Source of the DNA: Betaproteobacteria bacterium SCGC AG-212-J23
Lineage (GTDB): Bacteria; Pseudomonadota; Gammaproteobacteria; Burkholderiales; SG8-39
Assembly (NCBI GenBank): GCA_001644455.1
Contig: LSTF01000080.1
Span: forward strand, 1 to 57,114
DNA: 57,114 nucleotides
Direction of reading: 5' to 3'
Both the position numbers and the translations under genes were made by a program. Below are positions 1 through 57,114 of the stretch, one piece after another (positions within the stretch are counted from its first letter, which is position 1; each line of letters opens with the position of its first letter). The notes below the pieces were generated by a model. It had not been told where the DNA came from, made no database searches, and saw only the letters and a list, made by a program, of their open reading frames with translations.

Positions 1-379
1 TCGCGATCGGGCCGGCGGTGAGGTTGGCGGCAACGGCAGGGGCGGCGCCCACCATCGGCACCAGCGTCACGGCACCACCGGGCAGGCCGCCACCCGTGGT
101 CACCGAAACGACGCCATTGGGGTCAGTGGCGACGGCGGCCACATATTTCGAGGCCTGGCTTTCGCAACCCCAGCTACCGGCACCCGGGGGCGTACCGCCC
201 GTCTGGTAGATCTCGGTGATACCCGTGCGGCAGGAGCTCGCGGCGAGCATGACTTCCGACATCTTCGCGCGAACCGTGTAGTCCTGATACGCCGGCAGCG
301 CGACGGCCGCCAGAATGCCGATGATCGCAACGACGATCATCAGTTCGATCAGGGTAAAGCCTTGCTGGATACGTTTCAT
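1..379 (-). CDS. pilA: Type IV pilin (PilA-like), C-terminus runs off the window
   Basis: Reverse-strand translation from ATG at 379: MKRIQQGFTLIELMIVVAIIGILAAVALPAYQDYTVRAKMSEVMLAASSCR..., with the class III prepilin cleavage site G/FTLIE and hydrophobic helix; partial, not in the supplied ORF list. Confidence 0.93.
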   Translation of the reverse strand, partial: MKRIQQGFTLIELMIVVAIIGILAAVALPAYQDYTVRAKMSEVMLAASSCRTGITEIYQTGGTPPGAGSWGCESQASKYVAAVATDPNGVVSVTTGGGLPGGAVTLVPMVGAAPAVAANLTAGPIA

Positions 380-609
380 TGAAGCTCCCTGTATGGATAT
401 GAGGTCCGGTCATAACGGCTGACCGCACCCTCTCAACGCAACTGTCGTGCCAAGGGAACAACAGGCGTCTTATTCTAAGAAGTGTAGGTAAAACAATAGC
501 TTATAAAACGTTAAATCCTACTCACTGCCTAAAATAAGCCGACAAGTGACGCGATCCGTCAGCCGCATGGCCGAGGAACACCGCAGGCAGAAACAGCTTA
601 TTGCGCAAA

Positions 610-2244
610 CTAGGGTTGATACCCGGGGATGCGCGACTCGTCGACCGTGTCGATCTGCTCCGGGTCGAGAAACATCTCGGCGTAGCGGCGATAGACCTTG
701 CGGCGCACGAAGATGTCGAAAAGGTCGGGATCGATATGGTGGTTGAGCTTCATCCGGCCGAGGATCTCGAGCGATTCCGACAGCGTCTTGCCCTTCTTGT
801 AGGGGCGGTCCTTGGCGGTCAGCGCCTCGAAGATGTCGGCAATGCCCATGCACCGCGCCTGCACCGACATCTGCTCCCGGGTCAGGCCACGCGGATAACC
901 CTTGCCGTCCATGCGCTCGTGGTGGCCGCCGGCGTACTCCGGAACGTTGGTCAGATGCTTGGGCCAGGGCAGCGCCTCGAGCATCTTGATGGTGGCGATG
1001 ATGTGGTGATTGATGACCTTGCGCTCGTCGTCGGTCAGCGTGCCGGCGCGGATCGTCAGGTTCCTGACCTCGTCCTCGGTGAGGAAATCGGCCTCGTGGC
1101 CGGAAACGTCGCGCCAGCGGTACTTGGCGATGCGCTTCACGTGCTCGACATGCTCATCGGACATCCGCTCTCCGCCGACGTTGCTCATCTGCAGAAACCG
1201 GCGATCCTCCTCGAGCAGACGCATCCGGTCGCGCAGTTGCCGATCGGTGAGCCGGTTCTTCAGGTGCTCGATCTCGGCGTCGCGCTTCAGCACCTCGAAG
1301 CGCGTGTCGATCAGCTGGATCCGGTCGAAGATCGTCTCCAGCTTGGTGGCCTTGTCCACCACGTGCACCGGCGTGGTCACCTTGCCGCAGTCGTGCAGCA
1401 GGCCGGCGATCTTGAGCTCGTAGCGGTCCTTGTCCGACATGTGGAAATCGGCGAGCGGCCCGCCGCGCGTCTCGTTGACCGCCTCCGCCAGCAGCATGGT
1501 CAGCATCGGCACTCGCTGGCAGTGGCCGCCGGTGTAGGGCGACTTCTCGTCGATCGCGGTGTTGATCAGCGTGATGAACGACTCGAACAACTCCTCGAGC
1601 TGGTTGATCAGCATGCGGTTGGTGAGCGCGATCGCGGCTTGCGAGGCGAGCGATTCCGCGAGCCGCTGGTCGGAGGGCGAGAACGGCACGATCTCGCCGG
1701 TGCGCGGATCCTGGGCGTTGATGAGCTGCAACACGCCGATGCTCTCGTTCTGGTGGTTGCGCATCGGCACGGTGAGGAACGACTTCGAGCGGTAGCCGGT
1801 CTTCGAGTCGAAGGCCCGCGTGCCCGAGAAATCGAAGCCGTCCGCCGTGTAGGCGTCGGCGATGTTGACCGTCTTGCCGGTGATCGCCACGTAGGCGGAA
1901 ACGTTGTTGTGGTTCGGCTTCCCGTCCTTGTACAGCGGCACCGGGTAGAAAGGGATCGGATTGCCGGTGGTGCCGCCGAGGTAGTTCTTCAGCGAGCTGG
2001 TGCGCAGGATCTCGAAGCGCAGCGTCTTGTCCTCGGTGACGCGGTACAGCGTTCCGCCGTCGGCGCGCGTGATCGACTTGGCGGCGGTGAGGATCGTCTC
2101 CAGCAGGCGGTTGATGTCGGTCTCGCCGGAAAGCGAAACGCCGATGGTGTTGAGCTGCTCGAGGCGCTGGACAAGGTCCTCTTCCGCGCTCGGCGCCAGA
2201 TCCGAGAGCCGCAGACCGACCGTGCTGTCCGTCATGGTGCTCAT
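610..2244 (-). CDS. GAF domain + HD-GYP domain phosphodiesterase-like protein
   Basis: 544 aa; N-terminal GAF-like region, then HDCGK and the HHERMDGKGYP HD-GYP signature. Confidence 0.9.
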   Translation of the reverse strand: MSTMTDSTVGLRLSDLAPSAEEDLVQRLEQLNTIGVSLSGETDINRLLETILTAAKSITRADGGTLYRVTEDKTLRFEILRTSSLKNYLGGTTGNPIPFYPVPLYKDGKPNHNNVSAYVAITGKTVNIADAYTADGFDFSGTRAFDSKTGYRSKSFLTVPMRNHQNESIGVLQLINAQDPRTGEIVPFSPSDQRLAESLASQAAIALTNRMLINQLEELFESFITLINTAIDEKSPYTGGHCQRVPMLTMLLAEAVNETRGGPLADFHMSDKDRYELKIAGLLHDCGKVTTPVHVVDKATKLETIFDRIQLIDTRFEVLKRDAEIEHLKNRLTDRQLRDRMRLLEEDRRFLQMSNVGGERMSDEHVEHVKRIAKYRWRDVSGHEADFLTEDEVRNLTIRAGTLTDDERKVINHHIIATIKMLEALPWPKHLTNVPEYAGGHHERMDGKGYPRGLTREQMSVQARCMGIADIFEALTAKDRPYKKGKTLSESLEILGRMKLNHHIDPDLFDIFVRRKVYRRYAEMFLDPEQIDTVDESRIPGYQP

Positions 2245-2280
2245 GCGGAGACCTGCGACTCCCCCTGTTCGCGTTGGGCG

Positions 2281-4650
2281 CTACTTAACGCAGACGGCGC
2301 GCACTTCCTTGATATGCGTCGTCCCTGTGAGGCACTTCTCCATGCCGTCCTGCTTCAGGGTGCGCATGTTGTCCTCGAGGCACTGCGCCAGCATCTCGGC
2401 GACGCGCGCGTGCTCCTGGATCAGCTTCTTCAGCTTGTCGGTCGCGATCAGCAGCTCGTGCAGGCCGCAACGGCCCTTGAAGCCGCTGCCACCGCACTTG
2501 TCGCAGCCGACCGGCTTGTAGAACTGCAGCTGGCCCTTGTCGTTGCCGTAGAGCTTGACCCACTCCTTGTAGACCGCCTCCATCGAGCCCTTCGGGTCGG
2601 CCTTGAAGCGCGCCGTCGCCATCAGCTCCTCGCAGTATTCGCGGAGGAAGGAGGTGATTTCGGCGGGTTCCGGAACGTACGCCTGCTTGCAGCTGCACAT
2701 GCGCTTCGCCAGACGCTGGGCGAGGATGCCGAGCAGCGCGTCGGCGAAGTTGAACGGGTCCATGCCCATGTCGAGCAGGCGGATGATCGATTCCGGCGCC
2801 GAGTTGGTGTGCAGCGTGGCGAACACCAGGTGGCCGGTCAGCGACGCCTCGATGCCCGTTCCGGTCGTTTCCTTGTCGCGCATCTCGCCGACCATGATGA
2901 TGTCCGGGTCGGCGCGCAGGAACGCTTTCATCACCGCCGCGAAGTCGAGGCCGGCCTTCTTGTTGACCTGCACCTGGCGCAGGCCCTTCTGCGTGATCTC
3001 GACCGGATCCTCGGCGGTCCAGATCTTGGTGTCGGGCGTGTTGAGGTACTTCAGCACCGAGTGCAGCGTCGTGGTCTTGCCCGAGCCCGTCGGGCCGCAG
3101 ACGAAGAACAGCCCGTAGGGTTTGGTCACCGCCGTCTGCAGGCTCTCCAGGTTGCGCGGCGAGAAGCCCATTTTCTCGAGGGGGATCGGCTCGCCGGCGG
3201 CAAGAATCCGCATGACGATGTCTTCGACGCCGCCGGCGGTCGGGATGGTCGCGACGCGCAGCTCGATGTCGAGCGGTCCGAACTTCTTGAACTTGATCTT
3301 GCCGTCCTGGGGCTTGCGCTTCTCCGAGATGTCCAGGTCGCACATGATCTTGATCCGCGCGGCGATGGCGGCGCGGTAGCTCGCCGGGATCTCGAGGTAG
3401 GGCGCCAGCGAGCCGTCCTTGCGGAAGCGGATCTCGGTCTTGGCCTTGCCCGGATAGGGCTCGATATGGATATCCGAGGTGCCCTGGTTATAGGCGTCGA
3501 CGATGACCTTGTTGACCAGTTTCACCAGCTCGTTGTCGGCAGCCAGCGAAGCTTCGTCGGCCGCGCTGCCATCGGCGATGGCGTCTAGCGCGGAGTCGTC
3601 CTCGAGCATCCTGTCCAGGTCGAGGTCGACGTCGGCCTTCTCCTGACCGTAGAACTGGTTGACCGACTCCTTGAATTCCTTCTGCGTCGTGACCCGGTAG
3701 ACGATGCGCGCCTTCGGAAACACGTTGGAGGCGATGCGCGAGGAGCGGATGCGCTCGGGGTCGAGGCACATCACGACCAGGCCTTCCTTGCTGTCGTCGA
3801 TCGGCAGCCACAGGTTCTGCTCGACGTAGTCGCGCTTCAGGTTTTTCAGCAGCTCCGCCGGCTTCACCCGGTCGGACTTGTAGACCTCGTAGGGCACGCC
3901 GAAGAACTTGGACAGCGCCGCGCCGATCGCCGGAATCTTGACCTGGAACTCGTCGACCAGGACCTGCTCGATATCGATCGCCTTCTTCCGCGCCTGGCGC
4001 GACGCGAGCTCGAACTCGCCCGCCGAGAGCACCGCGTCGGCGATCAGGTAGTCGTACTTGGTCTTGACCACCATCGGCTTCTGGCGCTGCTTGAAGGCGA
4101 TGGCGAGGGTCTGCGACAGCTCCGCGACCCCTTCCTCGGCGAGCGTACCGAACGGCACGCCGGCCTTGTTATTGATGATCTGGATGACGCCGATCAGGTC
4201 GCTCGAGCCCGCTTCGACGATCGGCGCCACGAGCTGCTGCTTGGTGCGGTAGCCGGTGCGCTTGTCGACTTCCTGCAGGAAGCGCAGGTTGGGGTTGATG
4301 CCGCGCAGCTCGGCGTCGTCGTAGCAATCCTTGATGTTGATCGTCTTCTTCGCCAGGCCGGTGTAGCCGGCGATCGAGTGCTCGGCGATCGGCAGTTTCA
4401 GGTCCTTGAAGGAGTTCAGGCCGGTCTTGACCTTGGAAACGATCGACGTCTTGTCCTCGCTGATCGAGTAGATCGTCAGGCGGTCCGCGTTGAACAGGGC
4501 ACAGACGTCCGCGCTCACCTCGAGCATGATCTCGTCGATGTTGTTCGTGGCGTGGATCTTGTTGGTGACCGCCTGGAGCTGCTTCTGGAACGCCAGGCGC
4601 GCGCCGACGTCGGTCTGCGTCGATGCCTGGTGACTCAGAACTGCGCTCAT
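2281..4650 (-). CDS. GspE/PilB-family secretion/pilus ATPase with N-terminal GAF domain
   Basis: 789 aa; Walker A CGPTGSGKTTTLHS, Walker B region DPDIIMVGEMRDKET, TGHLVFATLHTNSA; GAF-like N-terminus. Confidence 0.9.
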   Translation of the reverse strand: MSAVLSHQASTQTDVGARLAFQKQLQAVTNKIHATNNIDEIMLEVSADVCALFNADRLTIYSISEDKTSIVSKVKTGLNSFKDLKLPIAEHSIAGYTGLAKKTINIKDCYDDAELRGINPNLRFLQEVDKRTGYRTKQQLVAPIVEAGSSDLIGVIQIINNKAGVPFGTLAEEGVAELSQTLAIAFKQRQKPMVVKTKYDYLIADAVLSAGEFELASRQARKKAIDIEQVLVDEFQVKIPAIGAALSKFFGVPYEVYKSDRVKPAELLKNLKRDYVEQNLWLPIDDSKEGLVVMCLDPERIRSSRIASNVFPKARIVYRVTTQKEFKESVNQFYGQEKADVDLDLDRMLEDDSALDAIADGSAADEASLAADNELVKLVNKVIVDAYNQGTSDIHIEPYPGKAKTEIRFRKDGSLAPYLEIPASYRAAIAARIKIMCDLDISEKRKPQDGKIKFKKFGPLDIELRVATIPTAGGVEDIVMRILAAGEPIPLEKMGFSPRNLESLQTAVTKPYGLFFVCGPTGSGKTTTLHSVLKYLNTPDTKIWTAEDPVEITQKGLRQVQVNKKAGLDFAAVMKAFLRADPDIIMVGEMRDKETTGTGIEASLTGHLVFATLHTNSAPESIIRLLDMGMDPFNFADALLGILAQRLAKRMCSCKQAYVPEPAEITSFLREYCEELMATARFKADPKGSMEAVYKEWVKLYGNDKGQLQFYKPVGCDKCGGSGFKGRCGLHELLIATDKLKKLIQEHARVAEMLAQCLEDNMRTLKQDGMEKCLTGTTHIKEVRAVCVK

Positions 4651-4750
4651 GAACTTCCTCCCTGCATTGGCCCCGGTACTGCTTATTCTGGACTTTACAT
4701 CCTAGCGGCAGCGGCCCTGATTTTCAATGAAATTTTGACCTTCGCCCGGG

Positions 4751-6841
4751 CTACTTTTCGGAGAAAACCGTCACGCCATCCCAGTCTGCGGCAGGGGGAT
4801 TGCGCCGGCGGTCGGCGACGATGTCAGAAAACGCCCTGTAAAGCGCGCTTTGGGGATTCGCGCGCTGCAGATTGAGCAAATTTACATCCGCCTGGTCCCA
4901 CTGCGCCGCTCTGTAGGCGCGCAGGGTTTGCGTCCAGAGCCTGAACTCTTCCTGACGCTCGGGAGCGAGCACGCTCATCGGCCCGAGCGGCTCGAACACC
5001 GTCAGGCCCCGCTCCTTGCCCTTGACCCTGATGCGGTCGACCTCGCGGAACATCACGTCCTTCGCCGCGCGCTGGCGCGTCGCCTCGCCGACCAGGATGT
5101 CGACGCCGTAGAACTTGGTGCGCCCTTCGAGACGCGACGCGACATTCACTGCGTCGCCCATCGCGGTGTAGGCGCGCCGGATCTGCGAGCCCATGTCGCC
5201 CACCCGCACCATGCCGGACTCGACGCCGATGCCGATCCTCAGCGTCGGCCAGCCGCGCGCGCGAAAGCGCTCGTTGAGCGCCACGCATTCCTTCTGCATG
5301 TCGAGCGCCGCGAACACCGCGTTGCGCGCCTGGTCCGGGTCCTCGACCGGTGCGCCCCAGAAGGCCATGATCGCGTCGCCGATGTACTTGTCGAGCGTGC
5401 CGCGGTGCCGGCCGCGGATGATCGCGCTCATCGTCGTCAGGTACTCGTTGATGTACTCGCGCAGCTCGCCGGCCTTCAGCGATTCGGAGATCGAGGTGAA
5501 GCCGCGCACGTCGCAGAACAGGACGGTGAGCTCCGCGTCCTTCGGCTCCATGCCGTATTTGCCGGGATCGCGCGCCATGCGGTCGACGAGCTCCGGCGGA
5601 ACGTATTCGCCGAAGCGGCCGGCGAGCTGGCGCTTGGAGCGCGACTCGACGAAGTAGCCGTAAGCCATGTTCATGGTGTAGAGCGCGGCAACCATCAGCA
5701 CGCCGCCGGCCAGCGGCAGAACCACGCCGTTCTGCCAGAACATGACGTTGACGCCGGCGATGAATGCCAGGGCCAGCGCCGCAGCGCCGGTCGCCCAAAG
5801 CGCCGACAGCATGGGAATCACCACAGCGAGCGAGATGCCGGCCAGCGCGAGGATGACGACGTCGGCGCCCAGCGTGTATTTCGGCGTCTGGCGGATGCTG
5901 CCGTCGATCATGCCGGCGATGAGGTTGGCGTGGATCTCGACGCCCGGAAACGCGCCTTCCACCGGCGTCGCGCGCAGATCGAGCAGCCCCGGCGCCGTCG
6001 TGCCGACCAGCGCGATCTTGCCTTTCAGCGCGCCCGGCGCGATGCGATCCTTCACTACGTCGGCCAGGGACACGTACTCGAACGCGCCCTTGGGCCCGCG
6101 GTACGGAATCAGCGCGAGGGCGCGCTCGTCCACCGGGATCGTGTACGGGCCGACCTGCAGCCACTCGAGCGTGTTGTAGCCCTCGGGATATCCAGGCCGG
6201 ATCTCCGGCGCGGCGCCGGTCTGCGCCTTGATGAAGGTCCGCAGCACCGCGAGCGAGAGCGGCTCGTAGTACGCGCCGTCGAACTCGAGCAGCATCGGCA
6301 CGCGCCGCGACACGCCGTCGCGATCGGGCGCCGGATTGAAGTGCCCGGCGCCGGCGGCGCGCTGCTGCAGGACCGGCAGGTTGCCGGTGTAGCCGGCCCA
6401 GCGGTGGAAACTGACGTCGCGCCCGTCGAAGGTGGCCTTGGGAAGCACCGGATCGGGTAGCGCATTCGCCCGGACGGCCTTCTCTGCCGAGTTGAAGTAG
6501 TAGCCGAGCACGACCGGCCGGCCCCGGATCGCCGCCGCGAACAGCGCGTCGTTGTCGAGCTTCGGCCGCAGCTCGCGGTACGCCTGCTGGAACGCCGTCG
6601 CCTGCTTCAGCTCGCCCTGCGCCAGGGCATCGAGCGCATCGATCCCGGAGCTCGGGTCGCGCTCGGCGAACACCACGTCGAAGCCGAGCACCGCGATGCC
6701 GTGCTGGTCGAAGAGCTTGGTCACCACGTCGGCCATCAGCCGGCGGCTCCACGGCCAACGGCCGATCTCGCCCAGGCTCTTCTCGTCGATGTCGAGGATG
6801 ACGATGCCGCGCTCGTTGCCGCGCGGCATCGTCATCTTCAC
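4751..6841 (-). CDS. CHASE2-sensor class III adenylate/guanylate cyclase (true N-terminus probably upstream of the ORF-track start)
   Basis: CHASE2 region (DIDEKSLGEIGRWPWSRR), transmembrane helices, cyclase domain LFCDVRGFTSISE...LDKYIGDAIMAFWGAP...YTAMGDAVNVASRLE. Confidence 0.92.
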   Translation of the reverse strand: MKMTMPRGNERGIVILDIDEKSLGEIGRWPWSRRLMADVVTKLFDQHGIAVLGFDVVFAERDPSSGIDALDALAQGELKQATAFQQAYRELRPKLDNDALFAAAIRGRPVVLGYYFNSAEKAVRANALPDPVLPKATFDGRDVSFHRWAGYTGNLPVLQQRAAGAGHFNPAPDRDGVSRRVPMLLEFDGAYYEPLSLAVLRTFIKAQTGAAPEIRPGYPEGYNTLEWLQVGPYTIPVDERALALIPYRGPKGAFEYVSLADVVKDRIAPGALKGKIALVGTTAPGLLDLRATPVEGAFPGVEIHANLIAGMIDGSIRQTPKYTLGADVVILALAGISLAVVIPMLSALWATGAAALALAFIAGVNVMFWQNGVVLPLAGGVLMVAALYTMNMAYGYFVESRSKRQLAGRFGEYVPPELVDRMARDPGKYGMEPKDAELTVLFCDVRGFTSISESLKAGELREYINEYLTTMSAIIRGRHRGTLDKYIGDAIMAFWGAPVEDPDQARNAVFAALDMQKECVALNERFRARGWPTLRIGIGVESGMVRVGDMGSQIRRAYTAMGDAVNVASRLEGRTKFYGVDILVGEATRQRAAKDVMFREVDRIRVKGKERGLTVFEPLGPMSVLAPERQEEFRLWTQTLRAYRAAQWDQADVNLLNLQRANPQSALYRAFSDIVADRRRNPPAADWDGVTVFSEK

Positions 6842-6974
6842 GCGCGCGTCGTAGAACAGGTTATCGAGCTGGCGGACGAAACCTACGGGGTACTGCAGCG
6901 CTGCGTTGCCGAGGAAGAACAGCGTGATCGCGAGGCCGACCGCGATCCTTACGATGTGCTGTTTCAGGACCGCT

Positions 6975-7811
6975 TCAGGACTTCAGGAAGAATTCCATCT
7001 TGATGCCGGCGATCTCGATCACGTCGTGATCCTTGAGAGCGTGGGGTGCGGCGCCGATCTGCTGGCCGTTCACGTCGGGACGCTTTTCCCCCTCGACATG
7101 GGTGATGAAGTAGCCCTGCGGACGGCGCGTGAGGACTGCCACCTGGACGCCGGGCTTGCCGAGCGTGGTGAGCGGCTTGGTGAGCTCGAGCTCCTTGCCC
7201 GCGTTGCCGCCCGAGAGCAGCTGGATCGCGCCGAGCGGCTGACCGCCGGGCTTGCCTGCGGGCGCCCCCGCGGGAGCGGCCGCCGGTGCTGCAGCCGCAG
7301 GGGCAGCGGCTGGCGCCTTGGCGGCATCCTTGTCGGCGATACCGGTCGCGGCCGCACTCTGCCCGGCAGCCTGCACCGCGGCCTGGCGCGCGGCGACCGC
7401 GGCGGCAGCGCCGCCGCCACCGGCCGCCGCCGCGGCCTGCGCGGCGGCTTTCATGGTCGCGGGACGCAGCACCATGGTCTTCTCGAAATCGGCCTTGTCG
7501 CCGCCGGCACCGGCCGCGGGCGCGGCCTCGCCGATGAACTTCAGCTTGTACTTGCCGAGCTCGATGACGTCGTTGTTCTGCAGGAAATGTTTCTTGACGG
7601 GATTGCCGTTGACGACCGTGCCGTTGGTGCTGCCGAGGTCTTCGAGGAACGAGTCGTTGAGGATGGTGACGATGACGGCGTGCTCGCCGCTGACCGCCAG
7701 ATTGTCGATCTGGATGTCGTTGTGCGGCTTGCGGCCGAGCGTGGTGCGCTCCTTGGTCAAGGGGATCTCCTTGAGCACCAGCCCGTCCATGCTGAGTATC
7801 AGTTTCGCCAT
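6975..7811 (-). CDS. Double FHA-domain protein with Ala/Pro/Gly-rich linker
   Basis: 278 aa; first FHA TTLGRKPHNDIQIDNLAVSGEHAVI...GSTNGTVVNG; second more degenerate FHA at the C-terminus; low-complexity linker. Confidence 0.88.
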   Translation of the reverse strand: MAKLILSMDGLVLKEIPLTKERTTLGRKPHNDIQIDNLAVSGEHAVIVTILNDSFLEDLGSTNGTVVNGNPVKKHFLQNNDVIELGKYKLKFIGEAAPAAGAGGDKADFEKTMVLRPATMKAAAQAAAAAGGGGAAAAVAARQAAVQAAGQSAAATGIADKDAAKAPAAAPAAAAPAAAPAGAPAGKPGGQPLGAIQLLSGGNAGKELELTKPLTTLGKPGVQVAVLTRRPQGYFITHVEGEKRPDVNGQQIGAAPHALKDHDVIEIAGIKMEFFLKS

Positions 7812-7830
7812 ATCCCGCTCGTCTGGGAGG

Positions 7831-8658
7831 TTATTTTAGCCAGCCGAATACCTTTCCCATCATGCCCTTAGTGCCGGGGTACTCCCTCAGAACCCGGACC
7901 AGTATAACCGAAACGTTATCCCGGCCCCCGTTGTCGTTGGCCATCTGCACCAGGTGCTCGGCGGTGAGCTTGAGATTGCCCTGCCCGAGCGCCTGCAGCG
8001 TCATGCCGATGTCCTCGTCCTCGACCATGTCGCACAGGCCATCGGAGCAGAGCAGGTAGATGTCGCCGACCTTGGTCGGGTACTCGTGGATCTCGGGCTC
8101 CACCGTCGGATCGATGCCGAGCGCCTTGGTGACCAGGTTCTTGTGCGCGGCTTTTTTCGCCTGCTCGGCGGTGATGATCCCGGAGTCGATCTGCTCCTGC
8201 AGCAGCGAATGGTCGCGCGTCACCTGCTTGAACTTGCCCTCGCGCAGCATGTAGAGGCGCGAGTCGCCGAGGTGCGCCACCAGCAGGCGGTTGTCGTAGA
8301 AGAGGCAGACCACCAGCGTCGTCCCCATGCCGGCGTACTGCGGCTGCGTCTGGGCCGCCTGGTAGATGGACGTGTTCGCCTTCAGCACCTGCTCGCGCAC
8401 GATCTTCGGCGCGATTTCTTCCTTGGTCTTGGTGTCGACCTGGTAAGGCTTCGCGCCGGTGAGGATCTGGCGCATCTCGGTGACGATCACCGTCGTCGCC
8501 ATGCCGCTCGCGACTTCGCCGGCGTTGTAGCCGCCCATGCCGTCGGCGAGCACCACCAGGCCGTTGGCGGGATCCGCGGCGATCGAATCCTCGTTGTGCG
8601 AGCGCACCATGCCGGGGTCGGTGCAGGTGGCGATCTCGAGGTTCTGGGAGAGGTCCAT
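7831..8658 (-). CDS. PP2C-family Ser/Thr protein phosphatase
   Basis: Start at MDLSQNLEIATCTDPGMVRSHNEDS; VLADGMGGYNAGEVAS; HLGDSRLYMLR; LCSDGLCDMV; GGRDNVSVI. ORF track start (8934) is over-extended. Confidence 0.93.
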   Translation of the reverse strand: MDLSQNLEIATCTDPGMVRSHNEDSIAADPANGLVVLADGMGGYNAGEVASGMATTVIVTEMRQILTGAKPYQVDTKTKEEIAPKIVREQVLKANTSIYQAAQTQPQYAGMGTTLVVCLFYDNRLLVAHLGDSRLYMLREGKFKQVTRDHSLLQEQIDSGIITAEQAKKAAHKNLVTKALGIDPTVEPEIHEYPTKVGDIYLLCSDGLCDMVEDEDIGMTLQALGQGNLKLTAEHLVQMANDNGGRDNVSVILVRVLREYPGTKGMMGKVFGWLK

Positions 8659-8663
8659 GGCGA

Positions 8664-11195
8664 TCAGAGCTCGATGTCGACACTGCCGCTCGTGGCGGCT
8701 GCAGCCGGCGCGGCGGAGAGCGCGGCGCGCAACGCGCCGGCGAACTCCTCGCCGGTCTGGAAACGCTCCTCCGCCTTCTTCGCCAGCGCACGGCCGAGGA
8801 AAGCGACCAGGCCCGGCGGCACGCCGGCGTTCACGGTGCGAATGTCCGCCGGCGCTTCGTTGGCGATGCGGAACATGAGTTGCGCCATCGAATCGCCGTC
8901 GAACGGCAGCTGGCCGCAGAGCAGCTGGTAGCACGTGATGCCGAGCGAGAAGAGGTCCGAACGCCCGTCGACGCGGCTGCCGCTGAGCTGTTCAGGGGAC
9001 ATGTACGACGGCGTGCCGAGCACCATGCCGGTCTTGGTCTTGGAACTGGCGGTGAGGCGGGCGATGCCGAAATCGGTGAGCTTCAGGGTATCGCTTTCCG
9101 GGTTGTACATCATGTTGGCCGGTTTGACGTCGCGGTGCACGACGCCCTCGCGATGCGCGTAGCCCAGCCCGTCCGCGGCGCGTGCCACGAGCGACACCAC
9201 TTTTTCCGGCGGCAGCAGGTGTCCCTTCTTCGTGAACGGTACCAGGTCGCCGCCTTTCAGCAACTCCATGGCAATGTAGCAATAGTCATGCTCCTCGCCG
9301 GCATCGTAAATGGTGACGATGTTCGGGTGGGCGAGCTTGCCGGCGGTCTCGGCTTCGCGGAAGAAGCGCTCCTTCACGCCGGCGATCTCGTCGGCCTCGA
9401 ATTCCTGCGTCAGCGCCAGCGTCTTGATCGCCACCTCGCGACCGATCTTCGGGTCCTTGCCGAGGTAGACGACGCCCATCGCGCCCTTGCCCAGCTCCTT
9501 CTCCACCTGGAAGCGGCCGAACTTCGGCTTCTCGCCGACGTTGAGCTGCAGCGTGCCGCCCGGGTGCGATCCGCCGCCGAGGATCACGGTCTCGGAGAGC
9601 TGCTTGGCGCGGGAGCTCTTCTCCGCTACGTCGCGGAACTTGGCGTTGAACGCGTGGATATGACGGAACACCGCCTCGGCCTTGTTGAACTGGCGCTTGC
9701 GCTCGAAGTCGAGGCCCAGGTTGTAGAGATTGTCCGCCACCGCCTCCGACATCGGCACCTGGCGGAACTTGTCCCAGGCGAGGTCGAGCTGGCCCTGGCC
9801 CTGGTAGGCGAGGCCGAGCATGCGGTTCGACTCCGCCGAGCTTTCGTCGGATTTCACCTTTGCGCGCTCGGTGACGATGAAGCGCTTGCTGACCAGCGCG
9901 AGGTGGCCGACGAGCAGCAGCGTGCAGGCGCCCATCAGCTGCAGCCACACGCCCTGCACGCTCATCAGAGCGACGTGAGCCACGATCAGCGCGGCGACGC
10001 CGAACGCGGTGATGCTCGCCGCCAGCGAGGCATTGAGCCGTGGCAGCATGACCACCAGGTAAGCGATGACCAGCAGGAAGACGCCGAGCTCGACGCCGGG
10101 CGCCCAACTCGGCACGACGAAGAAATGCTCCTGCAGGATCGACGAGACCGAGTGCGCGAGGCTGAGTACCGGCGGCGTCGCCGCCGACACCGGGGTGACG
10201 AACGTGCCGGCGACGCCGGAGGCGGTGGCGCCGATGAGCACGATCTTGCCCGCGTACTTCGCCGCCGGAATCTTGCCGCTGTACACGTCGAAGAAGGAGT
10301 CGACCGGGAAGGCGGGCCGGCCGTCGCGGTCCTTGTAGAAATAGGTCTGCATCTCGAGCAGCGACTCGGAGCGGATGTTCAGCTTGCCGAGCGAAATGCC
10401 CTCGCCCGGCTGCACCTTGATGTCGCTGGGGCCGAGGTTGCGCGCTTTGGCGGCGATCATCAGCGACAGCGACGGGAAAAGCTGGTCGTAGTACTGCAGC
10501 GCCAGCGCCTCGGTGCGCACCGTGCCGTCGACGTCGAGCGGGTTGGTGAGGTGACCGATGGCGAAAGCGGCCTTGCCCAGCGGCTCGATCGGCGCCTCGA
10601 TCGCGATCGCCTGCCGCGCGACCGCGGCGCTGACCCCGCCCGGCACCGCATTGCGCGCGACGTACTCCGGCAGCGGCTTCTCCGGCTTGCCGACCGCCGC
10701 GCCGAGCTTGAAGTTCATCGGGATCACGACCTTGCCCGACTTCGCGTACGCGTCGGCAAGCTTGCGGTCGGTGTTCAGGTCCTGCTCCGCTTCCTTGAGC
10801 GTTGCGAGGATGGGGCTGTCCGGAGCTGCCGGATCCGCGGGCGGCGGCACGAGCGCCATGAGCTTGTTGATGTACCCATAGCCGCGATCGACCTGTGGCT
10901 CGGAAAGCAGCACGGTGCTGCCGATGACCTTCGGATTGGCGGCGGCGAGCTGTTCGGTCAGCTTCGCGAGTACGTCGCGCTGCCAGGGCCAGCGGCCGAT
11001 GTTGGCGATCGATGCGTCGTCGATGGCGATGACGATGATGTCGGCGTCGGGAACGCGATTGGAAGCCTGCACGCCGAGGTCGTAAGCCTTGCGCTCCAGC
11101 CCCGCCACGAGATCCGTAGCGCGGTTGAAGAAGACGAAGGCAACGACGACCGCAAGGCCGAGGAACCAGTCGGTCTTCCAGAAGCCGGATTTCAT
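8664..11195 (-). CDS. CHASE2-sensor Ser/Thr protein kinase (Pkn/Hanks type)
   Basis: 843 aa; CHASE2 (ANIGRWPWQRDV), TM helices, kinase domain LGKGAMGVVYLGKD...VAIKTL...VHRDVKPANMMYN...LTDFGIARL...GTPSYMSPEQ. Confidence 0.94.
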   Translation of the reverse strand: MKSGFWKTDWFLGLAVVVAFVFFNRATDLVAGLERKAYDLGVQASNRVPDADIIVIAIDDASIANIGRWPWQRDVLAKLTEQLAAANPKVIGSTVLLSEPQVDRGYGYINKLMALVPPPADPAAPDSPILATLKEAEQDLNTDRKLADAYAKSGKVVIPMNFKLGAAVGKPEKPLPEYVARNAVPGGVSAAVARQAIAIEAPIEPLGKAAFAIGHLTNPLDVDGTVRTEALALQYYDQLFPSLSLMIAAKARNLGPSDIKVQPGEGISLGKLNIRSESLLEMQTYFYKDRDGRPAFPVDSFFDVYSGKIPAAKYAGKIVLIGATASGVAGTFVTPVSAATPPVLSLAHSVSSILQEHFFVVPSWAPGVELGVFLLVIAYLVVMLPRLNASLAASITAFGVAALIVAHVALMSVQGVWLQLMGACTLLLVGHLALVSKRFIVTERAKVKSDESSAESNRMLGLAYQGQGQLDLAWDKFRQVPMSEAVADNLYNLGLDFERKRQFNKAEAVFRHIHAFNAKFRDVAEKSSRAKQLSETVILGGGSHPGGTLQLNVGEKPKFGRFQVEKELGKGAMGVVYLGKDPKIGREVAIKTLALTQEFEADEIAGVKERFFREAETAGKLAHPNIVTIYDAGEEHDYCYIAMELLKGGDLVPFTKKGHLLPPEKVVSLVARAADGLGYAHREGVVHRDVKPANMMYNPESDTLKLTDFGIARLTASSKTKTGMVLGTPSYMSPEQLSGSRVDGRSDLFSLGITCYQLLCGQLPFDGDSMAQLMFRIANEAPADIRTVNAGVPPGLVAFLGRALAKKAEERFQTGEEFAGALRAALSAAPAAAATSGSVDIEL

Positions 11196-11291
11196 GCGCC
11201 GCGTGTATCCCCGTGTCCCGTGCCGAAAAAGCGGCGCCGGACAATCCCCCTCAAAACAGCAGGCTGAGGCGCATTGTTGCAGTCAAACATC

Positions 11292-11316
11292 AGCCGCGTC
11301 AAATGTTTACGCGGCT
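11292..11316 (-). terminator. Possible hairpin terminator downstream of the oxc-frc-formyltransferase operon
   Basis: 8-bp inverted repeat AGCCGCGT-N9-ACGCGGCT just past the stop at 11325; U-tract on the minus strand is poor. Confidence 0.35.
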
Positions 11317-11324
11317 TTTGGGCT

Positions 11325-12257
11325 TCAGCTGCCGACCAGCGCTCCGGGCTTGATCTGGCCAGCGGCGAGAAGCTCGCCGACTGCGACTTTTTTGCCATCG
11401 CCGAGCTTGGCGCGCAGCACTTCGATGCGCCCGCCTTGGGCCGTGACCTGAAAGGACTTTTCCGTCACTTCAACAACTTCGCCGATCTTGCCCTTGACCG
11501 CGCCGAAGGTGCGCACCGGGTGCTTGCGGGCGTCGAAGACTTGTAATTCCTTCCCTTCCAGGGTCGTCCAGGCGCCGGGTGCCGGATTGCAGCCGCGGAT
11601 CAGGTTGTAGACGAAATCCACATGGTTCGACCAGTTGATCTTCGCCTCGGCCTTGCGGCACCAGCCTTCGTAGGTCGCCCGCGACTCGTCCTGCACCACT
11701 TCTTTATGTTTATTGGCAACCACCAGGTCAGCCGCTTCCAGCATCGCCTTGACCCCCATCGGGAACAGGCGGTCGAAGTAGACGGTGCCAAGAGTGTCGT
11801 CCAGGCTGATCTCGGTTTCCTTCTGCAGCACCACAGGGCCTTCGTCGAGGCCGTCGTTGGGGCGGAAGATCGTCAGGCCGGTCTTGCGGTCGCCTCGGAT
11901 GATCGGCCAGTTGATCGACGACGGCCCGCGATAGAGCGGCAGCAGCGACGGGTGGTACTGGATCGTGCCCTTCTTCGGGATCGTGACGAAGTCCTGGGGC
12001 GCGAACTGCAGCACGAACGCCATGATGCCGATATCGACGTTCAGATCCTTCAGCGCCTTCTTGGCGTCGTCGCTCTTCAGGGAGGCGAATTGGAAGACCT
12101 GGACGCCTTTTTCCTGGGCCGCGACCTTCAGTGCGTCGGGCCGCGCGCCCGGCTTCTCCGGCGCGCAGAACACGCCCGCCACTTCGTCCTTGCGCGCGAG
12201 AAACGCCTCGAGGACGGCCTTGCCGAAATCCTGCTGACCGACGATGGCGATTTTCAT
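11325..12257 (-). CDS. Formyltransferase-family protein, closest by eye to the hydrolase domain of 10-formyl-THF dehydrogenase; likely not a housekeeping Fmt
   Basis: 310 aa from ATG 12257 (MKIAIVGQQDFGKAVLEAF); GTIQYHPSLLPLYRGPSSINWPIIRGDRKTGLTIFRPNDGLDEGPVVLQKE; Fmt_C-like C-terminus; TGATG overlap with frc. Confidence 0.8.
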   Translation of the reverse strand: MKIAIVGQQDFGKAVLEAFLARKDEVAGVFCAPEKPGARPDALKVAAQEKGVQVFQFASLKSDDAKKALKDLNVDIGIMAFVLQFAPQDFVTIPKKGTIQYHPSLLPLYRGPSSINWPIIRGDRKTGLTIFRPNDGLDEGPVVLQKETEISLDDTLGTVYFDRLFPMGVKAMLEAADLVVANKHKEVVQDESRATYEGWCRKAEAKINWSNHVDFVYNLIRGCNPAPGAWTTLEGKELQVFDARKHPVRTFGAVKGKIGEVVEVTEKSFQVTAQGGRIEVLRAKLGDGKKVAVGELLAAGQIKPGALVGS

Positions 12258-13528
12258 CAGGCGGCTTTCTTCGGCGGGGTGCTGAACGCCCCGGCGCTCT
12301 TCAGAGAGGAAATTTTTTCTCTTGGATAACCCAAAACCTTTTCCAGGATCTCGTCGGTGTGCTCGCCGAGCGTCGGCGAGCGCTCGATCTTCGCGGGAGA
12401 GGCGGAGAGCTTGATCGGCATGCCGACGTTCCACCACTTGCCGCGCTGCGGATGGTCGAGCTCGACCCACATGTCGCGGCCGCGCACATGCTCGTCGGTG
12501 GCGAGATCCTCGGTGCTCATGATCGGGCCGCAGGGCACGTCGAGCGGGTTGAGGATCGCCATCAGCTCGCGCTTGGTGTACTTCTCGGCGAACTTGTTGA
12601 TCAGCGTCCACATCAGGTTCTGGTTCTTGCGGCGCTCGCCGATCTTGGAGAAGCGCGGATCGGTCGCCATGTCCGGCATGCCGACGTCGGGGCCGATCCT
12701 CTTGGCGAGGTCTTCCCAGACCGCCTCCTGCACCACGACGTAGAGCCAGTCGTTGGCGCCGTGCGGCTTGCAGTGGATGGCGTTGCCGAGCTGGCCGCCG
12801 CCGGAGTCATTCCCCGCGCGCGGCACGTCGCCCATTCCCTTGTAGGTCGGCACCGAGAACTCGGAAAGCTCGCCGCGCGTCAGGCGCTGGTGGTCGCGGA
12901 ACTTGACGCGGCACAGGTTCATCACGCCGTCCATCATCGCCACCTCGACGTACTGGCCCTGCCCCGTGTGCTCGGCCTGGCGCAGCGCGCCGAGCAGGCC
13001 GATGGCGAGGTGCAGGCCGGTGCCCGAGTCGCCGATCTGGGCGCCGGTCACGAAAGGCGCACCATCAGGCACGCCCGTCGTGCTCATCGCGCCGCCCATG
13101 GCCTGCGCCACGTTCTCGTAGGCCTTGAAGTCGGAGTACGGGCCGCTCGAGCCGAAACCCTTGATCGAGCCCATCACGATCTTCGGGTTCAGCTCGTGGA
13201 TCTTCTCCCAGGTGAAGCCGAAGCGGTCGAGCACGCCCGGGCCGAAGTTCTCCATGATGATGTGGCACTTCTTCAGCAGGTCGACGAACACCTGCTTGCC
13301 CTCATTGGTCTTCATGTTCACGGTGATCGACCGCTTGTTGCAGTTGAGCATCGTGAAATAGAGCGAGTCCGCATTCGGCACGTCGCGCAGCTGGCCGCGC
13401 GTCGCATCGCCCTGCGGGTTCTCGAACTTGATCACGTCCGCGCCCATCCAGGCGAGGAGCTGAGAGCAGGTCGGGCCCGCCTGCACGTGCGTCATGTCGA
13501 GGATGCGTACGCCTTTGAGAGCTTCCAT
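12257..13528 (-). CDS. frc: Formyl-CoA:oxalate CoA-transferase (CoA-transferase family III)
   Basis: 423 aa from ATG 13528 (MEALKGVRILDMTHVQAGPTCSQLLAWMGADVIKFENPQGDATR); adjacent to oxc. Confidence 0.93.
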   Translation of the reverse strand: MEALKGVRILDMTHVQAGPTCSQLLAWMGADVIKFENPQGDATRGQLRDVPNADSLYFTMLNCNKRSITVNMKTNEGKQVFVDLLKKCHIIMENFGPGVLDRFGFTWEKIHELNPKIVMGSIKGFGSSGPYSDFKAYENVAQAMGGAMSTTGVPDGAPFVTGAQIGDSGTGLHLAIGLLGALRQAEHTGQGQYVEVAMMDGVMNLCRVKFRDHQRLTRGELSEFSVPTYKGMGDVPRAGNDSGGGQLGNAIHCKPHGANDWLYVVVQEAVWEDLAKRIGPDVGMPDMATDPRFSKIGERRKNQNLMWTLINKFAEKYTKRELMAILNPLDVPCGPIMSTEDLATDEHVRGRDMWVELDHPQRGKWWNVGMPIKLSASPAKIERSPTLGEHTDEILEKVLGYPREKISSLKSAGAFSTPPKKAA

Positions 13529-13530
13529 GG

Positions 13531-15270
13531 CTATTTCTTCTTTGCCGCGGAGGGGTTGAGGCTGGTGATGCGGCCGCTTTCCGTTCCGGCCGTTTCGTCG
13601 ATGACGGCGTTGATCAGCGTCGGCTTCTTCGAGCGGATTGCCTCCTCCATCGCCTTGCGCAGCTCGGCCGGCGTAGTGGCGTTCACGCCGACGCCGCCGA
13701 AGGCCTCCATCAGCTTGTCGTAGCGCGCGCCCTTGACGAACACGGTCGGCGCCGGATCGCGCCCGGTCGGGTCCTTGTCCGTGCCCTTGTAGACGCCGTT
13801 GTTGTTCATGATCACGATGCACACCGGCAGGTCATAGCGGCAGATGGTCTCGACTTCCATGCCGGAAAAGCCGAACGCGCTGTCCCCCTCGATCGCAATC
13901 ACCGGCTGCCTGGTCACCACCGCGGCGGCGACGCAATAGCCCATGCCGACGCCCATGATGCCCCAAGTGCCGACGTCGATTCGCTTGCGCGGCTTGTACA
14001 TGTCGACGATCGAGCGCGTGAAGTCGAGAGCGTTGGCGCCCTCGTTGACCAGCATCGCGTCCGGGTTGGCCTTGACGATGTCGCGCACCACGTTGAGCGC
14101 GCTGTGGAAATTCATCGGCGACGGATTCTTCGCCAGCGTCTCCCCCATCTTGGCGACGTTGGTGGTCTTCTTCTCGTTGATCGCGTTCAGCCATTCCGCA
14201 GGCGGCTTGGGCAAATTCCCAAGGTTGGAAAGCAGCGCGCTGACGCATGACCCGATATCGCCCACCACCGGCGCGTCGATGCGCACGTTGCTGTCGGCCT
14301 CCTGCGGCGAGATGTCGATCTGGATGAACTTCTGGCCGCCCCAGTCCTTGTGGCCCTTGCCGCCCCAGGTCTTGCCCTTGCCGTGCGAGAGCAGCCAGTT
14401 GAGGCGCGCGCCGATCAGCATTACCACGTCGGCGCCTGGAAGCACGAACGAGCGCGCCGCGGACGCACACAACTCGTGCGTATCGGGCAGCAGGCCCTTC
14501 GCCATCGACATCGGCAAATAGGGGATTCCCGTCTTCTCGACGAGATCTTTTATTTGAGCGTCCGCTTGCGCATACGCGGCGCCCTTGCCGAGGACGATCA
14601 GCGGCTTCTTGGCGGAACGCAGCAGGTCGAGCGCGCGCTTGATCGACTCCGGCGCGGGAATCTGCTTCGGCGCCGCGTCCACGACTTTGATCAGGGAATT
14701 CTTGCCGGCAGCGGCATCGATCGACTGCGCGAAGAGCTTCGCCGGCAGGTCGAGATACACGCCGCCCGGACGGCCCGACACGGCGGCGCGGATCGCGCGC
14801 GCGATGCCGACGCCGATATCGTCGGCATGCAATACGCGGAAGGCCGCTTTCGCCACGGGTTTTGCAATGGCGAGCTGGTCCATCTCCTCGTAGTCGCCCT
14901 GCTGCAGGTCGACGATCTCCCGCTCGCTCGAGCCGCTGATCAGGATCATCGGGAAGCAGTTGACCGTCGCATGTGCCAGCGCATTCAGGCCGTTCAGGAA
15001 GCCGGGCGCCGAGACGGTGAGGCAGATACCGGGCTTCTGCGTGAGAAAGCCGGCGATCGAAGCGGCGTAGCCCGCATTCTGCTCGTGGCGGAAGGACAGC
15101 ACTCGCAACCCCGCCGCCTGCGCGCGGCGCGTCAGGTCGGTGATGGGAATGCCGGGCAGGCCGTAGATCGTGTCGAGCCCGTTGAGCTTGAGGGCATCGA
15201 TCACGAGCTGAAAACCGTCGACCGTCTGCGCTTCCGATTGTGTGGCGACTTGGGGTTCCACCGTACCCAT
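13531..15270 (-). CDS. oxc: Oxalyl-CoA decarboxylase (TPP enzyme)
   Basis: 579 aa; TPP-binding region [73 protein letters not shown] upstream of ATG 15270. Confidence 0.94.
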
Positions 15271-15323
15271 GGGCTAGCCTCCTTGCGGGACCGCTATGGT
15301 ATGAAGCCGCCCCCCGGGGCGGC

Positions 15324-15339
15324 CTTGACTGAGGTCAAG
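15324..15339. promoter_or_regulatory. Crp/Fnr-type palindrome (site 1), oxc / crp-fnr divergent region
   Basis: CTTGACTGAGGTCAAG; minus -10-like TACCAT (15300-15295), plus -10-like TAAAAT (15344-15349). Confidence 0.8.
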
Positions 15340-15362
15340 GGTCTAAAATCCAAGCGTTTTTC

Positions 15363-15968
15363 ATGACTTCACTCGCCAGCCACCCACAGCGCAACAGCCT
15401 GCGCCTGCAGCTCAAGCAGAACGACATGCTGCGGCGGATAACCGCCGCCCAGTGGTCGGAGCTGGAGCCGTTGCTCACCGTCGCCGACTATCGCAAGGGC
15501 GACCCGCTGGTGCGCCAGGGCGACGAGCAGATGCAGCAGTTCTTCATCCTCGACGGCATGGTGAAGCGCGTGGTCTCCAATCCCGAAGGCCGCGAGATGA
15601 TCCTGCGCTTCGCCGCGGAAACCGAGATGGATACCTCGTACGCCGCCTGGCGGCTGCGCACGCCGGTGCCCTACTCGATCGCCGCCGTCACCAAGGTGCG
15701 TACCGCGGAACTACCCATGCCCGCGTGGGCAGAGTTCATCGAGAAGCACGCCGAGATCAAGCTGCGCTTCGAGTACGAGGTGATGAAGCTGATGTCGGAG
15801 GTGATGGCGCACACCATCACGCTGCACCTGCTCGACGCGCCCGGGCGCGTGCTTCGCTTCGAGCGCAAGCACCCCGAGCTCGTCGGCCGCATCCCGAAGA
15901 AGGAGCTCGCGGCCTACCTCAACCTCACCCCGGAGACCCTTTCGCGGCTGAAGCAGCGGCTGCGCTGA
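15363..15968 (+). CDS. Crp/Fnr-family transcriptional regulator, cysteine-free
   Basis: 201 aa; cNMP-binding-like jelly roll (RKGDPLVRQGDEQMQQFFILDGMVKRVV) and C-terminal HTH with ETLSRL recognition helix; no Cys residues in translation. Confidence 0.92.
   Translation: MTSLASHPQRNSLRLQLKQNDMLRRITAAQWSELEPLLTVADYRKGDPLVRQGDEQMQQFFILDGMVKRVVSNPEGREMILRFAAETEMDTSYAAWRLRTPVPYSIAAVTKVRTAELPMPAWAEFIEKHAEIKLRFEYEVMKLMSEVMAHTITLHLLDAPGRVLRFERKHPELVGRIPKKELAAYLNLTPETLSRLKQRLR
15922..15968 (+). repeat. Crp/fnr 3'-end repeat, copy A (functional gene end)
   Basis: acctcaccccggagaccctttcgcggctgaagcagcggctgcgctga, matched by copy B at 18293-18340. Confidence 0.85.
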
Positions 15969-15971
15969 GAA

Positions 15972-17855
15972 ATGCAGATAAGCATCGAAATATATGCCCT
16001 CGCCGCAGCGGCGCTCGGGCTGCTGGCGGCGGCAGCGCTGCTCGCGCGTCGGCTGCCGGCCCGTCTGCGCGCCGTGCTGGTGGTTGGCGCGGCCGCGATC
16101 ATCGTCGTGCTCGTCGCGCGGACCCAGCTTCGGTCCGATCTCGATCGCCTGCAGGAGCTGCGCGCAGACCACCCCCTGCAGCGCGCCGAGGACGGCTACG
16201 CCAGCTCGTCGGAGTGCCGCGCCTGTCATACGCAGCAGTTCGAGTCCTGGCGCGCGTCGTTTCACCGCACCATGACGCAGCGCCCGTCGGTAACCTCCGT
16301 GAAGGCGGAGTTCGCGGGTTCGTTGTCGCTCGACGGGAACCGCTTCACTCTGAGTCGCGACGGCGACCGCTATCTCGTCGACATGCCGCGACCGGCCTGG
16401 TGGAATGGTGCGGCGCCCGGCGGCCGGGTCCAGCGCCCGGTCGAGCTCGTCACCGGCTCCCATAACTACCAGGTCTACTGGCTTTCGAGCGGCAATTCCG
16501 CGTTCCTGGCGCAGCTGCCGTTCGTCTGGCTGGTTCATGAAGGACGCTGGGCGCCACGGCGCTCGGTGTTCATCGCTCCGCCGGGCGAGCTTGGCAGTGA
16601 CGAATACTCGCGCTGGAATGCCGTCTGCATCCGCTGCCATACGACCGACGGGCATCCGAATCTCGACCTGAAGCCGCCCGAGGTGGCGCGCAGCACGGCG
16701 AGCGAGTTCGGCATCGCCTGCGAGGCCTGCCACGGGCCGGGCGCCGCACACGCGGGCGCCATGCGCAATCCGCTGCGACGCTACGCCGCACACCTCGGAA
16801 TGCGGGGCGAGAGCGGCATGACCAATCCGCGCAAGCTCACGAGCGAGCGCGCCAGCCAGATCTGCGCGCAATGCCACAGCGTCAATGTACCGACCAACGA
16901 GGAATACGAGCACTATCTGCGATCCGGATTCCGCTATCGACCCGGAGACGATCTGGCCAGAACCCGCCGGATCGTTGCGGAAAACGGCAAGAACCTCGAT
17001 CCGGGCTATTTCTGGCCCGACGGGATGGTGCGCGTCACTGGCCGCGAATTCCACGGGCTCAGGGCTTCGCCCTGTTTCCAAGGCGGCGACTTCAGCTGCC
17101 TGAGCTGCCACGCCCTGCACAAGCCCGACACGGACCCCCGCCCCTTGCACGAATGGCGCAACGCCCAGCTGCGGCATTTCGACGAACGCAACGGCCAGTG
17201 CCTGCAGTGCCACGAGTCGCTGCGCAAGACCGAGGCGCTCGAGGCGCACACGCACCATCGAGCCGATTCGAGCGGCGCTGAGTGCGTCAATTGCCACATG
17301 CCGAACACGGTCTACGGACTCGGCAAAGCCACGCGCAGCCACCAGATCACCAACCCCGATGTCGCGCGCGACATGGCCGCCGGAAGGCCGAACGCCTGCA
17401 ACCTTTGCCACCTCGATCGCACGCTCGATTGGACGGCAAGCAGCATGGCGAGCTGGTACGGGACGCGCCGGCCGACGCTCGACGCGGACCAGCGGAAGAT
17501 CGCCGCAACCCTGCTCTATCTCTATAAGGGCGACGCCGGCCAACGGGCGCTCGCAGTGCACAGTATGGGCTGGGCACCGGCGCGGGCGGTGGCAGGCGAG
17601 GACTGGCTCCTGCCTTACCTACTGGACGCTGTCGGGGACCGCTACGAGGCGATGGGGATCGTTGCCTACCGCGCTCTGCGCCAGTTCCGGGCCGCCAGAC
17701 AATTGACCCCAGATTTCCTCGCTCTACCCCCGGAAGCGCGGCGGGCGGCAGTCGAGAAAGCGATCGGTCCCGTGGCGGGCGGTAAGCTGAGCGAGGCCGA
17801 GCTGCACAGGCTGCGTGCCACCAGGAACGAGCGCCCGATCCTCCTCAAGGAATGA
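15972..17855 (+). CDS. Membrane-anchored octaheme c-type cytochrome
   Basis: 627 aa; N-terminal TM helices; eight CxxCH motifs (CRACH, CIRCH, CEACH, CAQCH, CLSCH, CLQCH, CVNCH, CNLCH). Confidence 0.92.
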   Translation: MQISIEIYALAAAALGLLAAAALLARRLPARLRAVLVVGAAAIIVVLVARTQLRSDLDRLQELRADHPLQRAEDGYASSSECRACHTQQFESWRASFHRTMTQRPSVTSVKAEFAGSLSLDGNRFTLSRDGDRYLVDMPRPAWWNGAAPGGRVQRPVELVTGSHNYQVYWLSSGNSAFLAQLPFVWLVHEGRWAPRRSVFIAPPGELGSDEYSRWNAVCIRCHTTDGHPNLDLKPPEVARSTASEFGIACEACHGPGAAHAGAMRNPLRRYAAHLGMRGESGMTNPRKLTSERASQICAQCHSVNVPTNEEYEHYLRSGFRYRPGDDLARTRRIVAENGKNLDPGYFWPDGMVRVTGREFHGLRASPCFQGGDFSCLSCHALHKPDTDPRPLHEWRNAQLRHFDERNGQCLQCHESLRKTEALEAHTHHRADSSGAECVNCHMPNTVYGLGKATRSHQITNPDVARDMAAGRPNACNLCHLDRTLDWTASSMASWYGTRRPTLDADQRKIAATLLYLYKGDAGQRALAVHSMGWAPARAVAGEDWLLPYLLDAVGDRYEAMGIVAYRALRQFRAARQLTPDFLALPPEARRAAVEKAIGPVAGGKLSEAELHRLRATRNERPILLKE

Positions 17856-18292
17856 CGCGAATGATCGATGCGGAACCCAGGCTGATTCACCGGCACTTGT
17901 CCTTCGGCTGGACGCTCGCCGCTTGCTTTCTGATGCTCGGCCTCGCGCTGGAGATGCTGCATGGATTCAAGATCCAGTGGTACCTGGCGATGGCGAACGA
18001 AACGCGCCGCCTGCTGTGGTCGCTCGCGCACGCGCACGGGGTGCTGCTCGGCTTGCTGAATGTGGTCTATGCGCTCAGCCTGCGCAGCTTTCCAGTACGC
18101 GGCAGCCGGCTCGAGCTCGTCTCCGGCCTGGTCATCGCCGGCTCGATCTGCCTGCCGTCGGGATTCCTGCTCGGGGGCATCGTCGTGCACGGCGGCGACC
18201 CGAATCTCTTCATCGTGCTTTCGCCCATCGGCGGCGCCCTGCTGGCGATCGCCATGCCGATGGTTGCGTACAGCTTCATTCAGCGAAAGTAG
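17852..18292 (+). CDS. Small polytopic membrane protein of unknown function
   Basis: 146 aa; about four hydrophobic segments with several His (LIHRHLS, EMLHGF, LAHAHGVLLG, VVHGGD); ATGA overlap with the cytochrome stop. Confidence 0.8.
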   Translation: MTRMIDAEPRLIHRHLSFGWTLAACFLMLGLALEMLHGFKIQWYLAMANETRRLLWSLAHAHGVLLGLLNVVYALSLRSFPVRGSRLELVSGLVIAGSICLPSGFLLGGIVVHGGDPNLFIVLSPIGGALLAIAMPMVAYSFIQRK

Positions 18293-18340
18293 ACCTCACG
18301 CCGGAAAACGCTCTCGCGACTGAAGCAGCGGCTACGCTGA
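18293..18340 (+). pseudogene. Fossil 3' end of a Crp/Fnr gene (repeat copy B)
   Basis: acctcacgccggaaaacgctctcgcgactgaagcagcggctacgctga; with one A removed it encodes LTPETLSRLKQRLR*, identical to the end of the 15363-15968 product. Confidence 0.8.
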
Positions 18341-18342
18341 AG

Positions 18343-19083
18343 CTAGCCGAGGATCAGCGGAATGCCGCTGCCGATCAAGACGACGCTCAGCAGACGGCGA
18401 AACGCGATTTCGCTCAGGGTGGCGTGCATGCGATTGCCCAGCGCGACGCCGACGTACATGAGCGGCAATGACGCAGCGGTCGCAACCAGCGCTTCGCGGT
18501 CGTATGCGCCGACCGCGAAATACCCGGCACCACGAACAATGCCGAGCACCAGCAGGGTCGCGGCGACGGTAGCGCGGAACCGTCGTTTCTCGAGGTTTTG
18601 CATGTCCAGATAGATGGCGTAGAACACGCCCGCCATTGCGCCGAACAACGTACCGACGACGCCCGCGAGCGTCCCGGCGGACGGCAGCACTATGCGCCGG
18701 GGCCATTTCCACGCTGGTCGCTTGCGCAGCGATTGCCACAGCGTCACCGTACCGTAGGCCAGCACGAGCACGCCGAGGCCCTGCGCGAGCGTGTGCGCAT
18801 CAAACGCGTTGTAGAAGTACAGGCCGATCAGCGCGCCCACGATCGTGTAGGGCAGCAGCCGAAGCAATTCCCGCCACACGACATGGCGCGCGTCGGTGAA
18901 GACCACCGACCACGAGGAGAAAACCCCGAGCACCGTAAAGACCGGCACCACCAGCTTCATCGGCAGCACGAGCGCGATAAGAGGTAATGCGGCTGCGCCG
19001 AATCCGATGCCGCCGCGAAGCGCAAACGAACCGACCAGCACCAGCGCGCAATAGGCAATCTCAGGCGCCGTGAGCGTGCTCAT
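18343..19083 (-). CDS. TSUP (TauE/SafE) family transporter
   Basis: 246 aa polytopic membrane protein; GGIGFGAAALPLIALVLPMKLVVPVFTVLG. Confidence 0.85.
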   Translation of the reverse strand: MSTLTAPEIAYCALVLVGSFALRGGIGFGAAALPLIALVLPMKLVVPVFTVLGVFSSWSVVFTDARHVVWRELLRLLPYTIVGALIGLYFYNAFDAHTLAQGLGVLVLAYGTVTLWQSLRKRPAWKWPRRIVLPSAGTLAGVVGTLFGAMAGVFYAIYLDMQNLEKRRFRATVAATLLVLGIVRGAGYFAVGAYDREALVATAASLPLMYVGVALGNRMHATLSEIAFRRLLSVVLIGSGIPLILG

Positions 19084-19162
19084 GTCCGTGCCGGTGCCGA
19101 GCGGGTTACGCCGGCGCGGGCAACCGGGAATCCGGCAACGACGCGGGATTCCCGGAAGCCGA

Positions 19163-20464
19163 TTACCCCTCTCCGGTGATTCGCTTCCGGATGATGGGCT
19201 TCAGGATCAACAGGGCCATCACAGCGGCTACGATATCGAAGATCGCCGCGATGTAATAGGGCACCGAGAAGGAGCCGGCATACATTGCGGCGACCGCCGC
19301 GGCACCCCAGCCGGCCATGATGGACGCGAGCCCCTTGGCCGTGTACATGATGCCGTAGTTGCCCGAGGCGTTTTTCGGGCCGAAGACATCGCCGGTGATG
19401 GCGGAGAACAAGGCGTAGATCTCGCCCCAGGCAAGGAACACGAAGGGCATCAGGATCATGAACGCGATCGCATTGCCCGCAATCTGCGTCATCAGGAAGA
19501 TGAGCACACCCTCGAGCGCAAAGGCGAACGCCATCGTGTTCTCGCGGCCGAAGCGGTCGGACACCGTGCCCCACATGATCCGGGCGAACGCATTGGTCAC
19601 TCCCGCGAGCGTCGCCACGAACGGGACGATAGCAATCCCCATCACCTTCGCATCAAAGACGTTGAGCGATTTGGCGATCTGGGACATGTTGCCGGTCGTC
19701 ATCAGGCCGCCGGTGCACACCATGAGGAACATGGCGTACATGATGTAGAACTCTTTCTGCGACATCATCTGCACCGCGGAAAACTCCCGCCGCGTCTGCA
19801 GGACTGCCTTGGGCTGTGCCCAGTCCTTCGGCAGCCAGCCCTTGGGAGGATGATGCAGAATCATCGCCATCACGAGGGCCACCACGCCCTGGCCGATGCC
19901 CCACGCAGTCATCGCACCTGCCCATCCCATCGACGAGATGCTGCCGCTGATCGGGATGAGCGTGAGGGCCGAACCGCCGCCGAATCCGGCGGCGGTCAGG
20001 CCGGCCGCCAGGCCCCGCTTGTCCGGAAACCACTTGACCGCATTAGCCACGGTCGCGATGTAGATGATGCCGCAGCCTGTGCCAGCGAGCGCGCCGTAGT
20101 AGATATACAAGTGAAAGAGCGAAGTGGCGAACATGCCCCCGAGTACCCACCCCACAAAAATCAGCACCGATCCCACGAGCATGAGATTACGGATGCCGAA
20201 TTTATCGATGAAGTAGCCGGCAACCGGCACCGGCCAGGTCTCGAAGAGAATGAACAGCGTATAGATCAGCGCAATGTCGGAATACGGCGCGCTGGCGAAT
20301 TGTTGCTTGAGCCCCGGGGTAAATAATGTGAAGGCGTACTGGAAGTTCGAAATGACCACCATCGCCGTGACGCCCGCGGCGAGTTGAATCCAACGGTTCC
20401 CGACGATCGGACCGTAGGTTTGTTGCGCCAGATCTAGCTCAGCAGCTGTGCTCCCGTTTGCCAT
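19163..20464 (-). CDS. MFS transporter, oxalate/formate antiporter (OFA/OxlT-like) family
   Basis: 433 aa; NRWIQLAAGVTAMVVISNFQYAFTLFTPGLKQQF; about 12 TM; context with frc/oxc/fds. Confidence 0.85.
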   Translation of the reverse strand: MANGSTAAELDLAQQTYGPIVGNRWIQLAAGVTAMVVISNFQYAFTLFTPGLKQQFASAPYSDIALIYTLFILFETWPVPVAGYFIDKFGIRNLMLVGSVLIFVGWVLGGMFATSLFHLYIYYGALAGTGCGIIYIATVANAVKWFPDKRGLAAGLTAAGFGGGSALTLIPISGSISSMGWAGAMTAWGIGQGVVALVMAMILHHPPKGWLPKDWAQPKAVLQTRREFSAVQMMSQKEFYIMYAMFLMVCTGGLMTTGNMSQIAKSLNVFDAKVMGIAIVPFVATLAGVTNAFARIMWGTVSDRFGRENTMAFAFALEGVLIFLMTQIAGNAIAFMILMPFVFLAWGEIYALFSAITGDVFGPKNASGNYGIMYTAKGLASIMAGWGAAAVAAMYAGSFSVPYYIAAIFDIVAAVMALLILKPIIRKRITGEG

Positions 20465-20584
20465 ATCGCCTCCTCCTAGTTTGACGCCGCGTCGGTACGA
20501 GGGCTTGTCTGCCCCACTTTTTCGCCAACGCGCCGTAGGTCTCTAAATTACAGTCTAGCCGAAACGTTTTCCTCTCGCCGCGAG

Positions 20585-21340
20585 TCAGGCATCGGGCTGG
20601 CCCGCCTTCGCCGCCTGGGTGCCAGCTGTTCTCGCCAGCCACTTGCCGACGACTACGACGATCACCACGCCGATCGCGCCGAACAACCATTCGAGGTTGA
20701 CGCCGCCGTAGTGCGGGTGCACCTGGCCGGCCTCGCCCGGGTAGGTCACGCCGTAGCCCGTCAGCCAGGACTGCAGCGCGATGTCGGCGACCATCATCTC
20801 GCCCGCGACCCAGCCGATCAGGCCGGCGCCGATGGTGATGATCACCGGGTAGCGCTCCATCGCCTTCACCAGCAGCGTGGCGCCGAAGATGACCAGCGGG
20901 ATCGAGATGGCGAGGCCGAGCACGAGCAGGATCACGCTGCCCTGCGCCGCGGCGGCCACCGCGATGACGTTGTCGAGGCTCATCACCAGGTCGGCGATGA
21001 GGATGGTCTTGATGGCCGTCAGCAGGTGCTCGCTCGCCGCGACGTCATCGCCATCGTCCTCGGGGATCAGCAGCTTGATGCCGATCCAGAAGAGGAGCAC
21101 CGAGCCGATCAGCTTCAGCCAGGGCAGCGAGAGCAGCGCGACCGCGAACAGGGTGAGCGCGATGCGCAGCACGATCGCCGCGCCGGCACCCCAGAAGATG
21201 GCGAGCTTCTGCTGCTTCGGCGGCAGCGAGCGCGCGGCGAGCGCGATCACCACCGCGTTGTCGCCGGACAAAATGATATTGACGCCGATGATCTTGGCCA
21301 GGCCGATCCAGAAGGCCTGCGATACGAGCTCCTCGAGCAT
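20585..21340 (-). CDS. TerC/YjbE-family integral membrane protein
   Basis: 251 aa; LAKIIGVNIILSGDNAVVIALAARSLP...LIADLVMSLDNVIAVAAAAQG. Confidence 0.9.
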   Translation of the reverse strand: MLEELVSQAFWIGLAKIIGVNIILSGDNAVVIALAARSLPPKQQKLAIFWGAGAAIVLRIALTLFAVALLSLPWLKLIGSVLLFWIGIKLLIPEDDGDDVAASEHLLTAIKTILIADLVMSLDNVIAVAAAAQGSVILLVLGLAISIPLVIFGATLLVKAMERYPVIITIGAGLIGWVAGEMMVADIALQSWLTGYGVTYPGEAGQVHPHYGGVNLEWLFGAIGVVIVVVVGKWLARTAGTQAAKAGQPDA

Positions 21341-21349
21341 CGGCGGATT

Positions 21350-23020
21350 CTAGAACAGGCCGACGACCTTGCCGTCCACCAGGTCGATCTTGTTCGCAGA
21401 CGGCACCTTGGGCAGACCCGGCATGGTCATGATGTCGCCGCAGATCATCACCACGAACTCCGCCCCGGCGGCGAGGCGCACCTCGCGCACGTTGACGACG
21501 TGGTTGGATGGCGCACCCCGCAGCGCAGCATCGGTCGAAAAGGACGACTGCGTCTTCGCCACGCACACCGGGAAGTGGCCGTAGCCGTCGTCCTGCAGCT
21601 TCTTGATCTGCCCGCGCACCTTCGCGTCGGCGGTGACTTCCGAGGCGCGGTACACCTTCTTCGCGATCTTGTTGATCTTCTCCCAGAGCGGATCGGCGTC
21701 CTCGTAGACGAAGCTCGGGCTGGACGGCTTGTCGCAGAGTCCGACCACGATCTTCGCCAGCTCGGCCGCACCCTTGCCGCCGTCGCCCCAGTGCGTGGCG
21801 GTCACCACCTGCACGCCGAGCTTCTTCATCCGCTCGGTGACGAGCTTCAGCTCCGCTTCCGTGTCGAAGGTGAACTTGTTGATCGAGACGACGCACGGAA
21901 TGCCGTAGACCTTGGAGACGTTCTCGACGTGGCGCTCGAGGTTGACCAGGCCTTTCTCCAGCGCGGCGACGTTTTCCTTCGACACTTCCTTGACGTCGAC
22001 GCCGCCGTGGTACTTCAGCGCGCGCATCGTGGCAACGATCACCGCCGCGCTCGGGCGCAGGCCGGTCTTGCGGCACTTGATGTCGAGGAACTTCTCGGCG
22101 CCCAGGTCGGCGCCGAAGCCGGCCTCGGTGACCACGTAGTCGGCGAGCTTGAGCGCGCTCTGCGTCGCCAGCACCGAGTTGCAGCCGTGGGCGATGTTGG
22201 CGAACGGCCCGCCATGGACGAAGGCCGGATTGTTCTCCAGGGTTTGCACGAGGTTGGGCGCGAGCGCGTCCTTCAGCAGGACGGTCATCGCGCCATGCGC
22301 GCTCAGGTCCTTCGCGCGGACCGGTTTCTGGTCCCGGGTGTAGCCGACGACGATATTGCCCAGCCGGTTCTTGAGGTCGTCGAGCGAGGTGGACAGGCAG
22401 AAAATGGCCATCACTTCCGAAGCGACGACGATGTCGAAACCGTCCTGGCGCGGAAAGCCGTTGGCGGTGCCGCCGAGCGCGATGGTGATGTCGCGCAGCG
22501 CGCGGTCGTTCATGTCGAGCACGCGCTTCCACTGGATGCGGCGCACGTCGATGCCGAGCTCGTTGCCGTGGCTGATGTGGTTGTCGATCAGCGCCGCGAG
22601 CAGATTGTTGGCGAGCTGGATCGCGCCGAAGTCGCCGGTGAAGTGCAGGTTGATGTCTTCCATCGGCACGATCTGCGCGTAGCCGCCGCCGGCCGCGCCG
22701 CCTTTGACGCCGAACACCGGCCCGAGCGAGGGCTCGCGCAGGCAGATGATGGCCTTCTTGCCGATATGGTTCAGCGCGTCGCCGAGTCCGACCGTGGTCG
22801 TGGTCTTGCCTTCGCCGGCGGGCGTCGGGCTGATGGCGGTGACCAGGATCAGCTTGCCGTTCTTCTTGCTCTTCAGCGTCTCGAGGTACTTCAGCGAAAT
22901 CTTGGCCTTGTAGTGGCCGTAGGGCTCGAGGTGCTCCTCGCCGATGCCGAGCCGTTCCTTCGCCACGGCGGCGATGCGCTGCATTTTCGCGGCCTGTGCG
23001 ATTTCGATGTCCGAGGGCAT
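21350..23020 (-). CDS. fhs: Formate--tetrahydrofolate ligase
   Basis: 556 aa from [70 protein letters not shown] track start (23218) is over-extended. Confidence 0.95.
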
Positions 23021-23082
23021 GATCCGATCCGTTTGTAATTTTGGGTAAAGCGCGATTGTCCGAGAGGCGGCCACCAAGGAGC

Positions 23083-23098
23083 CTTGACTGAGGTCAAG
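23083..23098. promoter_or_regulatory. Crp/Fnr-type palindrome (site 2), fhs / substrate-binding protein divergent region
   Basis: CTTGACTGAGGTCAAG, identical to site 1; minus -10-like GACAAT (23060-23055), plus -10-like TACAAT (23102-23107). Confidence 0.8.
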
Positions 23099-23132
23099 CG
23101 GTACAATCGCCGCGCTTAGGGAGAGAACCGCC

Positions 23133-24266
23133 ATGCTTCGCACCGCTTTCATCGTTATGGCTTGCATCGCCGTCAGCGCCCAAGCGCAGCCGGTCCCCGG
23201 CGTCACGGCGAAGAGCATCGTCGTCGGTCAATCGACACCGCTCACCGGCTCGAATGCCGAGCTCGGCAACGACATCCGCAACGGCGCCCTCGCCTATTTC
23301 CAGAAGGTGAACGACGCAGGCGGCATCCACGGCCGCCGCATCGAGCTCGTCACCCTCGACGACGGCAACACGGTGCCGCGCGCCGAGGCCAACACCAAGA
23401 AGCTGGTCGAAGAGCAAGGGGTGTTCGCGCTGTTCGGCTATCCCAGCGCGACGCTGTCGCGCCCGGCGCTGCCCTTCGTCGAAAAGCATCACGTGCCCTT
23501 CCTCGGCCCGTTCACCGGCGCCGACCCGATGCGGGTATACAACAAGTACGTCTACAACATGCGGGCCAGCTACGCCGACGAGCTGGAGAAAATCGTCGAC
23601 CACTTCCAGTCGCTCGGCGTGAAGCGGTTCTCGATCGTCTACTACGACGACGTGGTCGGCCGAGAGAACCTGACCGCGGTCGACCGCGCGCTCAAGGCGC
23701 GCGGTCTGACCTCCGTCTCGCACGCGGCGTTCAAGGACCGCGCCAAGCCCGACATCGCCGCCGGCGTGAAAGAAGTCGCCGCCGGCCAGCCCGACGTCGT
23801 GATCCTCACCACGCTCTACAAGGCGACCTCGGACTTCATCAAGCTGGCGCGCGCCCAGGGCATGGGCGCGTCGATGGCGAGCAACTCCTTCCCCGGCGCC
23901 AGCCCGCTCGCCAAGGAGCTCGGCGGCAAGGACGGCTCGGGGACGATCGTCGCCACGGTGGTGCCGCCGCCGACCAAGCGCTCGCTGCCGATCGTGCAGG
24001 AGTACCAGGCAGCGATCGAGAAGCAGCTCGGCAAGAAGGAGTTTTCGTTCACCTCAATGGAATCGTTCATCGCCGCCAAGGTGATGGTGGAGGCGCTACG
24101 CAGGGCCGGGCCGAAGCTCACGCGCGAGGCGTTCATGGCCCAGCTCGACGGCATGAAAGCCTACGATGTCGGCGGCTACGTGGTGGGCTTCGCGCCCAAT
24201 AACCACAATGGCAGCGCGTTCGTCGAGCTGACGGTGATCGGCCGCGACCTGAAGTTCAGCTACTAG
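23133..24266 (+). CDS. ABC transporter substrate-binding protein (Leu/Ile/Val-binding-like)
   Basis: 377 aa with signal peptide; [58 protein letters not shown]. Confidence 0.92.
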
Positions 24267-24272
24267 CCGAAG

Positions 24273-27077
24273 CTAGCCGTAAATCTCGCCGAGGGAGCGG
24301 CCCTTGCCATAGCCGGGGTTGCCCGGTTGCTCGCCGCCCTTCGTCACCTTCACCGCGCAGTACTTGAACTCGGGGATCTTGCCGAACGGATCCAGCGCCG
24401 GGTTGGTGAGCATGTTCGCTGCGGCTTCGTAGAACGCGAAGGGGATGAACACCGCCCCGCGCGGGGTACCGCCGTCCTCGCGGACGAACAGCGAGATCTT
24501 GCCGCGGCGTGATTCCACGGTCGCGATCTCGCCGGCCTTGATGCCGCGCTCGCGCATGTCCTGCGGATTCATCGACACGGTCGGCTCGGGCTCGAGGGCG
24601 TCGAGGACGCCCGAGCGGCGCGTCATCGCGCCGGTGTGCCAGTGCTCGAGCTGCCGCCCGGTAATGAGCACCATCGCGTATTCGCTGTCCGGGCGCTCCG
24701 CCGCGGGAATGATGTCGGCCGGCACGAACTTGGCGCGGCCGGTCGGCGTCGGGAACACCTCGGTGAACACCACCGGCGTGCCCGCATCGCCCTCGTTCTC
24801 GCAGGGGTAGGTCACCGAGGAATCGCGCTCCAGGCGCTCCCAGGTGATGCCCTTGATCGAATCCATGCAGCCGCGCATCTCGTTGAACACTTCTCGCGGG
24901 TGTTGGTATTTCCAATCCAATCCCAGCCGTTTCCCGAGTTCCACGAGAATCCAGAAATCTTCCCTTGCCTGGCCGGGCGGCTCCACGGCCTTGCGGCCGA
25001 GCTGCACCATGCGGTCGGTGTTGGTGACCGTGCCGGTCTTCTCCGGCCACGCCGTCGCCGGCAGCACCACGTCGGCGAGGTAGGCAGTCTCGGTGAGGAA
25101 GATGTCCTGCACCACCATGTGCTCGAGCTTCGCCATGCCGGCGCGGGCGTGATCGACGTCCGGGTCGGACATCGCCGGGTTCTCGCCCATGATGTACATG
25201 CCGCGGATCTTGCCGTCGTAGGCGGCGTTGACGATCTCGACGACCGTCAGGCCCGGCTTCTTGTCGAGCGGCGTGGCCCAGAATTTCTCGAAGCGCTGGT
25301 TCGCCTCGTCGGTGTTCACGCGCTGGTAATCCGGATACATCATCGGGATCAGGCCCGAGTCGGACGCACCCTGCACGTTGTTCTGGCCGCGCAGCGGATG
25401 CAGGCCGGAGCCGGGCTTGCCCACTTGGCCGGTCATCAGGCACAGCGCGATCAGGCAGCGCGCGTTGTCGGTGCCGTGGATGTGCTGCGAGATGCCCATG
25501 CCCCAGAGGATCATCGAGCCCTTGGAGGTGGCGAAGGCGCGCGCCACTTCGCGCAAGGTCTCGGCCGGGATGCCGCAGATCGGCGCCATCAGCTCCGGCG
25601 AGTAGTTCTTGGAGTTCTCCTTCAGCGCCTCGTAGCCGCTGGTGCGGTCCTTGACGAATTTCTCATCGACCAGGCCTTCCTCGATGATCGTGTGGATCAT
25701 CGCGTTCAGCATCGCGACGTCGGTATCGGGCTTGAACTGCAGCATGCGCCAGGCGTGGCGCGACAGCTCGCTGCGGCGCGGGTCGGCGTAGATCAGCTTC
25801 GCGCCGCGCTTCGCCGCGTTCTTCATCCAGGTTGCCGCCACCGGGTGGTTCGACACCGGGTTCGCGCCGATGAGGAAGATCACTTCCGCGTTCTCGACGT
25901 CGTTCACCTGGTTCGACACCGCGCCCGAGCCGATGCCTTCCAGCAGCGCCGCCACCGACGAGGCATGGCAAAGGCGCGTGCAATGGTCGACGTTGTTGGT
26001 CTGGAAGCCGGTGCGGACCAGCTTCTGGAAGAGATACGCCTCTTCGTTCGAGCCTTTCGCCGAACCGAAGCCCGCGAGCGCGTAGCGGTCCTGGTCGCGG
26101 ATCTTCTTCAGGCCGTTGGCCGCGAAGTCGAGGGCTTCTTCCCAGGTCGCTTCGCGGAACACCTCGGTCCAGTTCGCCGGGTCGACGGTGAATGTGGCCG
26201 TCTTCGGGAACCCCGGCTTGCGGATGAGCGGCTTGGTCAGGCGCTGCGGGTGATTGGCGTAGTCGAAGCCGTAGCGGCCCTTCACGCACAGGCGGTTGTG
26301 GTTCGACGGGCCGTCCTTGCCGGTGACGAACTGGATCACGTTCTTCTTCACGTGATAGGTCAGCAGGCAGCCGACGCCGCAAAACGGGCAGACCGAGTCG
26401 ACGCGCTTGTCGATCACCTGCTTGCCGACGTCGCGAGCCGGCATCAGCGCGCCGGTCGGGCAGGCCTGCACGCACTCGCCGCAGGCGACGCAGGTCGACT
26501 CGCCCATCGGATCGTCGAAGTCGAACACGATCCGCGAATCGGAGCCGCGGCCCGCGTAGCCGATGACGTCGTTCACCTGCACTTCGCGGCAGGCGCGCAC
26601 GCAACGGGTGCACTGGATGCAGGCGTCGAGGTTGACGGCGATGGCCGGGTGCGTGAGGTCGGCCTTGGGCTGCTCGCGTTTCTTGAATCTCGGCTGGCCG
26701 ACGCCCATCTTCTTCGCCCAGTTGGCGACCTTGTTGACCTTGGTGTGCTGCTCTTCGGCCATGTCCGACATGAGCAGCTCGAGCACCATCTTCTGCGAGG
26801 TGAGCGCGCGAGGCGAATTGGTGGTGACTTCCATTCCCACGGTGGGGTAGCGGCAGCACGACGGCGCGAGAGCGCGCTCGCCCTTGATCTCGACCACGCA
26901 GGCGCGGCAGTTGCCGTCCGAGCGCTGGTTGCCGCCGTGGCAGAGGTGCGGAATCGTCACGCCGTGCTTCTTGGCGGTCTCGATGATCTTCTCGTCCGGG
27001 CGGCCGATCACCGTCTGCCCATTGAGCTTGAACTCGATGGGCATCATGGCCAGCTGCTGCGTCGTGACTCGTTCCAT
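24273..27077 (-). CDS. fdsA: NAD-type formate dehydrogenase alpha (molybdopterin) subunit
   Basis: 934 aa; NuoG-like N-terminus with 2Fe-2S and 4Fe-4S cysteines, then MopB domain; active-site region NNVDHCTRLCHASSV (Cys). Confidence 0.93.
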   Translation of the reverse strand: MERVTTQQLAMMPIEFKLNGQTVIGRPDEKIIETAKKHGVTIPHLCHGGNQRSDGNCRACVVEIKGERALAPSCCRYPTVGMEVTTNSPRALTSQKMVLELLMSDMAEEQHTKVNKVANWAKKMGVGQPRFKKREQPKADLTHPAIAVNLDACIQCTRCVRACREVQVNDVIGYAGRGSDSRIVFDFDDPMGESTCVACGECVQACPTGALMPARDVGKQVIDKRVDSVCPFCGVGCLLTYHVKKNVIQFVTGKDGPSNHNRLCVKGRYGFDYANHPQRLTKPLIRKPGFPKTATFTVDPANWTEVFREATWEEALDFAANGLKKIRDQDRYALAGFGSAKGSNEEAYLFQKLVRTGFQTNNVDHCTRLCHASSVAALLEGIGSGAVSNQVNDVENAEVIFLIGANPVSNHPVAATWMKNAAKRGAKLIYADPRRSELSRHAWRMLQFKPDTDVAMLNAMIHTIIEEGLVDEKFVKDRTSGYEALKENSKNYSPELMAPICGIPAETLREVARAFATSKGSMILWGMGISQHIHGTDNARCLIALCLMTGQVGKPGSGLHPLRGQNNVQGASDSGLIPMMYPDYQRVNTDEANQRFEKFWATPLDKKPGLTVVEIVNAAYDGKIRGMYIMGENPAMSDPDVDHARAGMAKLEHMVVQDIFLTETAYLADVVLPATAWPEKTGTVTNTDRMVQLGRKAVEPPGQAREDFWILVELGKRLGLDWKYQHPREVFNEMRGCMDSIKGITWERLERDSSVTYPCENEGDAGTPVVFTEVFPTPTGRAKFVPADIIPAAERPDSEYAMVLITGRQLEHWHTGAMTRRSGVLDALEPEPTVSMNPQDMRERGIKAGEIATVESRRGKISLFVREDGGTPRGAVFIPFAFYEAAANMLTNPALDPFGKIPEFKYCAVKVTKGGEQPGNPGYGKGRSLGEIYG

Positions 27078-27081
27078 CTCT

Positions 27082-28728
<1,647 letters not shown>

Positions 28729-28765
28729 CGAGGTCGCTATTATCGGCCAGCGGGGGACGCAGATT

Positions 28766-28781
28766 CTTGACTGCGGTCAAG
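28766..28781. promoter_or_regulatory. Crp/Fnr-type palindrome (site 3), fds / racemase divergent region
   Basis: CTTGACTGCGGTCAAG (15/16 to sites 1 and 2); minus -10-like GATAAT (28744-28739), plus -10-like TATACT (28786-28791). Confidence 0.8.
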
Positions 28782-28797
28782 CCCTTATACTTGCCCG

Positions 28798-29436
28798 ATG
28801 GGAGCTCGCATCGCGCTCGTCCATGCCGTCAAAGTGGCGATCGCGCCGGTCGAGGACGCGTTCCGCCGCCACTGGCCGGAAGCCGAGCTCTCCAACCTGC
28901 TCGACGACTCGCTCTCCCGAGATCGCAACCGCGACGGCGCACTCACACCGCAACTCTCCCGCCGCATCGCTTCGCTTGCGCAGTACGGAATCGACGCCGG
29001 CGCGAGCGGGGTGCTCTATACCTGCTCCGCTTTCGGCGATGCGATCGAGGCGGTGAAGCGCGAGCAGAAGGTGCCGGTGTTGCGCCCCAACGAGGCGATG
29101 CTGGAGGAAGCGCTACGCCACGGGCGGCGCGTCGGCATGCTCGCCACCTTCGCGCCCACCGTCGCCGCGCTCGAGGCCGAGATCCACGTGCTCGACCCGC
29201 AGATCAACATCAAATCGGTGTGCGTGCCGGAAGCGATGACCGCGCTCGATTCGGGCGACAAGGCAACGCATGACCGCCTCCTCGCGCTCGCCGCGCCGCG
29301 GCTCGGCCTCTGCGACGTGGTGATGCTCGCGCAGTTTTCCATGGCCGGCGCACGCGAAGCCGTCGCCAAGGCCGTCTCCTGCCCGGTGCTGACCAGCCCG
29401 GACAGCGCGGTGTTACGCTTGCGCGAACTCCTATGA
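28798..29436 (+). CDS. Asp/Glu racemase-superfamily protein
   Basis: 212 aa; GVLYTCSAFGDAIEAV and C-terminal CPVLTSPDSAVLRLREL typical of Asp/Glu/hydantoin racemase-like folds. Confidence 0.75.
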   Translation: MGARIALVHAVKVAIAPVEDAFRRHWPEAELSNLLDDSLSRDRNRDGALTPQLSRRIASLAQYGIDAGASGVLYTCSAFGDAIEAVKREQKVPVLRPNEAMLEEALRHGRRVGMLATFAPTVAALEAEIHVLDPQINIKSVCVPEAMTALDSGDKATHDRLLALAAPRLGLCDVVMLAQFSMAGAREAVAKAVSCPVLTSPDSAVLRLRELL

Positions 29437-30404
29437 AAACCAAACTTCTCGGCCGCACCGGCGTCCAGGTCTCGCAACTCTGCTTCGGCTGCATGTCCTT
29501 CGGCGGCGATGCCGACGAAGCGGCCTCGGCGGAGATGTTCAAGGCGGTACGCGACACCGGCATCAACTTCTTCGACACCGCCGACCAGTACAGCCAGGGG
29601 AAATCGGAGGAGATCCTCGGCAGGCTCGCGCGCGGTTCGCGCGAAGACCTCGTCATCGCCACCAAGTGCTTCAATCCGACCGGGCCCGACCTCAACGCCA
29701 AGGGCAACTCGCGCCGGCACCTGACGCGGGCGCTGGAAGCGAGCCTGAAGCGCCTCCAGACCGACCGCGTCGAGATCCTCTACCTGCACATGCACGATCC
29801 GCGCGTGCCGGTCGACGAAGCGATGCGCGCGCTGGAAGACATGGTGCGCTCGGGCAAGGTGCTTTATCCCGCCGTCAGCAACTGGTCGGCTTGGCAGGTG
29901 CAGCAGGCGCTCGGCGTTCAGGAAGCCAACGGCTGGGCGCGCCTCCAGGCGATCCAGCCGATGTACAACCTGGTGAAGCGCCAGGCCGAAGTCGAGATCC
30001 TGCCGATGGCGCAGGCAAACGACGTCTCGGTCTTTCCGTACAGCCCCGCCGGCGCAGGACTCCTCTCCGGCAAGTATCTGCAGAAGGACAGCAAAGGCCG
30101 GCTGGTCGCCAACAAGATGTACACGGCACGCTACGGCGAGCCGTGGATGCACGACGTCGCGGAGAAGTACGTCGCCTTCTGCAAGCAGCGCGGCATGCAC
30201 CCGGTAAGCGCCGCGGTGGCGTGGGTCGCCGCCCATCCCGGCGTCACCGCGCCGATCATCGGCGCGCGCAGCGTGCAGCAGCTCCAGGCATCTCTCGATT
30301 CGCTGAAGATCGAGATGAGCGCGGCGCTGTGGAACGAGATGGCCGCCCTCTCCCGCACCCCGCCGCCGGCCACCGACCGGCTGGAAGAGCAGAAGAAGAG
30401 CTAG
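29433..30404 (+). CDS. Aldo/keto reductase
   Basis: 323 aa; MKTKLLGRTGVQVSQLCFGCMSFGG...NFFDTADQYSQGKSEEILG; ATGA overlap with upstream gene. Confidence 0.92.
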   Translation: MKTKLLGRTGVQVSQLCFGCMSFGGDADEAASAEMFKAVRDTGINFFDTADQYSQGKSEEILGRLARGSREDLVIATKCFNPTGPDLNAKGNSRRHLTRALEASLKRLQTDRVEILYLHMHDPRVPVDEAMRALEDMVRSGKVLYPAVSNWSAWQVQQALGVQEANGWARLQAIQPMYNLVKRQAEVEILPMAQANDVSVFPYSPAGAGLLSGKYLQKDSKGRLVANKMYTARYGEPWMHDVAEKYVAFCKQRGMHPVSAAVAWVAAHPGVTAPIIGARSVQQLQASLDSLKIEMSAALWNEMAALSRTPPPATDRLEEQKKS

Positions 30405-30409
30405 CGCCC

Positions 30410-31333
30410 ATGTGCCGCGCCCTCCTCTATCTCGGCGAGCCGGTGCTGCTGGACAACTTCCTCTATCAGCCCGACTCGGCGCTGGTGCGGCAGTCTTACA
30501 TGCCGAAGATGCTCAACATGCTCAACCTCGCCGGCTTCGGCCTGCGCGCCTGGGACCCTTCGAGCCACGAGGCCGACCGTGCCTTCTCCTACTACTCGCA
30601 GCAGCTGCCGGTCTTCGACCGCAACCTGAAGAACCTCGCCGAGAAGATCCGTGCCGGCTGCCTGCTCGCGCACGTGCGCGGCGTCGCCTATCACACGCGC
30701 GTCGAGATCTCGCTGCAGAACTGCCATCCGTTCCACTTCAAGGACGTGCCGCTGGTGATGGCGCACAACGGCGACCTCGCGCGTTTCGCCGAAATGAAAC
30801 CTTTGTTGGCTTCTTCGATCAAGAGTTCCATTCTTTCGCAGGTCCACGGCACAACCGACAGCGAATGGGTCTACGCGCTGATCGTCTCCCAGCTTCCGGA
30901 TCCATACGGCCATCCGAGCGCCGACGAGCTCGGCAGGGCGGTCGAGAAGTCGCTCGACATCATCCGCGATGCGCGCAAGAAGCTCGGCATCGCCATCAGC
31001 TCCTCGCTCAACCTTTTCATCGCCGACGGCAGCCAGCTCGCCGCGGTGCGCTACTGCTTCGATTTCGGCTGCTATCCCACCGAAGACGCCTCGCGCCTGC
31101 ACGAAGCCAACATGAACTACCTGTCGCTCTGGTACACCGCCGGCCGCAACTACGGGCTGCACGACGGCGAGTGGCAGATGACCGGCGGCTCGGAGAACGC
31201 GACTTCCGTTTTGGTGGCGTCCGAGCCGCTGACGCGGGACACCGCTGCCTGGGTCGAGGTGCCGGAGTACTCGATGCTTCACGCCACGATCAAGAGAGAC
31301 CGGCCGGTCATCTCGATTCGGGACCTGGACTAG
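30410..31333 (+). CDS. Class II glutamine amidotransferase-like protein
   Basis: 307 aa from ATG 30410; Cys2 nucleophile (MCRALLYLG), LLAHVRGVAYHTRVEISLQNCHPF, LVMAHNGDLARF. Confidence 0.88.
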   Translation: MCRALLYLGEPVLLDNFLYQPDSALVRQSYMPKMLNMLNLAGFGLRAWDPSSHEADRAFSYYSQQLPVFDRNLKNLAEKIRAGCLLAHVRGVAYHTRVEISLQNCHPFHFKDVPLVMAHNGDLARFAEMKPLLASSIKSSILSQVHGTTDSEWVYALIVSQLPDPYGHPSADELGRAVEKSLDIIRDARKKLGIAISSSLNLFIADGSQLAAVRYCFDFGCYPTEDASRLHEANMNYLSLWYTAGRNYGLHDGEWQMTGGSENATSVLVASEPLTRDTAAWVEVPEYSMLHATIKRDRPVISIRDLD

Positions 31334-31657
31334 CTACTTCTTCCCAGCGACTTTCTTCTCCATCGCCGCGATTTCCTGGTCCTTCATCTGGACCTGCCTC
31401 TGCAGGTCGGCGACCTGTTTTTCCAGTTCGCCGACGCGCGACTGCGCGGCCTTGACTTCGTCCGCCGAGGGCGCGCCCGCCGGCGTAGGCGTCGGCGTTG
31501 CCGCGACCGGAGGCGGCTTCGGCGCCTCTGCTTTCGGCGCCGTCGCCATCGGCTTGGGCGGCGGCGCGTTCAGCATGTCGTCGAGATAGAAGTACCAGGC
31601 GGCCGCGCCAACAGCGGCGACGGCGACTACGCCAAGAAGCATTTTCCGGGTGTTCAT
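31334..31657 (-). CDS. Small single-TM protein with Pro/Ala-rich linker and coiled coil
   Basis: 107 aa; N-terminal TM (MLLGVVAVAAVGAAAWYFYL), Pro-rich stretch, heptad-like C-terminus. Confidence 0.7.
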   Translation of the reverse strand: MNTRKMLLGVVAVAAVGAAAWYFYLDDMLNAPPPKPMATAPKAEAPKPPPVAATPTPTPAGAPSADEVKAAQSRVGELEKQVADLQRQVQMKDQEIAAMEKKVAGKK

Positions 31658-31679
31658 TGGTTTGTCGTTCCTCCCTCTC

Positions 31680-32714
31680 CTAGCCTTCCAATGTCGTGGC
31701 GGTGATCTGTCCGCCGTAAGCCTTCTCCAGCTCCTTGCCTTCCTTCTCCGCCCCGCGCAGCTTGGCCTGGCTGATCAGCCGGGTGAGGTGGCGGTTGGTC
31801 TGGCCGAGCGAGAGTAGCAGGCTTTTCTGGATCACCCGATGCAGCTTGGTCGAGGCCGAGCTGTTGCCGAAATAGAGCGCCTCGAACTCCCTGGCGGGAA
31901 TCTCCAGGAGCAGCGCGCCCTCGCGGACGACGGCGTCGGATCCGTGGACGCTCTTCTCGAGCGCGCTCATGTAGCCGAGGAGCTGGCCGGGACCAAGGAT
32001 GGCCATGCGGCGCTCGCGCTGGGCGTGGTGGGCGCGGATTTTCACCGCGCCCCGGACGACGATGAAGCACGCCGTCGAGGGCTGGCCGGCGCCGAACACC
32101 TTCTGGCCGCGCGGCAGCTCGAGGACGCTGGCGACGCCGGTGATCTCGGCGATCTCGGCGGCGTCGAAGCCTTCGAAGATCGGCAGGTGGGCGAGGAAGG
32201 GTTTGAAGTCGAAGGACGCCTTCTTCGAGCGCTTCACGTCGGCGAGAGGGTCTGCGCCGTTCCCCTTGCGCGCGGGCTTGTCCTCGGCGGCGGCCACGTC
32301 GAGGACCTTCGCGTTGAGCTGGCGAAGCTTTTCGGAGAGGGCGAGGGTCAGGGCGTGCTGCACGCGAAGCGCACCGGGCACGCGTTGCGCGACCAGCGAC
32401 CGGAAATCGTCGCGCTCGATGAACCAGCCTTCGAGCGGCTCGCTGGCGGTGACGGTAGCGGTGCAGGTGCCGCGCTCGATGAGCGCCATTTCGCCGAACA
32501 CCGCGCCCGCGCCGAACCTGGCGACGCTCAACGTTTCGCCGCCCGGCAGGCGGACGGTCGCTTCCGCGGCACCGTCCTTGAGGACATAGGCGCCGCGCGA
32601 AGGGTCGCCATGGCGCACCAGGCGCTCGCCTTTCCTGTGCGAGACGGGACGCGCGACGGCGAGCAGAAGGTCGCGCGCTTCGCCATCGAGCCGATCGAGG
32701 AAGGTCTTCGACAC
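31680..32714 (-). CDS. Tandem cyclic-nucleotide-binding-domain protein lacking an obvious HTH
   Basis: 344 aa; two cNMP-like domains (GERLVRHGDPSRGAYVLKDGAAEA...GAVFGEMALIERG; GQKVFGAGQPSTACFIVVRGAVKI...). Confidence 0.85.
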   Translation of the reverse strand: MSKTFLDRLDGEARDLLLAVARPVSHRKGERLVRHGDPSRGAYVLKDGAAEATVRLPGGETLSVARFGAGAVFGEMALIERGTCTATVTASEPLEGWFIERDDFRSLVAQRVPGALRVQHALTLALSEKLRQLNAKVLDVAAAEDKPARKGNGADPLADVKRSKKASFDFKPFLAHLPIFEGFDAAEIAEITGVASVLELPRGQKVFGAGQPSTACFIVVRGAVKIRAHHAQRERRMAILGPGQLLGYMSALEKSVHGSDAVVREGALLLEIPAREFEALYFGNSSASTKLHRVIQKSLLLSLGQTNRHLTRLISQAKLRGAEKEGKELEKAYGGQITATTLEG

Positions 32715-32724
32715 GCCGGAAAGT

Positions 32725-34137
32725 CTAGCGCGAGGCGAGGCTCTCGGTGCTCCAGCCGCCGCCCAGCGCCTGCACCAGCCCCACGCTGGCGTTGAGCCGC
32801 CGGCCGAGGACGTTGGCGGCGTTCTGCTCGGCGTTGAGCAGCGCCGCCTGGGTGATGATGACGTTCAGGAAGCTCACCACGCCGGCCTGGTACTGGTTGT
32901 TAGTGAGCTCGACGGACTTGCGCGCCGCCTCCACCGTCTCGGCCTGCACCGCGGCCTCCTCCTCGAGGATGCGTAGCGCCGCCAGGTTGTCCTCGACCTG
33001 CTGGAAGGCCGTCAGCACGGTCTGCCGGTAGGTCGCGACCGCCTCGTCGTACTGGCCGATCGCCTGGTCGGTCTGCGCCCGGCGCAGGCCCGCGTCGAAC
33101 AGCGGCTGCGTCGCGGCAGCGCCGATCGACCAGAGGCGCGACGGCACGGTGAATAGATCGGCGATGTCGGCGGCGCGCGTGCCGTAGGTGCCGCTCAGGC
33201 TGAGCGACGGAAACATCGCCGCCTTGGCGACGCCGATGCGCGCGTTCGCGGCCGCGGTGCTTCGCTCCGCGGCGGCGACGTCCGGCCGCCGCTCGAGCAG
33301 CAGCGAAGGCAGGCTCACCGGGATGCGCGGCATCGCCGGCATGTCCGTGGTCGCCGCCAGGGAGAAGTTGGCCGGCGCCTCGCCGATCAGGATCGCGATC
33401 GAGTGCTCGAACTGCGCGCGGCTCACGCCGACATCGAGCAGCTGCGCCTGCGCGCCCTTCAGCTGCTGCTCCGCCTGCACCACGTCGACGCGCGCCGCCA
33501 CCCCGGCCTTGTAGCGGTTCTGCGTGAGCTCGAGGTTGCGCTGGTAGCCCGCGACCGTGTCCTCGAGCAGCCGGCGGTTGACGTCGGCGACGCGCAGCGA
33601 AAAATAGGACTGCGCCAGCGCGGCGCGCGCCGAGAGTTTCGCCGCCTCGAGGTCGGCCGTGCTCGCCTGCCAGCTCGCGTCGCCCGCTTCGACCGTGCGG
33701 CGCACCTTGCCCCACAGGTCGAGCTCCCAGCTCGACGCGGCGACGTTGGCGTTGAAGGTGTTCACCGCGCCGGTGGCGAACGACGGCGCGTTGGAGAGCG
33801 AGGGCGACTTGCTGCGCACTGCCGAGGCGTTCGCCGACACCGTCGGGAAGTAGCCCGCGCGCGCCTGGTCGGCGACCGATTTCGCCTGGCGCACGCGCGC
33901 CTCCGCGGCGCGCACGTTCTGGTTGGAGATGTCGAGGCGCGCCAGCAGCCGGTCGAGCTCGGCATCGCCGAATACCGACCACCACGAGCCGCGCGGCGCC
34001 TCGTCCTGGGGCGTTGCACTCCGCCAGCCCTCGAGCTCCTTGAAGGAACTGGAGACGACGGAATCCGGCCGCTGATAGTCCGGACCGACCGCGCATCCGG
34101 CCACGAACAATGAAGTGAACACGAGAAGTTTTTTCAT
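32725..34137 (-). CDS. RND efflux outer-membrane lipoprotein, NodT family
   Basis: 470 aa; lipobox [15 protein letters not shown]; TolC-like repeats. Confidence 0.93.
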
Positions 34138-37100
34138 CGGGTAGCGAGCACTGGACGCCTCCGGCCCAGCCAGAGCCGGAAGCGGTCGAGATAGAGGTAG
34201 ACGACCGGCGTCGTGTAGAGCGTGAGGAGCTGGGAGAGGATCAGGCCGCCGACGATGGCGATGCCGAGCGGCTGGCGCAGCTCCGCGCCATCGCCGCGAC
34301 GAAGCACGAGCGGCAGCGCGCCGAGCATTGCCGCCATGGTGGTCATCATGATCGGCCGGAAGCGCAGCATGCAGGCCTCGAAAATCGCCTGTTCAGGAAG
34401 CTTGTTGCCGGCGCGCTCGGTCTCGAGCGCGAAATCGACCATCAGGATCGCGTTCTTCTTCACCAGGCCGATGAGCAGGAACACGCCGATCAGCGCGATC
34501 ACCGTGAATTCGGCGCGGAAGGCGATGAGCGCGAGCAGCGCGCCGACGCCGGCCGACGGCAGCGTCGAGAGGATCGTCACCGGGTGCACCACGCTCTCGT
34601 AGAGCACGCCGAGCACGATGTACATGGCGAGGATCGCCGCGAGGATGAGCCACGGCTGGCGCGAAAGCGTGCCTTCGAAGGAACGCGCCGTGCCCTGGAA
34701 CGAGCCGTAGACGCTCGCCGGCACGCCGATCTGCGCCATGGTCGCCGAGATCGCCGCGCTCGCTTCCGAAAGTGCGACGTTCTCCGGGAGATTGAAGGAG
34801 ATGGTCGCCGCCGCGAACTGGCCCTGGTGATTCACCGACAGCGGCGTGTTGGTGAACTCGTAGTGCGAGATCGCCGCGAGCGGTATGCGCGCCCCCGCAC
34901 CCGAGAGCACGTACACATCCTTCAACGCCTCGGGTCCCTGCGCGTAGCGCGGATCGACCTCCATCACCACGCGGTACTGGTTGCGGTCGGTGTAGATGGT
35001 CGACACCACCGACTGGCCGAAGGCGTTGCCGAGCGTGGCGTCGATCATGTCGGTGGTGACGTTCATGCGCGCCGCGCTGGCGCGATCGATCACCAGGCTC
35101 GCCTGCAGGCCGCGCGTCTCCTGGTCGCTCGCCACGTCGGCGAGCTGCGGCACGCTCTGCAGCGCGGTCTGCAGGCGCTGCGTCCAGACGCGCAGCGCGG
35201 CCACGTCGTCGCTCTGCAGCGTGTACTGGTAGGTGCCGGTGCCCTGCCGGCCGCCGACGCGCACGTCCTGCACCGGCACGACGAAGACGTTGGCGCCGGC
35301 GATCTTCGCCAGCTGCGGCCGCAGGCGCGCGACCACCGCCGCGGCGCCCGGCCGCTGGGAGAGCGGCTTCAGCGAGATGAACATGAAGCCCGAGTTGCGC
35401 GCGCCGAAACCGCCGCCGGTCACCGCCGTGACGTTCTCGATCGCCGGGTCGGCGCGGATCACGGCCACGAACTGCGACATCTTCTCCTGCATCGCCTGGA
35501 AGGAAGTCGCCTGGTCGGCGCGGATGAAGCCGATGGCGCGGCCGGTATCCTGCTGCGGAAAGAAGCCCTTCGGGATGACGATGTACAGGTAGACGTTGAG
35601 GCCGATGGTGGCGCCGAGGATGAGGATGACCACGAACGGGTGGCGCAGCGCCCAGCCGAGCGTGCGCGCGTACCCGGCGCGCACGGTGTCGAACACCTCC
35701 TCGCTCAGCCGGTAGAAACGGTTCTCCTGCGAATTGTTTTCTTTCTTGAGGAGCCGCGCGCACATCATCGGCGTGAGCGTGAGCGACACCAGCAGCGACA
35801 CCAGGATCGCCACCGAGAGCGTGACCGCGAACTCGCGGAAGAAGCGGCCGACGATGTCGCCCATGAAGAGAATCGGGATGAACACCGCGATCAGCGACAC
35901 GCTCATCGACAGCACGGTGAAGCCGACCTCGCCCGCGCTGCGCAACGCCGCCGCCATCGGCTCCATGCCGGCCTCGATGTGGCGCGTGGCGTTCTCCAGC
36001 ACCACGATCGCGTCGTCGACCACGAAGCCGGTGGCGACGATGAGCGCCATCAGCGACAGATTGTTCAGGCTGAAGCCGGCGAGGTACATGAAGCCGAAGG
36101 TGGTGATGATCGACACCGGCACCGCCGCCGCCGGGATGAGCGTCGCGCGCACCCGCCGCAGAAAAAGGAACACCACCAGCACCACCAGCATCACGGCGAT
36201 GACCAGCGTCTTCTCCACTTCCGAGAGCGAGCCGCGGATGGTCGAGGTGCGCTCCATCGCCTCGCCGAGCTCGGCGGCGGCGGGGATCGACGCCTGCAGG
36301 AAAGGCTTGAGGTCGCGGATGCGCTGCACCGTCTCGAGGATGTTCGCGTTCGGCTCGCGGTAGATGATGATCAGCACCGCCGGCCGGCCGTTCGCTTCGC
36401 CGGCGTTGCGGATGTCCTGCACCGAGTCGGTGACCTCGGCGACGTCCTGCAGCCGTACCGCGGCGCCATTGCGATAGGCGAGCACCAGCGGCAGGTACTC
36501 GGCCGCTTCGCGCGCCTGGTCGTTGGCGTAGATCCACCACACCTTCTCGCCGTCCTCGACCAGGCCCTTCGGCCGGTTGGCATTGGCATTGGCGAGCGCG
36601 GTACGCACATCCGCGAGCGCGATGCCGTAGGCGTTGAGCGCCGACGGGTTGAGCTCGGCGCGCACCGCCGGCAGCGAGCTGCCGCCCACCGTTACCTGGC
36701 CCACGCCGCGCACCTGCGAGAGCTTCTGCGCGACGATGGTCGAGGCCGCGTCGTACATCTGGCCGCGGCTCATGGTCTCGGAGGTGAGCGTCATCACCAT
36801 GATCGGCGCGTCGGCGGGGTTCACCTTGCGGTAGGTGGGGTTGTTCGGCATGCCGCTCGGCAGCTGGCTGCGCGCGGCGTTGATCGCCGACTGCACCTCG
36901 GTGGCGGCGTCGTTGATGTTGCGCGACAGGTCGAATTGCAGCGTGATGCGGCTCGAGCCGAGCGACGAGGACGAGGTGATCTCGTTCACGCCGGCGATGC
37001 GGCCGAGCTGGCGCTCGAGCGGCGTGGCCACCGTGGACGCCATCGTCTCCGGGTCGGCGCCCGGAAGCTGCGCGGTCACCGAGATCACCGGGAAATCCAC

Positions 37101-37217
37101 CTGCGGCAGCGGCGAGACCGGCAGCTGCGTGAACGCCACCGCGCCGGCGAGCGTGAGGCCGATCGCGAGCAGCGTGGTAGCGACCGGGCGGGCGACGAAA
37201 GGCGCCGAAAGGTTCAC
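34134..37217 (-). CDS. mdtC: RND efflux permease (MdtC/MuxC-like)
   Basis: 1027 aa; [68 protein letters not shown]. Confidence 0.9.
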
Positions 37218-40200
37218 GCCGTCGCCTCTTTAACGATTTTTCTTTTTGAAAATCGATCAAATGCCAGGTAGATCACCGGGGTCGTGAAGAGCGTCAGCAC
37301 CTGGCTGACGATCAGGCCGCCGACCATGGTCAGGCCGAGCGGATGGCGCAGCTCCGAGCCGACGCCGGTGCCGAGCATGAGCGGCAGCGCGCCGAACAGC
37401 GACGCGCAGGTCGTCATCAGGATCGGCCGGAAGCGCAGCAGGCACGCCTGGAAGATCGCGTCGCGAGGCGCCTTTCCCTCGTTACGCTCCGCTTCCAGCG
37501 CGAAGTCGATCATCATGATCGCGTTCTTCTTGACGATGCCGATCAGGAGAATGATGCCGACGATCGCCACCACGCCGAGCTGGCTGCCGGCGAGGATCAG
37601 CGCGGCGAGCGCGCCGACGGTCGCGGTCGGTAGCGTCGACAGGATCGTCACCGGGTGGATATAGCTCTCGTAGAGAACGCCCAGCACGATGTACATCGTC
37701 ACCACCGCGGCGAGGATGAGGAGCAGCGTGCTCGACAACGAATCGCGGAACGAGGCCGCCGCACCCTGGAACGCGGTCTGCACGCTCGGCGGCAGGCCGA
37801 TGTCGCGCTCCACCGCCTGGATCGCGTCGACCGCATGACCGAGCGAAGCGCCGGGCGCGAGGTTGAAGGAGACGGTCGCGGCCGGAAACTGGCCGATGCG
37901 GTTCAGCACCAGCGGCGCGGAGCCGGTGGTGAACTGCGCGATCGACGAGAGCGGCACTTGCACGCCGTTCGTGCCGGCGACGTAGACGTCGCCGAGCGAT
38001 TGCGGGCCCGAGCGGTATTCGGGCTTCACCTCCAGCACCACCCGGTACTGCGTCGCCTGGGTGAAGATGGTCGAGATCAGGCGCTGGCCGAAGGCGTTGT
38101 AGAGCGCGGTGTCGACTGCCGCCGGGGTGATGCCCAGCCGCCCGGCGCTGTCGCGGTCGATGTCGACGTAGGCCTGCAGCCCCTGGTTCTGCAAGTCGGA
38201 AGCGACGTCGGTGAGCTGCGGCAACTGCCGCAGGCGATCGACGAGGCGCGGCGTCCATTCGTCGAGAAGGTCGCCGTCCGCGGCCTCCAGCGTGTATTGG
38301 TACTGCGTGCGGCTGACGCGGTCCTCGACGGTGAGGTCCTGCACGGGCTGCATGTAGAGCGTGATGCCGGGGACCTTCGCAAGCTCGGGCTGCAGCCTGC
38401 GGATCACGTCCGAGGCGTGCACGCCGCCGCGCTCGGCGAGCGGCTTCAGGTTGATCAGCATCCGGCCGCTGTTCAGGCTGACGTTCGAGCCGTCGACGCC
38501 GATGAAAGAGGAAAGACTCGCCACCGCCGGGTCCTGCAGCACAACGTGCGCCGCCGCCTGCTGGCGCTCGGCCATGGCCGGGAACGACACGGTCTGCGGC
38601 GCTTCCGAGATGCCCTGGATCACGCCCGTGTCCTGCACCGGGAAGAAGCCCTTCGGCACGACGATGTAGAGCAGCACCGTGAGGACGAGCGTCGCGGCGG
38701 CGACGAGCAGCGTCGCCACCTGCCGGTCGAGCACCCAGTCGAGGGCCCGGCCATAGCGCGCGATCACGTCGTCGAAGATGCGCTGCGTGAAAGCATAGAG
38801 CCGGTTTTTTTCGGAATCCTGTTGTTTGGACAGCAGGCGAGCGCACATCATCGGCGTAAGCGTCAGCGAGACCACCGCCGAAATCAGGATCGACACCGCC
38901 AGCGTCACCGCGAACTCGCGGAACAGGCGCCCGACCACGTCGCCCATGAAGAGCAGCGGGATCAGCACCGCCACCAGCGAGAAAGTGAGCGAGATGATGG
39001 TGAAGCCGATCTCGCGCGAGCCCTTGAGCGCCGCCTCGAGCGGCGGCGTGCCCTCCTCGATGTGCCGCGCGATGTTCTCGATGACCACGATCGCGTCGTC
39101 GACGACGAAGCCCGCGGCCACGACCAGCGCCATCAGCGTCAGGTTGTTGATCGAGAAGCCGGCGAGATACATGAAGCCGAAGGTGCCGATCAGCGAGACC
39201 GGAACTGCCACGCTCGGAATGACGGTGGCCGGAATACTTCTTAGAAAGACAAAAATGACGGCGACCACCAGGCCGACGGCGAGCAGCAGCTCGACCTGCA
39301 CGTCGTGCACCGAAGCGCGGATGGTGACGGTGCGATCGGTGAGCACCGCGACGTCGACCGACGCCGGCAGCGATGCCTGCAGCTGCGGCAACTGCCGCTT
39401 GATCCGGTCCACCACCTCGATCACGTTGGCGCCGGGCTGGCGCTGGATGTTGAGGATGATCGCCGGCACCTCGTTCATCCACGCCGCGAGGCGCACGTTC
39501 TCGGCGTCGTCGACGATGTCGGCGACGTCGGACAGATAGACCGGCGCGCCGTTCTTGTAGGCGACGACCACGCTCTTGTATTCCTCGGCCGAGCGAAGCT
39601 GGTCGTTGGCGTCGATGTTGTAGGCGCGGCTCGGGCCCTCGAGGCTGCCCTTGGCCCGCTTCACGTTGGCGGCGGCGATCGCGCCCCTCACGTCTTCGAG
39701 CCCGAGCCCGGCGGCGGCGATCGCCTTCGGGTTCACCTGCACGCGCACCGCCGGCCGCTGGCCGCCCGAGAGCGTCACCAGGCCGACGCCGGCGACCTGC
39801 GAGAGCTTCTGCGCGAGGCGCGTGTCGGCGAGGTTCTGGATCTCGGGCAGCGTCAGCGTGCGCGACGAAAGCCCGAGCGTGAGGATCGGCGCGTCGGCGG
39901 GATTCACCTTGCTGTAGACCGGCGGCGCGGGCAGGTCGGCGGGCAGCAGGTTCGAGCCGGCATTGATCGCCGCCTGCACGCCCTGCTCGGCGACGTCGAG
40001 CGGAATGGCGAGGTCGAACTGCAGCGTCACCACCGAGGCGCCGCCCGAGCTCGACGAGAGCATCTGCTTCAGGCCCGGGATCTGACCGAGCTGGCGCTCG
40101 AGCGGCGCGGTCACCGACGAGGCCATCACCTCGGGGCTCGCGCCGGGATAAAAAGTGAAGGTCTGGATCGTCGGGTAGTCGACCTGCGGCAGCGCCGAGA

Positions 40201-40300
40201 TCGGCAGCAGCCGGTAGGCGAAGGCGCCGGAAAGCAGCACGGCGACCATGAGCAGCGTGGTCGCCACCGGCCGGCGAATGAAAAGGCTCGAAGGATTCAT
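37214..40300 (-). CDS. mdtB: RND efflux permease (MdtB/MuxB-like)
   Basis: 1028 aa from [71 protein letters not shown] track start (41821) is over-extended. Confidence 0.9.
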
Positions 40301-41523
40301 TCCTTCTTTTTCCCCTTGCCTTTCCCTTTGCGGGCCCCATCGGGCGGCGGCTTGATCTCGGGGCGCGCGCCGGTCACCTCGACCTGCGCGCCCGGCCGCA
40401 GCCGGTCCATGCCATCGACCACCACGACTTCGCCCGCGGCGAGGCCGTCGCTCACCGCCACGCGCTGCGTCTCGGCCGGGCCGAGCTTCACCACGCGCTG
40501 CGTGACCGTGTTGTCGGGCCGCACGACGTAGACGAAGAGGCCCTGCGAGCCGCGCTGCACCGCCGCGGGCGGGATGGTCACCACGTCGACCAGGCGGTCG
40601 AGCTTCATGCGCACGTTGACGAATTGATTGGGAAAGAGGCCCGCGTCCTCGTTGCCGAACTGCGCCTTGAGCTTCACCGTGCCGGTCGTGGGATCGACCT
40701 GGTTGTCGGCCGAGACGAGCAGGCCGTCCGCCAGTTTCGTTTTCTGCTCCCGGTCCCAGGCCTCGACCGGGATCTGCTCGCCGGACTGCAGGCGGCGCAT
40801 CACCACCGGCACGCTGTCCTGCGGCACCGTGAACAGCACCGCGACCGGCTGCAATTGCGTGATCACCAGCAGGCCGTTGGCGTCGCCCGAGCGCACGATG
40901 TTGCCCTGGTCGACGAGGCGCAGGCCGACGCGACCGGCGACCGGCGCGGTGATCCGCGTGTAGGCGAGCTGCAGCTTCGCGTTGTCGATCTGGCTGCGGT
41001 CGACGCGCACCGCGCCCTCGTACTGGCGCACCAGGGAGAGCTGCGTGTCGACCTGCTGCTTGGCGATCGAGTCCTGCTTGAACAGCGTCTGGTAGCGCTG
41101 CAGGTCGAGCTTCGCGTTCTCGAGCAGCGCGCGGTCCCGGGCGAGCTGGCCCTCGGCCTGCTCGAGCTGCACCTTGAAGGCGCGGGGATCGATCTCGGCG
41201 AGCAGCTCGCCCTCCTTCACCAGCTGCCCTTCCTGGAAGAGCACGCGGATCAGCTCGCCGTCGACGCGCGAGCGCACCGTGACCGTGCGCAGCGGCGTCA
41301 CCGTGCCGAGGCCGCTCATGACGATGTCGACGCTGCCGAGCACGGCCGGCGCACCGACCACCGGCGTCGGCCCGCCGCCCGCGGCGCCGCCGCGGCCCTT
41401 CTGCAGCGGCACCGGCGCCGACGACGCGCCGGCGCTCCAGTACTCGCGATACACCCACCAGGCCGCGCCGGCGACCAGGGCGAGGCTGACGAGGACGAGG
41501 ATGAGCTTGCCGGTGCGCCCCAT
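40297..41523 (-). CDS. mdtA: RND periplasmic adaptor (MdtA-like)
   Basis: 408 aa; [58 protein letters not shown]. Confidence 0.9.
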
Positions 41524-42182
41524 CAGAGCTCCAGTTTGTAGCCGACGCCGTAGATCGAGCGCACCAGGTCGGCGCCCGGGCGGATTTCCTCGATCTTGCG
41601 GCGCAGGTTCTTGACGTGCGCGTCGACCGTGCGGTCGGTGACCACCCGGTGATCGGCATACAGCTTTTCCAGAAGGCGGTCGCGCGGGAAGACGCGGCCC
41701 GGCGCCGCGGCGAGCGCGGCGAGCAGCCGGAATTCGACCGGCGTGAGATCGAGCGCCTTGCCGTCGAGGACGGCTTGATGCTTGCCTTCATCGATCTCCA
41801 GGCCGGCCGGGACGGCGGCAACCCGCGGCCGACGTAAGAGAGCCTTCACGCGCGCGACCAGCTCGCGCACGCTGAAGGGCTTGCACATGTAGTCGTCGGC
41901 GCCCGTCTCGAGGCCGATCAGGCGGTCTACTTCCTCGACCCGCGCCGTCACCATGATGATCGGCAGGTCGCTGAAGCTGCGCACTTCCTTGCAGATCTCG
42001 AGGCCATCGCGCCCGGGCAGCATCAGGTCGAGGATGATCAGGTCGGGTTGATTGGCCTTCACCCACGGCACGGCATCGAGACCGTTGCCGATGCAGTGCG
42101 CCTCGAAGCTTGCCGCCTTGAGATAGTCGGCCACCAGGCCGGCGAGCTTCGGCTCGTCTTCGACGATGAGGACTTTGCTCAT
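41523..42182 (-). CDS. baeR: OmpR-family response regulator (BaeR-like)
   Basis: 219 aa from [22 protein letters not shown]; receiver [14 protein letters not shown]; winged helix [14 protein letters not shown]...IYGVGYKLE. Confidence 0.88.
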
Positions 42183-43495
42183 GGCAGCGAGATGGTGACC
42201 CGCAATCCGCCGAGCGGCGAAGCGCCGGCTTCGACGGCGCCGCCGTGCGCCTCGACCACGCTGCGCACGATGGCCAGGCCGAGCCCGGCGCCGCCATTGG
42301 CGCGGCTGCGCGAACCTTCGACACGGTAGAAGCGCTCGAACAGGCGCGGCAGCGCATCGGCCGGCACGCCCGGAGAAGAATCCTCGAAGTCGATCTTCAC
42401 GCCGGCGCCGTTGCGCCGCGCGGTGACGCGCACTTTGCCGCCCGCGTCGGTATAGCGCGCCGAGTTCTCGAGCAGGTTGCGGAACGCCTGCGCCAGGCGA
42501 TTGGTGTCCGCCATCACGTTCAGCCCCGGCTCGAACCTGCTTTCCAGGCCGAGGCCGCGCTCGGCAAGCCGCGCGGCGAACGGCTCGACGGCCTGCTCGA
42601 GCACGTCGGCGACATCGCTTCGCTCCTTCCGGTAGCTGAGCGCGCCGACGTCGGCGAGCGCGAGCTGGTAGAGATCCTCGACCAGCTTGCCGAGCGCGGC
42701 CACCTCGCCCTGCAGCGCGGCGACCGACTCGCGCGTCAGCGGCCGCACCCCGTCCTCCAGCGCCTCGAGTGCGGCGCGCAGCACCGCGAGCGGCGTGCGC
42801 AGCTCGTGCGAGACGTCGGCCATGAAGCGCCGGCGCAGCTCCTCGTTGCGCTCGAGCGCCTGCGCCAGGCGGTTGAAATCCTCGGCCAGGCGGCCGAGCT
42901 CGTCGCGCGACGTGACGGCGACGCGCGTGCTGTAGTCGCCGGCAGCGAGGCGGTGCGTCGCCGTCGCGACGCGCTTCAGCGGCTGCAGGAAGATCCGCGC
43001 AAGCACCAGGGCGACGAGCGCCGCCAGCGCCAGCGCGAGCGCGGCGATGATCCACGACGCGCGCAGCTGCTCCTGCTGGAAAGCGAGGTCGGCGCCGGTC
43101 GAGAGGCGCCGGTAGGGCGAGCGCGCGATCCAGCCGACGACGCGATCGTCGACCAGCACCGGCCGCATGCTCGCTTCGCTGCCCAGGTCGGGATTGCCGA
43201 CCACGGTGCGCCGCTCGGCGTCGAGCAGCGCGAGGCGTTGCACCGGCTGCGCCGGTGTCGCGAGGGTTCGCAGGTGTGCGTAGTCGCCGGCGAGGAAGCT
43301 CCAGTCGCCGCTCTTGCGGTACTCGTCGCCCAGCCGCGCGGCGAGCGCCTCGAGGTTTTGCGATTCGATGCGGCTCAGATAGCCGAAGAACCCCGACTGG
43401 AAGGAATAGCGCGTCGCGATCGCCATGGCCGCGGCAGCGACCGCGCTCGCCGCGAGGATGGCGAGGAAGAGCTTGAAGGTAATGCCCGGTTTCAC
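42179..43495 (-). CDS. baeS: Sensor histidine kinase (BaeS-like)
   Basis: 438 aa; HAMP region, DVSHELRTPLAVLRAALEAL, FRNLLENSARYTDAGG, GGAGLGLAIVRSVVEAHGG. Confidence 0.88.
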   Translation of the reverse strand: MKPGITFKLFLAILAASAVAAAAMAIATRYSFQSGFFGYLSRIESQNLEALAARLGDEYRKSGDWSFLAGDYAHLRTLATPAQPVQRLALLDAERRTVVGNPDLGSEASMRPVLVDDRVVGWIARSPYRRLSTGADLAFQQEQLRASWIIAALALALAALVALVLARIFLQPLKRVATATHRLAAGDYSTRVAVTSRDELGRLAEDFNRLAQALERNEELRRRFMADVSHELRTPLAVLRAALEALEDGVRPLTRESVAALQGEVAALGKLVEDLYQLALADVGALSYRKERSDVADVLEQAVEPFAARLAERGLGLESRFEPGLNVMADTNRLAQAFRNLLENSARYTDAGGKVRVTARRNGAGVKIDFEDSSPGVPADALPRLFERFYRVEGSRSRANGGAGLGLAIVRSVVEAHGGAVEAGASPLGGLRVTISLP

Positions 43496-43549
43496 GCCGG
43501 GATGGTCGCCCGCCGCCGCAGGCGGATCAACCGGGAGCGGCGAGCTTCA

Positions 43550-45532
43550 CTAAGAATTCACAGTCTGGCACCAGGCGCGCCACATCTGCCGGTAGAGCGC
43601 CTCCATGTCCCGCGCAAAGCGGGCCTCGTCCATGAGCGGCGAAGCCTGCATGGCCTCCCGCAAACCCCGCCTTGCGGCGCTGTCGCGGGTCAGCGCAACC
43701 GCGCGCTCGACGTAGTCCTGGGGCGAGCTCGCGATCCAGGCCTCGCGGCCGAGCACCGAGAGAATGCTCGCCGCGCTTCGCGACACCGAGCGCTCGCCTC
43801 TCATGGTGACGACCGGCGTGCCCATCCAGAGAATGTCGCAGGTGGTGGTGCCGCCGCTGTAGGGCATGGTGTCGAGCGCGAGATCGACGCTGCGCAGGGT
43901 CTTGAAGTAATCCTCGAGTTGCCGGCGTGGCTCGATGGCGATGCGGTTCGGGGCGATGCCGCGCTCACTGAATTCCTGCATCAGCAACTCTGTCGCCGGG
44001 CCCGGCGGAACTCCGAGCAGCAGCAGCTTCGAGCCCGGCGTGCGCTGCAGGATCTCCGCCCACAGGCGCCGCGAAGTCGGTGAGAGTTTCGCCGCCTGGT
44101 TGAACGAGCCGAAAGTGAAGAAGCCGTTGCGCGCGCAAGGCGGCTCGGCCGCCGGCTCCGCCGTCGCGGGCGGACGGTAGCACCACTGCGAGTGCGGCAG
44201 GCGCAGCAGCTTCTCGGTATGGAACCGCTCGGCGTCGCCCGCGGGATCGGCGAAGGCATCGGTGATGCGGTAGTCGACGCGCGTCATGCCGCTGGTCGAG
44301 AGATAGCCGAGCCAGCTCGCCTGCACCGGCGCCGGGCGGCTCGCCAGGACGTCCATGGGCGAAATGCCGGCGTATCCCGAGAGGTCGACCAGGATGTCGA
44401 TGCGGTCGGCGTGGATGACGTTCGCCAGCTGCTCGGTCGAGAGCGGCGTGACGTCGTGCCACTGGGTGATGCTGCGGCCGATGCTGCGCGTCACATCGTC
44501 GGCCGCGGCGAAAAGGGAATAGCAGTAGACGTCGTGGCGCGCGCGGTCATGGTGCTCGGCGAGCGGCAGGAACGCCCAGCCGACGGGATGCGCACGGAAG
44601 TCGCCGGAGAGGTAGCCGATGCGCAGCTTGCGCTCCGGGTCGCGCGAACCGGCGAAGGTGGTGAACGGCTGATGCCGGCTCTCGACGTCGGCGCCGAACG
44701 CCTTGTGCCGCTCGAACAGCGCCTCGGTCGAGATTCCCGTGTCGAAGTTGAGCATGAACAACTCGCAGGCGCGCGTATACCCGTCACTGTCGAATTCGCG
44801 CCCGGCGACGAGCACCTGCAGCGCCTCTTCGGTGCGCAACTGGTCGAGGAGAATGCTCGCCAGAAGCCGGTAGGCGCCCGACAACCGGGCATCCAGAGCG
44901 AGCGTGCGGCGTAGCGCGGCCTCGGACTCGGGCAGCCGCTGCAAGAGCTTCAGCAGCTCTGCCTGCCGCAGCCACACGTCGGCCCGCTCGGGCCACAGCT
45001 CGAGGGTGCGGCGCATCGCCGCTTCGGCCTCGGCGATGCGGTCCAGCCGCTGCAGGAGAAGCGCGTAGTTGAACCAGGCGCCCGCGTAGTCCGGACGCTC
45101 CTGCACCGCGCGACGCAGCATCTCGGTCGCGCCCTCGGCATCGGCCTGCGCCTCGAGCACGCTCGCCAGCACGACGCGCGCATCGGTGAAGTCGGGCTTG
45201 CGCTCGAGCGCGGCCTGCAGCTGGCGAGCGGCTTCGGCGTCGTTGCCCGCGGCGTGCAAGAGCTTCCCCAGGTTGAAATGCGCGTAGGGATTTCCGGGAT
45301 CGACTTCGAGAGTCGAGAGGTAGGCCTGGCGCGCGGCGCGCGCGTCGCCGGCGCCCTCGAGCGCGATGCCGAGGTTGAGATACGCCGGCGCGTGCCCCGG
45401 CATGATCTTCAGTGCCTGCTGGTAGCGATCGCAGGCTTCGACGAAGCGCCCCGCGGTCTCGGCGCGGATGCCTTCGGCGACCAGCCGCTCCACGGCCCGC
45501 CGCGAAAGGCGGCTCAGCAGGCTGCGCAGCAT
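43550..45532 (-). CDS. TPR-repeat O-GlcNAc-transferase (SPINDLY/OGT)-like glycosyltransferase
   Basis: 660 aa; TPRs then RKLRIGYLSGDFRAHPVGWAFLPLAEHHD...GSFNQAAKLSPTSRRLWAEILQRTPGSKLLLLG...LALDTMPYSGGTTTCDILWMGTPVVTMRG. Confidence 0.9.
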   Translation of the reverse strand: MLRSLLSRLSRRAVERLVAEGIRAETAGRFVEACDRYQQALKIMPGHAPAYLNLGIALEGAGDARAARQAYLSTLEVDPGNPYAHFNLGKLLHAAGNDAEAARQLQAALERKPDFTDARVVLASVLEAQADAEGATEMLRRAVQERPDYAGAWFNYALLLQRLDRIAEAEAAMRRTLELWPERADVWLRQAELLKLLQRLPESEAALRRTLALDARLSGAYRLLASILLDQLRTEEALQVLVAGREFDSDGYTRACELFMLNFDTGISTEALFERHKAFGADVESRHQPFTTFAGSRDPERKLRIGYLSGDFRAHPVGWAFLPLAEHHDRARHDVYCYSLFAAADDVTRSIGRSITQWHDVTPLSTEQLANVIHADRIDILVDLSGYAGISPMDVLASRPAPVQASWLGYLSTSGMTRVDYRITDAFADPAGDAERFHTEKLLRLPHSQWCYRPPATAEPAAEPPCARNGFFTFGSFNQAAKLSPTSRRLWAEILQRTPGSKLLLLGVPPGPATELLMQEFSERGIAPNRIAIEPRRQLEDYFKTLRSVDLALDTMPYSGGTTTCDILWMGTPVVTMRGERSVSRSAASILSVLGREAWIASSPQDYVERAVALTRDSAARRGLREAMQASPLMDEARFARDMEALYRQMWRAWCQTVNS

Positions 45533-45536
45533 CGGC

Positions 45537-45860
45537 TCAGGGCTTGCGGGGCTTCCGGGCGCTGACCGTGATCAAGGTGGCAAGCTCGTAGGTGAAGGTG
45601 TCGGCGAAGCCCTTCGTATAACCGGCCTCGCGCAGTCCCCATTTCACCTGGTTGGCGAGGCGCGCCCGCTTGTAGAAGTTGAGCCGCTGCTCGCTCGCCA
45701 GGGCCACCGCGCGCGCGGAAACGAACTCGTTCATCCGCTGAATGCGGTCCGTCGTCTTCCGGTCCGCGGTGCCCAGCGAACTGGGCGGCATGCGCTGCAC
45801 CACCTCGTTCACCACCCAGCTCGCGAAAGCGTCAACTTCGCTCGTGTCAAACCATCCCAT
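45537..45860 (-). CDS. Hypothetical protein
   Basis: 107 aa ORF, MGWFDTSEVDAFASWVVNEVVQRMPPSSLG..., adjacent to OGT gene on the same strand; no recognised domain. Confidence 0.6.
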   Translation of the reverse strand: MGWFDTSEVDAFASWVVNEVVQRMPPSSLGTADRKTTDRIQRMNEFVSARAVALASEQRLNFYKRARLANQVKWGLREAGYTKGFADTFTYELATLITVSARKPRKP

Positions 45861-45920
45861 CGTCGGTCACTCCTGCTCAAAAATTCCGGTAGGCGGGCGG
45901 AGTGTACACTCGCCCCCGGC

Positions 45921-48698
<2,778 letters not shown>

Positions 48699-49835
48699 TG
48701 CGGCTCTCGAATTCCGAGACCGAGATGATGCGGCGGGCGTGCGTATCCCAGAGGATGTAGGTCAGCGCCCTGGGGATCTCGCTCAGGCGGATGCGCGCCA
48801 CGCCCGAAAACAGGTGCTGGTGTTCCGCATGGCACTGCGCCAGCCGGTAATTGGGGATGCTGGCCGAGAGGTGATGGATGTGGTGGTAGCCGATGCTGGC
48901 GGTAAACCAGTTCAGCCACGCCGGCAGCACCAGGAAGCTCGTGCCCTCGATCGCCGCCGTGTCGTAGTCCCAGCCTTCGTCGCCGCTCGCGTACGAGTGC
49001 TCGAAGTTGTGCTGCACGGTGAAGAGCGCGATGCCGACCGCCGTGGCGAGCGAGATGCTGACGATATAGACCGTGAAGAACAGCGCCGGGCCGATGGCGA
49101 GCGACATGACCGCCCAGAGGCTGAGCAATACGACGTTGTTCCAGGTCATGTGCCAGTACTCGAGCGGCGTGCTCCAGTAGCGGGTCTTGAACTCGCCTTC
49201 CCGGCCGGCGAGCTTGTGCCAGAGCAGGCTGGCGCTGCCCTTCAGCCACGTATAGCGCGGCATGAACAGCACGTAGACGAACGCGTGCAGCGGCAGCAGC
49301 CAGATCTGGCGCAGCCACCGGTAGGTGCGCCGCTGGCGATCGCTCATCGTCGCGTAGGCGTCGGCAGTGTCGACGACGAATGGGCCGCGGTATTTCGCCC
49401 AGTTGCCGTTGGTCGAATGGTGATAGGCGTGGTGCTGCGACCAGACGTACTGCGGCATCCCGTCGAGCACGCCGAGGAGAAAGCCGAAGAACCTGTTGAG
49501 GCGGCCGGTGCGGAACAGGCTGCCGTGGCCGCATTCATGCATCAGCACGAAAATGCGCGTCAGGAACAGCACCATCAGCAGCGTCAGCGCCGCGGTCAGC
49601 CCGTATGAGATCTCTGCGCTCGGCCCGATCGCGTACCAGAGCGCGGCGAACGGCAGCAGCGTATTGAGGATCTGGAAGAAGCCGGCGAAGTTGTCCGGCT
49701 TCGCATAGCGATTGATGAGCGCGCGCTTCTGCTCTTTGACGAGCGCGACCGACGACTGTTGCAAACTGCCTCCCTTTCGACCATGGACCCCCGTCCACCG
49801 GGCGCAAGTGTATCCGTATCCCGTTTACTTAGGTG

Positions 49836-51668
49836 TCAGGATTTTGTCTGTGCGTTACACCACGCCCGCCATATCGAGCGGTAAGCGGATTCGAGCGCTC
49901 TCGCAAAGCCGGGGAAGTCGCGCATCGAGGAATGTTCCAGTTTCTGCCGCAGCGTCTGTCGCAACTCGGACAACCGGCGCGGCGACGAGGCCAGCCCGGC
50001 CGCGATGCGAACGTAGTCGTCGTGGTCGGCCGCGATCAACTCTTCCAGGCCCATGCCGGCGAGCACGCTGCAGCCCAGGCGCGTGGAAAAAGTCTCGCCG
50101 CCCGCCTTCGCCACCACGGGTACCCCGTTCCACACGCAGTCCATCAGCGTCGTCGCGCCGTTGTAGGGAAACGGCGCAAGGCCGATATCGACGCTGCCGA
50201 TGAGCTGGTGGTACGCCTCATAGGGAACCACCCCGTGGATGTCGATGCGCTCGCGCGCGATGCCGGCGCGAGCGAGCTTTTCCACGAGCGCCGCCTGCGT
50301 CGAGCCCGGGGCGACGCTGACGATCACCAGGCGCGACCCGGGAACCGCTTGCAGCACTCGTGTCCAGAGATCCAGGACTTCACCGGTAACGCGGTAGTAC
50401 AGGTTGAAGCTGCCGAACGTGACGTAGCCATTCGCTTGGGACGGCAGCGCCGCGAGCGGCAGCCCTACCGTGGGGTTGTACGTCCAGTAGGTGTCGGGCA
50501 GGCGGCAGAGCCGCTCCGAATAGTAGGGGTCGGCGATGCCGCGCGGATCGCAATACTCGGTGGTCAGGCGGTAGTCCATGGAAGACAGCCCGGTCGTCGC
50601 CGAGTAGTCGAGATAGTTCACCTGCAGCGGGGCGGCCCGGCGCGCGAAGGCCAGGATCCGGTTGCCCGGGCCGTGTCCACACAGGTCGACGAGGATGTCG
50701 AGCTGGTGCCCACGCATCAGCGCGACGAGATCGGCGTCGGAGAGCGCGCGCACCTCGTGCCAGTGATCGACCAGCGCGGCGATTTGCCGGGTCACGCCGT
50801 CGGCGCTGGCGCCGCCGAAATAGCCGTAGATCTCGAAGCGGCGCCGATCGTGGTTCGCGAAGACCGGCTGCACGTAGTGGCCGACCACATTGGCGCGAAA
50901 ATCCGGCGAGAAATAGCCGATCCGCAGACGGCGCTCGGGGTCGTGCGGATTGGCGAATGCCGGTGCCGGGCCAAGCAAGGGCTGCTCGAAGCGCCGCGCG
51001 AACTCGCGATGCCGCGCATGCAGGTCTGCCGCCGAGAACCCCGGCGCGCACATCATGCAGAACAGCAGGTTCTGGAAGGCGACCACCGGGTTCGAGTCGT
51101 GCACGATCGCCTGCTCGTAATGGCGCAGCGCCTCGCCGTGGCGCGCCTGGTTGCGCAGCACGTTGCCGAGAAGGTTGTGCGCATCGGCGTCGGCGGGGCG
51201 TTGCTCGAGGATGCGCCGCATGCAATCGGCCGCCTCGTCGAGCTCGTTCGCCCCGCTGTGCGCCTCGCCAAGGATCATCAGCGCGTCCCGCCCCTCCTCG
51301 GTATCCGGCGTCATCTGCTTCATGAGGCGCTGGAGATTGGCCAGCGCGTCGGCGTAGCCAGGCTGCAATGCCAGCGCTTCCAGCATGCGGCGCAGCGCCT
51401 CCGCGTTCCGGCCGAGCGCGGCCAGCGCCAGCCCCAGGTTGCTGCAGGCGGGCGCGTTGCCGGAGTTGTGCGAGAGCGATTGCGAGATCAACTCGACGGC
51501 GCGCGCCGGATCGCCGCGCTGCAGCGCGACGACGCCCAGGAAATGCAGCGCGTCGATGTTGTGGGGCTCTTCGGCCAGCGCTTCCCGATAGAGCGCTTCG
51601 GCTTCCGCCAGGCGGCCCGCGCCGTGATGCTCGAGGCCGAGCGCGACCCGTCCCTGCGCCGCGCTCAT
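49836..51668 (-). CDS. TPR-repeat OGT/SPINDLY-like glycosyltransferase
   Basis: 610 aa; TPRs, then RRLRIGYFSPDFRANVVGHYVQPVFANHDRRRFEIYGYF...FGSFNLYYRVTGEVLDLWTRVLQAVPGSRLVIV. Confidence 0.9.
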   Translation of the reverse strand: MSAAQGRVALGLEHHGAGRLAEAEALYREALAEEPHNIDALHFLGVVALQRGDPARAVELISQSLSHNSGNAPACSNLGLALAALGRNAEALRRMLEALALQPGYADALANLQRLMKQMTPDTEEGRDALMILGEAHSGANELDEAADCMRRILEQRPADADAHNLLGNVLRNQARHGEALRHYEQAIVHDSNPVVAFQNLLFCMMCAPGFSAADLHARHREFARRFEQPLLGPAPAFANPHDPERRLRIGYFSPDFRANVVGHYVQPVFANHDRRRFEIYGYFGGASADGVTRQIAALVDHWHEVRALSDADLVALMRGHQLDILVDLCGHGPGNRILAFARRAAPLQVNYLDYSATTGLSSMDYRLTTEYCDPRGIADPYYSERLCRLPDTYWTYNPTVGLPLAALPSQANGYVTFGSFNLYYRVTGEVLDLWTRVLQAVPGSRLVIVSVAPGSTQAALVEKLARAGIARERIDIHGVVPYEAYHQLIGSVDIGLAPFPYNGATTLMDCVWNGVPVVAKAGGETFSTRLGCSVLAGMGLEELIAADHDDYVRIAAGLASSPRRLSELRQTLRQKLEHSSMRDFPGFARALESAYRSIWRAWCNAQTKS

Positions 51669-52642
51669 CCGAGCAGCGCGCGGATCTTCGCCCAGTCGTT
51701 CGGGAACAGGTTCAGCTTCCCCGCCATGTCGTTCTCGATCCAGGAATAGTCGAGCGCGAGGAATTCCTTGCAGAGCGGGTCGTGGCGCTCGAGCAGAAGC
51801 CGCGAGCCCGGGTCGAGGTTGCGCACCAGCGCCAGGCCGGTGGGCGCGGTGGCGATGGTGTGGATCGAGAGCTCGGGGCGGACCTTCTTCAGCAGCACGA
51901 TCAGGCGCCAGATGTCGCCGCTCCAGAAACTGCGGTGCCGCTCGCGCTCGGCGGTCACCCGGTCGAGCGGATAGACGTCGTGGATCAAGATCGTCGACTG
52001 CGGCGTGGCGAGGCGCTCCACGTTCGCGAAGTCGCGCAGGGCGAACTCGAAATGGTGCATGCCGTCGATGAAGGCGAGGTCGATCGGCAGGCCGCCCAGC
52101 TCGGCGCGCACGTCGTGCGAGGCGAAGAACGCGTCGCTGGTCTCGGCGAAGACGCGCTGGTTCTCCGCCAGCGGCGCGGAAAGCTGCGGCTCGGGATCGA
52201 CGCCGATCGCGCGGGTCGGCGCCTCGACGAGGCGCAGCGAGTCCCCTTGCGCGACGCCGATCTCCAGGTAGGTGCGCGGCTGCACCGCCTCGAGGATGCG
52301 CTTCAGAACCTGGAAGTAGTGCTCGCCCTCGAAGCGGATCTGCGCCTGTAGCACGTCGGTCGCATCGAGCTGCGGCGCCATGCGCCGCAGTTGGGCGCAG
52401 TACTCCAGCGCGAGCGCCGGCTGGCCGGCGAGGTGGGCGGCCTCCGCGAGCGAATACAGGCAGTCCGCATCCTCGGGCGCGAGCTCGGCGGCGCGCTTGA
52501 ACTCGGCGAACGCATCCTGCAGGCGGCCGGCGCTGCGATGCGACATGCCGCGCTGCAGGTGCTCATTGGCGAGCGCGCTCCGCTCGCCGCGTGCGCGGGC
52601 GTTGCCGCCGCTGAAGATATCTTTCAGGAGCCTAAGAAGCAT
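51665..52642 (-). CDS. TPR-containing class I SAM-dependent methyltransferase-like protein
   Basis: 325 aa from MLLRLLKDIFSGGNARARG; YLEIGVAQGDSLRLVEAPTRAIGVDP; DLAFIDGMHHFEFALRDFANVERLA. Confidence 0.82.
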   Translation of the reverse strand: MLLRLLKDIFSGGNARARGERSALANEHLQRGMSHRSAGRLQDAFAEFKRAAELAPEDADCLYSLAEAAHLAGQPALALEYCAQLRRMAPQLDATDVLQAQIRFEGEHYFQVLKRILEAVQPRTYLEIGVAQGDSLRLVEAPTRAIGVDPEPQLSAPLAENQRVFAETSDAFFASHDVRAELGGLPIDLAFIDGMHHFEFALRDFANVERLATPQSTILIHDVYPLDRVTAERERHRSFWSGDIWRLIVLLKKVRPELSIHTIATAPTGLALVRNLDPGSRLLLERHDPLCKEFLALDYSWIENDMAGKLNLFPNDWAKIRALLG

Positions 52643-52653
52643 TCGCGCCGAGT

Positions 52654-54474
52654 TTACCGCGCAGCGACAACACGCTCGAAAAAGGCTTCGAGCGCGCGTA
52701 CCGGCGCATCGTCCTCGAAGAGGCGCTCGCGAGCGCCGCGCAGGCGTTCGCGCAGGTGCTGGCGGCGCCGCGGGTCGTTCGCCAGCGCGACGGCGAGCTC
52801 GACATAGGCGGCGTCCGACGGGGCGACCAACTCGTCGAGGCCGATGTGCCGCAGCATCCCGGAGGCCAGGCGGCCGCGCATGAAGCGGCCCTCCCGCGTG
52901 ACGACCGGCAAGCCGCAGCGCACCGCCTGCAGCGCGGTGTTGAAGCCCGAGAAGCCGACCGTATCCAGATAGAGGTCGGCAGAGCCGAGGAGCGCGCGGA
53001 AGGCCTGCGGCTCCTGCCAGGGCACGAACACGACGTGCCGTTCGTATTCCAACCCTGCCTTCTCGAAGGCCGCGCGCAGGCGGCGCTCCCATCGACGCGC
53101 GAGCGCCGCCGGCGGACCGCGGAAAAAAACCAGCTTGGCGCCGGGCACGCCGCGCGCGATCGCCGCCAGAAGCGCATCGTGCTCGGCTGCGTACTTGAAC
53201 GGAGTGCCAGGGCAGATCAGCCGCACGCCGTCGGCGGCGAGGCCGAGCTCCGCCCAGTTCGCGTCGCGATGCTCGTCGGCGCCGCGCGGCAGCCAGCAGC
53301 TCGTGCCCGGGAGCAGCTCCAGCTTCTCGGTGTAGTGCGCCTGCGCGCCCGGCGGCTCGAGCGCCTCCGCCGAGAGGTAGTAGTCCATCGTCGGCAGTCC
53401 GCTGGTTTGCGGCTGGCCCCAGCTCGTCGCCTGGACGGGCGCGAGCCGCAGGCCGGCGAGCTTCGCCGTGGTCGGATCCATGCCGATCTCCGGGTAGATA
53501 AGGACATCCATCCGGCTGTCGTGGATGAAGTGCGCCCAGTTCTCCCAGTGCCCCTTGCCGTCGTGAAACCCGTCCGCCGTCGAAATGGCGAGCTCGGTTT
53601 CCGCGTCCCGCTTCGCCGAGAGATGGAACAGATGCAGCTCGAAGCGCCGGCGGTCGAGGCGCTGCACCCAGCCGCGCACGAAGGCGAGCCAGACCGAATG
53701 ATCCGAGATGTGCGCCGAGACGATGCCGATGCGGATACGCTCGCCAGGCTTGCCGCGCGGCCGCGGCTCGAGGCCGGCGGCGTCCTGCCAGCGCCGCATG
53801 AGCGAAGCGCAGAGCGTCCCGTAGCGCGCGAGCAGGTCGCGGTTCGAGACCTCGTGATACGCGAGATAGAAGGGCTGGTGGTCGCCGACCGCGCGGAAAG
53901 CCTCGGGCTCGGCCGTGGCCCAGGCCTCGAGCGCGTCGAGCTCGCGCGCGAAGACCCGCCGGCGCTCTCCGCGGTCGGTATCGATGTCGTCGATCATCGG
54001 GATCTGCGAGACCGCCGCCGCCCAGCGCGCGCGCCCGAACGCCGGAGCGAGACTCGCGGCACGCCGGAAGGCCTCGACCGCCGCGCGCCAGTCGCCCCCG
54101 CCCTTGTGCACGTTGCCGAGCTCGAGCAGGGCTTCCGGGAAATCCGGCTTCAGCGCGAGCGCCGTGCGCAGGCTGCGCTCGGCTTCCTCGAGCTCGCGCC
54201 GCTCGCGCAGGATCGAGGCGATGTCGACGTACACGTCGGCGAACTTCGGCACCAGCGCTGCTGCGCGCCGGTACGCGGCAAGGGCCGCGTCGCTGTTGCC
54301 GGCGTCGCGATAGGCGGCGCCCAGGTTATAGGCCGCCTCGGGGAAATCGGGCTTGAGCTCGAGCGCGCGGCGCAGCGCGGTGATTCCTTCGGCCATCCGT
54401 CCGGCCTGCGCGGCCGCGGTGCCGCGCTCGAATTCCTCCTGCGCCGAGCGCATGCCGAACAGGCGCCTGAGCAT
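52654..54474 (-). CDS. TPR-repeat OGT-like glycosyltransferase (more divergent)
   Basis: 606 aa; TPRs, ERIRIGIVSAHISDHSVWLAFVRGWVQRLDRRRFELHLF...DLYLDTVGFSGFNTALQAVRCGLPVVTREG. Confidence 0.87.
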   Translation of the reverse strand: MLRRLFGMRSAQEEFERGTAAAQAGRMAEGITALRRALELKPDFPEAAYNLGAAYRDAGNSDAALAAYRRAAALVPKFADVYVDIASILRERRELEEAERSLRTALALKPDFPEALLELGNVHKGGGDWRAAVEAFRRAASLAPAFGRARWAAAVSQIPMIDDIDTDRGERRRVFARELDALEAWATAEPEAFRAVGDHQPFYLAYHEVSNRDLLARYGTLCASLMRRWQDAAGLEPRPRGKPGERIRIGIVSAHISDHSVWLAFVRGWVQRLDRRRFELHLFHLSAKRDAETELAISTADGFHDGKGHWENWAHFIHDSRMDVLIYPEIGMDPTTAKLAGLRLAPVQATSWGQPQTSGLPTMDYYLSAEALEPPGAQAHYTEKLELLPGTSCWLPRGADEHRDANWAELGLAADGVRLICPGTPFKYAAEHDALLAAIARGVPGAKLVFFRGPPAALARRWERRLRAAFEKAGLEYERHVVFVPWQEPQAFRALLGSADLYLDTVGFSGFNTALQAVRCGLPVVTREGRFMRGRLASGMLRHIGLDELVAPSDAAYVELAVALANDPRRRQHLRERLRGARERLFEDDAPVRALEAFFERVVAAR

Positions 54475-54484
54475 GCGGGCGATG

Positions 54485-56500
54485 TTACTTCAGGATGCGC
54501 AGCAGGTTGTGGTGCGAGTCGGTAAAGGTCGGAAGATTCTTGCGGTCGTCGATCTCGTCGGCTGCATCGGCGATGCGCGGCCAGGCGAGGAGCTTCGCGT
54601 TGCGCGTGACGATGATCTGGTCGGTGGGCGAGTACCAGTACTCCGCCCCTTCGCTGCCCTCGGGCACGTCGGCAACGTTGACCGCCTCGAAGCCGACTTC
54701 GGCGGCGAGGCGCTTCACCACCGGCAGCAGGTCGATGAAGCGGTTGGTCGCCTGGAAGACGATCACGCCGTCGGGCTTGAGGTGCTTGAGGTACAGCGCC
54801 ATCGCCTCGCGCGTCACGAGGTGCATCGGGATCGAGTCGCCCGAGAAGGCGTCGATGCCCATCACGTCATAGCCGCGCGGCGGCTCGCGCTCGAGCGATA
54901 AGCGACCGTCGCCGAGAACAAGCTCGATTTTTCCAGAAGAATCATTCAAATAGGTGAACTCGCGTTTGGCGATATCCACCACCCTCGGGCTGATCTCGTA
55001 GAACACCAGCGCGTCGCCCGGCTTCATCCATGACGCGATCACGCCGGCGCCGAGGCCGATGACGCCGACGCGCAGCGGCTTCTTGGGATTGATTTCCCTC
55101 AGCGACTGGAAAACGCGGCCGTAGCCCGAGCCCGGGCTGAAGTAGTCGGCCGGCGTGTTGCGGAACGAGTCGCCGAGCAGCTGACCGCCGTGCATGATCG
55201 CGCCGTGATACATCGAGCGATACGGAATCGGCGTCGCGTGATCCGCGGTCCGCACCACGCCGTAGAAGTCGCGCTCCATCACGCGCACGCCTTCGGTGTA
55301 GTCATGCGCCGCGCGCGCTACCAGCACCACCGTGGCGACGGCGACCGCCATTCCGCCGAGCAGGGCCGCGCGGCGCAAGCGAGCCGCGAGCAGCAGCGCC
55401 AGCAGCACCAGCGCGATGCCGATCTCGAAGTAGCCGGAGAGCACCAGCGGCGCGACGATCGCGACCAGCACCGCGCCCAGCGCGCCGCCGAGCGAGATCA
55501 TGAGGTAGAAGCGCGTCAGGTGCGCCGGGTCGGGCTTCAGCGCCGCCAGCTCGCCGTGGCAGAACATGCACGACACGAACAGGCCGACGATGAAGATCGG
55601 CAGCGCGGCGTGCAACTCGAGCGAAGGCGCATACCAAGCCATCACCGGCACGAAGACAAGCAGCAGCGCGAGGAACAGCGGCCGCACGTACCAGCGCGGG
55701 TGGTCGAAGGCGAGGATGAAGGTCACGAGGTAGATCGCGAGCGGTACGACCCAGAGGAAAGGCACGCTGGCGATGTTCTGTGTGATGTGGTTGGTCACCG
55801 CCAGCAGCATCACCGAGCCCATTGCCGCCAGCGCGAGCCACAGCAATTGCCGGGCGGTCGTCGGCTTTGAAACCGAATGCACTTCCTGGGCCGTCGGTGC
55901 GACGCCGTTAGCGGACATCAAGGCCACCACGCCGCAGAGCACTGCGAAGCCCGCGAACATGAACGACCAGCCCCAGCCGAGCGTCCTGAGGTCGAATGCC
56001 GGCTCGAACAGCACCGGGAAGCCGAGCAGCGCCAGCAGCGACGCCAGGTTGGAAAGCGCGAACAGACGGTAGGGCACGACGCTCCGGAAGCGCCGCCAGT
56101 ACCACGCCTGGAGCAGCGGCGTGGTGGTCGAAAGCAGGAAGTACGGGAGGCCAATGGTGGCGAGAAGCAGCAGCAGGATGCGCGCGATCGGCTGCTCGTC
56201 GCCCTGCGGCTTCCAGCCGCTCGAGGCGAGGATCGGCAGCGAAAGCAGCGACAGCACGAGCAGCGCCACGTGCAGCATCGCCTGGCGGCGCGCGCCGAGG
56301 CGCGTCGTCCAGTCGGCATAGGCATAACCGGCGAGCAGCACGCTCTGGAAGAAGACGAGGCACGTCGTCCACACCCCCGCCGAGCCGCCGAACCACGGCA
56401 GGATCTGCTTGGCGATGATCGGCTGGACCAGGAACAGCAGGAACGACGAGAGGAAAATCGTCGCGGCGTAGGGCAGCGTCGCCGCGAGCGGCGCGCGCAT
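54485..56500 (-). CDS. Polytopic membrane protein with C-terminal spermidine-synthase-like domain
   Basis: 671 aa from ATG 56500 ([52 protein letters not shown]); C-terminal LRVGVIGLGAGVIASWMKPGDALVFYEISPRVVDIA. Confidence 0.88.
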   Translation of the reverse strand: MRAPLAATLPYAATIFLSSFLLFLVQPIIAKQILPWFGGSAGVWTTCLVFFQSVLLAGYAYADWTTRLGARRQAMLHVALLVLSLLSLPILASSGWKPQGDEQPIARILLLLLATIGLPYFLLSTTTPLLQAWYWRRFRSVVPYRLFALSNLASLLALLGFPVLFEPAFDLRTLGWGWSFMFAGFAVLCGVVALMSANGVAPTAQEVHSVSKPTTARQLLWLALAAMGSVMLLAVTNHITQNIASVPFLWVVPLAIYLVTFILAFDHPRWYVRPLFLALLLVFVPVMAWYAPSLELHAALPIFIVGLFVSCMFCHGELAALKPDPAHLTRFYLMISLGGALGAVLVAIVAPLVLSGYFEIGIALVLLALLLAARLRRAALLGGMAVAVATVVLVARAAHDYTEGVRVMERDFYGVVRTADHATPIPYRSMYHGAIMHGGQLLGDSFRNTPADYFSPGSGYGRVFQSLREINPKKPLRVGVIGLGAGVIASWMKPGDALVFYEISPRVVDIAKREFTYLNDSSGKIELVLGDGRLSLEREPPRGYDVMGIDAFSGDSIPMHLVTREAMALYLKHLKPDGVIVFQATNRFIDLLPVVKRLAAEVGFEAVNVADVPEGSEGAEYWYSPTDQIIVTRNAKLLAWPRIADAADEIDDRKNLPTFTDSHHNLLRILK

Positions 56501-57114
56501 TACTTGCGCTTCAGAACCGATTGGAGCGTCCTTCCCATTTCCGCGGGGTTGCGCGTCACCTTGATGCCGCACTCCTCCATCACCGAGAGCTTCTCCTGCG
56601 CCGTGCCCTTGCCGCCGGAGATGATCGCGCCGGCGTGGCCCATGCGCTTGCCGGGCGGCGCGGTGATGCCGGCGATGAAGCCGACCACCGGCTTCTTCAT
56701 GTTCTTCTTCACCCAGCGCGCCGCGTCTTCCTCGTCCGAGCCGCCGATCTCGCCGATCATGATCACCGCGTCGGTGGCCGGATCGTCGTTGAACATCTTC
56801 ATCACGTCGATGTGCTTCAGGCCGTTGACGGGGTCGCCGCCGATGCCGACCGCGCTCGACTGGCCGATGCCCAGCTCGGTGAGCTGACCGACCGCCTCAT
56901 AGGTGAGCGTGCCGGAGCGCGACACCACGCCGACGCGGCCTTTCTTGTGGATATGGCCCGGCATGATGCCGATCTTGATCTCGCCCGGCGTGATCACGCC
57001 CGGGCAGTTCGGGCCGACCAGCCTGGTGCGCCGGTTCTCGCGTCGCATGCGGTCGCGCACCGCCACCATGTCGCGCACCGGGATGCCCTCGGTGATGCAG
57101 ATGACCAGATCGAG
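56500..57114 (-). CDS. sucD: Succinyl-CoA synthetase alpha subunit, 5' end off the window
   Basis: [22 protein letters not shown]...[45 protein letters not shown]; reading frame open to the window edge. Confidence 0.95.

Follow-up and report, generated by a model that had tools for sequence, protein, structure and literature searches.

A stand-alone formyltransferase of the ALDH1L1 hydrolase type encoded with formyl-CoA enzymes is a candidate link between the CoA and folate formyl pools

Genetic organization of the locus

The window analyzed here is a 57,114-nt stretch of DNA from Betaproteobacteria bacterium SCGC AG-212-J23, and it carries a three-gene operon for formyl-CoA metabolism on its minus strand. 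The first gene, oxc (13531..15270), encodes an oxalyl-CoA decarboxylase and scores 979 bits with the model TIGR03254 (cut-off 739). It is followed by frc (12257..13528), which encodes a formyl-CoA:oxalate CoA-transferase of 423 residues (start MEALKG; 555 bits with TIGR03253, cut-off 504). The third gene, referred to here as FT, encodes a formyltransferase of the FDH-hydrolase-like type; its open reading frame (11325..12257) runs from ATG to TGA over 310 codons. The TGA of frc and the ATG of FT have one base in common (TGATG, within ...CGCCTGATGAAAATC... on the minus strand), just as the original prediction had described.

A gene for a Crp/Fnr-like regulator (15363..15968, plus strand) is transcribed divergently from oxc-frc-FT; it matches no NCBIfam model and its type was assigned from its own sequence and the associated site. 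Further genes on the minus strand encode the oxalate/formate antiporter OxlT (19163..20464; 380 bits with TIGR04259, cut-off 335), the formate-tetrahydrofolate ligase Fhs (21350..23020; start MPSDIE; 901 bits with NF010030), and two formate dehydrogenase subunits. The latter are the alpha subunit (24273-27077; 743 bits with TIGR01591) and a NuoF-like subunit (27082-28728), the score of which with TIGR01959 (351 bits) is below the cut-off of that model.

The motif TTGACNNNNGTCAA occurs in three copies in the window, compared with 0.05 expected. The palindrome TTGACTGAGGTCAA lies between the regulator gene and oxc (15325..15338), where it is the predicted regulator site for oxc-frc-FT, and the same palindrome is present 63 nt upstream of fhs (23084..23097). 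The third copy, TTGACTGCGGTCAA, precedes the formate dehydrogenase operon by 38 nt (28767..28780). The earlier placement of fhs in the same predicted regulon is thus supported. On the basis of these shared palindromes, expression of FT is predicted to go together with that of formate dehydrogenase, Fhs, and the enzymes producing formyl-CoA.

Classification of the formyltransferase

FT contains the Pfam domains Formyl_trans_N (104 bits) and Formyl_trans_C (61 bits) and these two only. In the 86 FT proteins examined, which are 302-311 residues long and have the same two Pfam domains, no phosphopantetheine-carrier or aldehyde dehydrogenase domain was found; likewise, Pfam detected neither an ACT domain nor an enoyl-CoA hydratase-like C-terminal domain in the 310 residues of FT itself. 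The AlphaFold model (pLDDT 93.7) has the fold common to formyltransferases. As Foldseek matched structures of FDH and of methionyl-tRNA formyltransferase (Fmt) to this model about equally well (both at a TM score of ~0.82-0.92) and so did not separate them, the structural comparison was not used to decide the class of FT.

Sequence comparisons were more discriminating. In a sequence search of solved structures, the top matches were all hydrolase domains of ALDH1L1, the animal FDH (185-193 bits), followed by Fmt (138 bits), ArnA (90 bits), and HypX (37 bits); PurN and sugar formyltransferases were also among the matches. FT shares 39-42% identity with FDH over ~240 residues, compared with about 30-31% with Fmt. 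Its score with the NCBIfam fmt model (TIGR00460) is 167.2 bits, under the curated cut-off of 201.5, and it falls far under the cut-offs for ArnA, PurN, and PurU (24.9 bits with the PurU model TIGR00655, cut-off 286). The motif AGRG, which we take to mark the tRNA-binding loop of Fmt, is found in 9 of 10 Fmt sequences and in none of the 86 FT proteins.

Phylogenetic analysis, in which FDH is represented by two vertebrate sequences, placed FT and FDH in one clade with support of 96/99, rising to 100/100 once the long HypX and PurN/PurU rows were removed. Fmt formed a separate clade in both cases (99/97 and 100/100). The alternative grouping of FT with Fmt gave p = 0.061 in an AU test with the same two FDH sequences, and is hence disfavoured, though not formally rejected. 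In the host genome, a 60%-complete draft, the Formyl_trans_N domain occurs in four proteins: FT, PurN, a protein resembling ArnA, and a standard Fmt, the gene of which directly follows def on contig C68. Canonical Fmt was therefore ruled out as the identity of FT by the model cut-off, the AGRG loop, the clade, and the separate def-linked fmt. These results agree with the original prediction on several points: the reading frame and the core motifs it quoted are present, FT resembles the ALDH1L1 hydrolase domain in both its best structural matches and the tree, and it lies outside the Fmt clade in the best trees, with a separate fmt beside def. Judged by sequence, FT is a bacterial protein related to the folate-binding half of animal ALDH1L1 and mislabelled as an enzyme of protein synthesis.

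Conservation of the active site

Four residues (His102, Ser104, Asp138, Tyr196) are invariant in 86/86 FT proteins, in line with the earlier observation that the catalytic His and Asp are kept. The first three align with His106, Ser108, and Asp142 of FDH and the fourth with Tyr200. In FDH, His106-Ser108-Asp142 form the catalytic triad and Tyr200 is the product-release tyrosine (PMC4388273).

The residue two positions before the histidine differs between families. It is Gln100 in 85 of the 86 FT proteins and Cys in the remaining one, compared with Asn in Fmt, ArnA, and PurN and Ile104 in FDH; the HypX examined has Val here. The earlier description of a Gln in place of the Fmt Asn was accurate in its contrast with Fmt; the likeness to FDH does not extend to this position, which is Ile there. 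Exchange of FDH Ile104 for Asn or Ala reduces hydrolysis, and the Asn variant retains less than 10% of the hydrolase activity (PMC4388273). Because so little activity is left in that variant, the residue at FDH position 104 and FT position 100 is likely to tune the chemistry. In addition, Pro112 and Ser113 are invariant among the 86 FT proteins. Pro112 is shared with two HypX proteins (RGP[SN]ALDW) and is absent from FDH and Fmt, a match that is no more than a small clue; at locus L154, which was inspected for a second HypX, none was found.

Distribution and gene neighbourhood

A scan of species genomes identified at least 523 confirmed relatives of FT, which constitute a large, widespread, and clearly defined family beside the known hydrolase domain of FDH. 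Gene neighbourhoods were counted in the 80 highest-scoring of these at least 523 relatives, many of whose loci end at contig ends. Most of the 80 loci belong to beta- and other Proteobacteria, Methylobacterium among them, and Acidobacteriota are represented too. FT neighbours frc in 73/80 loci and oxc is present in 40/80. In 10/80, oxc gives way to a gene for a 2-hydroxyacyl-CoA-lyase-like (HACL-like) ThDP enzyme that shares 50-55% identity with its counterpart at locus L009. Homologues of mtkA/mtkB, which are serine-cycle-like genes, are near FT in seven loci, as are homologues of sga in three. On the marine plasmid pLA6_002, where FT is annotated as fmt_2, the gene order is oxc-frc-FT-fhs, and glyA and a ketopantoate reductase gene are also near FT.

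The Crp/Fnr-like regulator gene neighbours FT in 45/80 loci. All 45 loci with a divergent regulator gene contain a site TTGA[CT]N4[AG]TCAA immediately before the regulator gene, oxc, the lyase gene, or frc, and in a few loci there is one before fhs too. From these sequence patterns, an oxalate/formate/folate regulon appears to be controlled by a Crp/Fnr-like regulator, the conserved site of which is TTGAC-N4-GTCAA.

Several other features of the neighbourhoods were recorded. In the window, the gene immediately downstream of FT (8664-11195) encodes a Ser/Thr kinase, and a homologue is near FT in 42/80 related loci. The HACL-like enzyme of L009 (8643-10391) is related to 2-hydroxyacyl-CoA lyase and reaches the cut-off of none of the NCBIfam models compared; such enzymes replace oxc in frc-FT operons at L009, L032, L033, L042, L047, L050, L059, L065, L085, L086, and L091, including loci of Acidobacteriota. 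The Frc encoded beside FT is of the SGGG-loop type, with a glycine loop of Ser-Gly-Gly-Gly compared with Gly-Gly-Gly-Gly in E. coli YfdW. Loci with two nearby frc copies (L155, L156, L157, L158, L159) have one SGGG and one GGGG type per genome, and none of the GGGG-type copies found in them adjoins FT.

Co-occurrence across the order

Co-occurrence was counted in 200 genomes drawn evenly from the order, since a class-wide sample contained FT in only 4/229 genomes (E <= 1e-45); all values are raw counts in which the kinship of genomes is ignored. FT was found in 41 genomes, frc in 45, and oxc in 37. All 41 FT genomes encode frc, and 41 of the 45 frc genomes encode FT, with frc on the same strand and <=400 bp from FT in 38/41. 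By comparison, oxc is present in 34/41 FT genomes and absent from 7/41. A link to oxc as the main driver was ruled out by these seven genomes and by the 10/80 loci with a HACL-like enzyme instead. As FT stays where the lyase replaces oxc, the common factor is formyl-CoA and Frc rather than oxalate decarboxylation.

The folate ligase gene fhs is present in 37/41 FT genomes, compared with 48/159 others, and lies <=20 kb from FT in 21 of the 25 genomes with both genes on one contig. A strict partnership with Fhs is not required, given that four FT genomes have no fhs; two of these (G259, G303) are complete single-contig genomes, in which FT occurs together with PurU and two frc copies each. The panE family NF005089 is represented in 39/41 FT genomes and 30/159 others, and a member is close to FT at L009; the family is taken to include panE of the oxalyl-CoA-reductase type and may contain other ketopantoate reductases. 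PurU shows the opposite pattern, with 2/41 FT genomes compared with 106/159 others. Within fhs-positive genomes, it is found in 0/37 with FT and 12/48 without. Across the 200 genomes, fhs and purU almost exclude each other (12 with both, 73 with fhs only, 96 with purU only).

Two or more frc copies are present in 3/4 frc genomes without FT and in 3/41 with FT, and in two of the former (G345, G235) the second frc copy occupies the position of FT. These counts are suggestive of FT simply replacing a second CoA-transferase, an explanation that was rejected given that G259 and G303 have both.

Predicted function

We propose that FT, as a stand-alone FDH-hydrolase-type formyltransferase, catalyzes the exchange 10-formyl-THF + CoA <-> formyl-CoA + THF. 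This reading is drawn from gene context and is given a probability of about one half. FT has no carrier domain and is made beside enzymes that form and use formyl-CoA, so exchange between CoA and THF is the simplest reading. There is a precedent among relatives: the ALDH1L1 hydrolase domain passes the 10-formyl group to the phosphopantetheine thiol of its carrier domain, and the homologous N-terminal domain of HypX is proposed to pass it to CoA, giving formyl-CoA (PMC6802093). By analogy, FT would use the His-Ser-Asp catalysis of ALDH1L1, with the thiol of free CoA attacking the 10-formyl group in place of the carrier arm. A point against exchange is Gln100, which is neither the Asn of the transferases nor the Ile of FDH.

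The favoured direction is from 10-formyl-THF and CoA to formyl-CoA and THF. In the Frc/Oxc cycle, Frc converts formyl-CoA and oxalate to oxalyl-CoA and formate, and Oxc converts oxalyl-CoA to formyl-CoA and CO2, such that formyl-CoA is catalytic. A cycle of this kind needs a first formyl-CoA, as well as replacement of the thioester lost to oxalyl-CoA reductase (PanE) and to hydrolysis. Fhs forms 10-formyl-THF from formate, ATP, and THF. Together, Fhs and FT would then provide an ATP-driven route from formate and CoA to formyl-CoA that primes and refills the cycle of Frc and the ThDP lyase. The need for priming would persist with a 2-hydroxyacyl-CoA lyase in place of Oxc, and this would account for FT following frc rather than oxc. 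Passing the formyl group from folate to CoA is energetically somewhat unfavourable and requires a push from Fhs and ATP or a pull from Frc. An acetyl-CoA:oxalate CoA-transferase has been suggested to prime the Frc/Oxc cycle in E. coli and Acetobacter (PMC3720670).

The original prediction had also invoked formyl exchange between CoA and THF, with the aim of saving the ATP used by Fhs. Exchange is still the best explanation; the idea of a saving is weakened. Each oxalate activation needs one formyl-CoA, and so the gain vanishes on paper: every formyl-CoA drained to folate must be replaced by another thioester. For the same reason, formyl-CoA synthesis by Fhs and FT fits the stoichiometry better. 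More tentatively, FT may be the first dedicated link between the CoA and folate formyl pools, forming with Fhs a two-step ATP-dependent synthesis of formyl-CoA that starts and refills the formyl-CoA cycles of bacteria that degrade oxalate or employ 2-hydroxyacyl-CoA lyases.

Exchange in the reverse direction, from formyl-CoA to THF, is possible and nearly as likely. It would supply the serine cycle and purine synthesis with 10-formyl-THF, or yield ATP if Fhs then runs backwards. Transfer from a thioester to folate is the downhill direction, and the mtkA/mtkB and sga homologues near FT in some loci, as well as glyA and the ketopantoate reductase gene on pLA6_002, would fit such a role; G259 and G303, which have no fhs, could load THF by FT. 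However, most FT genomes already have fhs for this purpose, and formyl-CoA removed in this way must be replaced for the next oxalate, leaving no net saving of ATP. The main rival proposal is that FT hydrolyzes 10-formyl-THF, as a stand-alone FDH hydrolase domain or a substitute for PurU, which would free THF and provide formate for the co-regulated formate dehydrogenase. The closest characterized relative of FT is a hydrolase, the formate dehydrogenase operon has the same regulator site as oxc-frc-FT, and the anti-correlation with PurU is predicted by this proposal too. Most of that anti-correlation is explained by fhs: 36 of the 48 fhs-positive genomes without FT also have no PurU, so that PurU loss goes with fhs and not particularly with FT, and G259 and G303 have PurU and FT together. 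Moreover, fhs belongs to the same predicted regulon and in many cases lies <=20 kb away, and Fhs combined with a hydrolase would be an ATP-wasting cycle. FT has Gln at the position where Asn or Ala lowers hydrolysis by FDH (PMC4388273), and a plain hydrolase would have no reason to follow frc so closely. We regard hydrolysis as rather unlikely, while leaving it a substantial probability because of the contrast in PurU within fhs-positive genomes (0/37 and 12/48).

FT might instead formylate another acceptor, such as an amine, sugar, or protein, given the catalytic versatility of a family that includes ArnA, PurN, and sugar formyltransferases among the matches, or it might be a formyl-CoA hydrolase limiting overflow, as such a thioesterase would also adjoin frc. 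Both are improbable: the neighbours of FT recognized in a non-exhaustive annotation are genes of formyl-CoA, formate, and serine-cycle-type metabolism, and the folate-site motif is fully conserved in FT proteins, which a pure thioesterase would not need. Least probable is a diverged second Fmt that sits in the operon by chance, as the annotation fmt_2 on pLA6_002 would imply. The fold and domain pair are the same, Foldseek places Fmt level with FDH, and the NCBIfam fmt score reaches 167 bits. That score is nonetheless below the cut-off of 201.5, AGRG is missing from all 86 FT proteins while present in 9/10 Fmt, Gln stands for Asn, Fmt has a clade of its own, and a standard fmt adjoins def on C68; the AU test (p = 0.061) disfavours FT+Fmt, short of formal rejection.

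Formyl exchange between CoA and folate would have wider relevance. In the open literature, we found no description of the FT gene and none of a dedicated enzyme for formyl transfer between CoA and folate. While the kind of enzyme is known, and FT is annotated as Fmt in the one annotated relative seen, the proposed dedicated reaction is apparently new. The proposal bears on the source of the first formyl-CoA of the Frc/Oxc cycle and on the route of formyl-CoA carbon to folate in bacteria other than those with YfdE-type transferases. If the proposal is correct, an enzyme exchanging formyl groups between CoA and folate would be of use in synthetic one-carbon pathways starting from formyl-CoA. It would also bring the hydrolase domain of animal ALDH1L1 close to a bacterial family already working beside CoA thioesters.

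Comparison with known systems

The closest known system is the ALDH1L1/FDH hydrolase domain (PDB 1s3i, 4qpd), with which FT has in common the Formyl_trans_N and Formyl_trans_C fold, the motifs HPSLLPxxRG, GLDxG, ATYEG, and PGAW, the His-Ser-Asp triad, and the equivalent of Tyr200. FT differs in having neither the carrier nor the aldehyde dehydrogenase domain, in Gln100 for FDH Ile104, in a shorter segment after residue 60, and in its location in a bacterial operon with formyl-CoA genes. Fmt (TIGR00460) shares the two-domain fold, the triad, and ~30% identity with FT; the model cut-off, the lack of AGRG, the Gln for Asn, the clade, and the separate fmt by def set the two apart. The N-terminal domain of HypX/HoxX (PDB 6j0p) is homologous to FT and has the RGP motif before a tryptophan in common with it, but is only ~20% identical, has a modified triad and a fused enoyl-CoA hydratase-like domain, and makes CO for hydrogenase. 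The deformylase PurU has Formyl_trans_N and possibly the substrate in common with FT. It carries an N-terminal ACT domain and, unlike FT, an active-site Asn, and FT reaches 25 bits with its model against a cut-off of 286. YfdE/UctC, the acetyl-CoA:oxalate CoA-transferase suggested as a primer of the cycle, with its gene close to frc and oxc (PMC3720670), is an analogue in function only: in contrast to FT, it is an unrelated class III CoA-transferase, and folate is not involved in its reaction.

Follow-up and report, generated by a model that had tools for sequence, protein, structure and literature searches.

Two genes, encoding an octaheme c-type cytochrome and a small membrane protein, lie between the intact 3' end of a crp/fnr regulator gene and the remnant of a second such end; as a moderately probable explanation, we propose that recombination of two sister crp alleles joined them to the regulator, the right-hand joint being non-homologous. 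The window, by which we mean the whole 57,114-nt stretch analysed, comes from a 60%-complete draft genome in 123 contigs. Its crp locus is an unusually readable fossil, in which foreign genes appear welded behind a regulator with no visible mobile-element machinery.

The repeated tail of the regulator gene

The locus contains the following features:

12260..13540, minus strand: frc, formyl-CoA:oxalate CoA-transferase-like (name presumed from family knowledge); conserved left flank, syntenic in nearly all relatives at 78-92% amino acid identity
13531..15270, minus strand: oxc, oxalyl-CoA decarboxylase (TIGR03254, E 7.8e-295); conserved left flank, syntenic in relatives
15325..15338, no strand assigned: FNR-like box TTGACTGAGGTCAA (TTGA-N6-TCAA) in the oxc/crp divergent promoter region
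15363..15968, plus strand: intact gene for a 201-aa Crp/Fnr-family regulator (PF00027; most family genomes have an orthologue, at 64-86%)
15922..15968, plus strand: copy A, the functional crp/fnr 3' end, from the tail alignment
15972..17855, plus strand: octaheme c-type cytochrome, 627 aa (8 CXXCH; Cytochrome_C554/C7 Pfam matches)
17852..18292, plus strand: small membrane protein, 146 aa, overlapping the cytochrome stop (ATGA)
18293..18340, plus strand: copy B, what is left of a second crp/fnr 3' end, with an additional A, from alignment, translation and a family-wide pattern search
18343..19083, minus strand: TSUP (TauE/SafE) transporter, convergent (PF01925, E 1.4e-31)
19163..20464, minus strand: OxlT-type oxalate/formate antiporter (MFS), right flank (TIGR04259, above cut-off)

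The Crp/Fnr gene ends in 47 nt (15922-15968) that reappear as 48 nt at 18293-18340, and every detail of this repeat in the original prediction was recovered: six substitutions (ACC/ACG, GAG/GAA, ACC/ACG, CTT/CTC, CGG/CGA, CTG/CTA), all at third codon positions, and an inserted A. With the extra A taken out all six changes are synonymous and both copies encode LTPETLSRLKQRLR*. The repeat is not due to chance: copies A and B align locally with a score of 32, whereas A scores no more than 15 anywhere else in the window; a 33-nt pattern allowing up to three mismatches is expected 0.00 times in shuffles; and a degenerate tail pattern, again with up to three mismatches, matched at these two sites only across 98 whole genomes of the family. 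The suggested check for this tail beside other cargo gave none in those 98 genomes, and no comparable tail duplication at the crp of relatives rose clearly over the control level.

The longest identical run between the copies is 14 nt. The interval from the crp stop to copy B (15969-18292) spans 2324 bp; the cytochrome gene begins 3 nt past the crp stop, in crp's frame, and copy B starts directly after the stop of the membrane-protein gene, with crp homology beginning abruptly at 18293. The TSUP stop codon lies 2 nt from copy B, and TSUP, the OxlT-type MFS, TerC and fhs follow to the right, all on the minus strand (TerC and fhs presumably, from family knowledge).

Elsewhere in the window, a strong hairpin occupies 19119-19160 in the gap between TSUP and OxlT (region z -3.37, plus strand) and is perhaps a terminator lacking a T run. 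A tandem duplication of ~3 kb at 34195-40306, with 71-81% identity, probably represents paralogous transporter genes, and a long ORF at 8664-11195 reads by eye as a fusion of sensor domain, TPR and serine/threonine kinase.

Empty sites in relatives and the foreign gene pair

We compared orthologous loci from 40 other genomes of the family. The order frc-oxc-crp is kept in nearly all of them, and a convergent transporter gene, which we presume from family knowledge to be of tripartite type or MFS, commonly has its end no more than ~60 nt from the crp stop, and TerC and fhs often come next. In none of the 40 does an octaheme cytochrome gene, the membrane gene or TSUP stand behind crp; the predicted 2.3 kb cassette is thus missing from all these loci, and no relative carries it, with or without the repeat. 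Judged by gene content an empty site does exist, because L060, a genome of another genus, carries the window's OxlT gene directly after crp: 1 nt separates the crp TGA from the stop of its OxlT gene, which shares 92% identity with the window's. The empty site had been envisaged as crp directly followed by TSUP, an arrangement present in no relative; the best TSUP homologue in the family, at 43%, stands at another place in its genome. Because TSUP is also missing from the locus in all relatives, the lineage-specific block extends from 15969 to ~19160 (3.2 kb), and copy B lies within this block, short of its outer edge. Copy B, 2 nt before the stop of a convergent transporter gene, occupies the canonical position of the crp 3' end in this family; by synteny the anomalous one of the two tails is copy A, which is followed by a codirectional gene.

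Among relatives L040-L079 the convergent transporter behind crp has been swapped: most carry the tripartite type, some of the genus carry one MFS type, and the window shares its OxlT type with L060. Genomes of the window's own genus carry behind crp an MFS 39% identical to the window's OxlT, or a different transporter. From its identities (92% to the other genus, 39% to the congeners' MFS), the window's OxlT-type MFS is a probable case of transfer. The locus is a mosaic, because the closest relatives of its genes come from different genera: G006 for oxc and fhs, and other genera for frc and OxlT. In a tree, the window crp groups with genomes of its own genus.

Eight CXXCH motifs within 15972..17855 confirm the predicted octaheme cytochrome. 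Its nearest relatives are 21-32% identical overall, at most ~32% over its length in the family; 399 genomes of the order gave no hit at E<=1e-40, GTDB contigs gave distant relatives only (21-28% along the alignment), and the plasmid matches listed were at 25-29%. No close donor of the cytochrome, and no second strain or donor genome with the cassette, was found in the 98 family genomes, the 399 order genomes, GTDB contigs or plasmids. On this homology evidence the cytochrome and membrane genes are foreign to the family. The protein resembles octaheme TPR cytochromes in having eight CXXCH motifs in register, with invariant heme and neighbouring residues in a 12-sequence alignment, but differs in its low identity (21-28% over the alignment), in its length (627 aa versus about 730-860 aa, so ~100-235 aa shorter), and in its place downstream of a regulator gene and next to an unrelated membrane gene; TPR repeats were not matched in Pfam. 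The 146-aa membrane protein has no Pfam or NCBIfam match and two distant homologues in the order sample (34-35%), with no heme protein near either in the DNA fetched. In low-confidence models the C-terminus of the cytochrome is helical and the membrane protein mostly helical, and mean pLDDT values of 58 and 50 are too poor for a fold search.

Origin of the second tail

Copies A and B look, from their tails, like alleles of sister species or strains. Five of 11 fourfold sites differ, the level seen between species of the family (0.34-0.51), and both copies end in QRLR*, a C-terminus found in 0 of 51 other distinct orthologues; even congeners differ in their final residues. Two orthologues have the same tail only when they are at least 94% identical, and pairs that are 93-97% identical differ at 1-6 of 11 conserved codons, A and B at 5. 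If the two are such close sisters, deep divergence is not needed; the original suggestion of recombination between divergent alleles therefore survives as allele exchange, which we prefer, but between sister alleles sharing QRLR*, not deeply diverged ones.

Decay of B after copying from A would be expected to produce nonsynonymous changes. A codon model over 14 codons favoured divergence under constraint before the cut, with 2dlnL of 7.6-8.6 over decay in all six parameter sets, although it took all codons as equally constrained and so overstates the case for selection. A simple unpolarised test of the synonymous-only pattern gave ~0.016 by hand estimate; counting only changes that appear derived in B, the hand estimate was 0.04-0.12. 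By eye, against congeners, GAA, CGA and CTA look derived in copy B, all three G to A, which leaves only three changes with a direct bearing on decay in B. The predicted purifying selection thus has the codon model on its side, but the comparison comprises 14 comparable codons and six differences, and the argument is weaker than was stated.

We suggest the following course of events. In the ancestral locus, crp would have ended a few nt before a convergent transporter gene. The cytochrome and membrane-protein genes would have been fused to the crp 3' end via two closely related crp alleles, one joint falling inside homologous crp sequence, and hence being invisible, and the other, at 18292/18293, being non-homologous and stranding the last 47-48 nt of one allele beside its old convergent neighbour. 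The outcome would be the row of crp, cytochrome and membrane genes that now stands on one strand, with a 3-nt gap and then an ATGA overlap. The absence of a known donor does not exclude this mechanism. Block identities along crp and the ratio of crp to neighbour distances are ordinary, with no breakpoint or unusual divergence detected within crp by either measure; on the same grounds we dismiss a foreign crp body, and the plasmid search returned no crp. TSUP is itself lineage-specific, and at least one more event is needed to account for it.

The rare QRLR* end common to both copies would also follow if the insertion had produced a duplicate of the resident crp tail, say through template switching or through fill-in repair at the break, and copy B had then drifted as a dead sequence. 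The three G to A changes and the inserted A fit such a decaying copy, but all six differences are synonymous, the codon model disfavours self-copying in every parameter set, and a between-species divergence at fourfold sites coincides with zero first- or second-position changes; we regard self-copying as a rival to be taken seriously, but distinctly less probable than allele recombination. The row of crp, cytochrome and membrane genes could instead be the older state, with a sister species' crp tail and TSUP joined later behind the membrane gene. The geometry and divergence would equal those expected from insertion of the pair, copy B with TSUP has the canonical form of crp and a convergent transporter, and TSUP, like the pair, is missing from all relatives here. 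Among the relatives searched, however, no sister carries the cytochrome pair or has TSUP directly behind crp, and the cytochrome, having no close relatives, makes the pair the more obviously foreign side; we therefore prefer entry of the pair to arrival of the TSUP side with copy B, which seems unlikely.

The original prediction had also offered an att-like scar, and a directly repeated gene 3' end that brackets an insert and restores the functional gene is what site-specific integration of a small cassette or island carrying its own tail would leave. We consider this very improbable: no integrase is encoded on the contig (the genome's Phage_integrase matches are on other contigs), exact sharing is limited to 14 nt, no other copy of the tail occurs in 98 genomes, and the relatives hold nothing similar. 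The overall interpretation, cassette insertion with a displaced tail, is largely sound as an outline, but its att-type version is unlikely. The interval consists of two genes, neither a transposase, in agreement with the prediction of no integrase or IS inside; we rejected an IS or transposon cassette for this reason and because the 47-48-nt repeat is not exact. Least probable of all is that copy B is a regulatory or terminator element whose likeness to crp is incidental. Folding of its minus strand is slightly stronger than in shuffles (z -1.64), but the plus-strand fold is not significant (z 0.39), no terminator is called there, the sequence recurs nowhere else in 98 family genomes, and it matches the crp tail, in register with the stop, save for six substitutions and one base. 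An assembly chimera is unlikely, both flanks being syntenic and the longest exact match between the copies being 14 nt, too short for the usual assembly join. We would also give little credence to a broader view of the crp 3' end at oxalate loci as a preferred, integrase-free docking place, where cargo is captured in-operon, under an Fnr-type regulator that responds to oxalate, with recurrent tail replacement.

Regulatory context and known systems

A TTGA-N6-TCAA box lies upstream of crp in 41 of 41 loci compared. Three boxes of the form TTGAC-TG(A/C)G-GTCAA occur in the window: at 15325-15338; at 23084-23097, between fhs and an ABC-type substrate-binding protein gene; and at 28767-28780, upstream of a formate dehydrogenase gene set, the genes at the latter two boxes being named by inference from their translations. 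These boxes suggest an oxalate/formate regulon under a cysteine-free Fnr-type regulator, and from their placement the window Crp/Fnr is probably an Fnr-type regulator of oxalate and formate use. A literature search found no Fnr-type regulator of oxalate genes. Because they share a strand, a 3-nt gap and a gene overlap, the new genes are probably co-transcribed with crp from the promoter that bears the FNR-like box and controls the oxalate genes. An octaheme cytochrome pair, so far unstudied, would thereby have been placed under an oxalate regulator; the cytochrome may have a redox role in oxalate/formate metabolism, with electron transfer as the default guess.

Tyrosine recombinases integrate islands at gene 3' ends, duplicating and restoring the gene end. 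The window insert is likewise flanked by a duplicated gene 3' end, with the gene end restored, but it differs from such islands in having no integrase, no identical core longer than 14 nt and no other occupied site. The closer parallel is homology-facilitated illegitimate recombination, in which one end is joined by homology and the other by a non-homologous joint (PMC3240628). The geometry of the window locus fits this, with little or no homology at the right joint. On the other side crp is homologous in all relatives but shows no visible breakpoint, and copy B has the canonical place before a convergent transporter stop, but beside a TSUP that is itself lineage-specific. Unlike that system, the event is proposed from sequence only, with no locatable homologous joint and no donor among the genomes searched. 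Such recombination has been proposed for the displaced 3' remnants of Vibrio cholerae T6SS effector-immunity arrays and Rhs loci (PMC5361080). There a complete immunity gene is usually left over and displacement happens repeatedly, whereas the window shows a single case, in a metabolic locus, with 48 nt of a dead gene end left behind. In both, on the reading proposed for the window, a new module enters behind a conserved part of a gene and the old 3' end is orphaned downstream. Displaced gene ends after gene exchange are already known, and the general picture is unchanged: the event is of an ordinary kind, well preserved, a scar of exchange between related bacteria.
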